A stretch of DNA of 40,245 nt from a virus. Shown piece by piece: positions 1-40,245 of this stretch. The first letter of the stretch is position 1; every line of letters begins with the position of its first letter. Position numbers and translations under genes: made by a program. The notes beneath the pieces were generated by a model. The model ran no database searches and was not told the DNA's origin. It saw only the letters and a list, made by a program, of their open reading frames with translations. The stretch lies in the IMG/VR virus record IMGVR_UViG_3300047496_000140, positions 1 to 40,245 of that record; one strand, 5' to 3'.

Positions 1-127
1 GAATTCGACTATGTCCCCCTTGGTATGCTTGATGCGGTGCCACAGCTCGTAATTGCGGATTTTCTCGTCATCCGAGAGCGGTCCACCGCTGGAATTCACA
101 GAGACCGACAGCGCGCGCAGCAGCGCC
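1..127. repeat. Terminal direct repeat, left copy (circular overlap)
   Basis: These 127 bases are identical to the last 127 bases of the window. A gene that reads without interruption across the join (231 back through 1, then 40118 to 40032) shows the molecule is circular or circularly permuted. The repeat length equals a common assembler k-mer, so it is most likely an assembly overlap and not a biological terminal repeat. Confidence 0.95.
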
Positions 128-231
128 ACACGCATGAGGAGCTTCAGGTCCGAGCCGTCGGCCTTCTTCTCGGTGAGGGGCCCGTCGGTTTCTGGATCGA
201 TGAGCTGGGTCTGGAGTTCGATTTTTGGCAT
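1..231 (-). CDS. Small phage protein split by the circle join (N-terminal part)
   Basis: Start ATG at 231 overlaps the TGA of the upstream cupin-like gene (ATGA). The frame stays open to base 1 and continues at 40118 down to the stop at 40032, giving 105 residues in the circular molecule. It begins MPKIELQTQL, is rich in Leu and acidic residues, and ends with a C-terminal half containing a PEEIVVLRK helix. The layout (beta-like N-terminus, helical C-terminus ending in GQVRALLG) resembles small unknown proteins found near tail or lysis genes of many phages. The function is not known; a tail-assembly role is only a guess from position after the adhesin genes. Confidence 0.8.
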   Translation of the reverse strand, partial: MPKIELQTQLIDPETDGPLTEKKADGSDLKLLMRVALLRALSVSVNSSGGPLSDDEKIRNYELWHRIKHTKGDIVEF

Positions 232-608
232 CAGCGTCCCTCTAGTGGATAGGTCATCGGGGCGAGCTGTGCGAATCCCGCCAGCTCCTCCGGCGGGAGG
301 CAAGAGTACTCCGGCGGCATGCCGCAGTTGAAGCGATTTAACAGCACCGTGCCATCCTCGAGCGCCATGATCTCGTGATCGCGCTTGGAGTCGAAGCTGC
401 AAAGGCCATCCAGCGGGGTGAGCACCCGCGCATCGATGCGATCGGGGCGGTAGATCTCGGCCGCCCCCTTGAGCACCTCAACCGAGTGCTCCATCACTTC
501 CCGGTCGTGCGCGTGCATCGGCAGGCCCTGGCCGCGGCGGTCGAAGGTATAGCGGATACCATAGGTGCCATCGTTGAGCGCCATATGCAGGAAGCGCACG
601 CCGTTCAT
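231..608 (-). CDS. Cupin-fold-like small protein
   Basis: This 125-residue protein starts at ATG 608, overlapping the TGA of the Gly-rich gene. Residues 26-48 approximate the cupin motif 1 pattern: Gly, five residues, HAH (32-34), an acidic cluster with Glu40, then a Gly at 48. A second His (78) precedes an acidic turn, as expected for the second half of a small beta-barrel. Cupins bind a metal or a sugar/acid ligand. Here the gene sits between a Gly-rich adhesin-like protein and a small unknown gene, so it may act on, or be part of, the tail tip. The fold is inferred from motif spacing only and an enzymatic role is unproven. Confidence 0.6.
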   Translation of the reverse strand: MNGVRFLHMALNDGTYGIRYTFDRRGQGLPMHAHDREVMEHSVEVLKGAAEIYRPDRIDARVLTPLDGLCSFDSKRDHEIMALEDGTVLLNRFNCGMPPEYSCLPPEELAGFAQLAPMTYPLEGR

Positions 609-1312
609 GTGTAGCTTGCGATCATCTTGCCGGTTGTGCCGAGCGTGCGGCCGATGTTGGAGGCACCCTCACCCCCGTGGCCGCCCGCGCTCCCGGTGCC
701 ATTCACCCCCACCACGCCTGCCCCTCCAGTGCCACCTGATCCGGCAAGGCCGGTGGCCCCGGCATTGCCCGCCGTGTTCGCCTGCGTGCCCCCGGTGCCG
801 ATCGCACCCGCCGCTCCGGCTGTGCCCAGCGGGCCGGTCCCGCCGCTGCCGCCAAAGCCTGCCGTCATCGTGGCCCAGCCGGTCATGGTGCCGGCGACAA
901 TCGAGGTGGCTGTGCCGGTGGCGCCTGAGCCGATGGTCACCGTCCAGGTCAGTCCCCCTTTGGTGACCACCGAGAATGAGGTGCGCGAATAGCCGCCCGA
1001 CCCTCCTCCGCCACCGCCGGATGCGGTACAGCCGGAACCTGATCCCGCCCCTCCGCTACCGGTCTCACCCCAGGCCTCCATGATCACCGTGCTAGCACCG
1101 CTGGGCACGGTCTCGGTGCCAGAGGCGGTGCGAGTGGAGATGACCGGCGTAAAGCCGGCTCCAAAGAGCGCGAGGACAGCGCCATTGGCCCGGATGCGGT
1201 AGTCGCGGCGCAGGGCGCGCGCGCGGCGCCTGACCTTCCCGCGGGCCCAGGCGGGAAGCTCGCGTCGGGTCTTCACCCGCTCGCCATCGAGCAGCAGGCG
1301 GACCTTGTGCAT
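605..1312 (-). CDS. Gly-rich adhesin-like tail protein
   Basis: The start chosen is ATG 1312, which overlaps the stop of the tail-fibre gene as ATGA; an upstream in-frame start would overlap that gene by over 100 bp. The protein has 235 residues. Residues 11-40 are strongly basic (many Arg/Lys), and residues 45-80 look like a beta-rich segment. Residues 85-110 and 150-225 are Gly/Ala/Thr-rich low-complexity tracts of GGSGG and GTGG type. Such tracts occur in phage tip adhesins where poly-Gly helices pack into a rigid scaffold and the loops bind receptor. Coupling to the fibre gene supports a role at the fibre tip. A capsid decoration role is less likely given position. Confidence 0.65.
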   Translation of the reverse strand: MHKVRLLLDGERVKTRRELPAWARGKVRRRARALRRDYRIRANGAVLALFGAGFTPVISTRTASGTETVPSGASTVIMEAWGETGSGGAGSGSGCTASGGGGGGSGGYSRTSFSVVTKGGLTWTVTIGSGATGTATSIVAGTMTGWATMTAGFGGSGGTGPLGTAGAAGAIGTGGTQANTAGNAGATGLAGSGGTGGAGVVGVNGTGSAGGHGGEGASNIGRTLGTTGKMIASYT

Positions 1313-2607
1313 CAGGAAATGCCGCTGCCGGAGATCACCCATTGCGTGGAGTTCGCCTTGTAGAGCGTCGCCACAGCGAACTGGGCAAGCGTGCGGCTGC
1401 CGGTGGTGCCTGATGGGGACCAAAAGAGCGTGTCACTCGTGATCGCGACTGTCACAGCCGTGGCGCTGAAGTTGGATAGAACGATGACCGTGCCGACGGG
1501 GAAGGCCACTGAGGCATTGGCCGGGATCGTCCAGGTGACCGCGCCCGCGCCAGAGCGGAAAATGCTCTTGCCGCGGTCCGACAAAGCCAAGCCGTAGTTG
1601 GCATTCTGGTTATTCTGCGGTGCCTCCAGATAGCCGACCTGGAAGCACCCGGTGAGGCCTGCGGTGACCGCAGGGGGTGCCTGAATGAAGGCCTGGCCGT
1701 CGCCCTGGATATAGAACAGGTTGAGCGAGTTAGCCTGGTTATTGACGAGCATCGCCTTGTCGGCCGTGGTCGTTCCGGCGCGCACCTGCAGGCCTTGGGA
1801 CTGGCCGCTCGTGCTCGATCCCAGGAGGGTCGCGGCGTAGTTATTCGCCACCCCCGTAATGGTCATCGTGTCGGCGCCAACGGCGGCCGGGAACGCCCAA
1901 GCGAAGCTCGTGCCATTGAGCGTGGCGCGGTTGCTGCCGCCCAGGGAGATCGAGGCGTTGCCGGAGGCCGCGACCTGGAGAATGAGCCCGTTCACCAGCC
2001 CAGAGCCGTTTCCGGCGATGGTGAGGCTGGCGCCGGAGCCGGCTACTGCCGAGACCGAGATCCCTGAACCACCCGCGGCCGGGGCGACATTCAGGCTTGC
2101 GCTGTTGAAGTTCGCAACGCCCGAGCCCTGGAAGGTATAGGTGGGGTTGTCGGTGGTGTTGCCGAAGGCATAGGCCGCGGTGAGGAGATCGAGCGCCAGG
2201 TGCCCGCTCTGGGCCTGGATCTGCAGCTCGAGGGTCGAGAGCACAGAGACCACCGACGTGCCGCCCACGGCAAGGGAGAGCCCGCCACCGCTGACATTCA
2301 GGCTGATGCCGGTGGAATCGGCATTGATCACCTGGAGCTGCGGATTGTTGCTCCCCCCGGTGCGCGAGAAGGCGGCAATCGTGCCGTCCGAGCCGCGCGA
2401 GAGGTTCATCACGATCGCGGCGGTCTGGGACCAGTTGAGCGTGCCGGTGGGCACGTTCAGGCCGTCTTTCGTCAGGCAGTTATTTAGCCCCGTGGCGAAA
2501 TCCGAATCTTCCAGGTCGAACTTGGTCGAGCTGATTGGCAGGTTGTTGGCCGCGTCATTGCTCCAACTGGGATAGCCTCGGGTGTAAACCCCTGAATTCC
2601 AAGGCAT
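1312..2607 (-). CDS. Tail fibre / receptor-binding protein
   Basis: This 431-residue protein starts at ATG 2607. The N-terminus (about residues 1-50) has a Trp/Asn/Asp-rich pattern ending in a Leu-Thr-Lys-Asp-Gly turn, typical of phage tail-fibre or spike virion-anchor segments. The middle (about 60-330) is a Ser/Gly/Ala/Val repeat-rich stretch expected to form beta structure. The C-terminal 90 residues resemble a compact beta-sandwich seen at the end of fibres and adhesins. No hydrolase signature was recognised. The Gly-rich and cupin-like genes follow with 4-bp overlaps, suggesting a host-recognition cassette that is exchanged as a unit. Confidence 0.75.
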   Translation of the reverse strand: MPWNSGVYTRGYPSWSNDAANNLPISSTKFDLEDSDFATGLNNCLTKDGLNVPTGTLNWSQTAAIVMNLSRGSDGTIAAFSRTGGSNNPQLQVINADSTGISLNVSGGGLSLAVGGTSVVSVLSTLELQIQAQSGHLALDLLTAAYAFGNTTDNPTYTFQGSGVANFNSASLNVAPAAGGSGISVSAVAGSGASLTIAGNGSGLVNGLILQVAASGNASISLGGSNRATLNGTSFAWAFPAAVGADTMTITGVANNYAATLLGSSTSGQSQGLQVRAGTTTADKAMLVNNQANSLNLFYIQGDGQAFIQAPPAVTAGLTGCFQVGYLEAPQNNQNANYGLALSDRGKSIFRSGAGAVTWTIPANASVAFPVGTVIVLSNFSATAVTVAITSDTLFWSPSGTTGSRTLAQFAVATLYKANSTQWVISGSGIS

Positions 2608-2675
2608 TTTATCTGCGCTCCAAAGTGTGAAGCCGGTCTCGCTCCCTCAAGCGGGCCGGGCGTAGAGTGGGGTCC

Positions 2676-2954
2676 ATGGCAATCGCACTGATCATCATCG
2701 CAGGCCTTCTGGCGATGCCCCTTTTCGCCTGGCTCCGCACCCTCACATGGTGGGAGAACCTGATGCTGCTGGGGCTTGCCTGCTTCGCCTGCATGTGCGG
2801 CGGAACTAACCCGCTCGTGGCCGTCGCGCTCGCTCTCACCTTCGGTGCCTGCGCGCTGGTGGTCTGGGCGGCCGTCAAGTACTTCCAGTACCTCGCGACA
2901 CTGGGCCCTATCGCCATCGTCATCTTTCTGCTGGCGTTCATCGCCTTCAGGTAA
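2676..2954 (+). CDS. Small multi-pass membrane protein on the opposite strand
   Basis: This 92-residue product is almost entirely hydrophobic: segments at about 2-19, 28-42, 46-66 and 76-91, broken by a WW pair and two short charged spots. ATG 2676 is preferred over an in-frame GTG at 2667. It fills the only sizeable gap (2608-2955) in the leftward late genes and is the only rightward gene within them. Candidates include a holin/antiholin or a superinfection-exclusion protein; none is proven. The Shine-Dalgarno is only a weak GGGG. The reverse-strand readings of the same DNA are Arg/His/Ala-rich and unconvincing. Confidence 0.6.
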   Translation: MAIALIIIAGLLAMPLFAWLRTLTWWENLMLLGLACFACMCGGTNPLVAVALALTFGACALVVWAAVKYFQYLATLGPIAIVIFLLAFIAFR

Positions 2955-2955
2955 A

Positions 2956-4485
2956 TCACTGGGCCCCCGGCTGGAATGCGGCAAGCCCGGAGGCGAGCTG
3001 CTGAGGCGTGAGGCCGATTTTCACGCCCGCTCCGGGCAGTGCGCCGCGCTGACCCGCCCCGCTGAGCAGGTAGTTGCGCGCCGCCGCGCGCGCCGCAGGG
3101 ATCGCAGCCACACCGAGTGCGGTGCCAAGGCCTGCATGGCCTGCGCTCTGCCCGAGGTGTTCACCGACACCCGAGCCCAAGAGCGCCCCCCACATTGACA
3201 GGTGATTCACCGGTGAGCCCGAGGCGCTCGCGCTGAGGTTCGCCTTGGGGTACTGCGCGGCAAACTCGGCCGCATCCCGCAGCGGGCCGGTCATGGGCTC
3301 ATCGTTGCGCCAGGCGGCTGCAAGCTTCGGCCCGCTTACCGTGCCATCCGGCAGCATCGAATCCTGGATGAGGGAGGCCTTGGCATAGGTCTGCCGCGCC
3401 TGGCGGATCTGGGAAATCACGTTCGGCTTGACCCCGTTCCGCGGGTCCTGGGCTGCGCGCTCGAGCTCATCCTCGATAGCCTGCGCCACGCCCTTGTAGG
3501 TGCGCCCGAGCTCAGAATTGCCGGAGCTGAAGGCGTCCGATGCCTTCGAGCGCAGGAGCTTCACCGCGCTCACGCCCGCATCCCCGGTCATAGAGCCCTG
3601 GGTGTAGGTGTCAATGATCTTGCCGACGTCCGGGTTCGCAGCGCCCGGGAAGCTGGCATTGGCCCCGGTGTTCTCGGCCTCGACTTTCGCGAGTGCATCA
3701 AGGTAGGCGTCCGAGGTCTTGAACCGGGGAATGGCGCGGCCGGCGTCCCACGCTTGGCCGGCTTCCTTCTTCACCGCAGCCACAGCGTCCGGGGTCATTA
3801 CCTCGGGCTTAAGACCGATGGCCTGAGCTCCGATCGCCGTGCGCCCCGCATCGTTATCGATGCGCGCGAAATTCTGCACGTTATCTTTGCCGGCCACCGA
3901 TTCGATCGTGCGATTGGCGAGCGTGGGGTTGGTAGTGGAGGGGGGCACCTTGAGGCCCTGGGCCTGGAGGCGCGCAAGACTTGCGGCCATGGCCTGCGCG
4001 CGCGCCGTGGCAGGGGCCACGAATTGCGCGGGGGCCGGGTTCGTGACGCCACCGCCTGCCGGACCCCCAGCCAGGCCGCCGAGGAGCGCGCTGGCTCCCT
4101 TCTCGCCGAAGCCCTGCGGCTCGGGCATGCCGCCCTGATTTGTGAGCCAGCCTTGGAAGTCCTGGCTGTAAGGCAGCGAGTAGTCCGGGGTCGCCGGCTG
4201 GCCCATGGCCCTATGGAAGGCGTCGCCAATCAGATTGCGCGCGGCCACACCGGCATCCATCACCATGCCAGGCAGCGCCGTGGCACCAGTGATAAGAGCG
4301 CGCTCCGTGAGACCGGCGGCACGGTTCGCCTGGCCGACCAGGGTCTGCTCGTCCGCCGCCTTCTTCGCCTGCTGCGGCGGGATCGTGTCCGCGAAGGCAT
4401 TGGGCTGCGCGGGGGCGGAAGCGACAGCGGTGGGCTGCGCGCCCTCCACCAGATCGCTAAAAGCGTTGGTGGGCACGTCGCTCAT
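2956..4485 (-). CDS. Probable DNA-ejection / internal virion protein
   Basis: This 509-residue protein starts at ATG 4485, overlapping the stop of the preceding 616-residue gene by 4 bp. The N-terminal 45 residues are Ala/Pro-rich; residues 50-330 are helical and alanine-rich. Near the C-terminus (about 425-470) lies a Gly/Ala-rich stretch with GxxxG spacing that could insert in a membrane. Large Ala-rich helical proteins encoded just upstream of the fibre in short-tailed phages are typically packed in the head and ejected to form a DNA-translocation channel. No peptidase or lytic transglycosylase motif was seen. Assignment rests on position and composition. Confidence 0.55.
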   Translation of the reverse strand: MSDVPTNAFSDLVEGAQPTAVASAPAQPNAFADTIPPQQAKKAADEQTLVGQANRAAGLTERALITGATALPGMVMDAGVAARNLIGDAFHRAMGQPATPDYSLPYSQDFQGWLTNQGGMPEPQGFGEKGASALLGGLAGGPAGGGVTNPAPAQFVAPATARAQAMAASLARLQAQGLKVPPSTTNPTLANRTIESVAGKDNVQNFARIDNDAGRTAIGAQAIGLKPEVMTPDAVAAVKKEAGQAWDAGRAIPRFKTSDAYLDALAKVEAENTGANASFPGAANPDVGKIIDTYTQGSMTGDAGVSAVKLLRSKASDAFSSGNSELGRTYKGVAQAIEDELERAAQDPRNGVKPNVISQIRQARQTYAKASLIQDSMLPDGTVSGPKLAAAWRNDEPMTGPLRDAAEFAAQYPKANLSASASGSPVNHLSMWGALLGSGVGEHLGQSAGHAGLGTALGVAAIPAARAAARNYLLSGAGQRGALPGAGVKIGLTPQQLASGLAAFQPGAQ

Positions 4486-6332
4486 TTGCGGAAGTCAGGC
4501 GGCAGGTAACCGAACTGCTGCACAAAGTCGCCCTGGAGTTCTGGGTGTTGGCGCAGGCGCTCGATCGCGGCCGGAGGTGCGACCATTTTGGGCGGCTGAT
4601 AGACGGCCGCGTTGCGCTGGGCGTACTGGCTGGCGAAGGTCGATAGCGGAAACCTGCGCTGATAGGCGCCCTCGAAGCGGTTAGGATCACCCCCTTGGCT
4701 GATGTATTTCTCGTAATCGTTCTTGCGCTGGATGAAGTAGGCGCTTTTCGCGTCCTCCTGGCGCTGCAGGGCGTAGATCGCCTGGATGCCCATGGTGATC
4801 GAGGGCGACGCCTCATTTTTCTGCAGCATTACCTCGCTCTGGGCCATGCGCGGTCCGTAGATGGCGCGCGCACCCTGGATCGCCTGATTAACCAGGTTCT
4901 TGATCGCGATTTGGGTGCCGGCCGCATCCTGGGTGGCATCCTTGGGCACCAGCGCGCGGAGGCCCGGGATCTGGTTGAGGGTATTCCAGAAGCCGGCGAC
5001 GCCGGAGGCATTGGGGCCAGTGAATGACTGCGGCAGGTTCCGCAGCAGCTCGGTCGAGTACTCGAGCTTCTGGTCGGCCGTGTCCGCCTCCAGGCCCATC
5101 TGCTGGGACTGCTTGAGGTACTGCTCCGCGCGGCCCTTGTTGACCGCCTCCTGGAAGTTGCTCGGGCCGCCAATGGAGTTATCCACGGGCAGCTTGGGCA
5201 TCCCCGGCCACCAGCTCGAGGCGTCCGCACCGGCAGGGCCTGAGCCGTCTGCGGGGCCGGCAGCGCCACCGGCAGCCCCGGCAGCCCCGCCAGCCCCAGG
5301 TGGGCCCTGGGTGTGCGGGGGGAAGAACTGCGGCGCAGTGTAGCCGCCTGGCGCACCGGTAAGGCCTGGAGGGAGCTGGCCCGGGCTACCCGCTCCGGGC
5401 AGGCCGGCAACGCCCACCTGGGGCACAGTTCTGCCCGAGCCGCGCTCGATCTCATGGATGCCGCCGGCCTCTTTGCCGTACTCGGTGGCACCGGCCATCG
5501 TCATCTCGCCCTGGGCAACGCCTGGGATCATGTGCGCGGCGATGACGTTGCCGTTCGCGTCATAGGTCGGCTCCATGCCCGAAGGCAGAGCCGGGTTGCG
5601 GATAGTGAAGGTGGTTCCGTCGGGGTTCTTCCCCATGAGCATGCCGCCCGGGCGCGCCTCAAGGACACCTTCCTTCACTAATTTCTGGGTCAGCAGGCGC
5701 TGCGCAGCCCCCACATCCCCGCCCGTGGCGCGCACGGCTGTCTGCCAGCCTTCGGGGCCTGCGACCAGGGCCCCGTACTTCGCCGGGTCCTGCATAAACA
5801 TGCGCATGGCGATGGCCGGCGGCAATGCCATCGGATTGAGCGGGCCGGCTGCTGGGGCCATGCCATTGGCACCACCTGGAGGAGGTCCGCCACCGGGCGC
5901 TGGTGAGACTGGCGGCGCAGGAGAGGGAGCCCCGCCCCCAGCGCCAGCACCCGGTGGGGATGCTTGTGCGGCGGGAGGCGGAGAGGGGCTCGGGTTCTGG
6001 AATGAACCCCCGCCCCCCTGGTCCGGCTGCGAATTGGAAGGTCCAGGCGGGGCGCCACCGAAGGGCACCATCTGCTCCTGGTACATGCGCGCCATGTCCG
6101 GGGCGAGCGCCTGCATTTTCGAGCGCCCGAGGTGAGCTGCGAGAATCTGGGCCGCCGGCTGCACGAGCGATAGGCGCGAGCGGATGGGCCCCACGGTCGG
6201 GGCTTCCTGGACTGGCGTCATGCCCTGCTGCGTGAGCGCCTGGGCGATCATCATGCGGCGCTGGAGGTTGTACCACTCGGTGGGGTCGGCCCCCAGCGGC
6301 GGCATCCCTGAAGTCATGCTCGGGTCTGGCAT
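4482..6332 (-). CDS. Large Pro/Gly-rich virion (ejection-type) protein
   Basis: This 616-residue protein starts at ATG 6332, which overlaps the TGA of the 101-residue gene. Residues 1-90 are helical with Gln/Met; about 95-160 and 310-375 are long Pro/Gly/Ala-rich linkers. The C-terminal half (about 380-616) is helical with Gln, Lys and Tyr, including a region about mutual packing of short helices and a Pro-rich end. It lies between small Pro-rich proteins and the other ejection-type protein, matching the internal-core position in many podovirus-like genomes. No catalytic motif is visible. It could alternatively be a tail-needle or stopper accessory. Confidence 0.55.
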   Translation of the reverse strand: MPDPSMTSGMPPLGADPTEWYNLQRRMMIAQALTQQGMTPVQEAPTVGPIRSRLSLVQPAAQILAAHLGRSKMQALAPDMARMYQEQMVPFGGAPPGPSNSQPDQGGGGSFQNPSPSPPPAAQASPPGAGAGGGAPSPAPPVSPAPGGGPPPGGANGMAPAAGPLNPMALPPAIAMRMFMQDPAKYGALVAGPEGWQTAVRATGGDVGAAQRLLTQKLVKEGVLEARPGGMLMGKNPDGTTFTIRNPALPSGMEPTYDANGNVIAAHMIPGVAQGEMTMAGATEYGKEAGGIHEIERGSGRTVPQVGVAGLPGAGSPGQLPPGLTGAPGGYTAPQFFPPHTQGPPGAGGAAGAAGGAAGPADGSGPAGADASSWWPGMPKLPVDNSIGGPSNFQEAVNKGRAEQYLKQSQQMGLEADTADQKLEYSTELLRNLPQSFTGPNASGVAGFWNTLNQIPGLRALVPKDATQDAAGTQIAIKNLVNQAIQGARAIYGPRMAQSEVMLQKNEASPSITMGIQAIYALQRQEDAKSAYFIQRKNDYEKYISQGGDPNRFEGAYQRRFPLSTFASQYAQRNAAVYQPPKMVAPPAAIERLRQHPELQGDFVQQFGYLPPDFRK

Positions 6333-6637
6333 CAGACGTTCGCTCCGCCCCCGCCACCACCGGACATGTCAGGCACTACCGGTGAGGGTGTGGGCATCAG
6401 GGGGCTCATCTGCGAGCCCGCCGCCGCGTTGGGCGAGAAGTTACCGCCGGCCACCATCGGATTCTTGCCCTGGCGCATCTTGGCGAGCATCAGGGCATGG
6501 GCGAGATCGCCCAAGCCGCCCTGGAGCGCCTGCGGGCCCGCCGCGCTCGGCTTCATCGGCTGCATCCCCTGCGGGCCGATCATGGAGGGCTGGACGTTGC
6601 CAGCCTGACCGGGGGCGGGAAGCCATGTGTTTGGCAT
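6332..6637 (-). CDS. Small Met/Pro/Gly-rich structural-cluster protein
   Basis: This 101-residue protein starts at ATG 6637, nine bases after the stop of the 321-residue gene, with a GGAG-type ribosome site (AGGAGTTCG) in between. It has a central alpha-helical stretch (about 40-58) flanked by Met/Pro/Gly-rich disordered tails and ends in a run of Gly. No family recognised. Its place between two virion-protein genes with a 4-bp overlap suggests a minor head or ejection component. Confidence 0.6.
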   Translation of the reverse strand: MPNTWLPAPGQAGNVQPSMIGPQGMQPMKPSAAGPQALQGGLGDLAHALMLAKMRQGKNPMVAGGNFSPNAAAGSQMSPLMPTPSPVVPDMSGGGGGGANV

Positions 6638-6646
6638 ATCGAACTC

Positions 6647-7612
6647 CTAAGCCATGGCCGCAAGGATGGTGGCGATACTTCCGATGCCCGCATCCTCGGT
6701 GCCCACGTTCGCGTTGTAGTTGGCAAGCTGGCCCTGATAGGCGTTCTGGAAGGCCGTCATGATATCGGGCGTGCTCGTGCTCGCCGTGGGCAGTCCGCTC
6801 GAGCTGGGGATTTGGGCACCGCCCAGTCCGTTCAGACTCCCGGCAAGGCTTGCGACGCCTGAGCGCTGCGCGAGCTGGGCTTGCGCCTGGGCAATCGCAT
6901 CCGACTGGCTCATGCCCTTCGCCTGGTTCTGGGCGGTCAGGGTCTGCAGGTCCTGGCTGTACTGCTGGGAGTTGGACGTCGCCGCTTCGCCGTAATCGAC
7001 CTGGCTGATGTTCGCCCCGGTGTTCTCGGCAGCCCCTGCGGCCTGGAGGCCTGCCTGGGTGCGCTGGGCGTTGAACTGGCTCATGGCCGACTCGTAGGCC
7101 GGCGTGCCCGGGCCGTTGCCAGAATTCACGAGCTGCGCCTTCAACTGCTCCTCCTGGTTATCCAGGGCGGGGTTGATGGCGGCCATGTTGCCGGCAAGGG
7201 CGGTGTTCTGGGCGTTCTGCTGGAGCGCCTGCAGGCTCTGGCCCGAGGGCAGCGCTGACACGTTTGACGTGTCCAGGTTGGTCTGGATGTTCGGCGCGGT
7301 GCCCAGGGAGTCAAGCGCTCCGGTGGGCATCTGCCCCAGCTCCTGCTGCGCCTGATTGGTCGCGGTAAGGCCAGTCTGCTGCGTGCCCTGCAGGAGCTGC
7401 TGCTCGGGCTGCGTCAGGCTCGTGGTCTGGGTGTAGATCGGCGCCCCGGTGGTCGGGTCGTACCCTGAAATCTGGTTTGTCGTCGAGCCGGTGGGGCCGA
7501 CGGTGTCGGTGGCGTTGAGGGCCTTGTTGAAGGCTGCTGCCTCGGTGCCGTACTGGTACTGCGCGCCGGCTGTGGTGTACGGGTTTGGAGCGCTCGGTGC
7601 TGACTTGCCCAT
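6647..7612 (-). CDS. Podovirus-type internal / tail structural protein
   Basis: This 321-residue protein starts with MGKSAPSAPNPYTTA. This kind of start, followed by alanine-rich helix, a short segment with a GYDPTTGAPIYTQTT stretch and long Gln/Ala/Asn-rich helices, is shared by a common family of virion proteins in podovirus-like genomes. Residues 70-300 are almost wholly predicted helical and Gln/Ala-rich; there are no Cys residues. The start ATG at 7612 overlaps the TAA of the upstream gene by one base. The likely role is in the ejection complex; this comes from gene order, not from a catalytic signature. Confidence 0.65.
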   Translation of the reverse strand: MGKSAPSAPNPYTTAGAQYQYGTEAAAFNKALNATDTVGPTGSTTNQISGYDPTTGAPIYTQTTSLTQPEQQLLQGTQQTGLTATNQAQQELGQMPTGALDSLGTAPNIQTNLDTSNVSALPSGQSLQALQQNAQNTALAGNMAAINPALDNQEEQLKAQLVNSGNGPGTPAYESAMSQFNAQRTQAGLQAAGAAENTGANISQVDYGEAATSNSQQYSQDLQTLTAQNQAKGMSQSDAIAQAQAQLAQRSGVASLAGSLNGLGGAQIPSSSGLPTASTSTPDIMTAFQNAYQGQLANYNANVGTEDAGIGSIATILAAMA

Positions 7613-8028
7613 TAGCCTGGTGCCTTCTGTAGGACGCCGTTGACCATATTCACAGCCCCCGGATGGTATGCGATCGGTGCCTGGGCCTGCTGACGCGAGC
7701 CCAAGGCCGCGGCAAGTTGCTGCGGAGTGTGTCCGTTAGGGGCACCGGGCGTGCCGGCACCCGGAGCCGCAGGGGTCATCCACTGGCTCGGATTGGCCGC
7801 GGGGATGATGCCAGGGCCTGCGACCGGACCAGCAGGCTTTGCGAGAGCTGCCGCCGATCCCCCGGCTGGCACCCCGGTGGGCGTGGTCGGTCCCCACCAG
7901 TTGTTGTTGGGGCCGTAACTGGTCGGCTTGTTGGCGCCCACGCCCACCCCGAGCTCATCGCCCGCGAAGGATTGCAGCGGGTCGTTCTCCTGCGTGCCAG
8001 TCAGAAATTTGCCGATCGTCCCGCCCAT
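7612..8028 (-). CDS. Pro/Gly/Ala-rich virion-cluster protein
   Basis: This 138-residue protein starts at ATG 8028 (ATGA overlap with the gene before it). It begins with a short ordered segment (MGGTIGKFLTG), followed by a long Pro/Ala/Gly linker and a C-terminal helix with a QQLAAALGSRQQAQ pattern. No known domain. The same composition recurs in the genes on either side, so these may be related minor virion proteins. Confidence 0.6.
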   Translation of the reverse strand: MGGTIGKFLTGTQENDPLQSFAGDELGVGVGANKPTSYGPNNNWWGPTTPTGVPAGGSAAALAKPAGPVAGPGIIPAANPSQWMTPAAPGAGTPGAPNGHTPQQLAAALGSRQQAQAPIAYHPGAVNMVNGVLQKAPG

Positions 8029-8540
8029 CAGCGCATCTGCTGCCCGTTGCCCAGGCCCATGCGCTGGATGCCTGCGGCGAGCGCGGCCGGGCTATTCGCC
8101 TGCGCGCTCTGCGCCTGCAAGGGCAAGGGAGCCGTTCCCGGGGGTACCGGGGAGCCTGGCATCGGCGGGCGCACCGGCATCCCGGGGCCTCCCGTCATTG
8201 CTGGCGGGGGCGGTGGTGAGCCTCCACCCATGCCGCCTCCTGGCATGAAGCCCGGCGGGGCGTTACTCCCGGGTGCGTGCCCTGAGTCGAGGGAGAAAGC
8301 AGGCGGGGGCGCCATCGGTGACGGCACCCCGGTGGGCGGCAGAGGGCTACCTGCGGCCCCCGGCAGCCGCTGGGCTCCGGTCATTGCCAGGAGGTTGCTG
8401 CCCGGGGGCACCGAGAATGAGGGTGCTGGAGCCGCGCCGGTCGGTGGGTGGTACACGCCGCCCCCGCTCATTGAAGGGGCGTTCCCCCAGGTTGTCGGCG
8501 ATGCTGGAGGTGGCGGCTGGCCGCCGGTCGTGTTTCCCAT
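8028..8540 (-). CDS. Pro/Gly-rich low-complexity protein
   Basis: Start ATG 8540 is chosen because a GGAG sits 6 bases upstream; longer readings run into the GNAT gene without a better site. The product has 170 residues and is dominated by Pro, Gly, Met and Ser, with one helical patch at the C-terminus (ANSPAALAAGIQRMG). About 194 bp of its 5' end overlap the GNAT gene in another frame. Function unknown; position suggests a small virion or assembly protein. Confidence 0.5.
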   Translation of the reverse strand: MGNTTGGQPPPPASPTTWGNAPSMSGGGVYHPPTGAAPAPSFSVPPGSNLLAMTGAQRLPGAAGSPLPPTGVPSPMAPPPAFSLDSGHAPGSNAPPGFMPGGGMGGGSPPPPPAMTGGPGMPVRPPMPGSPVPPGTAPLPLQAQSAQANSPAALAAGIQRMGLGNGQQMR

Positions 8541-8967
8541 GAGGTGCTCCACTGAGGAGGCGGCACTCGCTGCGCAGCATCCCCAGAATAATGGCGTCGT
8601 CGCCGTTCTCGAAGTACTCGCGGACCCGACCCTCATCTACGAATCCGAGGTGACGCACAAAGCGCAGCGAGGCGGCATTGCCCTCGGCCACGGTTGCGGT
8701 CACGCGGTGGACTCTAAGCTGATCGAAGGGGTAGCGAAAGGCCTCCCGCAGATAGTGCAGCGTGAGGGATCGGGGGTTGAGCTGGGCGTGGTGCATGTAC
8801 ACGTCCCGCTCGGTGTAATTGCAGTAGACGGTGCCGGCGGTGATATACCCGCGGCGGTCAAAGAGGCCGATGGCCGTATAGGGGGAGTCCCCCAGGGTCG
8901 CCATCGGGATCTTGGAGAACACCCAAGTGGCAATCTGCTCGTGCTGGTCACAGATGATGCGCTTCAC
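8347..8967 (-). CDS. GNAT-family N-acetyltransferase-like protein
   Basis: Start GTG 8967 overlaps the stop of the connector gene (GTGA). Of 206 residues, about 1-138 form a GNAT-like fold: beta strands at 30-50, a helix at 68-82, then the typical strand-helix pair RVHRVTATVAEGN / AASLRFVRHLGF (85-109), where a basic residue before the Leu-Gly-Phe is characteristic of this superfamily. GNAT enzymes transfer acyl groups from acyl-CoA to amines. GNAT genes occur next to tail genes in many podovirus-like genomes, with unknown substrate. Residues 143-206 are Arg/Pro-rich and overlap the following gene out of frame, so this tail may be non-functional read-on. Confidence 0.7.
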   Translation of the reverse strand: MKRIICDQHEQIATWVFSKIPMATLGDSPYTAIGLFDRRGYITAGTVYCNYTERDVYMHHAQLNPRSLTLHYLREAFRYPFDQLRVHRVTATVAEGNAASLRFVRHLGFVDEGRVREYFENGDDAIILGMLRSECRLLSGAPHGKHDRRPAATSSIADNLGERPFNERGRRVPPTDRRGSSTLILGAPGQQPPGNDRSPAAAGGRR

Positions 8968-10643
8968 CCGACACCGTAAAAGAGCCCGCCGGGCTCGGTC
9001 AGGAAGTTGGAGGCCATCCACTTGCAGGTGAGCAGACTTGCGCTCATCTGCATGTTGACCGTGCCCCAATACCCCGCCCCGCTGATCCCGAGCCAGGGCT
9101 TGCTGATGAGGGTGGCATCGCCCCAGAAGGTCGTATTCCAGAGCGAGGTGTTCCAGGGGGCCGACCCACCGTTACTGATTGGCACCGTGCCAGTGGGTGC
9201 CGTGACGTCAAAGTCGACGTTGAAGGTGAGCGACACCGACATGGTGCCCGAGAGCTGGAATATCGGCTGAAACATCGTCCAGCGCTTGAGCTTCCCCTCC
9301 TGGCCGAACTGGCTGAAGGCAGGCTTTACCTGGAAGGTGATCGCGCTGCCGTTGTCAGCCGTGCCCACGTCGCACTGGTAGGTCGCCCCGGCTGTGCCGT
9401 GGTAGAGCTTGTCCTGCCAGATCTCGTAGCAGAAGGCGTTCCAGCTCGAGGCGATGAGCCCGAAGGTCGACCAGCCGCCAGAGAGCGTGTTCTGCACCCA
9501 GGCGAAACTTGCCGAGAGGGTATTGCTGGTCGGGTTATTGATGATCAGCTTGTTGCCGATGGGGTAGAGCTGCACCTGCCAGCCCTGGGCGGCCTTGTAC
9601 ACCTCAATCTGGGTGTTGATGCCGTAGCGGATCTTGTCCGTGATCGCCTGGCGGGTCTGGGAGCGGTCGGTGAGCATCGCCTGGCTGATGAGGATGCCCC
9701 CATCGGTGGTGAGCATCAGGGCATCGGCGCCTATTTTCTGCCAGGCCTTGCGCCCCGGGGCGAGCAGATGCCCCATGGTGAAGTGCGCGGCGATCGACCA
9801 GGTGCTCACCTGGGCGGGGTCATAGCCCTGGTAAACCACCACCTCGCCCTCGCTCGAGCAGAAGGCCATGAAGTCATTCAGGCCCGCCGCGTTGTCCACG
9901 CTCACCGTGATCATGGCAACGAGGTAGCCACCGAGCTTGAAGTCCGCCCCAATGTTGAGGTTGGTGAGCGCCCCGCCCACCTGGAGTTGCGGCAGGTACC
10001 AGATCTGGAAGCTGCCCTGCTGCAGGAACCATAGGCGCTGCTTGTAGACTGCGACCTGGGAGAGGGTCTTAAGGCCTGCGGTCGAGCCGCCGCCGGGCCC
10101 GTTGGTGAGCTGGAAGGTGCCCCCGGAGGTGTTGATGGCCGCCCAGTTGGCGCCATCGAACAACAGCGGCAGATCCATCCCCGAGGCGTTCAGGGCGTAG
10201 AGAAACTCCCCCGAGCCGCTGCCGAACTGGTTGAAGTCGAAGTAAGCGCTGTGGAGCTGCTGCACCGTATTGCCGGCGCCTCCGACCACGGGCACCGTGA
10301 CAGCGCCGCCGCCGGCATTGTCCACCCGGTAGATCGAATAAACCCCGCCGTTGCTCACCGCCTGGAATAGCTGCGGGGTGACCGTCTGCACCCCGGTATA
10401 GCCCATGAGGGTCTCGCCGTTGCCGGTGAAGGTGGCAAGCAACTGCTTGCCGCGGCGGAACTCCACCCACGAGGGCTGGCAGAACCAGTTGTCGAGGATG
10501 ACCGCATCGGTCTCGGCCATCTCGGCCAGGGCATCCCGGGCATTGAGGCCGCCGATGGGTGGCGGGATCGGGTGCGGGACGGCGCGGTTGGCGAAGCGCT
10601 CCTGATCCCTGCGCTGCGCCCGCTGCTCGCGGGTGATGATCAC
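8964..10643 (-). CDS. Tail hub / DNA-stabilisation protein (beta-propeller type)
   Basis: This 559-residue protein starts at GTG 10643, overlapping the TGA of the connector gene (GTGA). It has many Trp/Gly/Tyr-bounded beta strands, such as VYKQRLWFLQQGSFQIWYL around residue 205, a pattern seen in the tail-nozzle/plug proteins of P22-like and related short-tailed phages. No N-terminal signal or catalytic motif. Coming right after a P22 gp4-like adaptor, it most likely closes the portal channel and forms the tail tube. Confidence 0.7.
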   Translation of the reverse strand: MIITREQRAQRRDQERFANRAVPHPIPPPIGGLNARDALAEMAETDAVILDNWFCQPSWVEFRRGKQLLATFTGNGETLMGYTGVQTVTPQLFQAVSNGGVYSIYRVDNAGGGAVTVPVVGGAGNTVQQLHSAYFDFNQFGSGSGEFLYALNASGMDLPLLFDGANWAAINTSGGTFQLTNGPGGGSTAGLKTLSQVAVYKQRLWFLQQGSFQIWYLPQLQVGGALTNLNIGADFKLGGYLVAMITVSVDNAAGLNDFMAFCSSEGEVVVYQGYDPAQVSTWSIAAHFTMGHLLAPGRKAWQKIGADALMLTTDGGILISQAMLTDRSQTRQAITDKIRYGINTQIEVYKAAQGWQVQLYPIGNKLIINNPTSNTLSASFAWVQNTLSGGWSTFGLIASSWNAFCYEIWQDKLYHGTAGATYQCDVGTADNGSAITFQVKPAFSQFGQEGKLKRWTMFQPIFQLSGTMSVSLTFNVDFDVTAPTGTVPISNGGSAPWNTSLWNTTFWGDATLISKPWLGISGAGYWGTVNMQMSASLLTCKWMASNFLTEPGGLFYGVG

Positions 10644-11635
10644 GAGCCAAACCCAGTGTCCGGGACTTGCTGCGAATTGAGCAGTCGCAGCGAGCCGGCG
10701 CGCGCGTTCAAGGGGAGATTGCGGGCAATGGTCTCGCGGCCCTGGCGCTGCTGGTAGGCCTTCTCGTACTCATCGAACTCCTCCGCATAGGCGTTGCCGA
10801 TCGACTTCAGCATCCGCCATTTGAGGGCGAGCACGAGCAAGTCCTCCGGGAAGGTGGGGCACACGTCGGTATCGAGCGCAAAGCCCACCTGGCTGGGAAC
10901 CGTCGGGGTGGCAGTCGGTGCCACCCAGAATTGCGAGCAGTACTCCATGACGATCAGATCGGTCACAGGGGCAATGTTGCCGGTCTGGATGAAGGGCGAG
11001 GGGTTGAGGTAGATCATGCCCTGCATCAGCCGATAGCGGATGCGCGGACCCACCGGGCTGATGCCGGACTTGAGCACCTGCCACTCCTGGGCGTTCACAG
11101 GTCCTAGGAGCTGCCAGCGGAAATTGCGGTCCCAGTCGGTGCTTGGGATGAAGTAATTGAGGTCCGAGGGCAGCGGGTAAGCCTCCTGGCCGAAGGCAAG
11201 CGCGGTGTCGGTGGCGGTGGTGAAGCTCGAGCCATTCAGGGTGTTGGCGTTCTGGTTCATCGTCACGGTGCCAGCGCCGATGTTCACCGAGACCACAGCC
11301 GAGTCCGGCAGGCAGTACCGGCTTGATACCTGCCAGGTCGGCTGCACCGCCGACAAGCCGGTGCCCGAGCCTGTGAATACAACCCCCGTGATGACGGGCG
11401 AGCCATAGGTGAAGGTGCCGGTAAAGGGCCCCTGACCTGCGAGGTTGAACAGGAATTGCCGGCGCAGGTATTGCCAGTAATCGGCCGCCCCGGGCGCATC
11501 CCGCAGGAATAGCCCGGAGCGGTTGACCTGGGCGAGGGCCTTGGTCACGTTGACGTCGGCGTTGCCCACCACAGTGGGGGGCACGGGAAGACCGATCTCC
11601 CCGAAAGCCTGCTGCACGATCGTCAGTAGTGACAT
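10640..11635 (-). CDS. Head-tail adaptor / tail tubular protein A-like
   Basis: This 331-residue protein starts at ATG 11635 (MSLLTIVQQAFGEIGLPVPPTVVG). That opening, followed by helices with a YWQYLRRQF element (about 53-61), a beta-rich middle and a C-terminal helix pair ending in a basic AYQQRQGRETIAR stretch, is characteristic of the adaptor family (P22 gp4 / T7 gp11 type) that docks below the portal. Its order relative to the propeller-type tail protein supports the call. It is separated from the preceding gene by only 9 bases. Confidence 0.7.
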   Translation of the reverse strand: MSLLTIVQQAFGEIGLPVPPTVVGNADVNVTKALAQVNRSGLFLRDAPGAADYWQYLRRQFLFNLAGQGPFTGTFTYGSPVITGVVFTGSGTGLSAVQPTWQVSSRYCLPDSAVVSVNIGAGTVTMNQNANTLNGSSFTTATDTALAFGQEAYPLPSDLNYFIPSTDWDRNFRWQLLGPVNAQEWQVLKSGISPVGPRIRYRLMQGMIYLNPSPFIQTGNIAPVTDLIVMEYCSQFWVAPTATPTVPSQVGFALDTDVCPTFPEDLLVLALKWRMLKSIGNAYAEEFDEYEKAYQQRQGRETIARNLPLNARAGSLRLLNSQQVPDTGFGS

Positions 11636-11644
11636 TCCGGCTCC

Positions 11645-12526
11645 TTACGCGGCGTCCGCGTCCTCCTCGTCATCCTCATCATCGGCCTGGGCCTTGGTCA
11701 CGCCCGGGACCTCCTTCGCTGCGTTCTTGGCACGGCCCTTATTGGCGTTCGCTCGCGACATGGAGCGAAGCTGGGGGGCGGTGCCGGCGTGGGCGACGGG
11801 GGCGCGGTCCGTGCTCTGCACGGCGCCTGCGGGCGCAGCACCTCGGTCGGCCTGCATCCGCACGATCGAGGCCTGAAGGTCCGCCACCTGCTTTGACAGC
11901 ATCGAGACCTGCTCTTCGGCCTTGCTGGCGCGCTCCTGCTCGCGGCTGAGGATGCGGGTCTTCTGCCTCTCATCGAGTGCTGCCTTGGCAAGGTCGCGGT
12001 ACTTGATGGCACCCATGATGTTCTGGGCGTTGACGTCCGAGAGCGCGGCGAGCTGCTGCACCGTATGCACGTTCTGGGCCTTGAGGCTCTGGGCATAGGT
12101 GCGCGAGACCACGCCCCACTCCTCGATCGGCCAGCCATCGGCGGCCGTGGTGGACTTCTTCAGGAAGCGCTGCCAGGCCTTGGCGTACTTGATCGGCTCG
12201 GGCACGTCCCCGTTCTCGCACGTCTCCTGGATCTCCCAGATCGTGTGCACCTCGCCTGACTCGTCATCGATCGCCATCTCGTAGGCGATGCCGGTGGTCG
12301 GGTGGTCCCAGACGGTCTTGGTGTTCCCCGGGGCGATCATGGTGGTCATGATGCGGTTGCGGTAGACCGGGGAGCCTGCCTGCTTGGACAGGTACTCCAT
12401 GAACTCCGGCTCCTCGCGGAAGCTCACGATGAAGCCCGCATCATCGCCATAGTCGACAGCGCTTGAGCCGCCGCCCATGTCATCGCGCAGCTTGCGCGGG
12501 GGTGCGAAAGTGGTTGGTTCAGCCAT
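11645..12526 (-). CDS. Virion-associated protein with acidic tail
   Basis: This 293-residue protein starts at ATG 12526 and overlaps the end of the three-domain enzyme gene by 8 bp. Residues 1-110 are a mixed region with several Asp/Glu; 110-200 are helical; 185-230 have heptad spacing typical of a coiled coil. The last 20 residues are almost all Asp/Glu/Ala, a highly acidic C-terminus. No known domain was recognised. Its place between head and adaptor genes suggests a head-associated protein. Confidence 0.55.
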   Translation of the reverse strand: MAEPTTFAPPRKLRDDMGGGSSAVDYGDDAGFIVSFREEPEFMEYLSKQAGSPVYRNRIMTTMIAPGNTKTVWDHPTTGIAYEMAIDDESGEVHTIWEIQETCENGDVPEPIKYAKAWQRFLKKSTTAADGWPIEEWGVVSRTYAQSLKAQNVHTVQQLAALSDVNAQNIMGAIKYRDLAKAALDERQKTRILSREQERASKAEEQVSMLSKQVADLQASIVRMQADRGAAPAGAVQSTDRAPVAHAGTAPQLRSMSRANANKGRAKNAAKEVPGVTKAQADDEDDEEDADAA

Positions 12527-14654
12527 CGAAGTGCCCTCTCTTGGTGAAAATCACGTCCCGGTGCCGGTGGCCCGAGACCTCGTATCCGCGTGCTGCGAGC
12601 CACGCAACGGTGTCCGCATCGGTATACCCGTACTGCTCGCCCAGGCCCTTGAGCTCAAGCACGATGACGGGTGAATTGGTGGCAAGGGTGCGCTCGGCGC
12701 CCATCAGCGCGAGCTGCTCGAACCCTTCCACATCCAGGATGAGGAGGTCGAGCGCGGTGAGCCGGAGGCTGTCGATCTTCATCACCTGCACGTCGCCGGC
12801 TTCTAAGGTCACCCGGGTCGCCCCGCAGTTGCCGATCTGGCGCTGGATGCCGTAGCCGGTCACCTCCTGGTCCCCGAGCGCAAAGGGCCAGGCGTTGATG
12901 TTCGCAGTCTTGCCGATGTTGCGTACGAGGCAGGCCCAGTTATCTGGATCAGGCTCAAAGGTGCACACGCTCTCAAAGCGCTTGGCGAGCTCGAGCGCCC
13001 ATGCCCCGACGTTGCCGCCGGCCTGGATCACGGTGCGGTGCTTGCGGGCAAGGTCCGCATAGGCGATGCAGTCAGGGAGCGTGCCGAGCACGGCCGGCCG
13101 GGCCTCCTCATCGAGGGTCGGCCACCACAGGCCTTTGTGCTGGGTGTAGGGCTCGGGCGGGTGCTCGATCATCCCGCCCGCGATCCAGGGGATGAGACCG
13201 TCGCCTAGCACGTTGATCGCGCAGCCCTGGTTGAGGAGCAGCGCCGATACCTGCTTGAAATCCTCGCTCTGCTGGATCATCCATGGGGCGCACTTGAAGG
13301 CGCGCCCCCTACAGATCACATCGATGACCCGCTCGCCATCGTTGAGCGACTGGGCATAGGCGTGGTGGTCGCCGTCCTGGTAGCAGGAGTCAAAGCCGAC
13401 CAGATAAAGCTGCCGGAAGCCCATTGCGTAGGCGAGGACCATGGTCTTTATGCCGATGGTCGTGCCGCCGCCGATGAGCGGGGTGTCCTGGGGCAGGAGC
13501 TCAGGCGAGCCATCGGTCAGGGGGTGCCACATCACAACGGTGGCCGCAGCATCGCGCAGCGCTTTCTCCATGAGGCGCGGGTGCACCATGGAGGCATAGA
13601 TTTTCTGCCCGCCGGGCTGATAGGTCTCAATCATCGCCTCCCGGGCATCGATGACCAGGTGCGCCTCGGGGGTGATACCGTGGCCGCGCAGGTAGCCGTC
13701 GGTCGCATTGGTGGCAAGGATCACCATGCCCTGCCGCTGGAGATCAGCGATCAGGGGGATGAAGCCTGCAAGCGATGGGCCGCCGCCCACGATCACCGCA
13801 GTGCGGCCGTTGTCCTCGCTCTCCACCTCGAAGTGCTGCTCGGCAGGCACCATCCCGGTGTTGATGCGGATGTGCTGGAGAATGGTCTCCTGGGCGACGT
13901 TCGGCACCATCACGAGCTCCATCGAGGAGCCCCCGCCGACCTTCCACACCTCCGGCACCCAGCCATGGCTGACCTCGTGCGGGCGAGGGTTGCCGTGGAA
14001 AAAGACGATGGCCGTGCCCTTGGGCACCTCAGCGGTGCACGCAGCCTTATAGGACTGGAGCATGCCCGGGTAGTGGTCCTGGAGCCGGTCCGGCGGCCAT
14101 ACCCGGTTGGGGTCCACCTGCATCTCAGCCGGCAGCCACTTGCCCCAGACATACTCGAGCATCTGCTGGTCGCCACCGGGGAAGCGCTGGGCGAGCGGCT
14201 CGGTTGCCAGGGGGGACTCGGCCGAGCAGAAACAGCGCCAGATCGCACCGATTAGCTTGGTACCGGTCTCAAAGGCCATGACGGAGGACTGCAGGCCGCC
14301 GGGGCGGTAGACGTCGCGCAGGATGCCGAAGGCGCCGCAGTACTCGGCTATCGCATCGAGCGGGCCTGTGATGCAGGTATCGAGATCCAGATACAGCACC
14401 CGCTCGCCGGCCTCAAAGGTGTCCGGGTGGAATAACCACATCTTGGCCCACCAGGACCTGGGCACATCAGGGGGAAGCGCGCGCGCCTCGACCCCTGCCA
14501 TGCCCTTGTAACGCTCGACGCTATCAGTGAGGACGACGAAGCGGCCCTTGAAGCCGTTCGCGAGGTTGCGGCGCACCATGTCGTGCAGGCGCTCGACGTA
14601 GTCAGCCCCATGCCCCAGGTAATCGCCCACCTCAACTGTCACCACATTCAGCAT
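12519..14654 (-). CDS. Three-domain glycosyltransferase / Maf-like (DUF115) / FkbM methyltransferase fusion
   Basis: Start ATG 14654 is preferred: it has GGAG five bases upstream and follows a hairpin, whereas a longer reading begins inside the upstream gene with Arg/His/Pro-rich sequence. The protein has 711 residues. Residues 1-245 resemble a GT-A glycosyltransferase with a DxD motif (D90-L91-D92) and a FFHGNPRPHEV stretch at 218-228. Residues 255-495 match the DUF115/Maf family: VGGGPSL at 289-295, a GGGTTIGIK loop at 395-403 and the LVGFDS strand. Residues 540-706 match FkbM-type methyltransferases: QAGGNVG (544-550), FEPDP (566-570) and LDVEGFE (640-646). It probably transfers a sugar and methylates it, perhaps on a virion or host glycan; the substrate is unknown. 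Confidence 0.8.
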   Translation of the reverse strand: MLNVVTVEVGDYLGHGADYVERLHDMVRRNLANGFKGRFVVLTDSVERYKGMAGVEARALPPDVPRSWWAKMWLFHPDTFEAGERVLYLDLDTCITGPLDAIAEYCGAFGILRDVYRPGGLQSSVMAFETGTKLIGAIWRCFCSAESPLATEPLAQRFPGGDQQMLEYVWGKWLPAEMQVDPNRVWPPDRLQDHYPGMLQSYKAACTAEVPKGTAIVFFHGNPRPHEVSHGWVPEVWKVGGGSSMELVMVPNVAQETILQHIRINTGMVPAEQHFEVESEDNGRTAVIVGGGPSLAGFIPLIADLQRQGMVILATNATDGYLRGHGITPEAHLVIDAREAMIETYQPGGQKIYASMVHPRLMEKALRDAAATVVMWHPLTDGSPELLPQDTPLIGGGTTIGIKTMVLAYAMGFRQLYLVGFDSCYQDGDHHAYAQSLNDGERVIDVICRGRAFKCAPWMIQQSEDFKQVSALLLNQGCAINVLGDGLIPWIAGGMIEHPPEPYTQHKGLWWPTLDEEARPAVLGTLPDCIAYADLARKHRTVIQAGGNVGAWALELAKRFESVCTFEPDPDNWACLVRNIGKTANINAWPFALGDQEVTGYGIQRQIGNCGATRVTLEAGDVQVMKIDSLRLTALDLLILDVEGFEQLALMGAERTLATNSPVIVLELKGLGEQYGYTDADTVAWLAARGYEVSGHRHRDVIFTKRGHFDG

Positions 14655-14671
14655 CGAGACTCCGAAGAAGA

Positions 14672-14695
14672 ATCGGGGGTGGAGGTCCCCCCGAT
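14672..14695 (-). terminator. Possible intrinsic terminator after the second head-protein gene
   Basis: An 8-bp perfect stem (14672-14679 with 14688-14695) encloses an 8-base loop. On the leftward transcript it is followed by TTCTTCTTCG, a loose pyrimidine tract. It lies just after the stop at 14699 and 18 bases before the start of the three-domain enzyme gene. It could reduce expression of the enzyme relative to capsid genes, or be an RNA-processing hairpin. Confidence 0.5.
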
Positions 14696-14698
14696 GGG

Positions 14699-15379
14699 TT
14701 AGAAGCCCTCGAGGACCGGACGTCCGTTGAGGTAGATCAACACGCATGAGGCGGTCGTGGTGACCGTCGCGGTGTTGGCCTGACGGCTGCCCAGGATCTG
14801 CCCACCCGTGGAGGCGGTGAAGTAGACCCGGCCCGCGGTGCCGGAGGCGTAAACGCCCACGGTTCCGGGGGCTACCTGGGTGGAAGCCGGCTTGAGGACC
14901 TGGCACACACCACCGCACTGGAACCAGGCGTACTGGACCAGCGTGGTGTTCGAGGTGATGCCCGCCCCGCTGTTGTACACCGTGGAGGCCACGCAGACGG
15001 CGATCGGGACGCCGGTCTTCTGCGAGGTGCCCTTGGCGGGAAGCGCGACCACCTGGTACTGGTTCGTGCCACTGAGGGTGTAGGAGACCACCGTCCCCAG
15101 CGGGATTGCCGTTGAAGTCGGCACCGCCAGATAGATGAACTCACCAGCCCCAAGCGTCGGTTCCACAGCGCGGATGACCTGCCCCAGGAAGGGCGAGAAC
15201 ACCGGCCGCGGCTCGACGCTCGTGGCGACGTTCTGGAGACCGGTGCTTGCCGGCCCGGGCCCTGGCGGGTCCGTGCTGACAAAGCCGATATCCAGGATGC
15301 CCATGAGCGGATCGCTCTGCGACCAGTTATAGGTCGGTGCGGCAGGGACCTGCGCCGCAAGGAAAGTTACCTTAGCCAT
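14699..15379 (-). CDS. Probable capsid decoration / head protein
   Basis: This 226-residue protein starts at ATG 15379 with AAGGAA upstream. It is rich in Val, Thr, Gly and Ala with many predicted beta strands, including a VVSYTLSG strand at about 97-104 and short Gly turns throughout. It has no charged helices and only a few Cys (around 130-160). Its place immediately after the major capsid gene, with a short leader of its own, fits a decoration or cement protein. A minor head role is possible. Confidence 0.6.
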   Translation of the reverse strand: MAKVTFLAAQVPAAPTYNWSQSDPLMGILDIGFVSTDPPGPGPASTGLQNVATSVEPRPVFSPFLGQVIRAVEPTLGAGEFIYLAVPTSTAIPLGTVVSYTLSGTNQYQVVALPAKGTSQKTGVPIAVCVASTVYNSGAGITSNTTLVQYAWFQCGGVCQVLKPASTQVAPGTVGVYASGTAGRVYFTASTGGQILGSRQANTATVTTTASCVLIYLNGRPVLEGF

Positions 15380-15417
15380 TTCGATTCCTTTGAGTGCTTG
15401 AGAGCGGATCTACCGGC

Positions 15418-16401
15418 TTACGCCAGCAGAGCACCCTGCAGGAAGCGGTTGGAGGTGGTCAGGTTACCCGCGAAGCCGATCAGCTTCACCATGGCGTCCT
15501 GGTTCACAGCGAACCGCTCATCACCCAGGGGGGCGAAGTTGCGATCGGCATGCGGCCGGAAAAACAGGTACTTGGTGTTCAGGAAGTACATCGAGTTGAC
15601 GGGAGCCCCGCCACCGAAGCCACCATCGAGCACCACGTCGCAGTTCATGTACTTGAGGGTCTGGAAGCCCAGCTCCGCAAGCTCATCGTTCTGCACCCGC
15701 TGGATTGCCTGCATGCTCTCCAGGTAGTACCGATAGAAGTTGTTGTCGGCCACCACCAGGTCCGGGGCATCGGCGCCGCGAACGAGCTGGAGGTAAACAC
15801 GGTTCATGTAGGTCTGAATCGTGGCCGTGGAGACCGCCTGGCCGCCGTTGGTGACGCCTGAGAAGGCGACGTTGCGCCAGAAGCTCCACACCGAAGGATC
15901 GATGCCACCCACGATGCCCGTGGTCGGGGTCGAGCTGATCAGGAGCTGGATGCCACCGATCTGCCGGCCGCCGTCCGCGGTGCCGTTGGAGTACACGTCC
16001 AGGGCGACGTTGTTGGTGAGGGTCTGCTCCGCGTTCTCGATCCGACCCTCGAGGAGGTCGATAATCGCTTCCTCGCCGCTGTTCTGCAGCATCTCGAGGC
16101 CGGAGATCGAGACCGCTACGGCTGCCTGCGCATAGTTGTACTCAGCCCCGGTGAAGACGTCGGAGGGGGCGATGTTCAGGGTCTCGTACCCGGAATAACG
16201 CTTGTAGGTGCCGTTCTCCTGGTAGTTGAGCTCCTGGACGATCGTGCGGCCACCGCTCACCGGCTTCACCTTGCCCTTCGCTCGCAGGCGGTAGAGCAAG
16301 GCGTTGTTCTTGGTGACGTTGTCCGCGAGTTTGCCGGTGCGCGAGCGCAGCGTGGTCGCTACGATTTCGGGCACCGTGCTTGACGGATTGGGAAGTGCCA
16401 T
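15418..16401 (-). CDS. Major capsid protein
   Basis: This 327-residue protein starts at ATG 16401 (MALPNPSSTVPEI), with AAGGAACC upstream. An early extended arm (about 45-75: SGGRTIVQELNY) is followed by a long helix with Glu/Leu (about 95-130) and a beta-rich core with RPHADRNFAPLG near 280-291, consistent with an HK97-like capsid of the podovirus-like type. It lies after scaffold and portal genes and before a second head protein, the canonical order. No protease gene is seen nearby, consistent with a scaffold-driven head. Confidence 0.85.
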   Translation of the reverse strand: MALPNPSSTVPEIVATTLRSRTGKLADNVTKNNALLYRLRAKGKVKPVSGGRTIVQELNYQENGTYKRYSGYETLNIAPSDVFTGAEYNYAQAAVAVSISGLEMLQNSGEEAIIDLLEGRIENAEQTLTNNVALDVYSNGTADGGRQIGGIQLLISSTPTTGIVGGIDPSVWSFWRNVAFSGVTNGGQAVSTATIQTYMNRVYLQLVRGADAPDLVVADNNFYRYYLESMQAIQRVQNDELAELGFQTLKYMNCDVVLDGGFGGGAPVNSMYFLNTKYLFFRPHADRNFAPLGDERFAVNQDAMVKLIGFAGNLTTSNRFLQGALLA

Positions 16402-16421
16402 TTTAGAGGTTCCTTGGGTTG

Positions 16422-17642
16422 TTAGACCCTAGACCGAGCTTCTGCAAAATTCGCTGCTAGCTCCTCGCGCAATGTGCGCTCGCTGCCCGCAGTCGTAGAC
16501 GCGGCACCACCGCCTCTGCTGCGAACACTCACGCCACGCGCCCGGGCCTGCTGTACCTGGCGGGCCTTGTCCGCCGCAGCCTTGAGCCCGGCTTCCCGTT
16601 CCTTGATCAACTGATCGCGGATATCGGGGCGGGCATAGATGGCCTGGTCGTAGGCCTCCGCAAGCGTCTGCGCCGCTCCGCCGGCTAGCAGGACCCGCAT
16701 GTGGTCCTTCACCTCGGAGAAATATCGGTTGGCGGGGTTCGCCTGGAAGGTCTCGATTTCGGTCATCACTGAGGATGCCATCTGCTCCTGGGCGGCCTGC
16801 TGGTCGCGCTGCTGCTGCGCCTTGAACTGGTCCCACTCCGTTGCCATCTGGGCAAGAGCGGGGGGCAGTTGAAAGGACTGAGCAGGAGCGCCCGCTGCAG
16901 GGGCTCCGGGGGCGGGTGGCTGTCCGCCGGGAGCTACTCCGGCGAACATGCGGGGATCGATTCCGTACTGTCGGGCGAGGTGCCCGAGGATCGTGGCCTT
17001 CTGCACCGGAGTGCCGGATTGAAGGGCACGAATCGTTGAGAGTGCGTTCTCCATGAACTTGACCGGGTGCACGCCTTCGCGCTGGATCACGTCCTGGAAG
17101 TTGCCCACGGTGCCCTTGAAGGATCGGGCGAGCTCGCGCTCCTGGTCCTGGGCGGTGAGCTGCCTGTGCATCGCCTGCTCGCGGTGCGCGATTTCCTTGC
17201 GCACGGTCTCGGGCAGCTTCGACCACTCGGCTTTGGCCTGCTGGGACCACAGCCGCGGGGCAAGATTTAAGTCCTGCGGGGCTTGACCGTCCGCAGGTGC
17301 CTGCGCACGTCCTGCGGCCTGATCCTGGGCGGCGAGCTCCGCGGCGCTGGGCGCGGCGGCTGCGGAGGGCTGCTGCGCATCGGCAGCGGACCCAGATGCA
17401 GCAGATCCGTCGCGAGCCTTGGGAGCGAAGCGGCCGCTCTCATCGCGCTGTCTTCCGCCTCCGCCCTGGTCAGCATCTCCACTGCGGCCAGCACCATTGC
17501 CGCGCTGATTCGCGTCACCATCGGCGCCCTCCTGGTTGCCCACCACCTCATCGCGTGCCTCGAGCAGTTGCTCGCGCAGGGTCGGCTCGGCCTCGCCGTC
17601 CTCCCCATCCAGTCCCTCAGCCAATGCTTGCGGCCGTGCCAT
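16422..17642 (-). CDS. Scaffolding protein
   Basis: This 406-residue protein starts at ATG 17642. It is acidic and Gln/Ala-rich. Residues 1-120 are low-complexity. A conserved-type core begins at about 125 with a Leu-Trp-Ser-Gln-Gln-Ala-Lys motif, then an IQREGVHPVKFMENALSTI segment (about 185-203), which recurs in podovirus-like scaffolds. Long Gln-rich helices follow (270-370), and a basic C-terminus ends in an LREELAANFAEARSRV helix, the usual capsid-binding tail. It lies between the portal-proximal zinc-ribbon gene and the major capsid gene. Confidence 0.8.
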   Translation of the reverse strand: MARPQALAEGLDGEDGEAEPTLREQLLEARDEVVGNQEGADGDANQRGNGAGRSGDADQGGGGRQRDESGRFAPKARDGSAASGSAADAQQPSAAAAPSAAELAAQDQAAGRAQAPADGQAPQDLNLAPRLWSQQAKAEWSKLPETVRKEIAHREQAMHRQLTAQDQERELARSFKGTVGNFQDVIQREGVHPVKFMENALSTIRALQSGTPVQKATILGHLARQYGIDPRMFAGVAPGGQPPAPGAPAAGAPAQSFQLPPALAQMATEWDQFKAQQQRDQQAAQEQMASSVMTEIETFQANPANRYFSEVKDHMRVLLAGGAAQTLAEAYDQAIYARPDIRDQLIKEREAGLKAAADKARQVQQARARGVSVRSRGGGAASTTAGSERTLREELAANFAEARSRV

Positions 17643-17645
17643 GTC

Positions 17646-18056
17646 CTACCCTCTCTTTTCCAGAATGTGCCGGGGCACCTTGGCCCGCAGCTCGTTGCGA
17701 ATCGTGGCGCGCAGCTCCTGGCGCTGGTCGCGGGTCATCTTGGTGCCGCGCATCGTCCGGGTGTCCTTGGGGAGGTCGGTGCCGACCTCGCGCAGCTTGT
17801 TGCGCTTCAGGTACTCCCGATGCTCACGGCGTGAGGTGATGGGCTTCCCGGCCATGTCGCCCGCGGTGGCGATGTAGGGGGCAAGATCCGCCTGCCCCAT
17901 GGGGGCGGTGAGGATCACCCGCTTGGCGGCGATCTGGCTGGCCGCAGCGCGCTGGGCCTGGCAGGGGCAGATGGCCGGATCGTTCCGGTCAGCTACGCGC
18001 CGCACCAGCTCCTGCACGAAGCCGCACTCCCCGCACTCGTACTCGTAGGTGGGCAT
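17646..18056 (-). CDS. FmdB-like zinc-ribbon protein
   Basis: This 136-residue protein starts at ATG 18056, overlapping the portal stop (ATGA). The N-terminus MPTYEYECGECG holds Cys8 and Cys11, and a CPC pair lies at 30-32, the layout of the FmdB/CxxC small zinc-ribbon group; the second pair has one residue fewer than usual. The rest is basic and helical with an RREHREYLKRNKLRE stretch and a Lys/Arg-rich end. The ribbon may bind nucleic acid or metal. A role in head assembly or a regulatory role at the switch to capsid production are both possible; neither is shown. Confidence 0.65.
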   Translation of the reverse strand: MPTYEYECGECGFVQELVRRVADRNDPAICPCQAQRAAASQIAAKRVILTAPMGQADLAPYIATAGDMAGKPITSRREHREYLKRNKLREVGTDLPKDTRTMRGTKMTRDQRQELRATIRNELRAKVPRHILEKRG

Positions 18057-20722
18057 CAGGCGCGCGCCTCCGCCTTGGCCTTCTTCGGCTTCGCCTGCTG
18101 GACCGCGACCGCCTGCTTGCCCTTCTCCCGGGTGAGCCCGAGCTGCGAGCGGTCCGACTGCACGCCCATCATCCGCTCATGGGCCATCTGCCGGGATTGC
18201 TCGCGGGCGCCGAGATTGGCCTTATGGGTCTCAAGCTGCATATCGGCGTGATGGTCGAACTGGGCCTTCTGGGCCTCAAAGTGCATTTTCTGGGTTTCCA
18301 TCGCCTGATCGGTGTGGGCCTTGAGCTGCGCCTTGAACTGCTCCACGTGCATGTCGAGCTGGGCCTTTTGCTGGTCCTGCTGCGCCTGGGCCTGCTGCTG
18401 GGCAAGATTGCGCTTGGTCTCAGCGTCGGTTTCGGCCTGGCGGGCCTGCATCTCGATCTTGGCCTTGCCCTGGGCGATGGCGAGCGCGGTCTGCTGCTCC
18501 ATCTGGGCTTTAGCCGCCTCGGGGTCGGGCTTGGGCTGCTTCGCGGCCTTCTGCAGAGCATCCATCGCATCATCGAAGGTCTGCTCGATGGAGCGGGCGC
18601 TGGTGAAGGCGCGCACGGTCCACATGAAGACCTCGCACAGCATCGGCACAAGCTCAGGGGCCATCTGGCCTGCCTGCTCGAGCTGGGTGAGAAAGCCGGT
18701 CGCCTTCTCCAGGAAGTCCAGGCGGCTTTGCTTCTCGGCCTCCTCATCCATGCGCACGGTCGAGTCGGTCTCGATATCGAGGCGGAACTCGCGCACCACC
18801 GGATTGCGCAACAGGCCCTCAACCTCCTCCCAGGTCGGCTGGCTCATGAGCTCGAGCTGCTGGGGTGAGACTGGAGCTGATCCCGGCGCAGGCGTACCTG
18901 CCATGCCGGGGGCGGCCGGGTTCATGCCAGCCGCGCCAGGACCTCCCGGAGGTGGCGGAGGGCCTGCTGCAGGCTGGGGAGGCGCGGGCGGGGCCGCTGC
19001 CGGAGGAGCTCCGGGTGCAGTGCCCGGCGGGCCTGGAGGATGTGGGGGTGCTGCCCCGGGAGGGCCTCCACCACCAGGTGGCGCACCGGGAGGGGCCTGC
19101 TGGGCCTGCGCTTGCTGCAGGGCTGCGAGCATGGCCTGGTGCTGCTGCTGGAGCTGGATCTGCTGCTTCTCGGCGTTGGTGAGGAGCTTGACACCGCTGA
19201 TCCCCTTCAAGGTCTCAATGGAGTACTTGGCAATCATCTCCCCGATGATGTGCACCTCGTCACGGCAGAAGCGCTGGACCTCCTGCTGGGCGTCCTGGAT
19301 GCGCAGCACCGAGAACTGGCCTTTGAGCTGCTGCGCGGTGGCGGTCTCGTTGGGGTCCGAGAGCCCGCGCACAATGTCGCTGATGCCGGTGAGCTGGTAG
19401 ATATCGTCGATGAGCTGCTGGCGCTGGTCTTTCAGGAACCCGAGCGTGGTGGCGATCTCCTCCATCGGCAGGAGCTCGTAGACCCCGGCAAGGCCGCCCT
19501 TTTCCTTGTGCGCCGCCCAGCCCTCCACCGGTATGAGCTGGTTCTCCACGCCCTCGGACAGGAGCCGATCGAGGCCCTCGGCCGAGGTATCCCGCACGCC
19601 TGCCACCTTCAGGGCCTTGGTGATCGAGGTAATGCGGCTGGACAGATCGTCCACCTCGTTGGCCTGGTCCTGGTAGTGCGCGAAATTAGGCACCGGGATC
19701 AGGTCATCGTTGGCGAGGTTCGCGTAGATCGGCCTGGGGCAGGGGAAGAAGTCCTTGAGCTCGCAGGGATCTGGCCGGGTGTCGAGCACGAAGCGGAAAT
19801 TCTTGATAACCCAGATCACCTCGCGCTTGTGCTTGTCCCAGATCTCATAGACCACCGCCTTTTTGCGGCTCATCGGGACCTTGGCATCGGTGAGGGTGCG
19901 CGGGGACCAGTCGAGCGGGATCTGCTTGATCTCGGCCTTCGTCAGCATGCCCTTGCCGCAGAAGCGCTCCATGAGCTCCTCGCGGTCGAGGTAGACCTTG
20001 CGCCACACCGCGCGCACCTCATCCCAGGTGCGGGCCCAGGTGTGGCCGAAGTCCTCGGTTGCTACGTAGTCGACCAGGGTCTCCTCGTAGGTGAGCTCGT
20101 CTTCATCCGCCTCGCTGTCGGCATCGTTGGTGACCTGGACACCAGAGGCCGCAAGCTCATCCTGGGAGGCGTGGCCTTCGTCCCCTGGCTCACTGGTTGA
20201 GCCACCGAGCTGCGGGCCGGTCGCCATGCCATCGCTGCCCGGGCGCGGGTTGGCCGGGTCATCCTCATCGGGCATCGGCTTGGCCGGCTTGTGCTCGATG
20301 TGGGGCACGTAGCGCACCCACACGGTGCCCCGGCCAGAGAGCTCCTCATCGAGCACCACCTGACGGTGGGTGAGCATGGTCGGGTTGACCACATCCAGGG
20401 TGTACTGAATCGAGCGCTCGAGGATCTCGCTGGTCACCCGTCCAATGGGGTCCTTGTCCTTGTAGCGCCGCTCGACGGATGCCTTGGGGTTGCGGGCATA
20501 TAGCGCCGGCATGCGGATCTGGGTGTTGGCCCATAGGACGTTGAAGCGGGTGATCGCCTCCTCACGCGGGGTGCGAATGTCCTTGTACCGCTTCACGATC
20601 TTTCGGACCCGGCGCAGCCACTTGTCGGTCATGCGCTCGTAGTCATCGATCTCACGGCCCCAGAATTCGACCTCCTTATCGAGGCCGAGGCCTTGAGCTT
20701 TCTTGGGTCCGTCGGTTGCCAT
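18056..20722 (-). CDS. Portal protein
   Basis: This 888-residue protein starts at ATG 20722, overlapping the stop of a 50-residue gene. Residues 1-500 have the podovirus portal pattern: an N-terminal helix with KEVEFWGREIDDYERMT, a WANTQIRMPALYARNP segment (about 63-78), a DFFPCPRPIYAN motif (about 325) and long alpha-helices with acidic patches. Residues about 540-620 form a Pro/Gly-rich linker, and about 715-860 a very long Gln/Ala/Lys-rich coiled coil ending in a basic patch. The coil is longer than in typical portals and may be the barrel reaching into the head. Its place between terminase and scaffold supports the call. Confidence 0.8.
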   Translation of the reverse strand: MATDGPKKAQGLGLDKEVEFWGREIDDYERMTDKWLRRVRKIVKRYKDIRTPREEAITRFNVLWANTQIRMPALYARNPKASVERRYKDKDPIGRVTSEILERSIQYTLDVVNPTMLTHRQVVLDEELSGRGTVWVRYVPHIEHKPAKPMPDEDDPANPRPGSDGMATGPQLGGSTSEPGDEGHASQDELAASGVQVTNDADSEADEDELTYEETLVDYVATEDFGHTWARTWDEVRAVWRKVYLDREELMERFCGKGMLTKAEIKQIPLDWSPRTLTDAKVPMSRKKAVVYEIWDKHKREVIWVIKNFRFVLDTRPDPCELKDFFPCPRPIYANLANDDLIPVPNFAHYQDQANEVDDLSSRITSITKALKVAGVRDTSAEGLDRLLSEGVENQLIPVEGWAAHKEKGGLAGVYELLPMEEIATTLGFLKDQRQQLIDDIYQLTGISDIVRGLSDPNETATAQQLKGQFSVLRIQDAQQEVQRFCRDEVHIIGEMIAKYSIETLKGISGVKLLTNAEKQQIQLQQQHQAMLAALQQAQAQQAPPGAPPGGGGPPGAAPPHPPGPPGTAPGAPPAAAPPAPPQPAAGPPPPPGGPGAAGMNPAAPGMAGTPAPGSAPVSPQQLELMSQPTWEEVEGLLRNPVVREFRLDIETDSTVRMDEEAEKQSRLDFLEKATGFLTQLEQAGQMAPELVPMLCEVFMWTVRAFTSARSIEQTFDDAMDALQKAAKQPKPDPEAAKAQMEQQTALAIAQGKAKIEMQARQAETDAETKRNLAQQQAQAQQDQQKAQLDMHVEQFKAQLKAHTDQAMETQKMHFEAQKAQFDHHADMQLETHKANLGAREQSRQMAHERMMGVQSDRSQLGLTREKGKQAVAVQQAKPKKAKAEARA

Positions 20723-20874
20723 CAGCGGTTGCGCTTGCGGGCGAGCTTCGCCGCCTTATTGGCCGCGCGGCGCTTGTCCCGGCAATTGGCAAAGGCGCGG
20801 GTCTCGCGCTGCGGCGCGCTGTTCTTGAGCCTGGCCGACACTCTGGCCGGCTGATCCATGCCTGAAGTCGGCAT
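20722..20874 (-). CDS. Small basic protein (50 residues)
   Basis: The frame starts at ATG 20874, three bases after the stop of the next upstream gene, and its TGA overlaps the portal ATG (ATGA). The C-terminal half is dominated by Lys/Arg (KRRAANKAAKLARKRNR), so it may bind DNA or RNA. A single Cys at 31. It is unlike any family I recognise. Coupling to the portal gene suggests a morphogenesis-related role. Confidence 0.6.
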   Translation of the reverse strand: MPTSGMDQPARVSARLKNSAPQRETRAFANCRDKRRAANKAAKLARKRNR

Positions 20875-20877
20875 GCG

Positions 20878-21153
20878 CTACGCCGTAACGAAGGTGGTTG
20901 AGGCCGCGCAGTTGACCACAAGGCCGTTCTTGATTTCGATCGGGAACGGATACCAGCCGAGCACCACCGGGGTAATGGAGAGCACCTGGTTGCCCGCGGC
21001 AGCGCCGGCAGCGGTGGCCGAATCGTAGATCAGGATCGCGCCTGACACGCTGACCATGAAGCCCAGCAGCCGGCAGTCGCGTGGGACTGCGAGGACGGCG
21101 GAGCCAGTGGCGGGGGTAACGGGGGAACCGGAAGGCAGATTGCCTGCGCCCAT
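20878..21153 (-). CDS. Small beta-rich structural-cluster protein
   Basis: This 91-residue protein starts at ATG 21153. It is uncharged and rich in Val, Gly, Ala and Ser with predicted beta strands, including a hydrophobic strand GFMVSVSGAILIYDSA at about 31-46. It is similar in composition to phage head-fibre or decoration proteins. No conserved domain recognised. Stop TAG at 20878 is followed after 3 bases by the next start, so translation is likely coupled. Confidence 0.6.
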   Translation of the reverse strand: MGAGNLPSGSPVTPATGSAVLAVPRDCRLLGFMVSVSGAILIYDSATAAGAAAGNQVLSITPVVLGWYPFPIEIKNGLVVNCAASTTFVTA

Positions 21154-21160
21154 CGGGTGG

Positions 21161-21352
21161 TCACTCCTGGGTCGGCGGTGGATTGCCCTCCTGATCGAGG
21201 ATTACCCACTCGGCGCCCAATTCTTTCAACACCTTGCGCGCCCTGGTGAGACCAAACACCGTTTGCGCGCCTTCGGAATGCCTGACCCTTGACCCGTCGG
21301 GCTCGATTTTATACACGCCCCACTCGACCTCGTCCATGTGCTTAGCAGTCAA
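21161..21352 (-). CDS. Small unknown protein, start uncertain (TTG, or CTG further up)
   Basis: A TTG at 21352 has a strong Shine-Dalgarno (GAAGGAG, 9 bases upstream) and gives 63 residues. The same frame stays open upstream for 27 more codons to a CTG at 21433 that overlaps the TGA of the previous gene as CTGA, matching the ATGA and GTGA junctions used elsewhere in this genome. The upstream peptide (ALNPIAAHCARVIRTAYFER) looks like natural protein. The known part is mixed charged, with a KVLKELGAEWVILDQEG helix-strand. Function unknown. Confidence 0.55.
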   Translation of the reverse strand: MTAKHMDEVEWGVYKIEPDGSRVRHSEGAQTVFGLTRARKVLKELGAEWVILDQEGNPPPTQE

Positions 21353-21429
21353 CCAGGCGAACTCCTTCGCGGCGCGGCGTTCAAAGTAGGCGGTGCGGAT
21401 GACCCGCGCGCAGTGCGCGGCGATGGGAT

Positions 21430-21561
21430 TCAGCGCGCACCGCCGCGCTGCGCTGCCTCGTGCGCCGTGCCTGCCGAGGCGGGAGCGGGCGGCAGATTGT
21501 TGTCCGGGTGCTGCGCGGGCTTGTTCGGGTCAGCTTGGTGCTGGCTGCTGTTCTGGCTCAT
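21430..21561 (-). CDS. Very small hydrophilic protein (43 residues)
   Basis: The frame opens at ATG 21561, overlapping the large-terminase TGA (ATGA), and closes at 21430. The product is Gln/Asn/Pro/Ala-rich, mostly disordered, with no Cys and no hydrophobic segment. Translational coupling and lack of competing frames support it. Function unknown; it may only carry ribosomes on to the next frame, whose CTG candidate start overlaps its stop. Confidence 0.5.
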   Translation of the reverse strand: MSQNSSQHQADPNKPAQHPDNNLPPAPASAGTAHEAAQRGGAR

Positions 21562-23057
21562 AAGCGCTCCAGGGGTTTGCCCTTTGACTGCTCGCCCCAG
21601 AATATCTCGTCAGCGGTGGTATCACTCAGGAACTTGGCGGGCTTGGGCTTCTTCGCCCGGTGCGGGGGCTGCCACACCTGGCCGATGATCTCCATGGCAT
21701 CACAGCCGTGGGAGCTCCAGTCGTGCGCCGGCTCGTCTTTAAGGCGCTTGGCCTTGGAGTCCCAGGGGAAGTGGTAGCTCTCGAGCGCATCGATGCCATC
21801 CTGGGTGAGGGGCTGGTTCCACTCGCACCAGGGCAGGATCGCCCGGGCTGCCTGGATGCCGTCGAGCTGGTTCACCGCCGGGACCACGTTCAGGTTAAAG
21901 CCGAAGCGGAACATCTGGTCACCAAATGACCGACCGCCAGCGGCTAACGTCTTGTTAGCGGCGTCATGGGGGACGTGGTGCTTGCCATAGTCGTACTGCC
22001 GGCGGCGCTTCAAGCCCTTGATCCGCTCCCCTAAAGTCATGTTGCCGCGCTCATCCACCTCGATGTACTTGCCGTAGAGCTGCTCGGCATAGTGCTGGGG
22101 CGGCTTATTGGAAAACTGCATGTATTCGATCAGCCGGATCTTAGGTCCGGGCAGCTCCTGGTAGAACCACACCCCCGTGGCGTCTGAATAACCGAGGTCC
22201 CAGGCCGTGTGCACCGGGTAGCCCGGGACGTGGGGAAAGAGGCCCACCCGGCCCTCCCGCTCGGCTTTGCGCATCCAGGCGGCATAGATGGCACCCACCA
22301 CCGCGGCATCGAAGCTGCATAGGTATTCCTGCTCGAAATAGCTCTGCCCGAGGTCGGGCCCGAAGTCCGCCTGGCGCTCTTTGAGCTCCTCGGCCAGCTC
22401 CTCGGGGGTGAATACGTCGGTATCGGTGGCCGGGAGGACTTCGGCGAACCAGTTGGCGCTCGAGCGGGCGAGCTGGTAGGTGCTAAGGCCGTGGTTTCGT
22501 CCCCTGGGGGTGTACACGAATATCGCCCACCCGCCGTTTTCTCTCAGGATCGGGCTGATGTAGGCCCATGAGGCAGGATCTGCCAGGGACCACTCTGAGA
22601 ACACCACCCCGACGGGGGGTGAGCCGACCAGGGCGTTATAGTTGTCCGAGCCCACCACCTGCCATATCGAGCCATTCTTCAGCTCGATCATCATCTCGTT
22701 GTTTCGGGTGCGCTTGCGGGCAGCCTCCGGGAAGGCCTCATCAATGCGGCGCCGTCCGGTGTGGGGGTTGATGGCGTCCCAGATCGCCTTACGGGCCTGC
22801 TCAGCCTGGGGGAGCATGTGCCAATAGTTGCCCACCCGCTTGGTCATGGCCTTGAAGGTCCAGCGCAGGGCAAGGTCGTCCTTGCCGGCGCGGCGATGCC
22901 AGACGAGGGCTGCCCTTAAGCCACCGGCCTCGAGGTAACGCCATGCGCGATCCTGGTGGGGCTGGCAGTACCAGGTCCCAAAGGCGCGGACGGTGTTACG
23001 TCGGGGCGGGCGGCTTGGGCTTGCGCTGGTAGCCTTCCGGGCGCTTCGTTGGGTCAT
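21558..23057 (-). CDS. terL: Terminase large subunit (DNA-packaging ATPase/nuclease)
   Basis: This 499-residue protein starts at ATG 23057, overlapping the small subunit gene by 62 bp; no closer start exists in frame. The ATPase domain has a Walker A-like HRRAGKDDLAL (54-64), an adenine-binding QPHQ (32-35) and a Walker B-like strand VGVVFSEW (149-156), with Ser-Glu at its end. A VYTPRGRNHG coupling-type motif lies at 181-190. The RNase H-like nuclease has a first Asp at 287 (WDLGYSD) and a late DWSSHGCDAMEI with two Asp. It translocates DNA into the head through the portal and cuts it, using the small subunit for recognition. Confidence 0.9.
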   Translation of the reverse strand: MTQRSARKATSASPSRPPRRNTVRAFGTWYCQPHQDRAWRYLEAGGLRAALVWHRRAGKDDLALRWTFKAMTKRVGNYWHMLPQAEQARKAIWDAINPHTGRRRIDEAFPEAARKRTRNNEMMIELKNGSIWQVVGSDNYNALVGSPPVGVVFSEWSLADPASWAYISPILRENGGWAIFVYTPRGRNHGLSTYQLARSSANWFAEVLPATDTDVFTPEELAEELKERQADFGPDLGQSYFEQEYLCSFDAAVVGAIYAAWMRKAEREGRVGLFPHVPGYPVHTAWDLGYSDATGVWFYQELPGPKIRLIEYMQFSNKPPQHYAEQLYGKYIEVDERGNMTLGERIKGLKRRRQYDYGKHHVPHDAANKTLAAGGRSFGDQMFRFGFNLNVVPAVNQLDGIQAARAILPWCEWNQPLTQDGIDALESYHFPWDSKAKRLKDEPAHDWSSHGCDAMEIIGQVWQPPHRAKKPKPAKFLSDTTADEIFWGEQSKGKPLERL

Positions 23058-23499
23058 CGAACAGGTATGTCACGTTCCCGAAGCTCTCGATATCCACCTT
23101 GTCGCGCCAGTTCTTCGGATCGCGGTTGCGCAGCCACAAGGATATGGCGGCAGTCTCGGGGGGCTCGCTGATGGCCACCTGGATGGTGCGGGCCTCGGTG
23201 GTGTCCTTGCTGGTCTTCTCCAGCACCACCTGCTCGGTGATGCGGGTATGGCCCACGGCGCGTTCGTAGAGCGAGCGCTTCACCCGCTCATTGGCCTTGA
23301 GGATCGGGATCTGGAGGGCCTTCTCGAAGGCCGGATGGCGCGTGCGCCAGCGCCAGAAGGTATCCCGGACGATGCCGAGCACTTGGCAGATCTCAGGGTG
23401 GGTAAAGCCGCGAGCGGCGCACAGGGCGGCCGTGTCGGCATATTCCTTGCGGAACTTGGTCGGTCTGCCGCGCGCGTTGGCCTTCTGCTCGTCGCTCAT
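22996..23499 (-). CDS. terS: Terminase small subunit
   Basis: This 167-residue protein starts at ATG 23499 with GGAGAGGGA upstream. Residues 10-52 hold a GRPTKFR start and a helix-turn-helix (GFTHPEICQVLGIVRDTFWRW); a basic helix with ANERVKRSLYERAVG follows at about 70-85, and the C-terminal half carries LWLRNRDPKNWRDK (about 122-135), a hallmark of this terminase group. It recognises the packaging site and recruits the large subunit. The upstream 91-bp gap holds a perfect parS-like palindrome, so the packaging signal could lie nearby. Confidence 0.9.
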   Translation of the reverse strand: MSDEQKANARGRPTKFRKEYADTAALCAARGFTHPEICQVLGIVRDTFWRWRTRHPAFEKALQIPILKANERVKRSLYERAVGHTRITEQVVLEKTSKDTTEARTIQVAISEPPETAAISLWLRNRDPKNWRDKVDIESFGNVTYLFDDPTKRPEGYQRKPKPPAPT

Positions 23500-23551
23500 T
23501 CCCTCTCCACCTGTCCAGCTCGAAGGCTGGGTCGGAAGTGGTCAGGGGGCG

Positions 23552-23567
23552 TGTTCCACGTGGAACA
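23552..23567. promoter_or_regulatory. parS: parS-like 16-bp palindrome (ParB-binding site candidate)
   Basis: TGTTCCACGTGGAACA is perfectly palindromic and agrees with the bacterial chromosomal parS consensus (TGTTNCACGTGNAACA); this variant is known from Pseudomonas-type hosts. It lies in the 91-bp gap between a 143-residue gene and the small terminase gene. It is flanked by AGGGGG (23544-23549) and CCCCCT (23572-23577), which could pair as outer arms of a larger hairpin. Neither a ParA nor a ParB gene is visible in the window, so host ParB would be needed. No second exact copy was seen. A hairpin element or packaging-site part is the alternative. Confidence 0.75.
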
Positions 23568-23590
23568 TCACCCCCCTTAAGCCTGTCAGC

Positions 23591-24022
23591 TTATGCCGAA
23601 AGGTCCGCAGCCCAGAGCTCCACTCCGGCAACGATTCCCATGTACGTGAACTGCGCCTGCTTGTTGTTGGCGACGCTGAAGCCTGCACCCGCACCCGCAC
23701 CCTGCACCTTGCCGGTCGAGGCGTTCGGGTACACCAGGAGCGTGTTGCCGCCCTGGTTGAACACCTGGAGGGTATCGCCCAGGTTCACAAGGCCCGGCGC
23801 CGAGGCATCCACCCCTAAGGGCAGCTTGTAGCCGGTCGAGGCGCCCACCGAGGTGCCGGCCAGGATGACGCTGTCGGAAGGCATGATCGGGGCGGTGGCC
23901 TGGCTATTGCCCGCCGGAGCACCAGTCTGGGTGCCGACGGTGAGCTGGGTCACGATGCCAAGGAGAGCGGCCGCATGCTGTGCGCTCGCTCCCGAGGCCA
24001 TGATATTTGCGCGAAGGGGCAT
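23591..24022 (-). CDS. Small beta-rich virion-type protein
   Basis: This 143-residue protein starts at ATG 24022 with AGGAG upstream. It is Gly/Ala/Val/Thr-rich with a start MPLRANIMASGASAQHAAALLG and predicted short strands, including a GNTLLVYPNASTG strand region (about 91-103). No Cys. It looks like a small head or decoration protein. It lies apart from other head genes, before the terminase genes. Confidence 0.55.
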   Translation of the reverse strand: MPLRANIMASGASAQHAAALLGIVTQLTVGTQTGAPAGNSQATAPIMPSDSVILAGTSVGASTGYKLPLGVDASAPGLVNLGDTLQVFNQGGNTLLVYPNASTGKVQGAGAGAGFSVANNKQAQFTYMGIVAGVELWAADLSA

Positions 24023-24060
24023 TGAGATCTCCTAGTTCATTTGGGGTAGAGGCGTGTGCC

Positions 24061-24462
24061 TCAGTACATCACGCTCTTGCCCTTGCCGCGGCTCATCGTC
24101 GCCCCGGCAGTGGCCCCTCGAAGTGATTCCATGGTGCCGCGCGCACCCTTGGTGACCACGGCATTTTTCGCCATGGTGCCGGGGGCGGTCTTGGGGAACG
24201 GGCCGCTTGAGCCCTTCTTGCCGATTCCCATTTTCCCGCCCGGGCCGCCGCGCTTCTCGGTCATCGAGCCGCCCTTGCCCTTCTTCGCAATGGCTGCCCC
24301 CTGGGTGTTGGCGCCGGTCCTGATGCTGCCGGGCATGCCGGGCATGGTCGACCCGCTGCGCAGTTTCATCGAGCGGGTTTTCACATCCGGCCCGCCGCGG
24401 TTGCGTGACTGAATCGACTTGGTTGAGGCGATCGAGTCGCCAGCGGTGAACTTTGCGGCCAT
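24061..24462 (-). CDS. Gly/Lys-rich basic protein
   Basis: This 133-residue protein starts at ATG 24462. The earlier in-frame start at 24660 would give a His/Arg/Pro-rich extension that reads as out-of-frame sequence of the preceding small gene. The protein is dominated by Gly, Lys, Met, Ser and Thr with repeated GKK, GGPGG and TKGARGT patterns and is strongly basic, suggesting DNA or nucleoprotein contact. No fold or family recognised. Confidence 0.55.
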   Translation of the reverse strand: MAAKFTAGDSIASTKSIQSRNRGGPDVKTRSMKLRSGSTMPGMPGSIRTGANTQGAAIAKKGKGGSMTEKRGGPGGKMGIGKKGSSGPFPKTAPGTMAKNAVVTKGARGTMESLRGATAGATMSRGKGKSVMY

Positions 24463-24473
24463 GGGTGCGTGTC

Positions 24474-24650
24474 CTATCGTTTGGAGGGTTTTCGCTCGGA
24501 TGAGGTGCGCGCCTGGCCCTTGAGGCGCTCCATTTTCCCGCGATCGGCCGCGACAAAGTCGGCCCCGACGCGCTTGGGGATGCCGAGGGTGGAGTTGCCG
24601 TGGGCTGCGGCTTCCATCGCCCGGTGCTGTTTCGGAGTCAGGCTCGGCAT
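24474..24650 (-). CDS. Small conserved-type phage protein (58 residues)
   Basis: The frame opens at ATG 24650 with GGGGA four bases upstream and closes with TAG at 24474. The sequence starts [18 protein letters not shown] and contains [17 protein letters not shown]. Short phage proteins with a TPKQ start and a GIPK..G..FVAAD core are widespread next to terminase genes, with unknown function. The end is basic. It lies a few bases after a possible terminator hairpin. Confidence 0.65.
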
Positions 24651-24666
24651 GATTCCCCATGTAGAA

Positions 24667-24701
24667 ACGCCCGGAGGAGATGGTCAGTCCCCCCCGGGCG
24701 T
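24667..24701 (-). terminator. Possible intrinsic terminator before the late genes
   Basis: An 8-bp perfect GC-rich stem (ACGCCCGG at 24667-24674 with CCGGGCGT at 24694-24701) encloses a 19-base loop. On the leftward transcript it is followed by TTTCTAC, a short U run. It lies between the 86-residue gene and the 58-residue gene and could separate early from late transcription. Confidence 0.55.
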
Positions 24702-24719
24702 ACTTGCTGGTCAGTCAGG

Positions 24720-24980
24720 TCAGGGACGTTTCGGTGGCGAGAGTAAGGCCGAAGGCTCGGCCTGCGCAATAGCGGCGAGCGTCCGGCGCGTTCGGTTGAT
24801 CTGGTGGAAGCGTGCGATCACCTGGCGCGCGCGGCATAAAGCGGCGCGGTTCGCCATGAGCTGCACTTCCGCCTCCCAGTACTCGGTCACCCGCTGGAAG
24901 TAGCACCCCCTGGCATGTTTGCCGTCCCCGACCGCGCACCAAGCGCACAGGACATACGGCACGCCACGCCATGCCCTCAC
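24720..24980 (-). CDS. Small Cys-containing basic protein
   Basis: This 86-residue protein starts at GTG 24980, overlapping the VRR-NUC stop (GTGA). Cys12, Cys15 and Cys26 with a nearby His22 may form a small zinc site. The middle is helical and Arg/Gln-rich; the end is Pro-rich. Unknown function. It lies directly upstream of a terminator hairpin, so it is the last gene of the early block. Confidence 0.55.
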   Translation of the reverse strand: MRAWRGVPYVLCAWCAVGDGKHARGCYFQRVTEYWEAEVQLMANRAALCRARQVIARFHQINRTRRTLAAIAQAEPSALLSPPKRP

Positions 24981-25564
24981 AGCTTGCTCGCCCCGAAGTC
25001 GCGCACCCGGCGGGCATAGAAGCGCTTTGCGAATTCCCAGTCTGCGGAACGGGCATAGCCCAGGACCACCTCATAGCCGGTGCGTGAGAGGTAGCCGGTG
25101 ATTGCGGTCTGGGCCGCCTCGGCACCGTTGACCGCGCGCGCCTCGTAGCCCAGTTGCTGCATATCGGCCATGAATACCTGCTGCTCGGGCCGCACGTCCG
25201 AGGGCGAGCTGCCTACCCGCTTTAATTCCAGCCACAGCCCCGCACGCGGCGGCTCGAGCAAGCTGTAAGGCAGAGGCACGGGGAGCATGTAGTCGGTGAT
25301 CCCGGACCTGAAGCCCTCACGCTGCAGCCGGGCCATCGTCACCTGGCGGCCCTTCAGGCTCGCCCCGAGGTACGCCCCGTTCGGGATCATCACCAGCAGA
25401 TCCGAGAGGAGGATGCCGCGCCATGACGCCCTGTGGCACCAGGAGATGAGGGCTGCCGCTTCGGCGTGCTCTTTCGGGGAGGAGGAGCGGGGTTTCCGCG
25501 GCGACTTCTTCGGCGGCGACCACAAAGAGGAGCTCGACCGCTTCGGCGCTGGCGACAATGTCAT
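24977..25564 (-). CDS. VRR-NUC nuclease
   Basis: This 195-residue reading starts at ATG 25564. Residues 32-165 match the VRR-NUC pattern: early Glu32, IPNG at 60-63, GITD at 88-91 (catalytic Asp91), LELK at 112-115 (Glu113, Lys115) and Gln128, followed by a helix-Gly-Tyr segment (139-140). Phage VRR-NUC enzymes process branched or flap DNA. The first about 30 residues are Ser/Pro/Lys-rich and overlap another gene; an in-frame TTG at codon 14 (25525) is an alternative start. It serves in recombination or packaging as a partner to ERF and terminase. Confidence 0.8.
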   Translation of the reverse strand: MTLSPAPKRSSSSLWSPPKKSPRKPRSSSPKEHAEAAALISWCHRASWRGILLSDLLVMIPNGAYLGASLKGRQVTMARLQREGFRSGITDYMLPVPLPYSLLEPPRAGLWLELKRVGSSPSDVRPEQQVFMADMQQLGYEARAVNGAEAAQTAITGYLSRTGYEVVLGYARSADWEFAKRFYARRVRDFGASKL

Positions 25565-25814
25565 TTTTCAGGGTCTCCGCATCAGGGAAGGGCTTGCGCC
25601 CGGTGACGGTGCGCCGGTAGGCGCGATAGGCGGTGAGCATCATGATCCAGTCGGCCGCGCGGTTTGCCGTGCCCAGGGGGATCGGGCTACCTGGCTCCGC
25701 GCAGCGGTCCTGCATCATCGAGCGGATGCCCTCGCGGTGAGCCCGCAGGGCCTTGGGCATCGTGTCGAAGTGCACCACCTTGGGTTTGGTGGCGTCGGGC
25801 TTTTCACTTTCCAT
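25317..25814 (-). CDS. Unknown early protein with long overlap into VRR-NUC gene
   Basis: The frame starts at ATG 25814 (165 residues). Residues 1-105 read as natural protein: an acidic start, a helix with MPKALRAHREGIRSMMQ, a LGTANRAADWIMMLTAYRAYR helix pair and a KNDIVASAEAVELLFVVAAEEV helix. The last about 60 residues are Arg/Pro-rich and overlap the VRR-NUC frame by 248 bp. Either this is a long overlapping gene or the reading frame ends early through a sequencing or natural frameshift. Unknown function. Confidence 0.55.
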   Translation of the reverse strand: MESEKPDATKPKVVHFDTMPKALRAHREGIRSMMQDRCAEPGSPIPLGTANRAADWIMMLTAYRAYRRTVTGRKPFPDAETLKNDIVASAEAVELLFVVAAEEVAAETPLLLPERARRSGSPHLLVPQGVMARHPPLGSAGDDPERGVPRGEPEGPPGDDGPAAA

Positions 25815-25926
25815 CGATTGCTCCGCGCACCCGCTGCTTGCGGCACTCAGCGCACAGCCGGTGATGGCATTCTTCCAGCGGCAGGAGCACCCCGCACGCG
25901 CGGCACCAAGCGAGGTTACTTGCCAC
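25804..25926 (-). CDS. Mini zinc-ribbon protein (40 residues)
   Basis: The frame opens at GTG 25926, overlapping the previous stop by 11 bp, and closes at 25804 inside the start of the next gene. Two CxxC pairs (Cys8/11 and Cys25/28) plus His21/His22 give a compact zinc-ribbon layout. The Shine-Dalgarno is weak. It is too short for most gene finders. A role in nucleic-acid or protein binding is plausible; function unknown. Confidence 0.55.
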   Translation of the reverse strand: MASNLAWCRACGVLLPLEECHHRLCAECRKQRVRGAIDGK

Positions 25927-26245
25927 GAGCAGGCTCTGTTTTAACTCTTGCTCTGCGCGGTTTGGCCGATCCCGCTAAACGGGTGGACAGGCTTAATCCA
26001 CTACGGTTCGGCATTACTGCTTTGGGTCCGTCAACCCCCTGTCTATTGGCCACTGACCGCGTAGCAGGACGCTCCCTACGACCAGCGGCCGTAGAGCGAT
26101 TGTCTCGGTAGGCTCTGAACTCAGCGCGCCCAGTGTGAACCCTGAAGTCCAAGCGGTGCACCAGTCCGCAGTCGCAGCACTTCATCTTGTAGCCTTTGAC
26201 CTTGGGACGTAGCCATTCGCCCGGCTTGATGGTCTCGTATGTCAT
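25916..26245 (-). CDS. Small phage protein with CCDCG motif
   Basis: This 109-residue protein starts at ATG 26245 (ATGA overlap with the previous stop). Residues 20-55 hold a KMKCCDCGLVHRLDFRV block followed by FRAYRDNRSTAA, a pattern I recognise from many phages' small unknown proteins, with Cys23, 24, 26 and His30 as possible metal ligands. The tail from about 56 is longer than usual, Arg/Ser/Ala-rich and probably unstructured. Confidence 0.65.
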   Translation of the reverse strand: MTYETIKPGEWLRPKVKGYKMKCCDCGLVHRLDFRVHTGRAEFRAYRDNRSTAAGRRERPATRSVANRQGVDGPKAVMPNRSGLSLSTRLAGSAKPRRARVKTEPARGK

Positions 26246-26463
26246 TCGGACTCGCTCACTCCGGTTACAGCGTCCTTAAGCCTCGCATACAGGCACTTGT
26301 CGCCGTGCCCGTGCTTGTCTATCCAAGCCTGAGAGAAGTTGCAGAAGTTGCAATACAGGATATGCCTTATAGCGGGGTCGTCGCCTGGCTCGAACAGTGA
26401 AGTTGCATGCGCCACGTGCTCGTAAGCATCCCTAAGAAGATCATGCATTTCCGTCGCTCTCAT
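26242..26463 (-). CDS. Small zinc-finger-like protein
   Basis: This 73-residue protein starts at ATG 26463. Cys38 and Cys41 with His51/His53 and Cys57 form a C-x2-C-x9-H...C arrangement of treble-clef or zinc-finger type. The N-terminus is helical and acidic. The stop overlaps the next start (ATGA). Unknown function; Cys-rich early phage proteins commonly regulate or bind host proteins. Confidence 0.55.
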   Translation of the reverse strand: MRATEMHDLLRDAYEHVAHATSLFEPGDDPAIRHILYCNFCNFSQAWIDKHGHGDKCLYARLKDAVTGVSESE

Positions 26464-26576
26464 AGCGTAGTCCCGTTCTCTGATGGTCTCTGAAGGATGC
26501 CGGGACTGACCGAGCGACTATGCCCGGATCGCGTGGCGCTGATAGCCCAGCTACGCGTTAACCACCCGGCACCCAT
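26460..26576 (-). CDS. Possible mini-gene (38 residues)
   Basis: An open frame from ATG 26576 ends in a TGA that overlaps the next ATG (ATGA at 26460-26463), in keeping with the coupling style of this region. The Shine-Dalgarno is weak and the peptide has no known motif. It may be a leader for the next gene or chance. Confidence 0.3.
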   Translation of the reverse strand: MGAGWLTRSWAISATRSGHSRSVSPGILQRPSENGTTL

Positions 26577-26587
26577 CACAGACCACT

Positions 26588-26773
26588 TCACAGGTCGTCT
26601 ATTTCGTCGCGGATCTGCTCAAGATCTCGCCCGAGGCGTTTCAGCTTCTTGCCGGTGTACGTCCCCTGCTGGTCGGTCATGTTGCCACCAAGCGTGAAGA
26701 AGTCCTTGGTCACATCAACCGGCACCGTTGCCACGTCGAATGCGGTCTTGAGTAGCTTCCCGAATATGCTCAT
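26588..26773 (-). CDS. Small conserved-type phage protein (61 residues)
   Basis: The start is ATG 26773. The N-terminal part MSIFGKLLKTAFDVATVPVD is amphipathic. Residues 33-60 are a coiled-coil-type helix containing LKRLGRDLEQIRDEIDDL. I recognise this layout, with TYTGKKL then a Leu-acid helix, from small proteins of many phages of Gram-negative hosts. It could associate with the membrane. Role unknown. Confidence 0.6.
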   Translation of the reverse strand: MSIFGKLLKTAFDVATVPVDVTKDFFTLGGNMTDQQGTYTGKKLKRLGRDLEQIRDEIDDL

Positions 26774-26797
26774 GGTCTTACCTCATTACCGTTGTGG

Positions 26798-26980
26798 CTA
26801 TGTTTTAACTCCTGTTACCGGCGCTGCATCCAGCGCACAACAGGCGTCTATCAAATCCTGCGTGATGCAGCCGCGTGTGTTGGTGGACCGCGGACCCTCG
26901 ATGCGCCTCGCTAATCGTTCCCTGACTGGCAGCTTCAACCATTCAGCCTCATCGTGATATGGATCAAGCTTCTGACTCAT
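26798..26980 (-). CDS. Small unknown early protein (60 residues)
   Basis: ATG 26980 overlaps the upstream stop (ATGA). The sequence has a basic-acidic helix DEAEWLKLPVRERLARRI and two Cys at 38 and 47-48. No family recognised; no signal or membrane segment. Coupling suggests a genuine gene. Confidence 0.5.
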   Translation of the reverse strand: MSQKLDPYHDEAEWLKLPVRERLARRIEGPRSTNTRGCITQDLIDACCALDAAPVTGVKT

Positions 26981-27240
26981 TCCCGGTCCTTTGACGGCTC
27001 GTCAGCGGGTCGCTTCCACTTCTTGGCGCTAGCCCGCTTCTTCAGCCGAGCCTTAAACCGCTCCTTGGTAGCCGCTTCCAGCTTGCATTCAAGCTGCCCG
27101 AGGCGCTTGTCGATGGCCTCCAGCTTCTGGACGACCGTGAGCATTTCCTGAGCCAAGTTAGGACTCACCTGCGGCCACGGCACGAATGCCGGGGTGAATG
27201 GGTTGGTCCACTGGTCGATAATCGCGCTGGTGACGCACAT
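26977..27240 (-). CDS. Small coiled-coil protein
   Basis: Start ATG 27240 gives an overlap of TGATG with the previous stop; GTG 27243 is also possible (GTGA). The N-terminal 28 residues are hydrophobic with Trp and Pro (TNPFTPAFVPWPQV). A long basic coiled coil follows (about 33-75: TVVQKLEAIDKRLGQLE), and the end is Lys/Arg-rich. Unknown function; the basic coil suggests nucleic-acid binding. Confidence 0.55.
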   Translation of the reverse strand: MCVTSAIIDQWTNPFTPAFVPWPQVSPNLAQEMLTVVQKLEAIDKRLGQLECKLEAATKERFKARLKKRASAKKWKRPADEPSKDRE

Positions 27241-27455
27241 CACTTCTCTCCTGTAACAGGCGTCGGCTCGACTGCGGCTACACCGAGCGCCTCATTGGCT
27301 TCCTTGTAGCGCTGCTGAAGCACCGCGACGTTGGTATGCCCAGCCGCAGCCCGCAGCTCATGCTCGACGGTCCCAAGGATGCCGCCCACCTCGTTGCGCA
27401 GCTTCTCCAGCGCCGCCCGCAATCTGGAAATCTCAGCCTCAAGATCCTTTGGCAT
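27240..27455 (-). CDS. Small coiled-coil protein
   Basis: Start ATG 27455 is chosen for its GGAGG four to five bases upstream; it overlaps the end of the HNH gene by 17 bp. The 71-residue product is dominated by an amphipathic Leu/Glu-rich helix (residues 3-45) followed by an Ala/Gln helix. No Cys. Unknown function. Confidence 0.55.
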   Translation of the reverse strand: MPKDLEAEISRLRAALEKLRNEVGGILGTVEHELRAAAGHTNVAVLQQRYKEANEALGVAAVEPTPVTGEK

Positions 27456-27822
27456 ACCGCCTCCGCTGCATATCCGCATTGGCCTTATGGCGACCTTTGA
27501 CCACGGCAGCCCTAATGTTTTCGCTCATTGTCCCCGGCCAGATATGGAACGGATTGACGCAGCCGGGGTTATCGCAGGTATGGCAGGCCATCATCCCGGC
27601 CGGGAAAGGCTTTCCGTTGTCGATCTCCCATGCGATCTGCGTTGCCGGGCGGTGCTTCCCATTGGCCCATAGCATTCCGTAGGGTCTGGCTTTCCCCTTG
27701 GTGGTCCCAAGCCAAGGCCAGCACCGATTAGGTGGCCCAACGGCTACCTTCTCCCAGAAGCGCTTAGCTAGCGGCAGGCTCACGAAGCCCTTGGTCCAGG
27801 CGATAGCGTTAGGTGCGGGCAT
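27439..27822 (-). CDS. HNH endonuclease
   Basis: This 127-residue protein starts at ATG 27822, overlapping the previous stop by 14 bp. Residues 20-110 match the HNH_3 layout: RFWEKV then CWPWLG (34-39), an AWEIDNG segment (64-70), His81 and Cys83 in a CHTCDN block, CVNPFH (88-93), then GT..EN (97-102) and KGR (109-111). His81 is the probable general base. Such free-standing HNH genes are often homing endonucleases in phages; others aid packaging. It sits among small early genes, so homing is likelier. Confidence 0.8.
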   Translation of the reverse strand: MPAPNAIAWTKGFVSLPLAKRFWEKVAVGPPNRCWPWLGTTKGKARPYGMLWANGKHRPATQIAWEIDNGKPFPAGMMACHTCDNPGCVNPFHIWPGTMSENIRAAVVKGRHKANADMQRRRYAKGS

Positions 27823-28060
27823 TGAGTTTCTCCCTTAGCTCTTGGTTCTCTCTGGCCAGCCGGTCGCGCTGGCCGCGTACGCGGATCAGCTCCTGAGTGA
27901 GTGGGGTGGCATCTAGCGCCAGCTCAAGCTCGCGGGTCAGCCGTTCGATCTCGGCCAAAGCCTCCTCACACATATCGCGAAGCACCAGCGGGCTGCCGCT
28001 GTGCTTTATGGCGCGTTGCAGGCGTTGTGCCAACTGATTTGAGGACTTCGAGTCTGTCAT
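27809..28060 (-). CDS. Coiled-coil protein
   Basis: This 83-residue protein starts at ATG 28060, overlapping the methyltransferase stop (ATGA). About residues 25-80 form a heptad-rich helix with EALAEIERLTRELELAL and a basic end. No metal or catalytic motif. Probably a small regulatory or assembly factor; function unknown. Confidence 0.55.
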   Translation of the reverse strand: MTDSKSSNQLAQRLQRAIKHSGSPLVLRDMCEEALAEIERLTRELELALDATPLTQELIRVRGQRDRLARENQELREKLNART

Positions 28061-28704
28061 GCGAAAAGCCTCTGCTGCTTCTGTGCCTGCTCGATGCGCT
28101 CGCAGGCAATGGCGAAGTACTTAGGTTCGATCTCGATGCCGACGAATTTGCGGCCGGCACGGATAGCGCTATAGCCAGTCGTGGCGGACCCCATGAATGG
28201 ATCGACTACCACCTGTCCGGGGTCGGTATGCCAGCGCATCAGCCAGTCGAAATGTTCGTAGTTGCGGCCGCAGGGGTGGCCATTCTCACGGCGCCCTGCA
28301 GGCTGGGCTTTCGGGCTGTTGCCGGGGATTACCCGCCGCCCTGGCTGGCTCGCAGCTGGCTCCCCGAACGAGTAGGCGACCTCGTTACCCCCGAGCTTGC
28401 GGCCGATGTACATGGGCATGGCGTATTGCAGCCACTGGCACAGGAAGAACGGTAATCGCCTAGGGACGGCGCGGAGGAACCGGGGGTCGCTATCGCTGCG
28501 CAGAACGATCACGGCGCGCTGGCACCAGGGCATAGCCTTGAACGCCTCACGCAGCAGCTTCTCGGGCTTGACCCCAGGGAACATACCCTCGGGGGCATTC
28601 GGCCACACCGGGTCGGTGATGACGATCTCCCCGCGCACGTCCGGGAGAATGTCCCGGCAGTCGCCCAGGTGGAGCGTCGCGTCGCCTATAACCTCGGTAG
28701 TCAC
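28057..28704 (-). CDS. DNA methyltransferase (N4/N6 type, orphan)
   Basis: This 215-residue protein starts at GTG 28704. It has motif IV TDPVW at 30-34 (a variant of DPPW/DPPY), then the SAM-binding motif I DPFMGSATTG (168-177) and the RKFVGIEIE strand, in the order IV-then-I of the beta class. It likely methylates adenine (N6) or cytosine (N4) of phage DNA to block host restriction. No restriction gene is adjacent. The DPVW change from Pro to Val in the catalytic tetrapeptide is unusual and could affect specificity or activity. A mini-frame bridges it to the upstream gene. Confidence 0.85.
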   Translation of the reverse strand: MTTEVIGDATLHLGDCRDILPDVRGEIVITDPVWPNAPEGMFPGVKPEKLLREAFKAMPWCQRAVIVLRSDSDPRFLRAVPRRLPFFLCQWLQYAMPMYIGRKLGGNEVAYSFGEPAASQPGRRVIPGNSPKAQPAGRRENGHPCGRNYEHFDWLMRWHTDPGQVVVDPFMGSATTGYSAIRAGRKFVGIEIEPKYFAIACERIEQAQKQQRLFA

Positions 28705-28742
28705 CAGCAGACCCGCATTTCCGATGACAGCGGTTCTACCAT
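28701..28742 (-). CDS. 13-residue bridging mini-frame
   Basis: The frame starts with ATG at 28742, overlapping the TAG of the 117-residue gene (ATGGTAG), and ends with a TGA that overlaps the GTG start of the methyltransferase gene (GTGA). It would carry ribosomes across the 31-bp gap. The peptide is MVEPLSSEMRVCW. It may be a coupling device or chance. Confidence 0.35.
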   Translation of the reverse strand: MVEPLSSEMRVCW

Positions 28743-29089
28743 ACGTCCTCCGAGAACAGTGACCACGGCAGACTGTGCGTGCGGACTAGACTTCCCGGCT
28801 TGATCTGGCCGGCCTTCATCGCTACATCCCACGCCTCGTGCCGGTTCATGTAAATGCCCTTGTTGTCCACGAAGCCTTGATCCACTGGGTGAGGCGGACC
28901 CCAGATTCCACGCCTACGGATCTGGGCGTGCATCAGGGCATCGTAGTGACGGACCCCGCAGATTATTTCGTTGCGGGTGTTCCTGATGGCGGCGCACACA
29001 ATGACCCGCTGTTCGATAGGCGGCTGCTCACTTGCCACGGGGATTCCTATGTTTTTCGGCGTAGGGGCAAGTCGCGAAGTGGCTGACAT
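28736..29089 (-). CDS. Small conserved-type phage protein ending SLFSEDVW
   Basis: This 117-residue protein starts at ATG 29089 and overlaps the upstream gene by 62 bp; a later start may be used. It contains RVIVCAAIRN (28-37), IICGVRHYDALM (42-53), a VDQGFVDNKG turn (69-78) and ends SLFSEDVW. This pattern recurs in many phages; its role is unknown. It likely adopts a small alpha-beta fold with no known catalytic motif. Confidence 0.65.
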   Translation of the reverse strand: MSATSRLAPTPKNIGIPVASEQPPIEQRVIVCAAIRNTRNEIICGVRHYDALMHAQIRRRGIWGPPHPVDQGFVDNKGIYMNRHEAWDVAMKAGQIKPGSLVRTHSLPWSLFSEDVW

Positions 29090-29252
29090 GGCGCTTCAGG
29101 TCGAGCTGGTGCTCCGCATCCGTCGGCTTTGTGGTGGCCGCATCCACCGGCATGCGCTTGCCGCTCTTGGTTCGGAACCAGACTATGGGCTTGCCGCAAC
29201 TGCGGCAGATCTGCTGGAACGGGTGGCGCTCGGGGATAGGTTCAGCGTTCAC
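29028..29252 (-). CDS. Small zinc-finger-like protein
   Basis: Start GTG 29252 overlaps the previous stop (GTGA). The 74-residue product has Cys16/Cys19 (CRSCGKPIVW), then a GKRMPVDA element (31-38), then His58 and Cys62 (HFATCP), giving a CxxC...HxxxC zinc-finger layout common in phage early proteins. The end is basic. Unknown function, perhaps a host-protein modulator. Confidence 0.65.
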   Translation of the reverse strand: MNAEPIPERHPFQQICRSCGKPIVWFRTKSGKRMPVDAATTKPTDAEHQLDLKRHVSHFATCPYAEKHRNPRGK

Positions 29253-29476
29253 GTTTCCCCCTTCGGCGCGGTGCACCCATAGGGCACCACGATCCAGCCA
29301 GACTGCACCCGGATGAGAGTGACGGCTGAGCCCATCGGGGCATCCTTGGGGAGCTTCACTGCAAATTCCTTCGGACCCGGGGCTGCTATGCCTGCGGCAA
29401 TCATGGCGATGCCGCCACCGACCATGACACCACCCCCGACCGCCGCGGTGCGCTGCAGGAGCTCGCGGCGGTTCAC
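29249..29476 (-). CDS. Small protein with Tat-like N-terminus
   Basis: Start GTG 29476 (GTGA) gives 75 residues. Arg-Arg at 3-4 followed by ELLQ, then a Gly/Ala/Met-rich hydrophobic stretch (about 10-33), resembles a twin-arginine signal or a single membrane anchor. Residues 34-75 form a soluble tail with one Cys. Whether it is exported is unclear; the spacing is shorter than usual Tat signals. Confidence 0.5.
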   Translation of the reverse strand: MNRRELLQRTAAVGGGVMVGGGIAMIAAGIAAPGPKEFAVKLPKDAPMGSAVTLIRVQSGWIVVPYGCTAPKGET

Positions 29477-29694
29477 AGCCGCCTCCCAAGCTCGACCCAG
29501 CGCCGCCAGGCAAGGGAGTACCAGCTCATCGAGGCAAGAGCTGCGCACAGGCCACAGATGGCATCGAAGATCGTGGCCGCCAGCCGGTTGGGGAACAACT
29601 GCTCCGGGTGGATGAAGCACAGCACGACGAACACCACGCCCAGGCACAGGAAGAAGCGCCACCAGAAGGTCGGAGGCGGGGGTTGGCGGATCAT
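29473..29694 (-). CDS. Two-segment membrane protein
   Basis: ATG 29694 overlaps the next upstream stop (ATGA). The 73-residue product has hydrophobic segments at about 11-28 (FWWRFFLCLGVVFVVLCF) and 38-60, with an amphipathic Arg-rich C-terminus. It is one of a cluster of four adjacent membrane-linked small genes. Possible roles include holin-like or membrane-remodelling functions; unproven. Confidence 0.55.
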   Translation of the reverse strand: MIRQPPPPTFWWRFFLCLGVVFVVLCFIHPEQLFPNRLAATIFDAICGLCAALASMSWYSLAWRRWVELGRRL

Positions 29695-29993
29695 GGCGAC
29701 CTCCCATGGCTCAGGCAGTTCTTGGCGCCTTGGAGCGCCTCCAGGATGCGGTCAAGGTCTTCGTCCGAGCTACCCTGCCAGTTGCACAGGAGCATGTGCC
29801 GCGCGGTCTCGATGCCCAGAATCGCCCCTTCCTGCCCGAAGGTGAGCGGCGCCGGCTGCGGGTTGAGTTCAGCCTCCAGCGCCTCAAGCTCATCCGCCGC
29901 CTCGGACTTCGCGATGTTGGAGCCTATGGTGTAGCCGATCCACCAGGCGAAGATGATCGAGATTGCCATCCCAGCGGCCAGCAGAGCGGTCAT
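29691..29993 (-). CDS. Single-TM protein with coiled coil
   Basis: Start ATG 29993 (ATGA overlap) is preferred over GTG 30005. Residues 1-30 are a hydrophobic membrane span (LLAAGMAISIIFAWWIGY), followed by an acidic coiled coil (about 34-48), a Pro-rich hinge and a helix with Leu/Ile (68-95). It may tether a cytoplasmic domain to the membrane. Unknown function. Confidence 0.55.
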   Translation of the reverse strand: MTALLAAGMAISIIFAWWIGYTIGSNIAKSEAADELEALEAELNPQPAPLTFGQEGAILGIETARHMLLCNWQGSSDEDLDRILEALQGAKNCLSHGRSP

Positions 29994-30184
29994 GGCACCA
30001 CCCACTCGTCACACACCGGGGGGGCGGCTCCAGCGGCGTGGCGGGGCGCGTCGCGGCTCTCAGGGCGCCAATGGGCGCATACCGGCTGCGGTGGCTCGGG
30101 GAGCCCATGGATGACGTCCAGCAGCAGCCAGAGCATGGCGATGCCGATGATGATCATCACCGCGATCGACTTGCCCGGGCTCAC
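29990..30184 (-). CDS. Short single-TM protein
   Basis: Start GTG 30184 (GTGA overlap) gives 64 residues. The N-terminus holds one hydrophobic span (about 7-25: IAVMIIIGIAMLWLLL), then a Pro/Arg-rich, periplasm- or cytoplasm-facing tail with two Cys. Unknown function; it belongs to the membrane cluster. Confidence 0.5.
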   Translation of the reverse strand: MSPGKSIAVMIIIGIAMLWLLLDVIHGLPEPPQPVCAHWRPESRDAPRHAAGAAPPVCDEWVVP

Positions 30185-30564
30185 CCGACCTCCTCAAGCC
30201 GCGAGAGCGAGCGGCGGGCATTGCCCTGGGTCTGCTCGATCATCGTGACAAACATCTCGAGCGTGCCGAGCACGCCTTGGGGCTGCGGACCCGGCTGCTC
30301 CGGCCGCACCGCATTGACGGTGCCATCGGCCCCATGGATGCGATCGACCGCATCCCCCAGCCGATCCGCGATGGCCCGCGACTCGCTCACCAGGTTATCC
30401 ATGCGCGCAGCGAGTACCTGGATCCTCGAACTGCGCTCGCCCTGCAAGGTGGCGCCTGGCGCCCCCATGCCGGTACTCGGGCGGGTATGAGCCACCCGGG
30501 CCTGCTCGTAGTGCTTCAACTGGGCCGCGCTCGGCCGGTCCTGTCCTGCTTCGTATTCGACCAT
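30181..30564 (-). CDS. Unknown helical early protein
   Basis: This 127-residue protein starts at ATG 30564 with AGGAGAGGGAT upstream. It has helical segments at about 50-75 (RIQVLAARMDNLVSESRAIADRL) and 98-127, no Cys and no hydrophobic span. A 21-bp gap separates it from the possible helicase-loader gene. No family recognised. Confidence 0.5.
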   Translation of the reverse strand: MVEYEAGQDRPSAAQLKHYEQARVAHTRPSTGMGAPGATLQGERSSRIQVLAARMDNLVSESRAIADRLGDAVDRIHGADGTVNAVRPEQPGPQPQGVLGTLEMFVTMIEQTQGNARRSLSRLEEVG

Positions 30565-30585
30565 ATCCCTCTCCTGATTGACGAT

Positions 30586-31047
30586 TTAACGTAAGTCGCA
30601 GAGCCCCAGCTCGCGCAGTTGGCTCTTGTAAATCAGCTCCAATCTCCTCGCCTCAGCGTACTGGGGCGAGCTTTCCGATTCTGTGACGCAGATCCGGGCG
30701 ATATGCGCAAGGCCGAGCCGCGCGCGCCACGCTGCGGGGTTCTCCCGGCGCATCTCCTCCCAGTTCGCGATGTTGCGGGCGATGATCGCGGCGAAAGCTG
30801 CGTCCTGGGCTCCTGTGGTGGCGTGAGCGCGTACATCGATCAAATCGCCGGGCTTGGGCCAGCGGGTCTCCCTGGAGGCCGTGGCGAGGAGCCTCGTGGC
30901 GTTGCTGCGGATCTCGGTGAGGTTGTATTCCTTGAGCACGCGCCAGTAGGAGGCCACGAGCTCATCCTTGGCCGGCGGGCGGTCCCAGGCCGCGCACAGC
31001 TCATCGAGCACGGCACGGAAGGCGGCGTAATCGCGCTGGGTATCCAT
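30586..31047 (-). CDS. Possible replicative helicase loader
   Basis: This 153-residue protein starts at ATG 31047, overlapping the preceding TGA by one base. Its sequence has helical segments with DELCAAWDRPPAKDELVASYWRVLKEY, a TRWPKPGDLIDVR turn and a C-terminal EARRLELIYKSQLRELG helix. Helicase loader/inhibitor proteins of the G39P/lambda P type are small helical proteins encoded directly after an initiator gene, as here. The identity rests on order and helical layout; no ATPase motif is present. Confidence 0.5.
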   Translation of the reverse strand: MDTQRDYAAFRAVLDELCAAWDRPPAKDELVASYWRVLKEYNLTEIRSNATRLLATASRETRWPKPGDLIDVRAHATTGAQDAAFAAIIARNIANWEEMRRENPAAWRARLGLAHIARICVTESESSPQYAEARRLELIYKSQLRELGLCDLR

Positions 31048-31928
31048 CAGGGCTCCTTCGGCAGGGTTGGGTCACCGTCATCAGGGTGCCACCGCCGTTT
31101 AGCTTCTGGTTTCGGTTTTGACTTAGGTCCGAACAATCCTTGCCAGCCGGACCCGATCGAGGTCTCGATGATCCCCACCTGTGTGGGGGTATCGAATTCT
31201 GACAGCAGCTTGAGATGCAGGCCGAGGGTCAGGGGGTCCATCGGGAACCTACGCTTGCGGCGGTACTGGAGCCACTGTTGCCAGGCGAGAGGTGGAAGGG
31301 ACGCGTGAGCTTTAGGCTCTACCGGCTGGTCGGTGATCCCATCCAGCACCAGAGGGGGCGCGCTCGAGGCGCCCCCGTTCTTTTCTTGGTTCTTATCTTT
31401 ATCTAGGTCTATATCTCTATCTGCACTTTCAGAGACCGGCTTGTGACGCGTCACACCAAGGGTTACAGTCAGATCACCATGTTGTACGGCAACGTCACCT
31501 TTAGCGTTACTCGCTCGCCACTTGGCGGTTCTGTGCTTTCCATCCGCGGCGCGCTTCCTACGGGCAACAAGCTGATTCTTCAGGCAATAGCCCGGCAATT
31601 TGATTGTTCCGTTATCGAGTTCGAGGAGCCAGTCATTCGGGATGACGTCGCAGAAGCCCTCAATTCCCACCAAGGCGTTCACACCATCCGCTCCAAGGGG
31701 GAGTGTGTCGTCGTCACGGATGTAGGTGTCCGCATACTCCCAAAGGGTCACCAGCGCACCAAGTAACGCGGCGCGACCAAACCGTGACGCGTCACCGTTT
31801 GACAGATCATCCCCGCCCATGGAGCTGGTCTTGATCCCGATGTGGTAGCTGTCGAAAAGACGAGCCGCCGCCTCCAGCAGCCGCGGGTCATTGATCATGT
31901 CCTTCCAGAGCTTTATCCAGGTGTTCAC
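31047..31928 (-). CDS. Replication initiator-like protein with winged-helix N-terminus
   Basis: This 293-residue protein starts at GTG 31928 (GTGA overlap with the HTH gene). Residues 1-115 resemble a winged helix with WIKLWKDMINDPRLLEA and GRAALLGALVTLWEYAD helices; 115-140 are a basic patch; an acidic linker with DKDKNQEK follows near 170-185, and the C-terminus has LPPLAWQQWLQYRRKRR (about 218) and SIGSGWQGLF (about 262-271), hallmarks of phage replication-primosome proteins. It probably binds an origin and recruits the loader and host helicase. No polymerase gene is in the window. Confidence 0.65.
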   Translation of the reverse strand: MNTWIKLWKDMINDPRLLEAAARLFDSYHIGIKTSSMGGDDLSNGDASRFGRAALLGALVTLWEYADTYIRDDDTLPLGADGVNALVGIEGFCDVIPNDWLLELDNGTIKLPGYCLKNQLVARRKRAADGKHRTAKWRASNAKGDVAVQHGDLTVTLGVTRHKPVSESADRDIDLDKDKNQEKNGGASSAPPLVLDGITDQPVEPKAHASLPPLAWQQWLQYRRKRRFPMDPLTLGLHLKLLSEFDTPTQVGIIETSIGSGWQGLFGPKSKPKPEAKRRWHPDDGDPTLPKEP

Positions 31929-32179
31929 CGTGCGCGCCGTTCAGCGGCGCGCGCAGTATGGATATGGACCTGCGGCACCCCGTTCTTGGCGAACCACACG
32001 CTCAGAAGCTCCACCTGGTCGATGGTCGGCCGGTAGTCCGGGCTATTGGCCATCATGCGCACCGTGTGGCGGCGCACGCCTGACTCCAGAGCGATGCGCT
32101 CATGCCAGGACTGGCACTTCTTCAGGAACTGCACCAGCTCGGCGTAACTAAACCTGATCTCGGGGCAGGGTTCATCCAT
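31925..32179 (-). CDS. HTH transcription regulator (repressor/Cro-like)
   Basis: Start ATG 32179 is preferred over ATG 32203: AAGGCGAG lies about 9 bases upstream, whereas 32203 would have almost no leader. The 84-residue protein has a helix-turn-helix at about 25-48 (HERIALESGVRRHTV), an acidic flank and an Arg-rich tail. It is the first gene of the leftward unit and faces the ERF gene. It could repress the divergent promoters; a repressor or Cro-like role remains to be shown. Confidence 0.65.
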   Translation of the reverse strand: MDEPCPEIRFSYAELVQFLKKCQSWHERIALESGVRRHTVRMMANSPDYRPTIDQVELLSVWFAKNGVPQVHIHTARAAERRAR

Positions 32180-32190
32180 CAAAACTCGCC

Positions 32191-32220
32191 TTGACGTATC
32201 CATGAGGTGCCAGCGATAGT
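32191..32220 (+). promoter_or_regulatory. Rightward sigma70-like promoter (predicted)
   Basis: TTGACG (32191-32196), an 18-base spacer and GATAGT (32215-32220) resemble sigma70 boxes (5/6 and 4/6 matches). It would drive the rightward ERF gene starting at 32264. The -10 overlaps that of the leftward promoter. Confidence 0.45.
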
Positions 32221-32243
32221 AGCGGCGCTCGCCAAACAGTCAA
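32216..32243 (-). promoter_or_regulatory. Leftward sigma70-like promoter (predicted)
   Basis: On the minus strand, TTGACT (+ coordinates 32238-32243) and TACTAT (32216-32221) are 16 bases apart, giving 5/6 and 4/6 matches to sigma70 boxes. It would drive the regulator gene and downstream replication genes. Its -10 lies over the rightward -10, so the two promoters are face to face. Confidence 0.45.
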
Positions 32244-32263
32244 GCCCAAGAGAGAGGGAACCC

Positions 32264-33301
32264 ATGCAAGCCAAGAATCCGGCGCCCGCTGAGGCGTCGC
32301 AGGATCTGCAATTCGAGATAGCCGCCCAAGAGCCACTCGAGCACTCGCAGTTAATGCATTCGCAGGTCGAGGCCCAGCAGCGCACGCTCGAGGGGCAGAT
32401 CGCCGCCCAGGTGCAGCTCCTGAAGCTCCAGGCCGAGGAGCGCCAGCGCGAGCGTCTGGCAGGCCCTGACCCGATGGTGATGCATTCGCTGCTCGCCAAG
32501 GCGCAGGCGGAGTTTAAGCCGGTGGTGCGCAATCGCACCGTGGAGGTCTGGAGCCAGCGCACCAACCGCTCCTACACCTTCAGCTATGCGGAATTGCACT
32601 CGGTGCTCAGCGCGGTGATGCCGGCGCTGAATCGCTACGGCTTCTATTTCCGCCAGTACTTGGACCCGGCCGATTCGATGATCATGGTGAGCGAGCTGCT
32701 GCACGCCCATGGCCGCATCGAGGGCCGGGTCAAGATATTCCTACTCGGCAATGATGGGCAGGCCTACAACTCAGCCCTCACCTATGCCCGGCGCGCAGGG
32801 GCGGTGCTGCTCTTTGGGGTGGCCGCCGAGGATGACGATGACGGCAACCTTGCCAACGGCAATGAGGCCACGGTCACGGGGGCGGGGCGCAAAACAGCAG
32901 GGAAAAACCCTCCGGCTGCAACGGCTGCTAGGGCGAGCGACCCGGCTGACAAGCGTCCCGCCCCTGTCCATCCCGAGGCGGTGAAGCAGAAGGCCGCCGA
33001 GATCCGCCAGCAGCTCCCGCAGGAGGATGGTGCGGAGCCTGATGTTCCTGAAGGAATGGAGCTCGAAAAGGCCGAAGGCATGATCGTGGATGCCTGCCAG
33101 GAGCTTCAGGAGGCCGCAACCGAAGGGCGCGCGCACGGCATTGAGCAGATCTGGGGCGAGATCCGCGGCAACCAGTATGTGGCGACGCGGGTGTGGCGCA
33201 AGCTCAAGGCCGACTCGCCGGACCTGTTTAAGACCATCAAGGCCACCCTCGACAAGGCCTTCCCGCAGGCCGCCACCGGCAAGCGGGGCGACCGTGGCTG
33301 A
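32264..33301 (+). CDS. erf: ERF-family single-strand annealing protein
   Basis: Start ATG 32264 follows GAGGGAACCC; a GTG at 32207 would overlap the control region. The 345-residue protein has an early Gln-rich helix, then an ERF core at about 70-195 with FSYAELHSVLSAVMP, GFYFRQYL, and the ALTYARRAGAVLLFGVAAEDDDDGN signature (family form: TYARRYAL...G..DEDDDGN). The C-terminal half is Ala/Pro-linked and acidic. ERF proteins anneal single strands for recombination and genome circularisation. It heads the rightward operon. Confidence 0.85.
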   Translation: MQAKNPAPAEASQDLQFEIAAQEPLEHSQLMHSQVEAQQRTLEGQIAAQVQLLKLQAEERQRERLAGPDPMVMHSLLAKAQAEFKPVVRNRTVEVWSQRTNRSYTFSYAELHSVLSAVMPALNRYGFYFRQYLDPADSMIMVSELLHAHGRIEGRVKIFLLGNDGQAYNSALTYARRAGAVLLFGVAAEDDDDGNLANGNEATVTGAGRKTAGKNPPAATAARASDPADKRPAPVHPEAVKQKAAEIRQQLPQEDGAEPDVPEGMELEKAEGMIVDACQELQEAATEGRAHGIEQIWGEIRGNQYVATRVWRKLKADSPDLFKTIKATLDKAFPQAATGKRGDRG

Positions 33302-33596
33302 CCCGGACGGCAACCCGCAACTGGTGAAGGCGTTCGGGGTCGCCATCTGCCCCAACGAGGAGAACGGGATGGCCGAGGCGTGGCTCACCTTCAGGGGCGA
33401 CCCTGAGCGGGTGCTGCTGGCCTCCATCCGCATGGCGCTGCTCGACTTTGAGCCTGCGCTCTATGAGCGGTTCAAGGCGCTGGTGCGCGACTTCGGCACC
33501 GTGCTTGCGCTTGAGATGACCGGCGCCCCGCCTGCGGCGGTCACAGAAGGCGCAGGCAAGCCCCCGTGGGAAGCCCCTGATGCCACACCGCCGTAA
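33294..33596 (+). CDS. Unknown early protein
   Basis: Start GTG 33294 overlaps the ERF stop by 8 bp and has GGGG nearby. The 100-residue product has helix-rich sequence with AWLTFRGDPERVLLASIRMALLDF (about 28-50), consistent with a small single-domain protein. No known family. Coupling suggests co-expression with ERF. Confidence 0.55.
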   Translation: MADPDGNPQLVKAFGVAICPNEENGMAEAWLTFRGDPERVLLASIRMALLDFEPALYERFKALVRDFGTVLALEMTGAPPAAVTEGAGKPPWEAPDATPP

Positions 33597-33825
33597 GCTC
33601 TCGCGCCGCCAGGAGCGGCTCATCTTGCGAAAGGTGGCCTTGCGCAAGCGCCTAAGCAACAAGGCGCTCGCTTCCGAATTCGGCTGCTCGGTGAGCACGA
33701 TCCAGAAAACTACCGGCTGGAACCGCGAGAAGCGCGACCGCTTAAGGGACCGCGATGAGGCGCGCGCTGCGGCTGATCGCGAGGCCGCACGTCGACAACT
33801 TGATGCCTTCCCCACGGGCGACTGA
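33580..33825 (+). CDS. Small HTH DNA-binding protein
   Basis: Start ATG 33580 overlaps the preceding gene. The 81-residue basic protein has a helix-turn-helix at about 24-47 (LSNKALASEFGCSVSTIQK) and a long Arg/Asp-rich helix after it. It resembles small phage regulators. It could control the rightward genes or act as a packaging/replication partner; not proven. Confidence 0.6.
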   Translation: MPHRRKLSRRQERLILRKVALRKRLSNKALASEFGCSVSTIQKTTGWNREKRDRLRDRDEARAAADREAARRQLDAFPTGD

Positions 33826-33950
33826 TGGGCTCGATCGCCGTATTAGGTCCCGGCGCCTCGGTCGAGGAGCAGATCGTGGCGGGACGGTTCCAGGAGCCGC
33901 CTCCCCCGCCGCCGCTGCGCACCGAGCTCAGCGATGACGAGCGCCGCTGA
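33825..33950 (+). CDS. Short Pro-rich protein (41 residues)
   Basis: ATG 33825 overlaps the TGA of the HTH gene (TGATG) and the frame closes at 33950. The product is acidic with a run of six Pro at about 25-30. Beyond the stop, another frame shows an LKQALAMLAG-like tail, so a frameshift may have shortened the protein. No family recognised. Confidence 0.45.
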   Translation: MGSIAVLGPGASVEEQIVAGRFQEPPPPPPLRTELSDDERR

Positions 33951-34083
33951 AGCAGGCCCTGGCGATGCTGGCCGGCTGAATGCTCGAAACTGTGACGTAG
34001 ATCACTGGAACATTGGTAAATAGGCCATACCGAGCACAAGCGGTGGCGCATAGTAGGCTCACTTTCACAGGGAGTTCGAGATC

Positions 34084-34311
34084 ATGCCGAATCGAGCCAA
34101 CACGTCAACCACCAAACTGGCCCTCGCCGTGCATCGCGAGCTGCGCACGCTCTCGGGGCGCGCCAACCTCGCGGAGCTCCTGGAGCGCGCCGCCGCGCTG
34201 GAAAACGCGCTCGCTGACTTGGTGATGCTGGCCGCCCAGCACCGCGGCAAGGCCATGCAGGATAGCGTGCGCCGCGCCCGCGCTGCCATCGCCAAGGCGG
34301 TGCAGTCATGA
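34084..34311 (+). CDS. Small helical protein
   Basis: Start ATG 34084 with AGGGAG upstream. The 75-residue product is Ala/Leu/Arg-rich and almost wholly helical (LALAVHRELRTLSG; ENALADLVMLAAQ). It is first after a 133-bp gap (33951-34083) that holds no confident promoter or other feature I could identify. Unknown function. Confidence 0.5.
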   Translation: MPNRANTSTTKLALAVHRELRTLSGRANLAELLERAAALENALADLVMLAAQHRGKAMQDSVRRARAAIAKAVQS

Positions 34312-34493
34312 GCTCCCTCGACGCCGGCGCTGCGGCGGCCTCATGCACCAAATATCTCACCTACAGCCAGTATTGCGATTGGCGCAACGCGACCCGCCTG
34401 AACCGCTACCAGACCTTCGGGGAGCTGCGCGCGCTGTACCGGCGCATCTTGGCCGGTGCCACCTACGGGCGGCACTCGGGGCTTCAGTCATGA
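34308..34493 (+). CDS. Small unknown protein with Tyr/Cys
   Basis: ATG 34308 overlaps the previous stop (ATGA). The 61-residue product has two Cys (13, 23) and several Tyr in a mid region (KYLTYSQYCDWRNATR), then a helix. No known family. The stop overlaps the next start. Confidence 0.5.
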   Translation: MSSLDAGAAAASCTKYLTYSQYCDWRNATRLNRYQTFGELRALYRRILAGATYGRHSGLQS

Positions 34494-34750
34494 AGCGCGA
34501 GGAGATTCTTGATCTTTTCAACACCAGAGGGATTCCCATGAATACCGACGTTTTAAGCTCAGCCACCCCGCTCGCCACCGTCGAATGGTCCGAGGACCCC
34601 AAGGTGGATGCGGCCGCCCTCGTGGGCGCATGCCGCGACATTGTCGGGGCTGCCAGCCACCGCCCGCCCGGTGCGGTTCCCACCCGCCAGTTGCTGGCGA
34701 AGCTGCGCGCCGCGCTCACCCAGTTGGACCTGAACGAAAATGTCCGCTGA
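34490..34750 (+). CDS. Unknown early protein (two possible starts)
   Basis: ATG 34490 (ATGA overlap) gives 86 residues. A second ATG at 34538 has its own AGAGGG site and may be used instead. The sequence has a helical C-terminus with LLAKLRAALTQLDLNE and a mid acidic segment. No family recognised. Confidence 0.5.
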   Translation: MKREEILDLFNTRGIPMNTDVLSSATPLATVEWSEDPKVDAAALVGACRDIVGAASHRPPGAVPTRQLLAKLRAALTQLDLNENVR

Positions 34751-35411
34751 AGCCTTGGTCGGGGACCGCATCCCCAAGGATGCCGCGGCGATCTCGGACC
34801 AGGCGCTGGTGCTTGCGGATGAGACCCGGGGCTTTCAGGTCACGACCCGGCTTGAGTTCACCATCGCGGCCGAGAAGCTGCGCACGGTGAAGGGGTTTCT
34901 GCGGGATCTTGAGGCCCAGCGCACCAAGGTGACCGGACCCATGAATGAGGCCCTGCGCCAGGTCAACGAGTGGTTCCGGGGCCCGCGCGACAACCTTGAG
35001 CGCGCCGAGCGCACGCTTAAAAATGCGCTGGCGAGCTTTGAGGCGGCAGAGACTGCCAAGATCCGCGCCCAGGAGCGGGCAGCGGCCGAGGCTGCCAGAC
35101 GCGACCAGGAGGAGCTGGCGCGGCGCGCGGCGAGTGCTGAGGCCAAGGGTCAGGCGGCCAAGGCCGAGGAGCTCAAGGCCCGTGCGGCAGCCGTGGTGCC
35201 CGCCACGCCCGCACTCGCCCCTGTCAAAGCCAAGGCCATGGCCTTCACCGACGTCTGGGACATCCAGGTGGTGGATGCAGCACTCGTGCCGCGCGAGTAC
35301 CTGATGGTGGATGAGGCCAAGATTAAGGCGGTAGTCAAGGCCACCAAGGGCACCGTGCCGATCCCGGGGGTGCAGATCACGCACCGCCGCGATGTGCGGA
35401 GTGGGTCATGA
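34740..35411 (+). CDS. Coiled-coil protein, Gam-like position
   Basis: Start ATG 34740 overlaps the previous gene by 11 bp. Of 223 residues, about 35-160 form a Lys/Glu/Ala-rich coiled coil (EKLRTVKGFLRDLEAQRTK), and the C-terminal 60 hold VPREYLMVDEAKIKAVVKA and a GTVPIPGVQI end. Such coil-plus-IPGV proteins are common beside ERF/RecT genes and are often labelled nuclease-inhibitor-like. The inhibitor role is not shown here. Confidence 0.6.
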   Translation: MSAEALVGDRIPKDAAAISDQALVLADETRGFQVTTRLEFTIAAEKLRTVKGFLRDLEAQRTKVTGPMNEALRQVNEWFRGPRDNLERAERTLKNALASFEAAETAKIRAQERAAAEAARRDQEELARRAASAEAKGQAAKAEELKARAAAVVPATPALAPVKAKAMAFTDVWDIQVVDAALVPREYLMVDEAKIKAVVKATKGTVPIPGVQITHRRDVRSGS

Positions 35412-35635
35412 AGCTCTCACCCACCCAGCGGCACCTGCTTCAGGCGCTGGTCATGCGCGGGGAGATCCGCTGGCAGGACCTGCCGAAGTCACCCAACGGC
35501 GCCACGATCTCGTGCCGCACCTGGCGGCCGATGATCCGGGAGGGGCTCATCGCCCAAGCCTGGATTCAGGGCGGCGCTGCTGGCACGTACTACTTCGGCG
35601 CCACAGAGCTCGGGCGCAAGGCGGTGCAGTCGTGA
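35408..35635 (+). CDS. Small winged-helix-like protein
   Basis: ATG 35408 overlaps the previous stop (ATGA). The 75-residue sequence has helix-turn-helix spacing (LLQALVMRGEIRWQDLPKS then TISCRTWRPMIREGLIA) and a beta-turn strand (AGTYYFGATELG), the layout of a winged helix. It may bind DNA in the rightward regulon. Confidence 0.6.
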   Translation: MKLSPTQRHLLQALVMRGEIRWQDLPKSPNGATISCRTWRPMIREGLIAQAWIQGGAAGTYYFGATELGRKAVQS

Positions 35636-35820
35636 AGCGCGGCAAGATGCAGCAGACGCGCCGGCAGATCCTGGCTGAGGCGCGCGCTGAGTTCAGCAGG
35701 AGGGGCGGCATGGTCACCGGGGAGGCGAAGCGGCGCGGGGGGCCGGAGTACTATCGGGAGATGGCACGGCGCTCAGCCGTTGTGCGGCGCGCCAAGCGCG
35801 ATGCGAAGGGAGACAAGTGA
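35632..35820 (+). CDS. Small very basic protein
   Basis: Start GTG 35632 overlaps the previous stop (GTGA). The 62-residue protein is Arg/Lys-rich with a GGPEYYREMARRSAVVRR helix, suggesting nucleic-acid binding. No family recognised. Confidence 0.5.
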   Translation: MKRGKMQQTRRQILAEARAEFSRRGGMVTGEAKRRGGPEYYREMARRSAVVRRAKRDAKGDK

Positions 35821-36071
35821 TGCGCATCATACCGACCCCCGAGGAGCAGGCCTGGATGGATGCTTGGGCGGCATTGTCCGAGGAGGAGCGCAAGCGAATC
35901 TGGGCTCGCCGCGATTACATCCAAACTCTCAGAGGTCCATTCCCGCCGCTCGTGCCCAAGGCAGGGCAAACCATGAGGGATGCGGTGCTTGAGTCGATAG
36001 CAGAGCTGGACGCTATTCAGGATTGCGAAAGCGCTGCAGTGCCCGGGCCAGATCCGGGCCGGACGGCGTAA
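35820..36071 (+). CDS. Small acidic helical protein, end of rightward block
   Basis: Start ATG 35820 (TGATG) or GTG 35817 (GTGA). The 83-residue protein has a helix pair (EEQAWMDAWAALSEEERKRIWARR) and an acidic Ala/Asp end. Its last 59 bp overlap the end of the opposite-strand polyvalent gene, so the two operons converge. Unknown function. Confidence 0.5.
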   Translation: MRIIPTPEEQAWMDAWAALSEEERKRIWARRDYIQTLRGPFPPLVPKAGQTMRDAVLESIAELDAIQDCESAAVPGPDPGRTA

Positions 36072-37344
36072 ACCGACCTGTCAGGCTGGAAGACTCAAGC
36101 CCGGAGTCTTTGAGGGCCGGATGATACAGCCGGCCTTTTTCCCCCACAGCGAGCTGGTGTTGAGGCGGCACGGCGGATGCCAGACTATGAGCCTCGAATG
36201 GGCGCGTACCCTGTGGCGCACTCAGCATGGCCTCCGCGGTCCTGGCCCCCACCTCCCCGACGCTGTTGAAGTAGCCGCTCCTGTAAGGGTCCGTGCTCGG
36301 GCCATATTGCGTGGCCTCATGGAACTTATCCCCGAGTTGCTTGATGGCCGCGGCCTCTGCGGCGGAGAGCGCGCCGTTGCCCGACTGAGCATCGAGCCCC
36401 GCCTCGTGCAAATGTGGATTGAGGAGGTTGCTACCCTGGGGCATCCCCTCAAACTGCTGAACTGCGTGGGAAGTTTCGTGGACCACAGTCTTGCGCAGGG
36501 TGTCTGCATCAAGTCCGCCTGGCCCGATCGTCATTGATCCTGCGCGCTCGCCGGTCGGCTCGTAGTAGCCAGTCGCCCGGGGGTCCAGGCTGCTGTCGAA
36601 ATGGACGGGCAGCTCTGCCAGGCCGGGATAGGATTTGAAGGCGTCCCAGTCCGGGTGCACCACATCGCCTAAGGTCGCGCCGCCGGCTTTGATCTTATCC
36701 TGCGCGCCCGGGAGGATCGTTGCCTTGCTGTCGTCGATCCAGTGCCAGGGCTGCTCCTGGCCCCACTCGGCCGGGGTATTGTACTTCGAGGTCTGGTCCC
36801 AAATTTCCTGGTCGCTGGCGCCGGCCGCCTTCATAGCCTGGGCCTGCGCCGCGCGCGCTGGATCGTGGCTCGCCGCCTTCGCCCCGCCCCAGATATCGAG
36901 CTTCGAGGCATCACTCGCAAGTCCTAAGCCCTTGGCAAGATCCCCCGGGCTGATGAAGCTCCCGGCGACTTCGCCGGCCTGCTCAGGCCCCTGGCTCGCC
37001 TGGTTCCACAATGACGAGGCAGCGTTGCCGATGGCATCGAAGGGGTGCGCCGCGGCCTTGTCGAGACCGGTGCGCGCGTTCCCCAGGAACGTGTCGACGT
37101 CGTTGATCGGCATCATCGGATCGGCCGAGGGATCGGTCAGGGACTTGATCGCGTTCGATCCCCAGCGCTTGGCGAGCTCGTAGGCCTGCTTCGCCGGGTT
37201 CCAGATCATCCCCCTGCCGACGCCCAAGGCGACCGCGCCCGGGCCCTGCTGGTTCGCCGGGAGCTGGGCTATGTCTGCCGCAGGATCACCCGACCCGCCG
37301 GAGGCAGCCAGCGCTGCTGCCAGGTCTGACGGGTCGGCGCTCAT
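36013..37344 (-). CDS. Polyvalent-type protein with LPD23-like metallopeptidase motif
   Basis: Start ATG 37344 directly follows the TAA of a 51-residue membrane gene. Of 443 residues, 1-140 are Ala-rich and helical; at about 180-206 lies EIWDQTSK...WHWIDDSKA, a pattern seen in phage polyvalent proteins; 284-301 hold VVHETSHAVQQFEG (HExxH at 289-293), and 363-371 GEVGARTAE. Together these resemble the LPD23-type metallopeptidase domain of ejected or virion-borne polyvalent proteins. It may cleave a host protein after injection. It is the last gene of the leftward series and overlaps the rightward operon's end. Confidence 0.7.
   Translation of the reverse strand: MSADPSDLAAALAASGGSGDPAADIAQLPANQQGPGAVALGVGRGMIWNPAKQAYELAKRWGSNAIKSLTDPSADPMMPINDVDTFLGNARTGLDKAAAHPFDAIGNAASSLWNQASQGPEQAGEVAGSFISPGDLAKGLGLASDASKLDIWGGAKAASHDPARAAQAQAMKAAGASDQEIWDQTSKYNTPAEWGQEQPWHWIDDSKATILPGAQDKIKAGGATLGDVVHPDWDAFKSYPGLAELPVHFDSSLDPRATGYYEPTGERAGSMTIGPGGLDADTLRKTVVHETSHAVQQFEGMPQGSNLLNPHLHEAGLDAQSGNGALSAAEAAAIKQLGDKFHEATQYGPSTDPYRSGYFNSVGEVGARTAEAMLSAPQGTRPFEAHSLASAVPPQHQLAVGEKGRLYHPALKDSGLESSSLTGRFTPSGPDLARALQRFRNPE
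36090..36110 (+). terminator. Weak hairpin after the rightward block
   Basis: AAGACTC (36090-36096) pairs with GAGTCTT (36104-36110) across a 7-base loop, followed by TGAG. It lies 18 bases after the end of the rightward gene but inside the opposite coding region, and the T run is short. It is a possible terminator only. Confidence 0.3.
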
Positions 37345-37500
37345 TTACCCGACTGGCATGCGCCCAATGAGAATCGCGATCGCGATCAGGATGACAGCGA
37401 CGGGCAGCATCAGCGGGCCACCCTTCTGGGCGGCCGCAGCGATGCCCATCAGCAGGGCAACCAGTACCAGAATCATGACGAGGGTAACTGACAAGGTCAT
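37345..37500 (-). CDS. Small two-span membrane protein (51 residues)
   Basis: ATG 37500 has a strong AAGGAGAG site about 6 bases upstream, and the TAA is directly adjacent to the next ATG. The product has two hydrophobic spans (about 2-24 and 30-45) joined by a QKGG turn. This layout is that of small holins or phage membrane peptides. It lies in the lysis region; a holin role is possible. Confidence 0.6.
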   Translation of the reverse strand: MTLSVTLVMILVLVALLMGIAAAAQKGGPLMLPVAVILIAIAILIGRMPVG

Positions 37501-37510
37501 GCGGCTCTCC

Positions 37511-37906
37511 TTACGTGATGGTGATGGTGGTCACACCTGGGACCGCCTTCGGGAAGCTCTTGCACACCACGGCCGACTTCGCCCCTTCGACGCCGTTGGC
37601 ATCCACAGCGGTAATGGCCCAGTAGTAGGTGAGCCCCGCAGTGAGTCCGGTGCTGATGGTGTTGCCCGTTCCGGGCTTCAGGGTGCCGCTCACCATGGTC
37701 AGGCTCGTGGCGGTCGGGCCCTGGTAGAGGTTGTAGCTCACCGGGGCTGCGATCGCGGTGCCGTCGGTGTTGGTGGTGACCGCGGCGAAGGTGAGAGTCG
37801 CGACCGGGGCGGCTCCTGGGGTGCCAGGGACGCAAGTCTGGGCGGGAGCAAGCCCCCATACGCACGCTGCCGCAATCAGGGGGATGAATGACTTCAGTAT
37901 GCGCAT
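37511..37906 (-). CDS. Exported FN3-like protein
   Basis: Start ATG 37906 with AGGAA upstream. The first about 23 residues are a signal peptide (MRILKSFIPLIAAACVWGLAPAQ), with a possible lipobox-like AAAC. Residues 35-110 have strand spacing of a fibronectin type III fold (VSYNLYQG, TYYWAITAVDANGVEG). Such domains bind sugars or proteins on surfaces. It is unusual to find one with a signal peptide in the lysis region; it might act in the host periplasm or be a surface lipoprotein. Role unknown. Confidence 0.65.
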   Translation of the reverse strand: MRILKSFIPLIAAACVWGLAPAQTCVPGTPGAAPVATLTFAAVTTNTDGTAIAAPVSYNLYQGPTATSLTMVSGTLKPGTGNTISTGLTAGLTYYWAITAVDANGVEGAKSAVVCKSFPKAVPGVTTITIT

Positions 37907-37920
37907 GGGGGCGGTTCCTT

Positions 37921-38241
37921 TTAGGTGGCCGGGTTGAGGACGGCGACCAGGTTGGTGACAGGGGACGGGGACGCCAGGGTGACCGGCGGCACGATGACCG
38001 AGGCGGTAACGCCTGTGGACACGTTGCCCTGGGTGTCGGTGACCGTGACGGTGAAGTCGACCTCACCCGGGGTGGCGCTGATGTCCCCCGTTGTGAAGGT
38101 GACCGCATCCGGCGGGAGGTCCGTCGGAGCGCTCGGGTTGGCGGATGAGAGCACCGAGACCTTGGCGATATCGGTGGGGGCGAGCGCGGAGCCATCCTTG
38201 CGGGTGGTCGGCAGGACCCAGGTGAGTGTGGCTGTAAGCAT
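37921..38241 (-). CDS. FN3/Ig-like protein
   Basis: Start ATG 38241 (AAGGGA upstream) is preferred. An in-frame TTG at 38343 with a good AGGAGGG site would add 34 His/Arg/Pro-rich residues. The 106-residue product reads as one FN3- or Ig-like fold (LTATLTWVLP..., VDFTVTVTDTQGNVS). It lies next to the signal-bearing FN3 gene and may be its virion or cytoplasmic partner. The 131-bp stretch 38242-38372 upstream holds nothing else I can support. Confidence 0.6.
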   Translation of the reverse strand: MLTATLTWVLPTTRKDGSALAPTDIAKVSVLSSANPSAPTDLPPDAVTFTTGDISATPGEVDFTVTVTDTQGNVSTGVTASVIVPPVTLASPSPVTNLVAVLNPAT

Positions 38242-38372
38242 GTCTTTCCCTTCGTAGTGCAACACGTGGAGATGGCACCGCAGGTGGCGTACCGGGTCCG
38301 GCGGCGAGTGGCGATGATGATGGCGGACGTCTGGATCTGGCAAGGCGTTCCCTCCTGGCTGCTTGCCCACGA

Positions 38373-38597
38373 TCAGCTCCCCTTGGCTGCGGCGATATCC
38401 TTATCGAGCTGCGCGTGGATGGCCTGGTACGAGGTGACCGCAGCATCGAGCTGCGCGGGGGTGATGTCCACCCCCGCCGACTGCGCATTCTTGATCTGCT
38501 GCAGGAGGGCGGCACCCTGGGTTGCCAGGTCAATGAGGAGCTCGAGAGCGAGCGCGATGTTCGCAGGCGTGGCGGCTGCGGCGATGACTGCGGCCAT
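38373..38597 (-). CDS. Small amphipathic/hydrophobic helical protein
   Basis: ATG 38597 overlaps the stop of the lipoprotein gene by one base (TAATG). The 74-residue product has an Ala-rich hydrophobic helix (about 1-33) and a Gln/Lys helix. It could associate with the membrane and modulate lysis. No family recognised. Confidence 0.55.
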   Translation of the reverse strand: MAAVIAAAATPANIALALELLIDLATQGAALLQQIKNAQSAGVDITPAQLDAAVTSYQAIHAQLDKDIAAAKGS

Positions 38598-38938
38598 TAC
38601 TTGGGCGCTCCCTGGGTGGTGAGGTAGGTCTCGAGCGCCTGGAGGCCCGCGAGGACCGAGGCGAGCTTGTTGCCCCCCGTGGTCTGATCGGTGGCGTAGA
38701 TCTGCCGGGCGATCCCGATACCTGCCATGACGTTGTCGACCTGGGCCTCGATGTTCTTGGCATCAGCCGCGGTGATCTTGCCCGAGACCACCAGCGTGTC
38801 GACGGACTTAAGCACCGTGGAGCAGGTGGTAATGCCAGTGTCGGCCTGCTCGTTGAAGGTGGCAGGCTTGGTCAGGCCGAGCGCGCTGCACGCCAGGAGC
38901 GCGGTGCATACGAGCGCGGCCAATAGGTTGCGGATCAT
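38597..38938 (-). CDS. Lipoprotein of the lysis region (spanin candidate)
   Basis: Start ATG 38938 overlaps the stop of the holin-like gene (ATGA); an earlier in-frame start would add unlikely His/Arg sequence. The first 17 residues form a lipoprotein signal with lipobox LLAC (14-17; Cys17). The mature part (about 96 residues) is helical with AADAKNIEAQVDNVMAG and a Gly-Asn-Lys turn. Phage lipoproteins at this position often serve as outer-membrane spanin partners, though it is not proline-rich like Rz1. Confidence 0.65.
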   Translation of the reverse strand: MIRNLLAALVCTALLACSALGLTKPATFNEQADTGITTCSTVLKSVDTLVVSGKITAADAKNIEAQVDNVMAGIGIARQIYATDQTTGGNKLASVLAGLQALETYLTTQGAPK

Positions 38939-39294
38939 ATTTTCGGTCCCTCTGGTTTGACGGTCGGCGGAATGACAGGGGTCGGCAGCCCGGCGGGGTT
39001 CACCGCGTTGATCGCGGCGGCCTGGGTCTTGTTCGCAGTGACGGCTGGCATGGGCTTGGAGACCCGGGCGCGCGCGGCATAGGAGAGAGCCGCTGCGCTG
39101 ATGATATCCATGATCCACATCGCGATACCGTTGGCATCAAGGCCAAAGGCTGCGTACTGCGAGAGGTCGATCCCGAACTGGGCCTTCAGGCGCAGGATGC
39201 CCTGGGCGATGACCGCCACGAGGATCCCCTGGAGGACGTGGGACTTGTACCAGGGAATCGCGGCCGGTGCGGGAACTGGATCGGGGGTGCTCAT
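38935..39294 (-). CDS. Holin candidate
   Basis: ATG 39294 overlaps the stop of the DUF5675-like gene (ATGA). The 119-residue protein has two membrane spans, about 19-36 and 56-75, and a Pro/Ala-rich hydrophilic C-terminus. It lies beside the endolysin candidate and lipoprotein, which is the usual holin position. The two-TM layout fits a class II-type holin; alternatives exist among nearby membrane proteins. Confidence 0.65.
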   Translation of the reverse strand: MSTPDPVPAPAAIPWYKSHVLQGILVAVIAQGILRLKAQFGIDLSQYAAFGLDANGIAMWIMDIISAAALSYAARARVSKPMPAVTANKTQAAAINAVNPAGLPTPVIPPTVKPEGPKI

Positions 39295-39815
39295 GGTGGT
39301 GTGGCTCCTTGGCCCATGATGGTGAGCGTGTGTCCCTCAACCCACGGCAGGTGTGCCTTCAGCTTCTCGAAGGCGACGATCGACTCTAGCACCCCGGGCA
39401 GGCCAAAGAGGCCGGTCCGCTGGGAGCCCACGATGATGCAGCCCTTCGTGTCCAGCGGGGAGTTGCCGGTGTGCAGCAGGATGGCGCTGCGCGCCCCGAA
39501 GGCCCCGGGCGGCACATCTCCCGGCTCGTGGTATACCCCGAGCTCCTCATTGACCAGCGCCCAGGTGAAGGGATGGTCGGGTGAGTTGTGGCGCTCGAGG
39601 TTGTAGATGCCAGGGGGCACGCAGCTCCTGGGTGCGCTCCCGGCCGGCTGGGTAATCTTCACAGTGGCCTTGTCGCCTGCCACCGAGACCGAGGCGACCA
39701 CCGGGGGGAGCCTGAAGGGCAGTTCCAGGGTCTGATAGGGCCCGCCGGCACCATTGAGCACGCCATATGTCACCGCGAGGGGCACAGACGGATCGCGCTG
39801 CAGCAGGAGATTCAC
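39291..39815 (-). CDS. DUF5675-like protein (endolysin or peptidoglycan-enzyme candidate)
   Basis: Start GTG 39815 overlaps the upstream TGA (GTGA) and has GAGG upstream, so the longer GTG at 39836 is not needed. The 174-residue protein has a beta-rich core with CVPPGIYNLERH (65-76) and the hallmark ILLHTGNSPLDTKGCIIVG (112-130), matching DUF5675; His115 and Cys126 resemble an L,D-transpeptidase-like catalytic pair. Position between XhlA-like and holin-like genes suggests a cell-wall role. Function of the family is not established. Confidence 0.65.
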   Translation of the reverse strand: MNLLLQRDPSVPLAVTYGVLNGAGGPYQTLELPFRLPPVVASVSVAGDKATVKITQPAGSAPRSCVPPGIYNLERHNSPDHPFTWALVNEELGVYHEPGDVPPGAFGARSAILLHTGNSPLDTKGCIIVGSQRTGLFGLPGVLESIVAFEKLKAHLPWVEGHTLTIMGQGATPP

Positions 39816-40018
39816 CCGTACCTCGTCACAAGCCACTTGGCAAAAAGCGCAATGAGGGCCCCGAAGCCCCCGATCATCCAGATCGCTCCCCGGCCCTTGT
39901 TGTAGGTCTCGGTGAGCGTATCGACCGAGCGGCGCAGGCCCTCGATCGAGTCAGTCAACTGCTCGAGCCGGGCGATCCTTTCCCGAATGCGTGGGATTGA
40001 TCGCTCCATGTCGCGCAT
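39812..40018 (-). CDS. XhlA-like coiled-coil/TM protein
   Basis: Start ATG 40018 with GGAAG five bases upstream is preferred over a TTG at 40039. The 68-residue protein has a coiled coil (about 5-40: IRERIARLEQLTDSIEGLRRS) and one hydrophobic C-terminal span (about 45-62). This order fits XhlA-type lysis proteins that act with holins. It stands first in the lysis cluster. Confidence 0.65.
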   Translation of the reverse strand: MRDMERSIPRIRERIARLEQLTDSIEGLRRSVDTLTETYNKGRGAIWMIGGFGALIALFAKWLVTRYG

Positions 40019-40031
40019 TCTTGCTTCCAGG

Positions 40032-40245
40032 TCAACCAAGCAAGGCCCGGACCTGGCCGGCCAGGAGTGTGGGGTAGATCATGACGCATTTGCGCAGCAC
40101 CACGATCTCCTCCGGGGTGAATTCGACTATGTCCCCCTTGGTATGCTTGATGCGGTGCCACAGCTCGTAATTGCGGATTTTCTCGTCATCCGAGAGCGGT
40201 CCACCGCTGGAATTCACAGAGACCGACAGCGCGCGCAGCAGCGCC
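40032..40245 (-). CDS. Small phage protein split by the circle join (C-terminal part)
   Basis: This is the remainder of the 105-residue gene whose start lies at 231; the bases beyond 40118 repeat the start of the window. The segment has a Leu/Arg helix (LWHRIKHTKG), a PEEIVVLRK helix and ends in GQVRALLG. The TGA at 40032 is followed after 13 bases by the start of the XhlA-like gene. An in-window GTG at 40217 should not be taken as the true start. Confidence 0.8.
   Translation of the reverse strand, partial: ALLRALSVSVNSSGGPLSDDEKIRNYELWHRIKHTKGDIVEFTPEEIVVLRKCVMIYPTLLAGQVRALLG
40119..40245. repeat. Terminal direct repeat, right copy (circular overlap)
   Basis: Identical to bases 1-127. Together with the gene reading across the join, it shows the sequence closes on itself, giving a unique length of 40,118 bp. 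Confidence 0.95.

Follow-up and report, generated by a model that had tools for sequence, protein, structure and literature searches.

Why would a tailed phage keep, among its head genes, a single frame encoding a glycosyltransferase, a Maf/DUF115 domain and an FkbM methyltransferase, and on what would its product act? The question is raised by IMG/VR record IMGVR_UViG_3300047496_000140, which we analysed over its whole 40,245 nt (hereafter the window), a 40 kb phage genome that is terminally redundant and apparently complete. A preliminary description had placed the frame between a second head protein and connector genes and proposed that this one enzyme glycosylates and methylates either the virion or a host surface glycan, perhaps so as to mask receptors or escape recognition by the host.

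On the minus strand the locus is one open frame of 711 residues starting at ATG, and the plus strand of the same interval is broken by several stops. A GGAG ribosome-binding site (14663-14660) is found with a 5-nt spacer before the ATG at 14654, which starts 44 bp past the stop of the decoration gene, and homologues start at the same residue. On these three grounds this start was preferred over a GTG at 14918, whose 799-aa frame is mechanically possible but was rejected as the enzyme start. Values of dN/dS range from 0.05 to 0.21 in each of the three domains (five pairs of relatives): purifying selection acts on all of them. The coordinates first described were exact, the strand is minus, and families, folds and dN/dS place the three-domain frame far beyond chance. 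All the quoted motifs were found (VGGGPSL at residue 289, GGGTTIGIK at 395, QAGGNVG at 544, FEPDP at 566 and LDVEGFE at 640), with DLD at 90-92 as the DxD.

Table 1. Features of the enzyme locus and its surroundings, in window coordinates.
Feature	Position	Strand	Details
Tail/tubular protein	10640..11635	(-)	closes the slot; phrog_6013 tail 1.9e-32
gpX (Mx8 p50-like)	11645..12526	(-)	downstream flank; 8-bp overlap with enzyme stop
Trifunctional enzyme, GT8-like / Maf (DUF115, MptE-like) / FkbM methyltransferase	12519..14654	(-)	711 aa; open frame, RBS, families, AlphaFold2 model, folds
FkbM-type SAM methyltransferase domain	12537..13157	(-)	residues 500-706; QAGGNVG 544-550, FEPDP 566-570, LDVEGFE 640-646
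Maf / DUF115 / MptE-like domain	13170..13907	(-)	residues 250-495; GGGPSL 290-295, D336-A-R, H377, GGGTTIG 395-401, GFDS 420-423, HHAY 430-433
GT-A glycosyltransferase domain, GT8-like	13935..14654	(-)	residues 1-240; DxD = D90-L91-D92, GGDQ 160-163, FHGxPRPH 219-226
Second head protein (decoration-like)	14699..15379	(-)	226 aa, 21% Ser+Thr; phrog_29386 virion structural protein 1.2e-9; proposed substrate
Major capsid protein	15418..16401	(-)	phrog_9953 major head protein 1.2e-123; alternative candidate substrate
Portal protein	18056..20722	(-)	phrog_12082 2.4e-184

The N-terminal domain matches PHROG 1962 (residues 13-238, 1.5e-28), the only glycosyltransferase family match; the Pfam GT8 profile finds nothing in the enzyme at E up to 1. 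We call it GT8-like on account of its GT-A fold with a conserved DxD. PDB entries matched by fold are the streptococcal GT8 enzyme GlyE (5gvv, 2.9e-8) and Skp1 alpha-galactosyltransferase (6mw5, 5.9e-8), along with glycogenin; fold and DxD are shared with the first two, but sequence identity to them is only 13-17%. Both GlyE and the Skp1 enzyme lengthen glycans attached to proteins. Among relatives D90 is found in 63 of 63, D92 in 61 of 63, D162 in 64 of 64 and H220 in 63 of 63.

The central domain passes the curated cut-off of PF01973 (MptE-like; residues 274-427, 7.8e-20, 71.8 bits against 34.6), and its GGPS, GGGT and HHAY residues are conserved among relatives. By fold it is closest to Magnetospirillum Maf (5mu5, 7.1e-9, against 2.7e-6 for 8sbu and 4.9e-6 for the archaeal HPPK 8sd5) and by profile the preference is the same (5.7e-11 against 1.7e-3 for archaeal HPPK). 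With the flagellin glycosyltransferases of this family (Aeromonas caviae Maf1 and 5mu5) it shares the core fold, the GGPS and GxD motifs and solubility, and those enzymes act on an abundant, self-assembling surface protein, which we count as a further likeness. For Maf1, glycosylation of flagellin Ser/Thr takes place in the cytoplasm through direct contact (PMC4065374). The phage protein, however, has the central domain only, fused to the GT8-like and methyltransferase domains, and the phage has neither flagellin nor a CMP-nonulosonate pathway. Canonical flagellin PseD (NCBIfam) scores 14.3 of 670 bits, far under its cut-off, and the full-length flagellin-modification architecture is absent.

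The C-terminal domain lies above the cut-offs of both FkbM PF05050 (residues 561-692, 8.7e-9, 36.2 bits against 22.7) and TIGR01444 fkbM_fam (8.9e-16, 58.6 bits against 37.7), and is matched by fold to 2py6 (8.1e-7). Fold and SAM motifs are common to FkbM-family O-methyltransferases, from which it differs in sitting C-terminal of GT-Maf in one fused protein. The motifs GG.VG, FEPD and LD.EG.E are conserved among relatives, with D641, E643, G644 and E646 present in all 27 compared. Thus the DxD and SAM-site residues do not vary freely, being near-invariant over 27-64 relatives. The structure prediction that the preliminary description had proposed gave an AlphaFold2 model of the whole enzyme at high confidence (pLDDT 93.4, pTM 0.73, 82 relatives in the alignment), and comparison of this model with the PDB returns each of the three folds: GT8-type glycosyltransferase, Maf 5mu5 and FkbM 2py6. 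It supersedes a model from 10 sequences in which the methyltransferase was mostly at pLDDT 25-45.

Viral relatives were gathered with the enzyme sequence only, so the flanking genes played no part in the search. A single-sequence viral scan gave nothing, as it reaches near relatives only, and an alignment query gave hundreds: the family is found at no fewer than 560 loci in uncultured viruses. In all 80 viral loci compared a capsid or decoration gene lies upstream (5 contig ends among them), and gpX follows downstream in 79, the remaining one being a contig end; a phage-encoded glycosyltransferase is thus linked to structural genes, between capsid and tail, in 80/80. This agrees with the neighbourhood first described, in which decoration and capsid genes now stand upstream and gpX and tail genes downstream. 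Looked for in other phages, the fusion was found in uncultured viruses but not among cultured ones: GT-Maf-FkbM has no full-length match in 50,697 cultured-phage records, and the Maf domain alone has no tblastn match to cultured phages at E up to 0.01. The cultured phages closest in capsid, Mx8, BUCT555 and ppBjS10J-1, lack the enzyme; capsid identity to these and to Mx9 is 49-60%, and Mx8 p49, whose annotation is major virion structural protein, is matched by the decoration family profile at 2e-42.

Two entries of uncultured Caudovirales in BFVD, A0A6J5PVH5 and A0A6J7XC21, resemble the enzyme in length (about 700 aa) and MptE-like annotation, with identities of 34% over about 500 columns and 25% over about 360, respectively; both are uncharacterised, with no function proposed for them. 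The sole copy in genome collections belongs to a Rhodopila MAG; its contig, 39 kb long, has the phage structural genes as well and may be a phage that was binned with the MAG. A search of open-licence literature for DUF115 or MptE-like proteins in phage returned nothing relevant, which is weak evidence of novelty.

The architectures comprise 30 GT-Maf-Methyltransf_24, 25 GT-Maf with a separate FkbM and 7 GT-Maf-FkbM, followed by 4 FkbM with GT-Maf, 1 Methyltransf_24-GT-Maf and 1 Maf-FkbM with GT. GT-Maf is therefore a stable core, and the methyltransferase, either FkbM or the unrelated Methyltransf_24, fused or separate, is exchangeable. Along the capsid tree we count 15 changes in the presence or type of the enzyme and 27 in its full architecture. 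The slot itself is optional and its contents varied, with TPR/GT9-like proteins in loci L034 and L042.

More distant relatives in P1/P7 and S20 are detectable by profile only. In P7 the related genes belong to a cluster named head morphogenesis by its annotators (hdmB/C/D). The P1/P7 hdm/pmg cluster (HdmB, HdmC, HdmD; PmgO, PmgP, PmgQ) brings together two Maf/sialyltransferase-like proteins and a phrog_1962 glycosyltransferase, like the enzyme's parts, but as separate genes, without methyltransferase and with an extra Ppp phosphatase; pmgO, pmgP and pmgQ are dispensable in laboratory lytic growth (PMC10695390). Head operons with unrelated types of capsid also contain such genes: in phage S20, related GT, Maf and methyltransferase genes neighbour a capsid protein of another kind, and in Shinella prophages a related enzyme set lies between portal and capsid genes. 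To our knowledge, few systems are known in which tailed phages glycosylate their virions. For mycobacteriophages it has been reported (Freeman 2023, as cited in PMC12691614), and according to that citation phage-encoded glycosyltransferases modify the particle, as we propose here; that case is experimental, whereas ours concerns a different, Mx8-like capsid lineage and an enzyme fused around Maf, with a methyltransferase that can be exchanged.

Which protein would be modified was addressed by covariation. When both phages of a pair have GT-Maf, their decoration proteins are more similar than capsid and tail similarity predict (1/2000 label permutations), and gpX shows no such excess (1876/2000), in a test that ignores phylogeny. 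Mere physical linkage when genomes recombine could account for the covariation of decoration gene and enzyme. Decoration proteins are richer in Ser+Thr with the enzyme than without it (0.210 against 0.153), but despite this clear raw difference we did not use the enrichment to identify the substrate, because it falls short of significance when phylogenetic pairs are compared (median p 0.125) and a similar trend is seen in the capsid protein. Some related loci, L140-L148 among them, have an enzyme with no detected decoration homologue next to it, and the decoration protein therefore cannot be the universal target.

We consider it probable that the product is a soluble three-domain enzyme which decorates the phage's own head protein in the host cytoplasm, by O-glycosylation and methylation, as an exchangeable cassette. 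Decoration would occur before or during head assembly: the Maf domain would recognise the protein and put a first sugar on Ser/Thr in the product of the neighbouring decoration gene (or in the capsid protein), the GT8-like domain might then extend the glycan from a host-made UDP-sugar, and the FkbM domain might cap it by O-methylation, with substrate, donor, methyl acceptor and order of steps all presumed. Donor sugars must be host-made, as we recognised no gene for their biosynthesis in the phage. Domain fusion would favour successive steps on one substrate, and swapping the methylation module between phages would change the particle glycan. More tentatively, and with the balance of our judgement slightly against it, the slot, with capsid/decoration genes on one side and tail genes on the other, may be a capsid 'serotype' cassette, in which an enzyme that assembles glycans, centred on Maf and with swappable domains (GT, Maf, an exchangeable methyltransferase and sometimes a GT-B, an acyltransferase or a second Maf), is traded with its decoration-protein substrate, so that surface chemistry would turn over faster than the capsid.

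The proposal of a single phage enzyme acting on the virion thus finds partial support in structure, in conservation and in a site that hardly varies over 80/80 loci; the exchangeable third domain and the existence of a whole family go beyond it. The host surface glycan first offered as another target becomes less likely in view of where the gene lies, in the head operon, and of its covariation with the decoration protein. An enzyme modifying such a glycan or its precursor, for seroconversion or superinfection exclusion, with the head operon as a tolerated late-expression moron slot, would fit the optional, varied slot with its TPR/GT9-like genes, and FkbM and GT8 enzymes often act on lipopolysaccharide and other glycans. 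We nevertheless find this unlikely: all 80 loci use one site beside the capsid genes, covariation with the enzyme is seen for the decoration gene and not for gpX, unrelated phages have related sets in their own head operons, proteins are the substrates of Maf homologues, and the enzyme has no clear membrane segment (its maximum 19-residue hydropathy, 1.65, lies in a part of the Maf Rossmann fold that is predicted as strand/helix). Action not on the head but on a protein of the tail or of adsorption encoded downstream (gpX, or a tubular or tailspike protein) draws on a gpX as constant as the upstream neighbour, but with capsid and tail similarity allowed for, gpX shows no covariation with the enzyme, and its Ser/Thr content is low (about 9% on average), which makes a tail target less probable still.

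Two further readings were set aside for want of companion genes, and both seem to us very improbable. Virus-encoded glycosyltransferases are known to modify DNA with diverse glycans (Pyle 2024, as cited in PMC12619734), and a similar hypermodification of bases could counter restriction. Here, the gene is among structural rather than replication genes, the folds match protein/sugar glycosyltransferases, and no base-hydroxymethylating or thymidylate-synthase-like companion was found in the genome by Pfam or among the first 25 of 43 PHROG families listed; the genes that Pfam did recognise here are an N6/N4 DNA methylase, HNH and Erf-type genes only. Slightly less credible again is a metabolic fusion around a pterin pyrophosphokinase or another nucleotide-binding module, suggested by the Pfam name MptE-like and the HPPK fold match; Maf 5mu5 is closer both by sequence and by fold, sugar enzymes are the partner domains in almost every architecture, and the frames scanned include no recognisable gene for pterin or folate.

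The enzyme family would add a fused form to phage virion glycosylation, itself already known, and would provide a natural modular enzyme joining protein O-glycosylation to sugar methylation. It also offers a candidate function for the long-unexplained hdm/pmg genes of P1/P7. The family suggests that the particles of uncultured phages are decorated by the phages themselves with sugars that are methylated and can change; it predicts methylated glycans there, and such surface glycans could influence particle stability, adsorption and clearance.

The preliminary description had placed a 711-residue frame with glycosyltransferase (GT), Maf (DUF115) and FkbM methyltransferase domains at 12519-14654. 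These coordinates are exact, the frame being read from the minus strand (711 residues), while the plus strand is interrupted by stops. Its start ATG (14654) lies 44 bp past the stop of the gene for the second head protein, hereafter the decoration protein, and is preceded by GGAG (14663-14660) with a 5 nt spacer; enzyme homologues have the same first residue. An exact direct terminal repeat of 127 bp at the contig ends (1-127 and 40119-40245) makes it probable that the record holds an entire phage genome of about 40.1 kb, assembled as a circle. After the tail tubular gene, the protein at 8964-10643 carries an amidase/lysis PHROG family label and its MW202489 homologue is annotated as a phage stabilization protein; it is probably a tail-completion protein, and the amidase/lysis label misleading.

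Domains of the enzyme (residue numbers) and its downstream neighbour, the Mx8 p50-like gene gpX (nucleotide positions)
Feature	Position	Strand	Basis or remark
Glycosyltransferase domain	13-238		PHROG 1962, 1.5e-28
MptE-like/DUF115 domain	274-427		Pfam, 7.8e-20
FkbM domain	561-692		Pfam, 8.7e-9
TIGR01444 match	541-668		
gpX	12526-11645	minus	next gene; 8-bp overlap with enzyme stop

All three enzyme domains are real. An initial AlphaFold2 model from 10 sequences resolved the first two domains alone; with 82 sequences, which took in FkbM relatives encoded as separate genes, mean pLDDT was 93.4, with values below 50 at residues 497-500 only. Against the PDB, this model recovered the folds expected from the preliminary reading, matching Maf (5mu5, 7.1e-9), GT8-type GlyE (5gvv, 2.9e-8), Skp1 galactosyltransferase (6mw5, 5.9e-8), glycogenin and FkbM (2py6, 8.1e-7). 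An archaeal HPPK was also matched (8sd5, 4.9e-6), but sequence profiles place the middle domain far closer to Maf (5.7e-11 vs. 1.7e-3). Among relatives, the DxD aspartates are kept in 63/63 and 61/63 sequences, with GDQ and FHG also conserved, as are Maf residues D336 (63/63), H377 (63/63) and H431 (62/63) and FkbM residues D641, E643, G644 and E646 (each 27/27); dN/dS is 0.05-0.21 for each domain in five pairs of relatives. Two of the outcomes that the preliminary description had named as fatal to its reading, unrecovered folds and freely varying catalytic residues, therefore did not occur.

Among loci found via capsid-protein relatives, the space between the decoration gene and gpX is a variable slot. 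Empty in some close capsid relatives, it holds GT-Maf-FkbM in L008 and L022, GT-Maf with another C-terminal methyltransferase (Methyltransf_24) in L007, L009, L018, L046 and L050, and Methyltransf_23-Maf in L035 and L055. In L069 (4375-7198) and its kin (L071, L078-L080, L083-L085) a Maf-GT-B-like fusion is followed about 0.4 kb on by a second, single-domain Maf. TPR proteins, two of them with a GT9-like C-terminus, occupy the slot in L034 (7055-8446), L037 (3440-4879) and L042 (7873-9327), another candidate glycosylation cassette replacing GT-Maf. In L048 (3326-5556) the slot contains a hexapeptide-repeat acyltransferase adjoining a different GT fused to Maf, which suggests acylated glycans. 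L017, a relative without the enzyme, encodes a right-handed beta-helix (tailspike-like) protein between gpX and the tail gene (10662-12494).

When the enzyme alignment alone served as query, at least 560 loci were confirmed. Among the best 80 distinct loci, the enzyme set is preceded by the decoration gene (49), the capsid gene (26) or a contig end (5) and followed by gpX in 79 (contig end in 1), and GT-Maf order is kept in 79/80. In these same 80, Methyltransf_24 is fused in 30 loci, plus one with an N-terminal position; FkbM is a separate gene after GT-Maf in 25 and before it in 4, and fused in 7; a methyltransferase is absent or not seen in 12, and one locus has Maf-FkbM with GT as a separate gene. 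A tree built from 130 capsid proteins shows at least 15 switches of cassette class (GT-Maf, other Maf or none) and 27 of full architecture; the tree of GT-Maf itself shows at least 10 of methyltransferase state. One relative (L006) has a capsid protein 93% identical to that of the window and shares the GT-Maf core at 51-54% identity; its C-terminal domain, cut off by the end of the contig, opens with GVELGVFAG, resembling the Methyltransf_24 type.

Maf, GT8 and FkbM enzymes are each already known, as is phage virion glycosylation (Freeman 2023, as cited in PMC12691614). No paper describing the GT-Maf-FkbM fusion or its slot was found in a literature search of a limited library. The full fusion was found once among 84,980 prokaryotes (one genome per species), on a Rhodopila MAG contig that is phage-like, and 80% coverage of the enzyme is reached by none of 50,697 records from cultured phages; related 700-aa proteins are uncharacterised database entries of uncultured phages, labelled MptE-like. 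On the evidence of these collections, the fusion is a trait of uncultured phages. A GT-FkbM fusion of 571 aa without the Maf domain is found in a Solimonas fluminis genome (L191, 5905-7620).

Similar genes are independently linked to heads elsewhere. In phage S20, a capsid protein of another kind (phrog_10) is followed by separate genes for a sialyltransferase-like Maf relative, GT-D, Methyltransf_23, GT2, FkbM and a phrog_1962 GT. In Shinella, a culturable host system, prophages carry a GT and then Methyltransf_24 immediately after portal, with the capsid gene lying downstream (L171, 4433-9596; L177). The unexplained cluster of P7 (hdmA-D; L004, 1834-4531) and P1 (pmgN-Q; L194, 1376-4031) comprises two Maf/sialyltransferase-like proteins (phrog_4603, phrog_2111), a Ser/Thr phosphatase gene between cluster genes and a phrog_1962 GT, of the same family as the GT of the window enzyme, which makes it a candidate for head glycosylation in a model phage. 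Laboratory growth of P1 does not need pmgO, pmgP or pmgQ (PMC10695390), which fits the expectation for an accessory decoration.

As to the target, covariation in a non-redundant set of 72 loci that have a decoration gene favours the decoration protein as the putative acceptor. Where GT-Maf is present at both loci of a pair, their decoration proteins are more alike than capsid and tail similarity would predict, and where it is present at one alone they are less alike (statistic 0.072, attained by 1/2000 label permutations, which ignore phylogeny); gpX, on the other flank, shows no such covariation in the same test (1876/2000). The decoration family takes in Mx8 p49 (2e-42), annotated as major virion structural protein. 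Linkage alone could also yield this pattern, and some lineages have no detectable decoration homologue. Ser+Thr content of the decoration protein is 0.210 beside the enzyme vs. 0.153 otherwise, a difference not significant in phylogenetic pairs, and the capsid protein trends similarly. DNA as the target is unlikely, since no base-hypermodification companion was found in the window genome among the Pfam and PHROG matches listed. A glycosylated head protein would have a parallel in Aeromonas, where Maf1 directly binds flagellin and is needed for pseudaminic acid transfer onto its Ser/Thr in the cytoplasm (PMC4065374). By analogy, and with sugar donors that would be the host's, as no donor-sugar pathway was found in the window genome, the Maf domain would select the head protein and start a glycan, the GT8-like domain would lengthen this glycan, and FkbM or Methyltransf_24 would methylate it.
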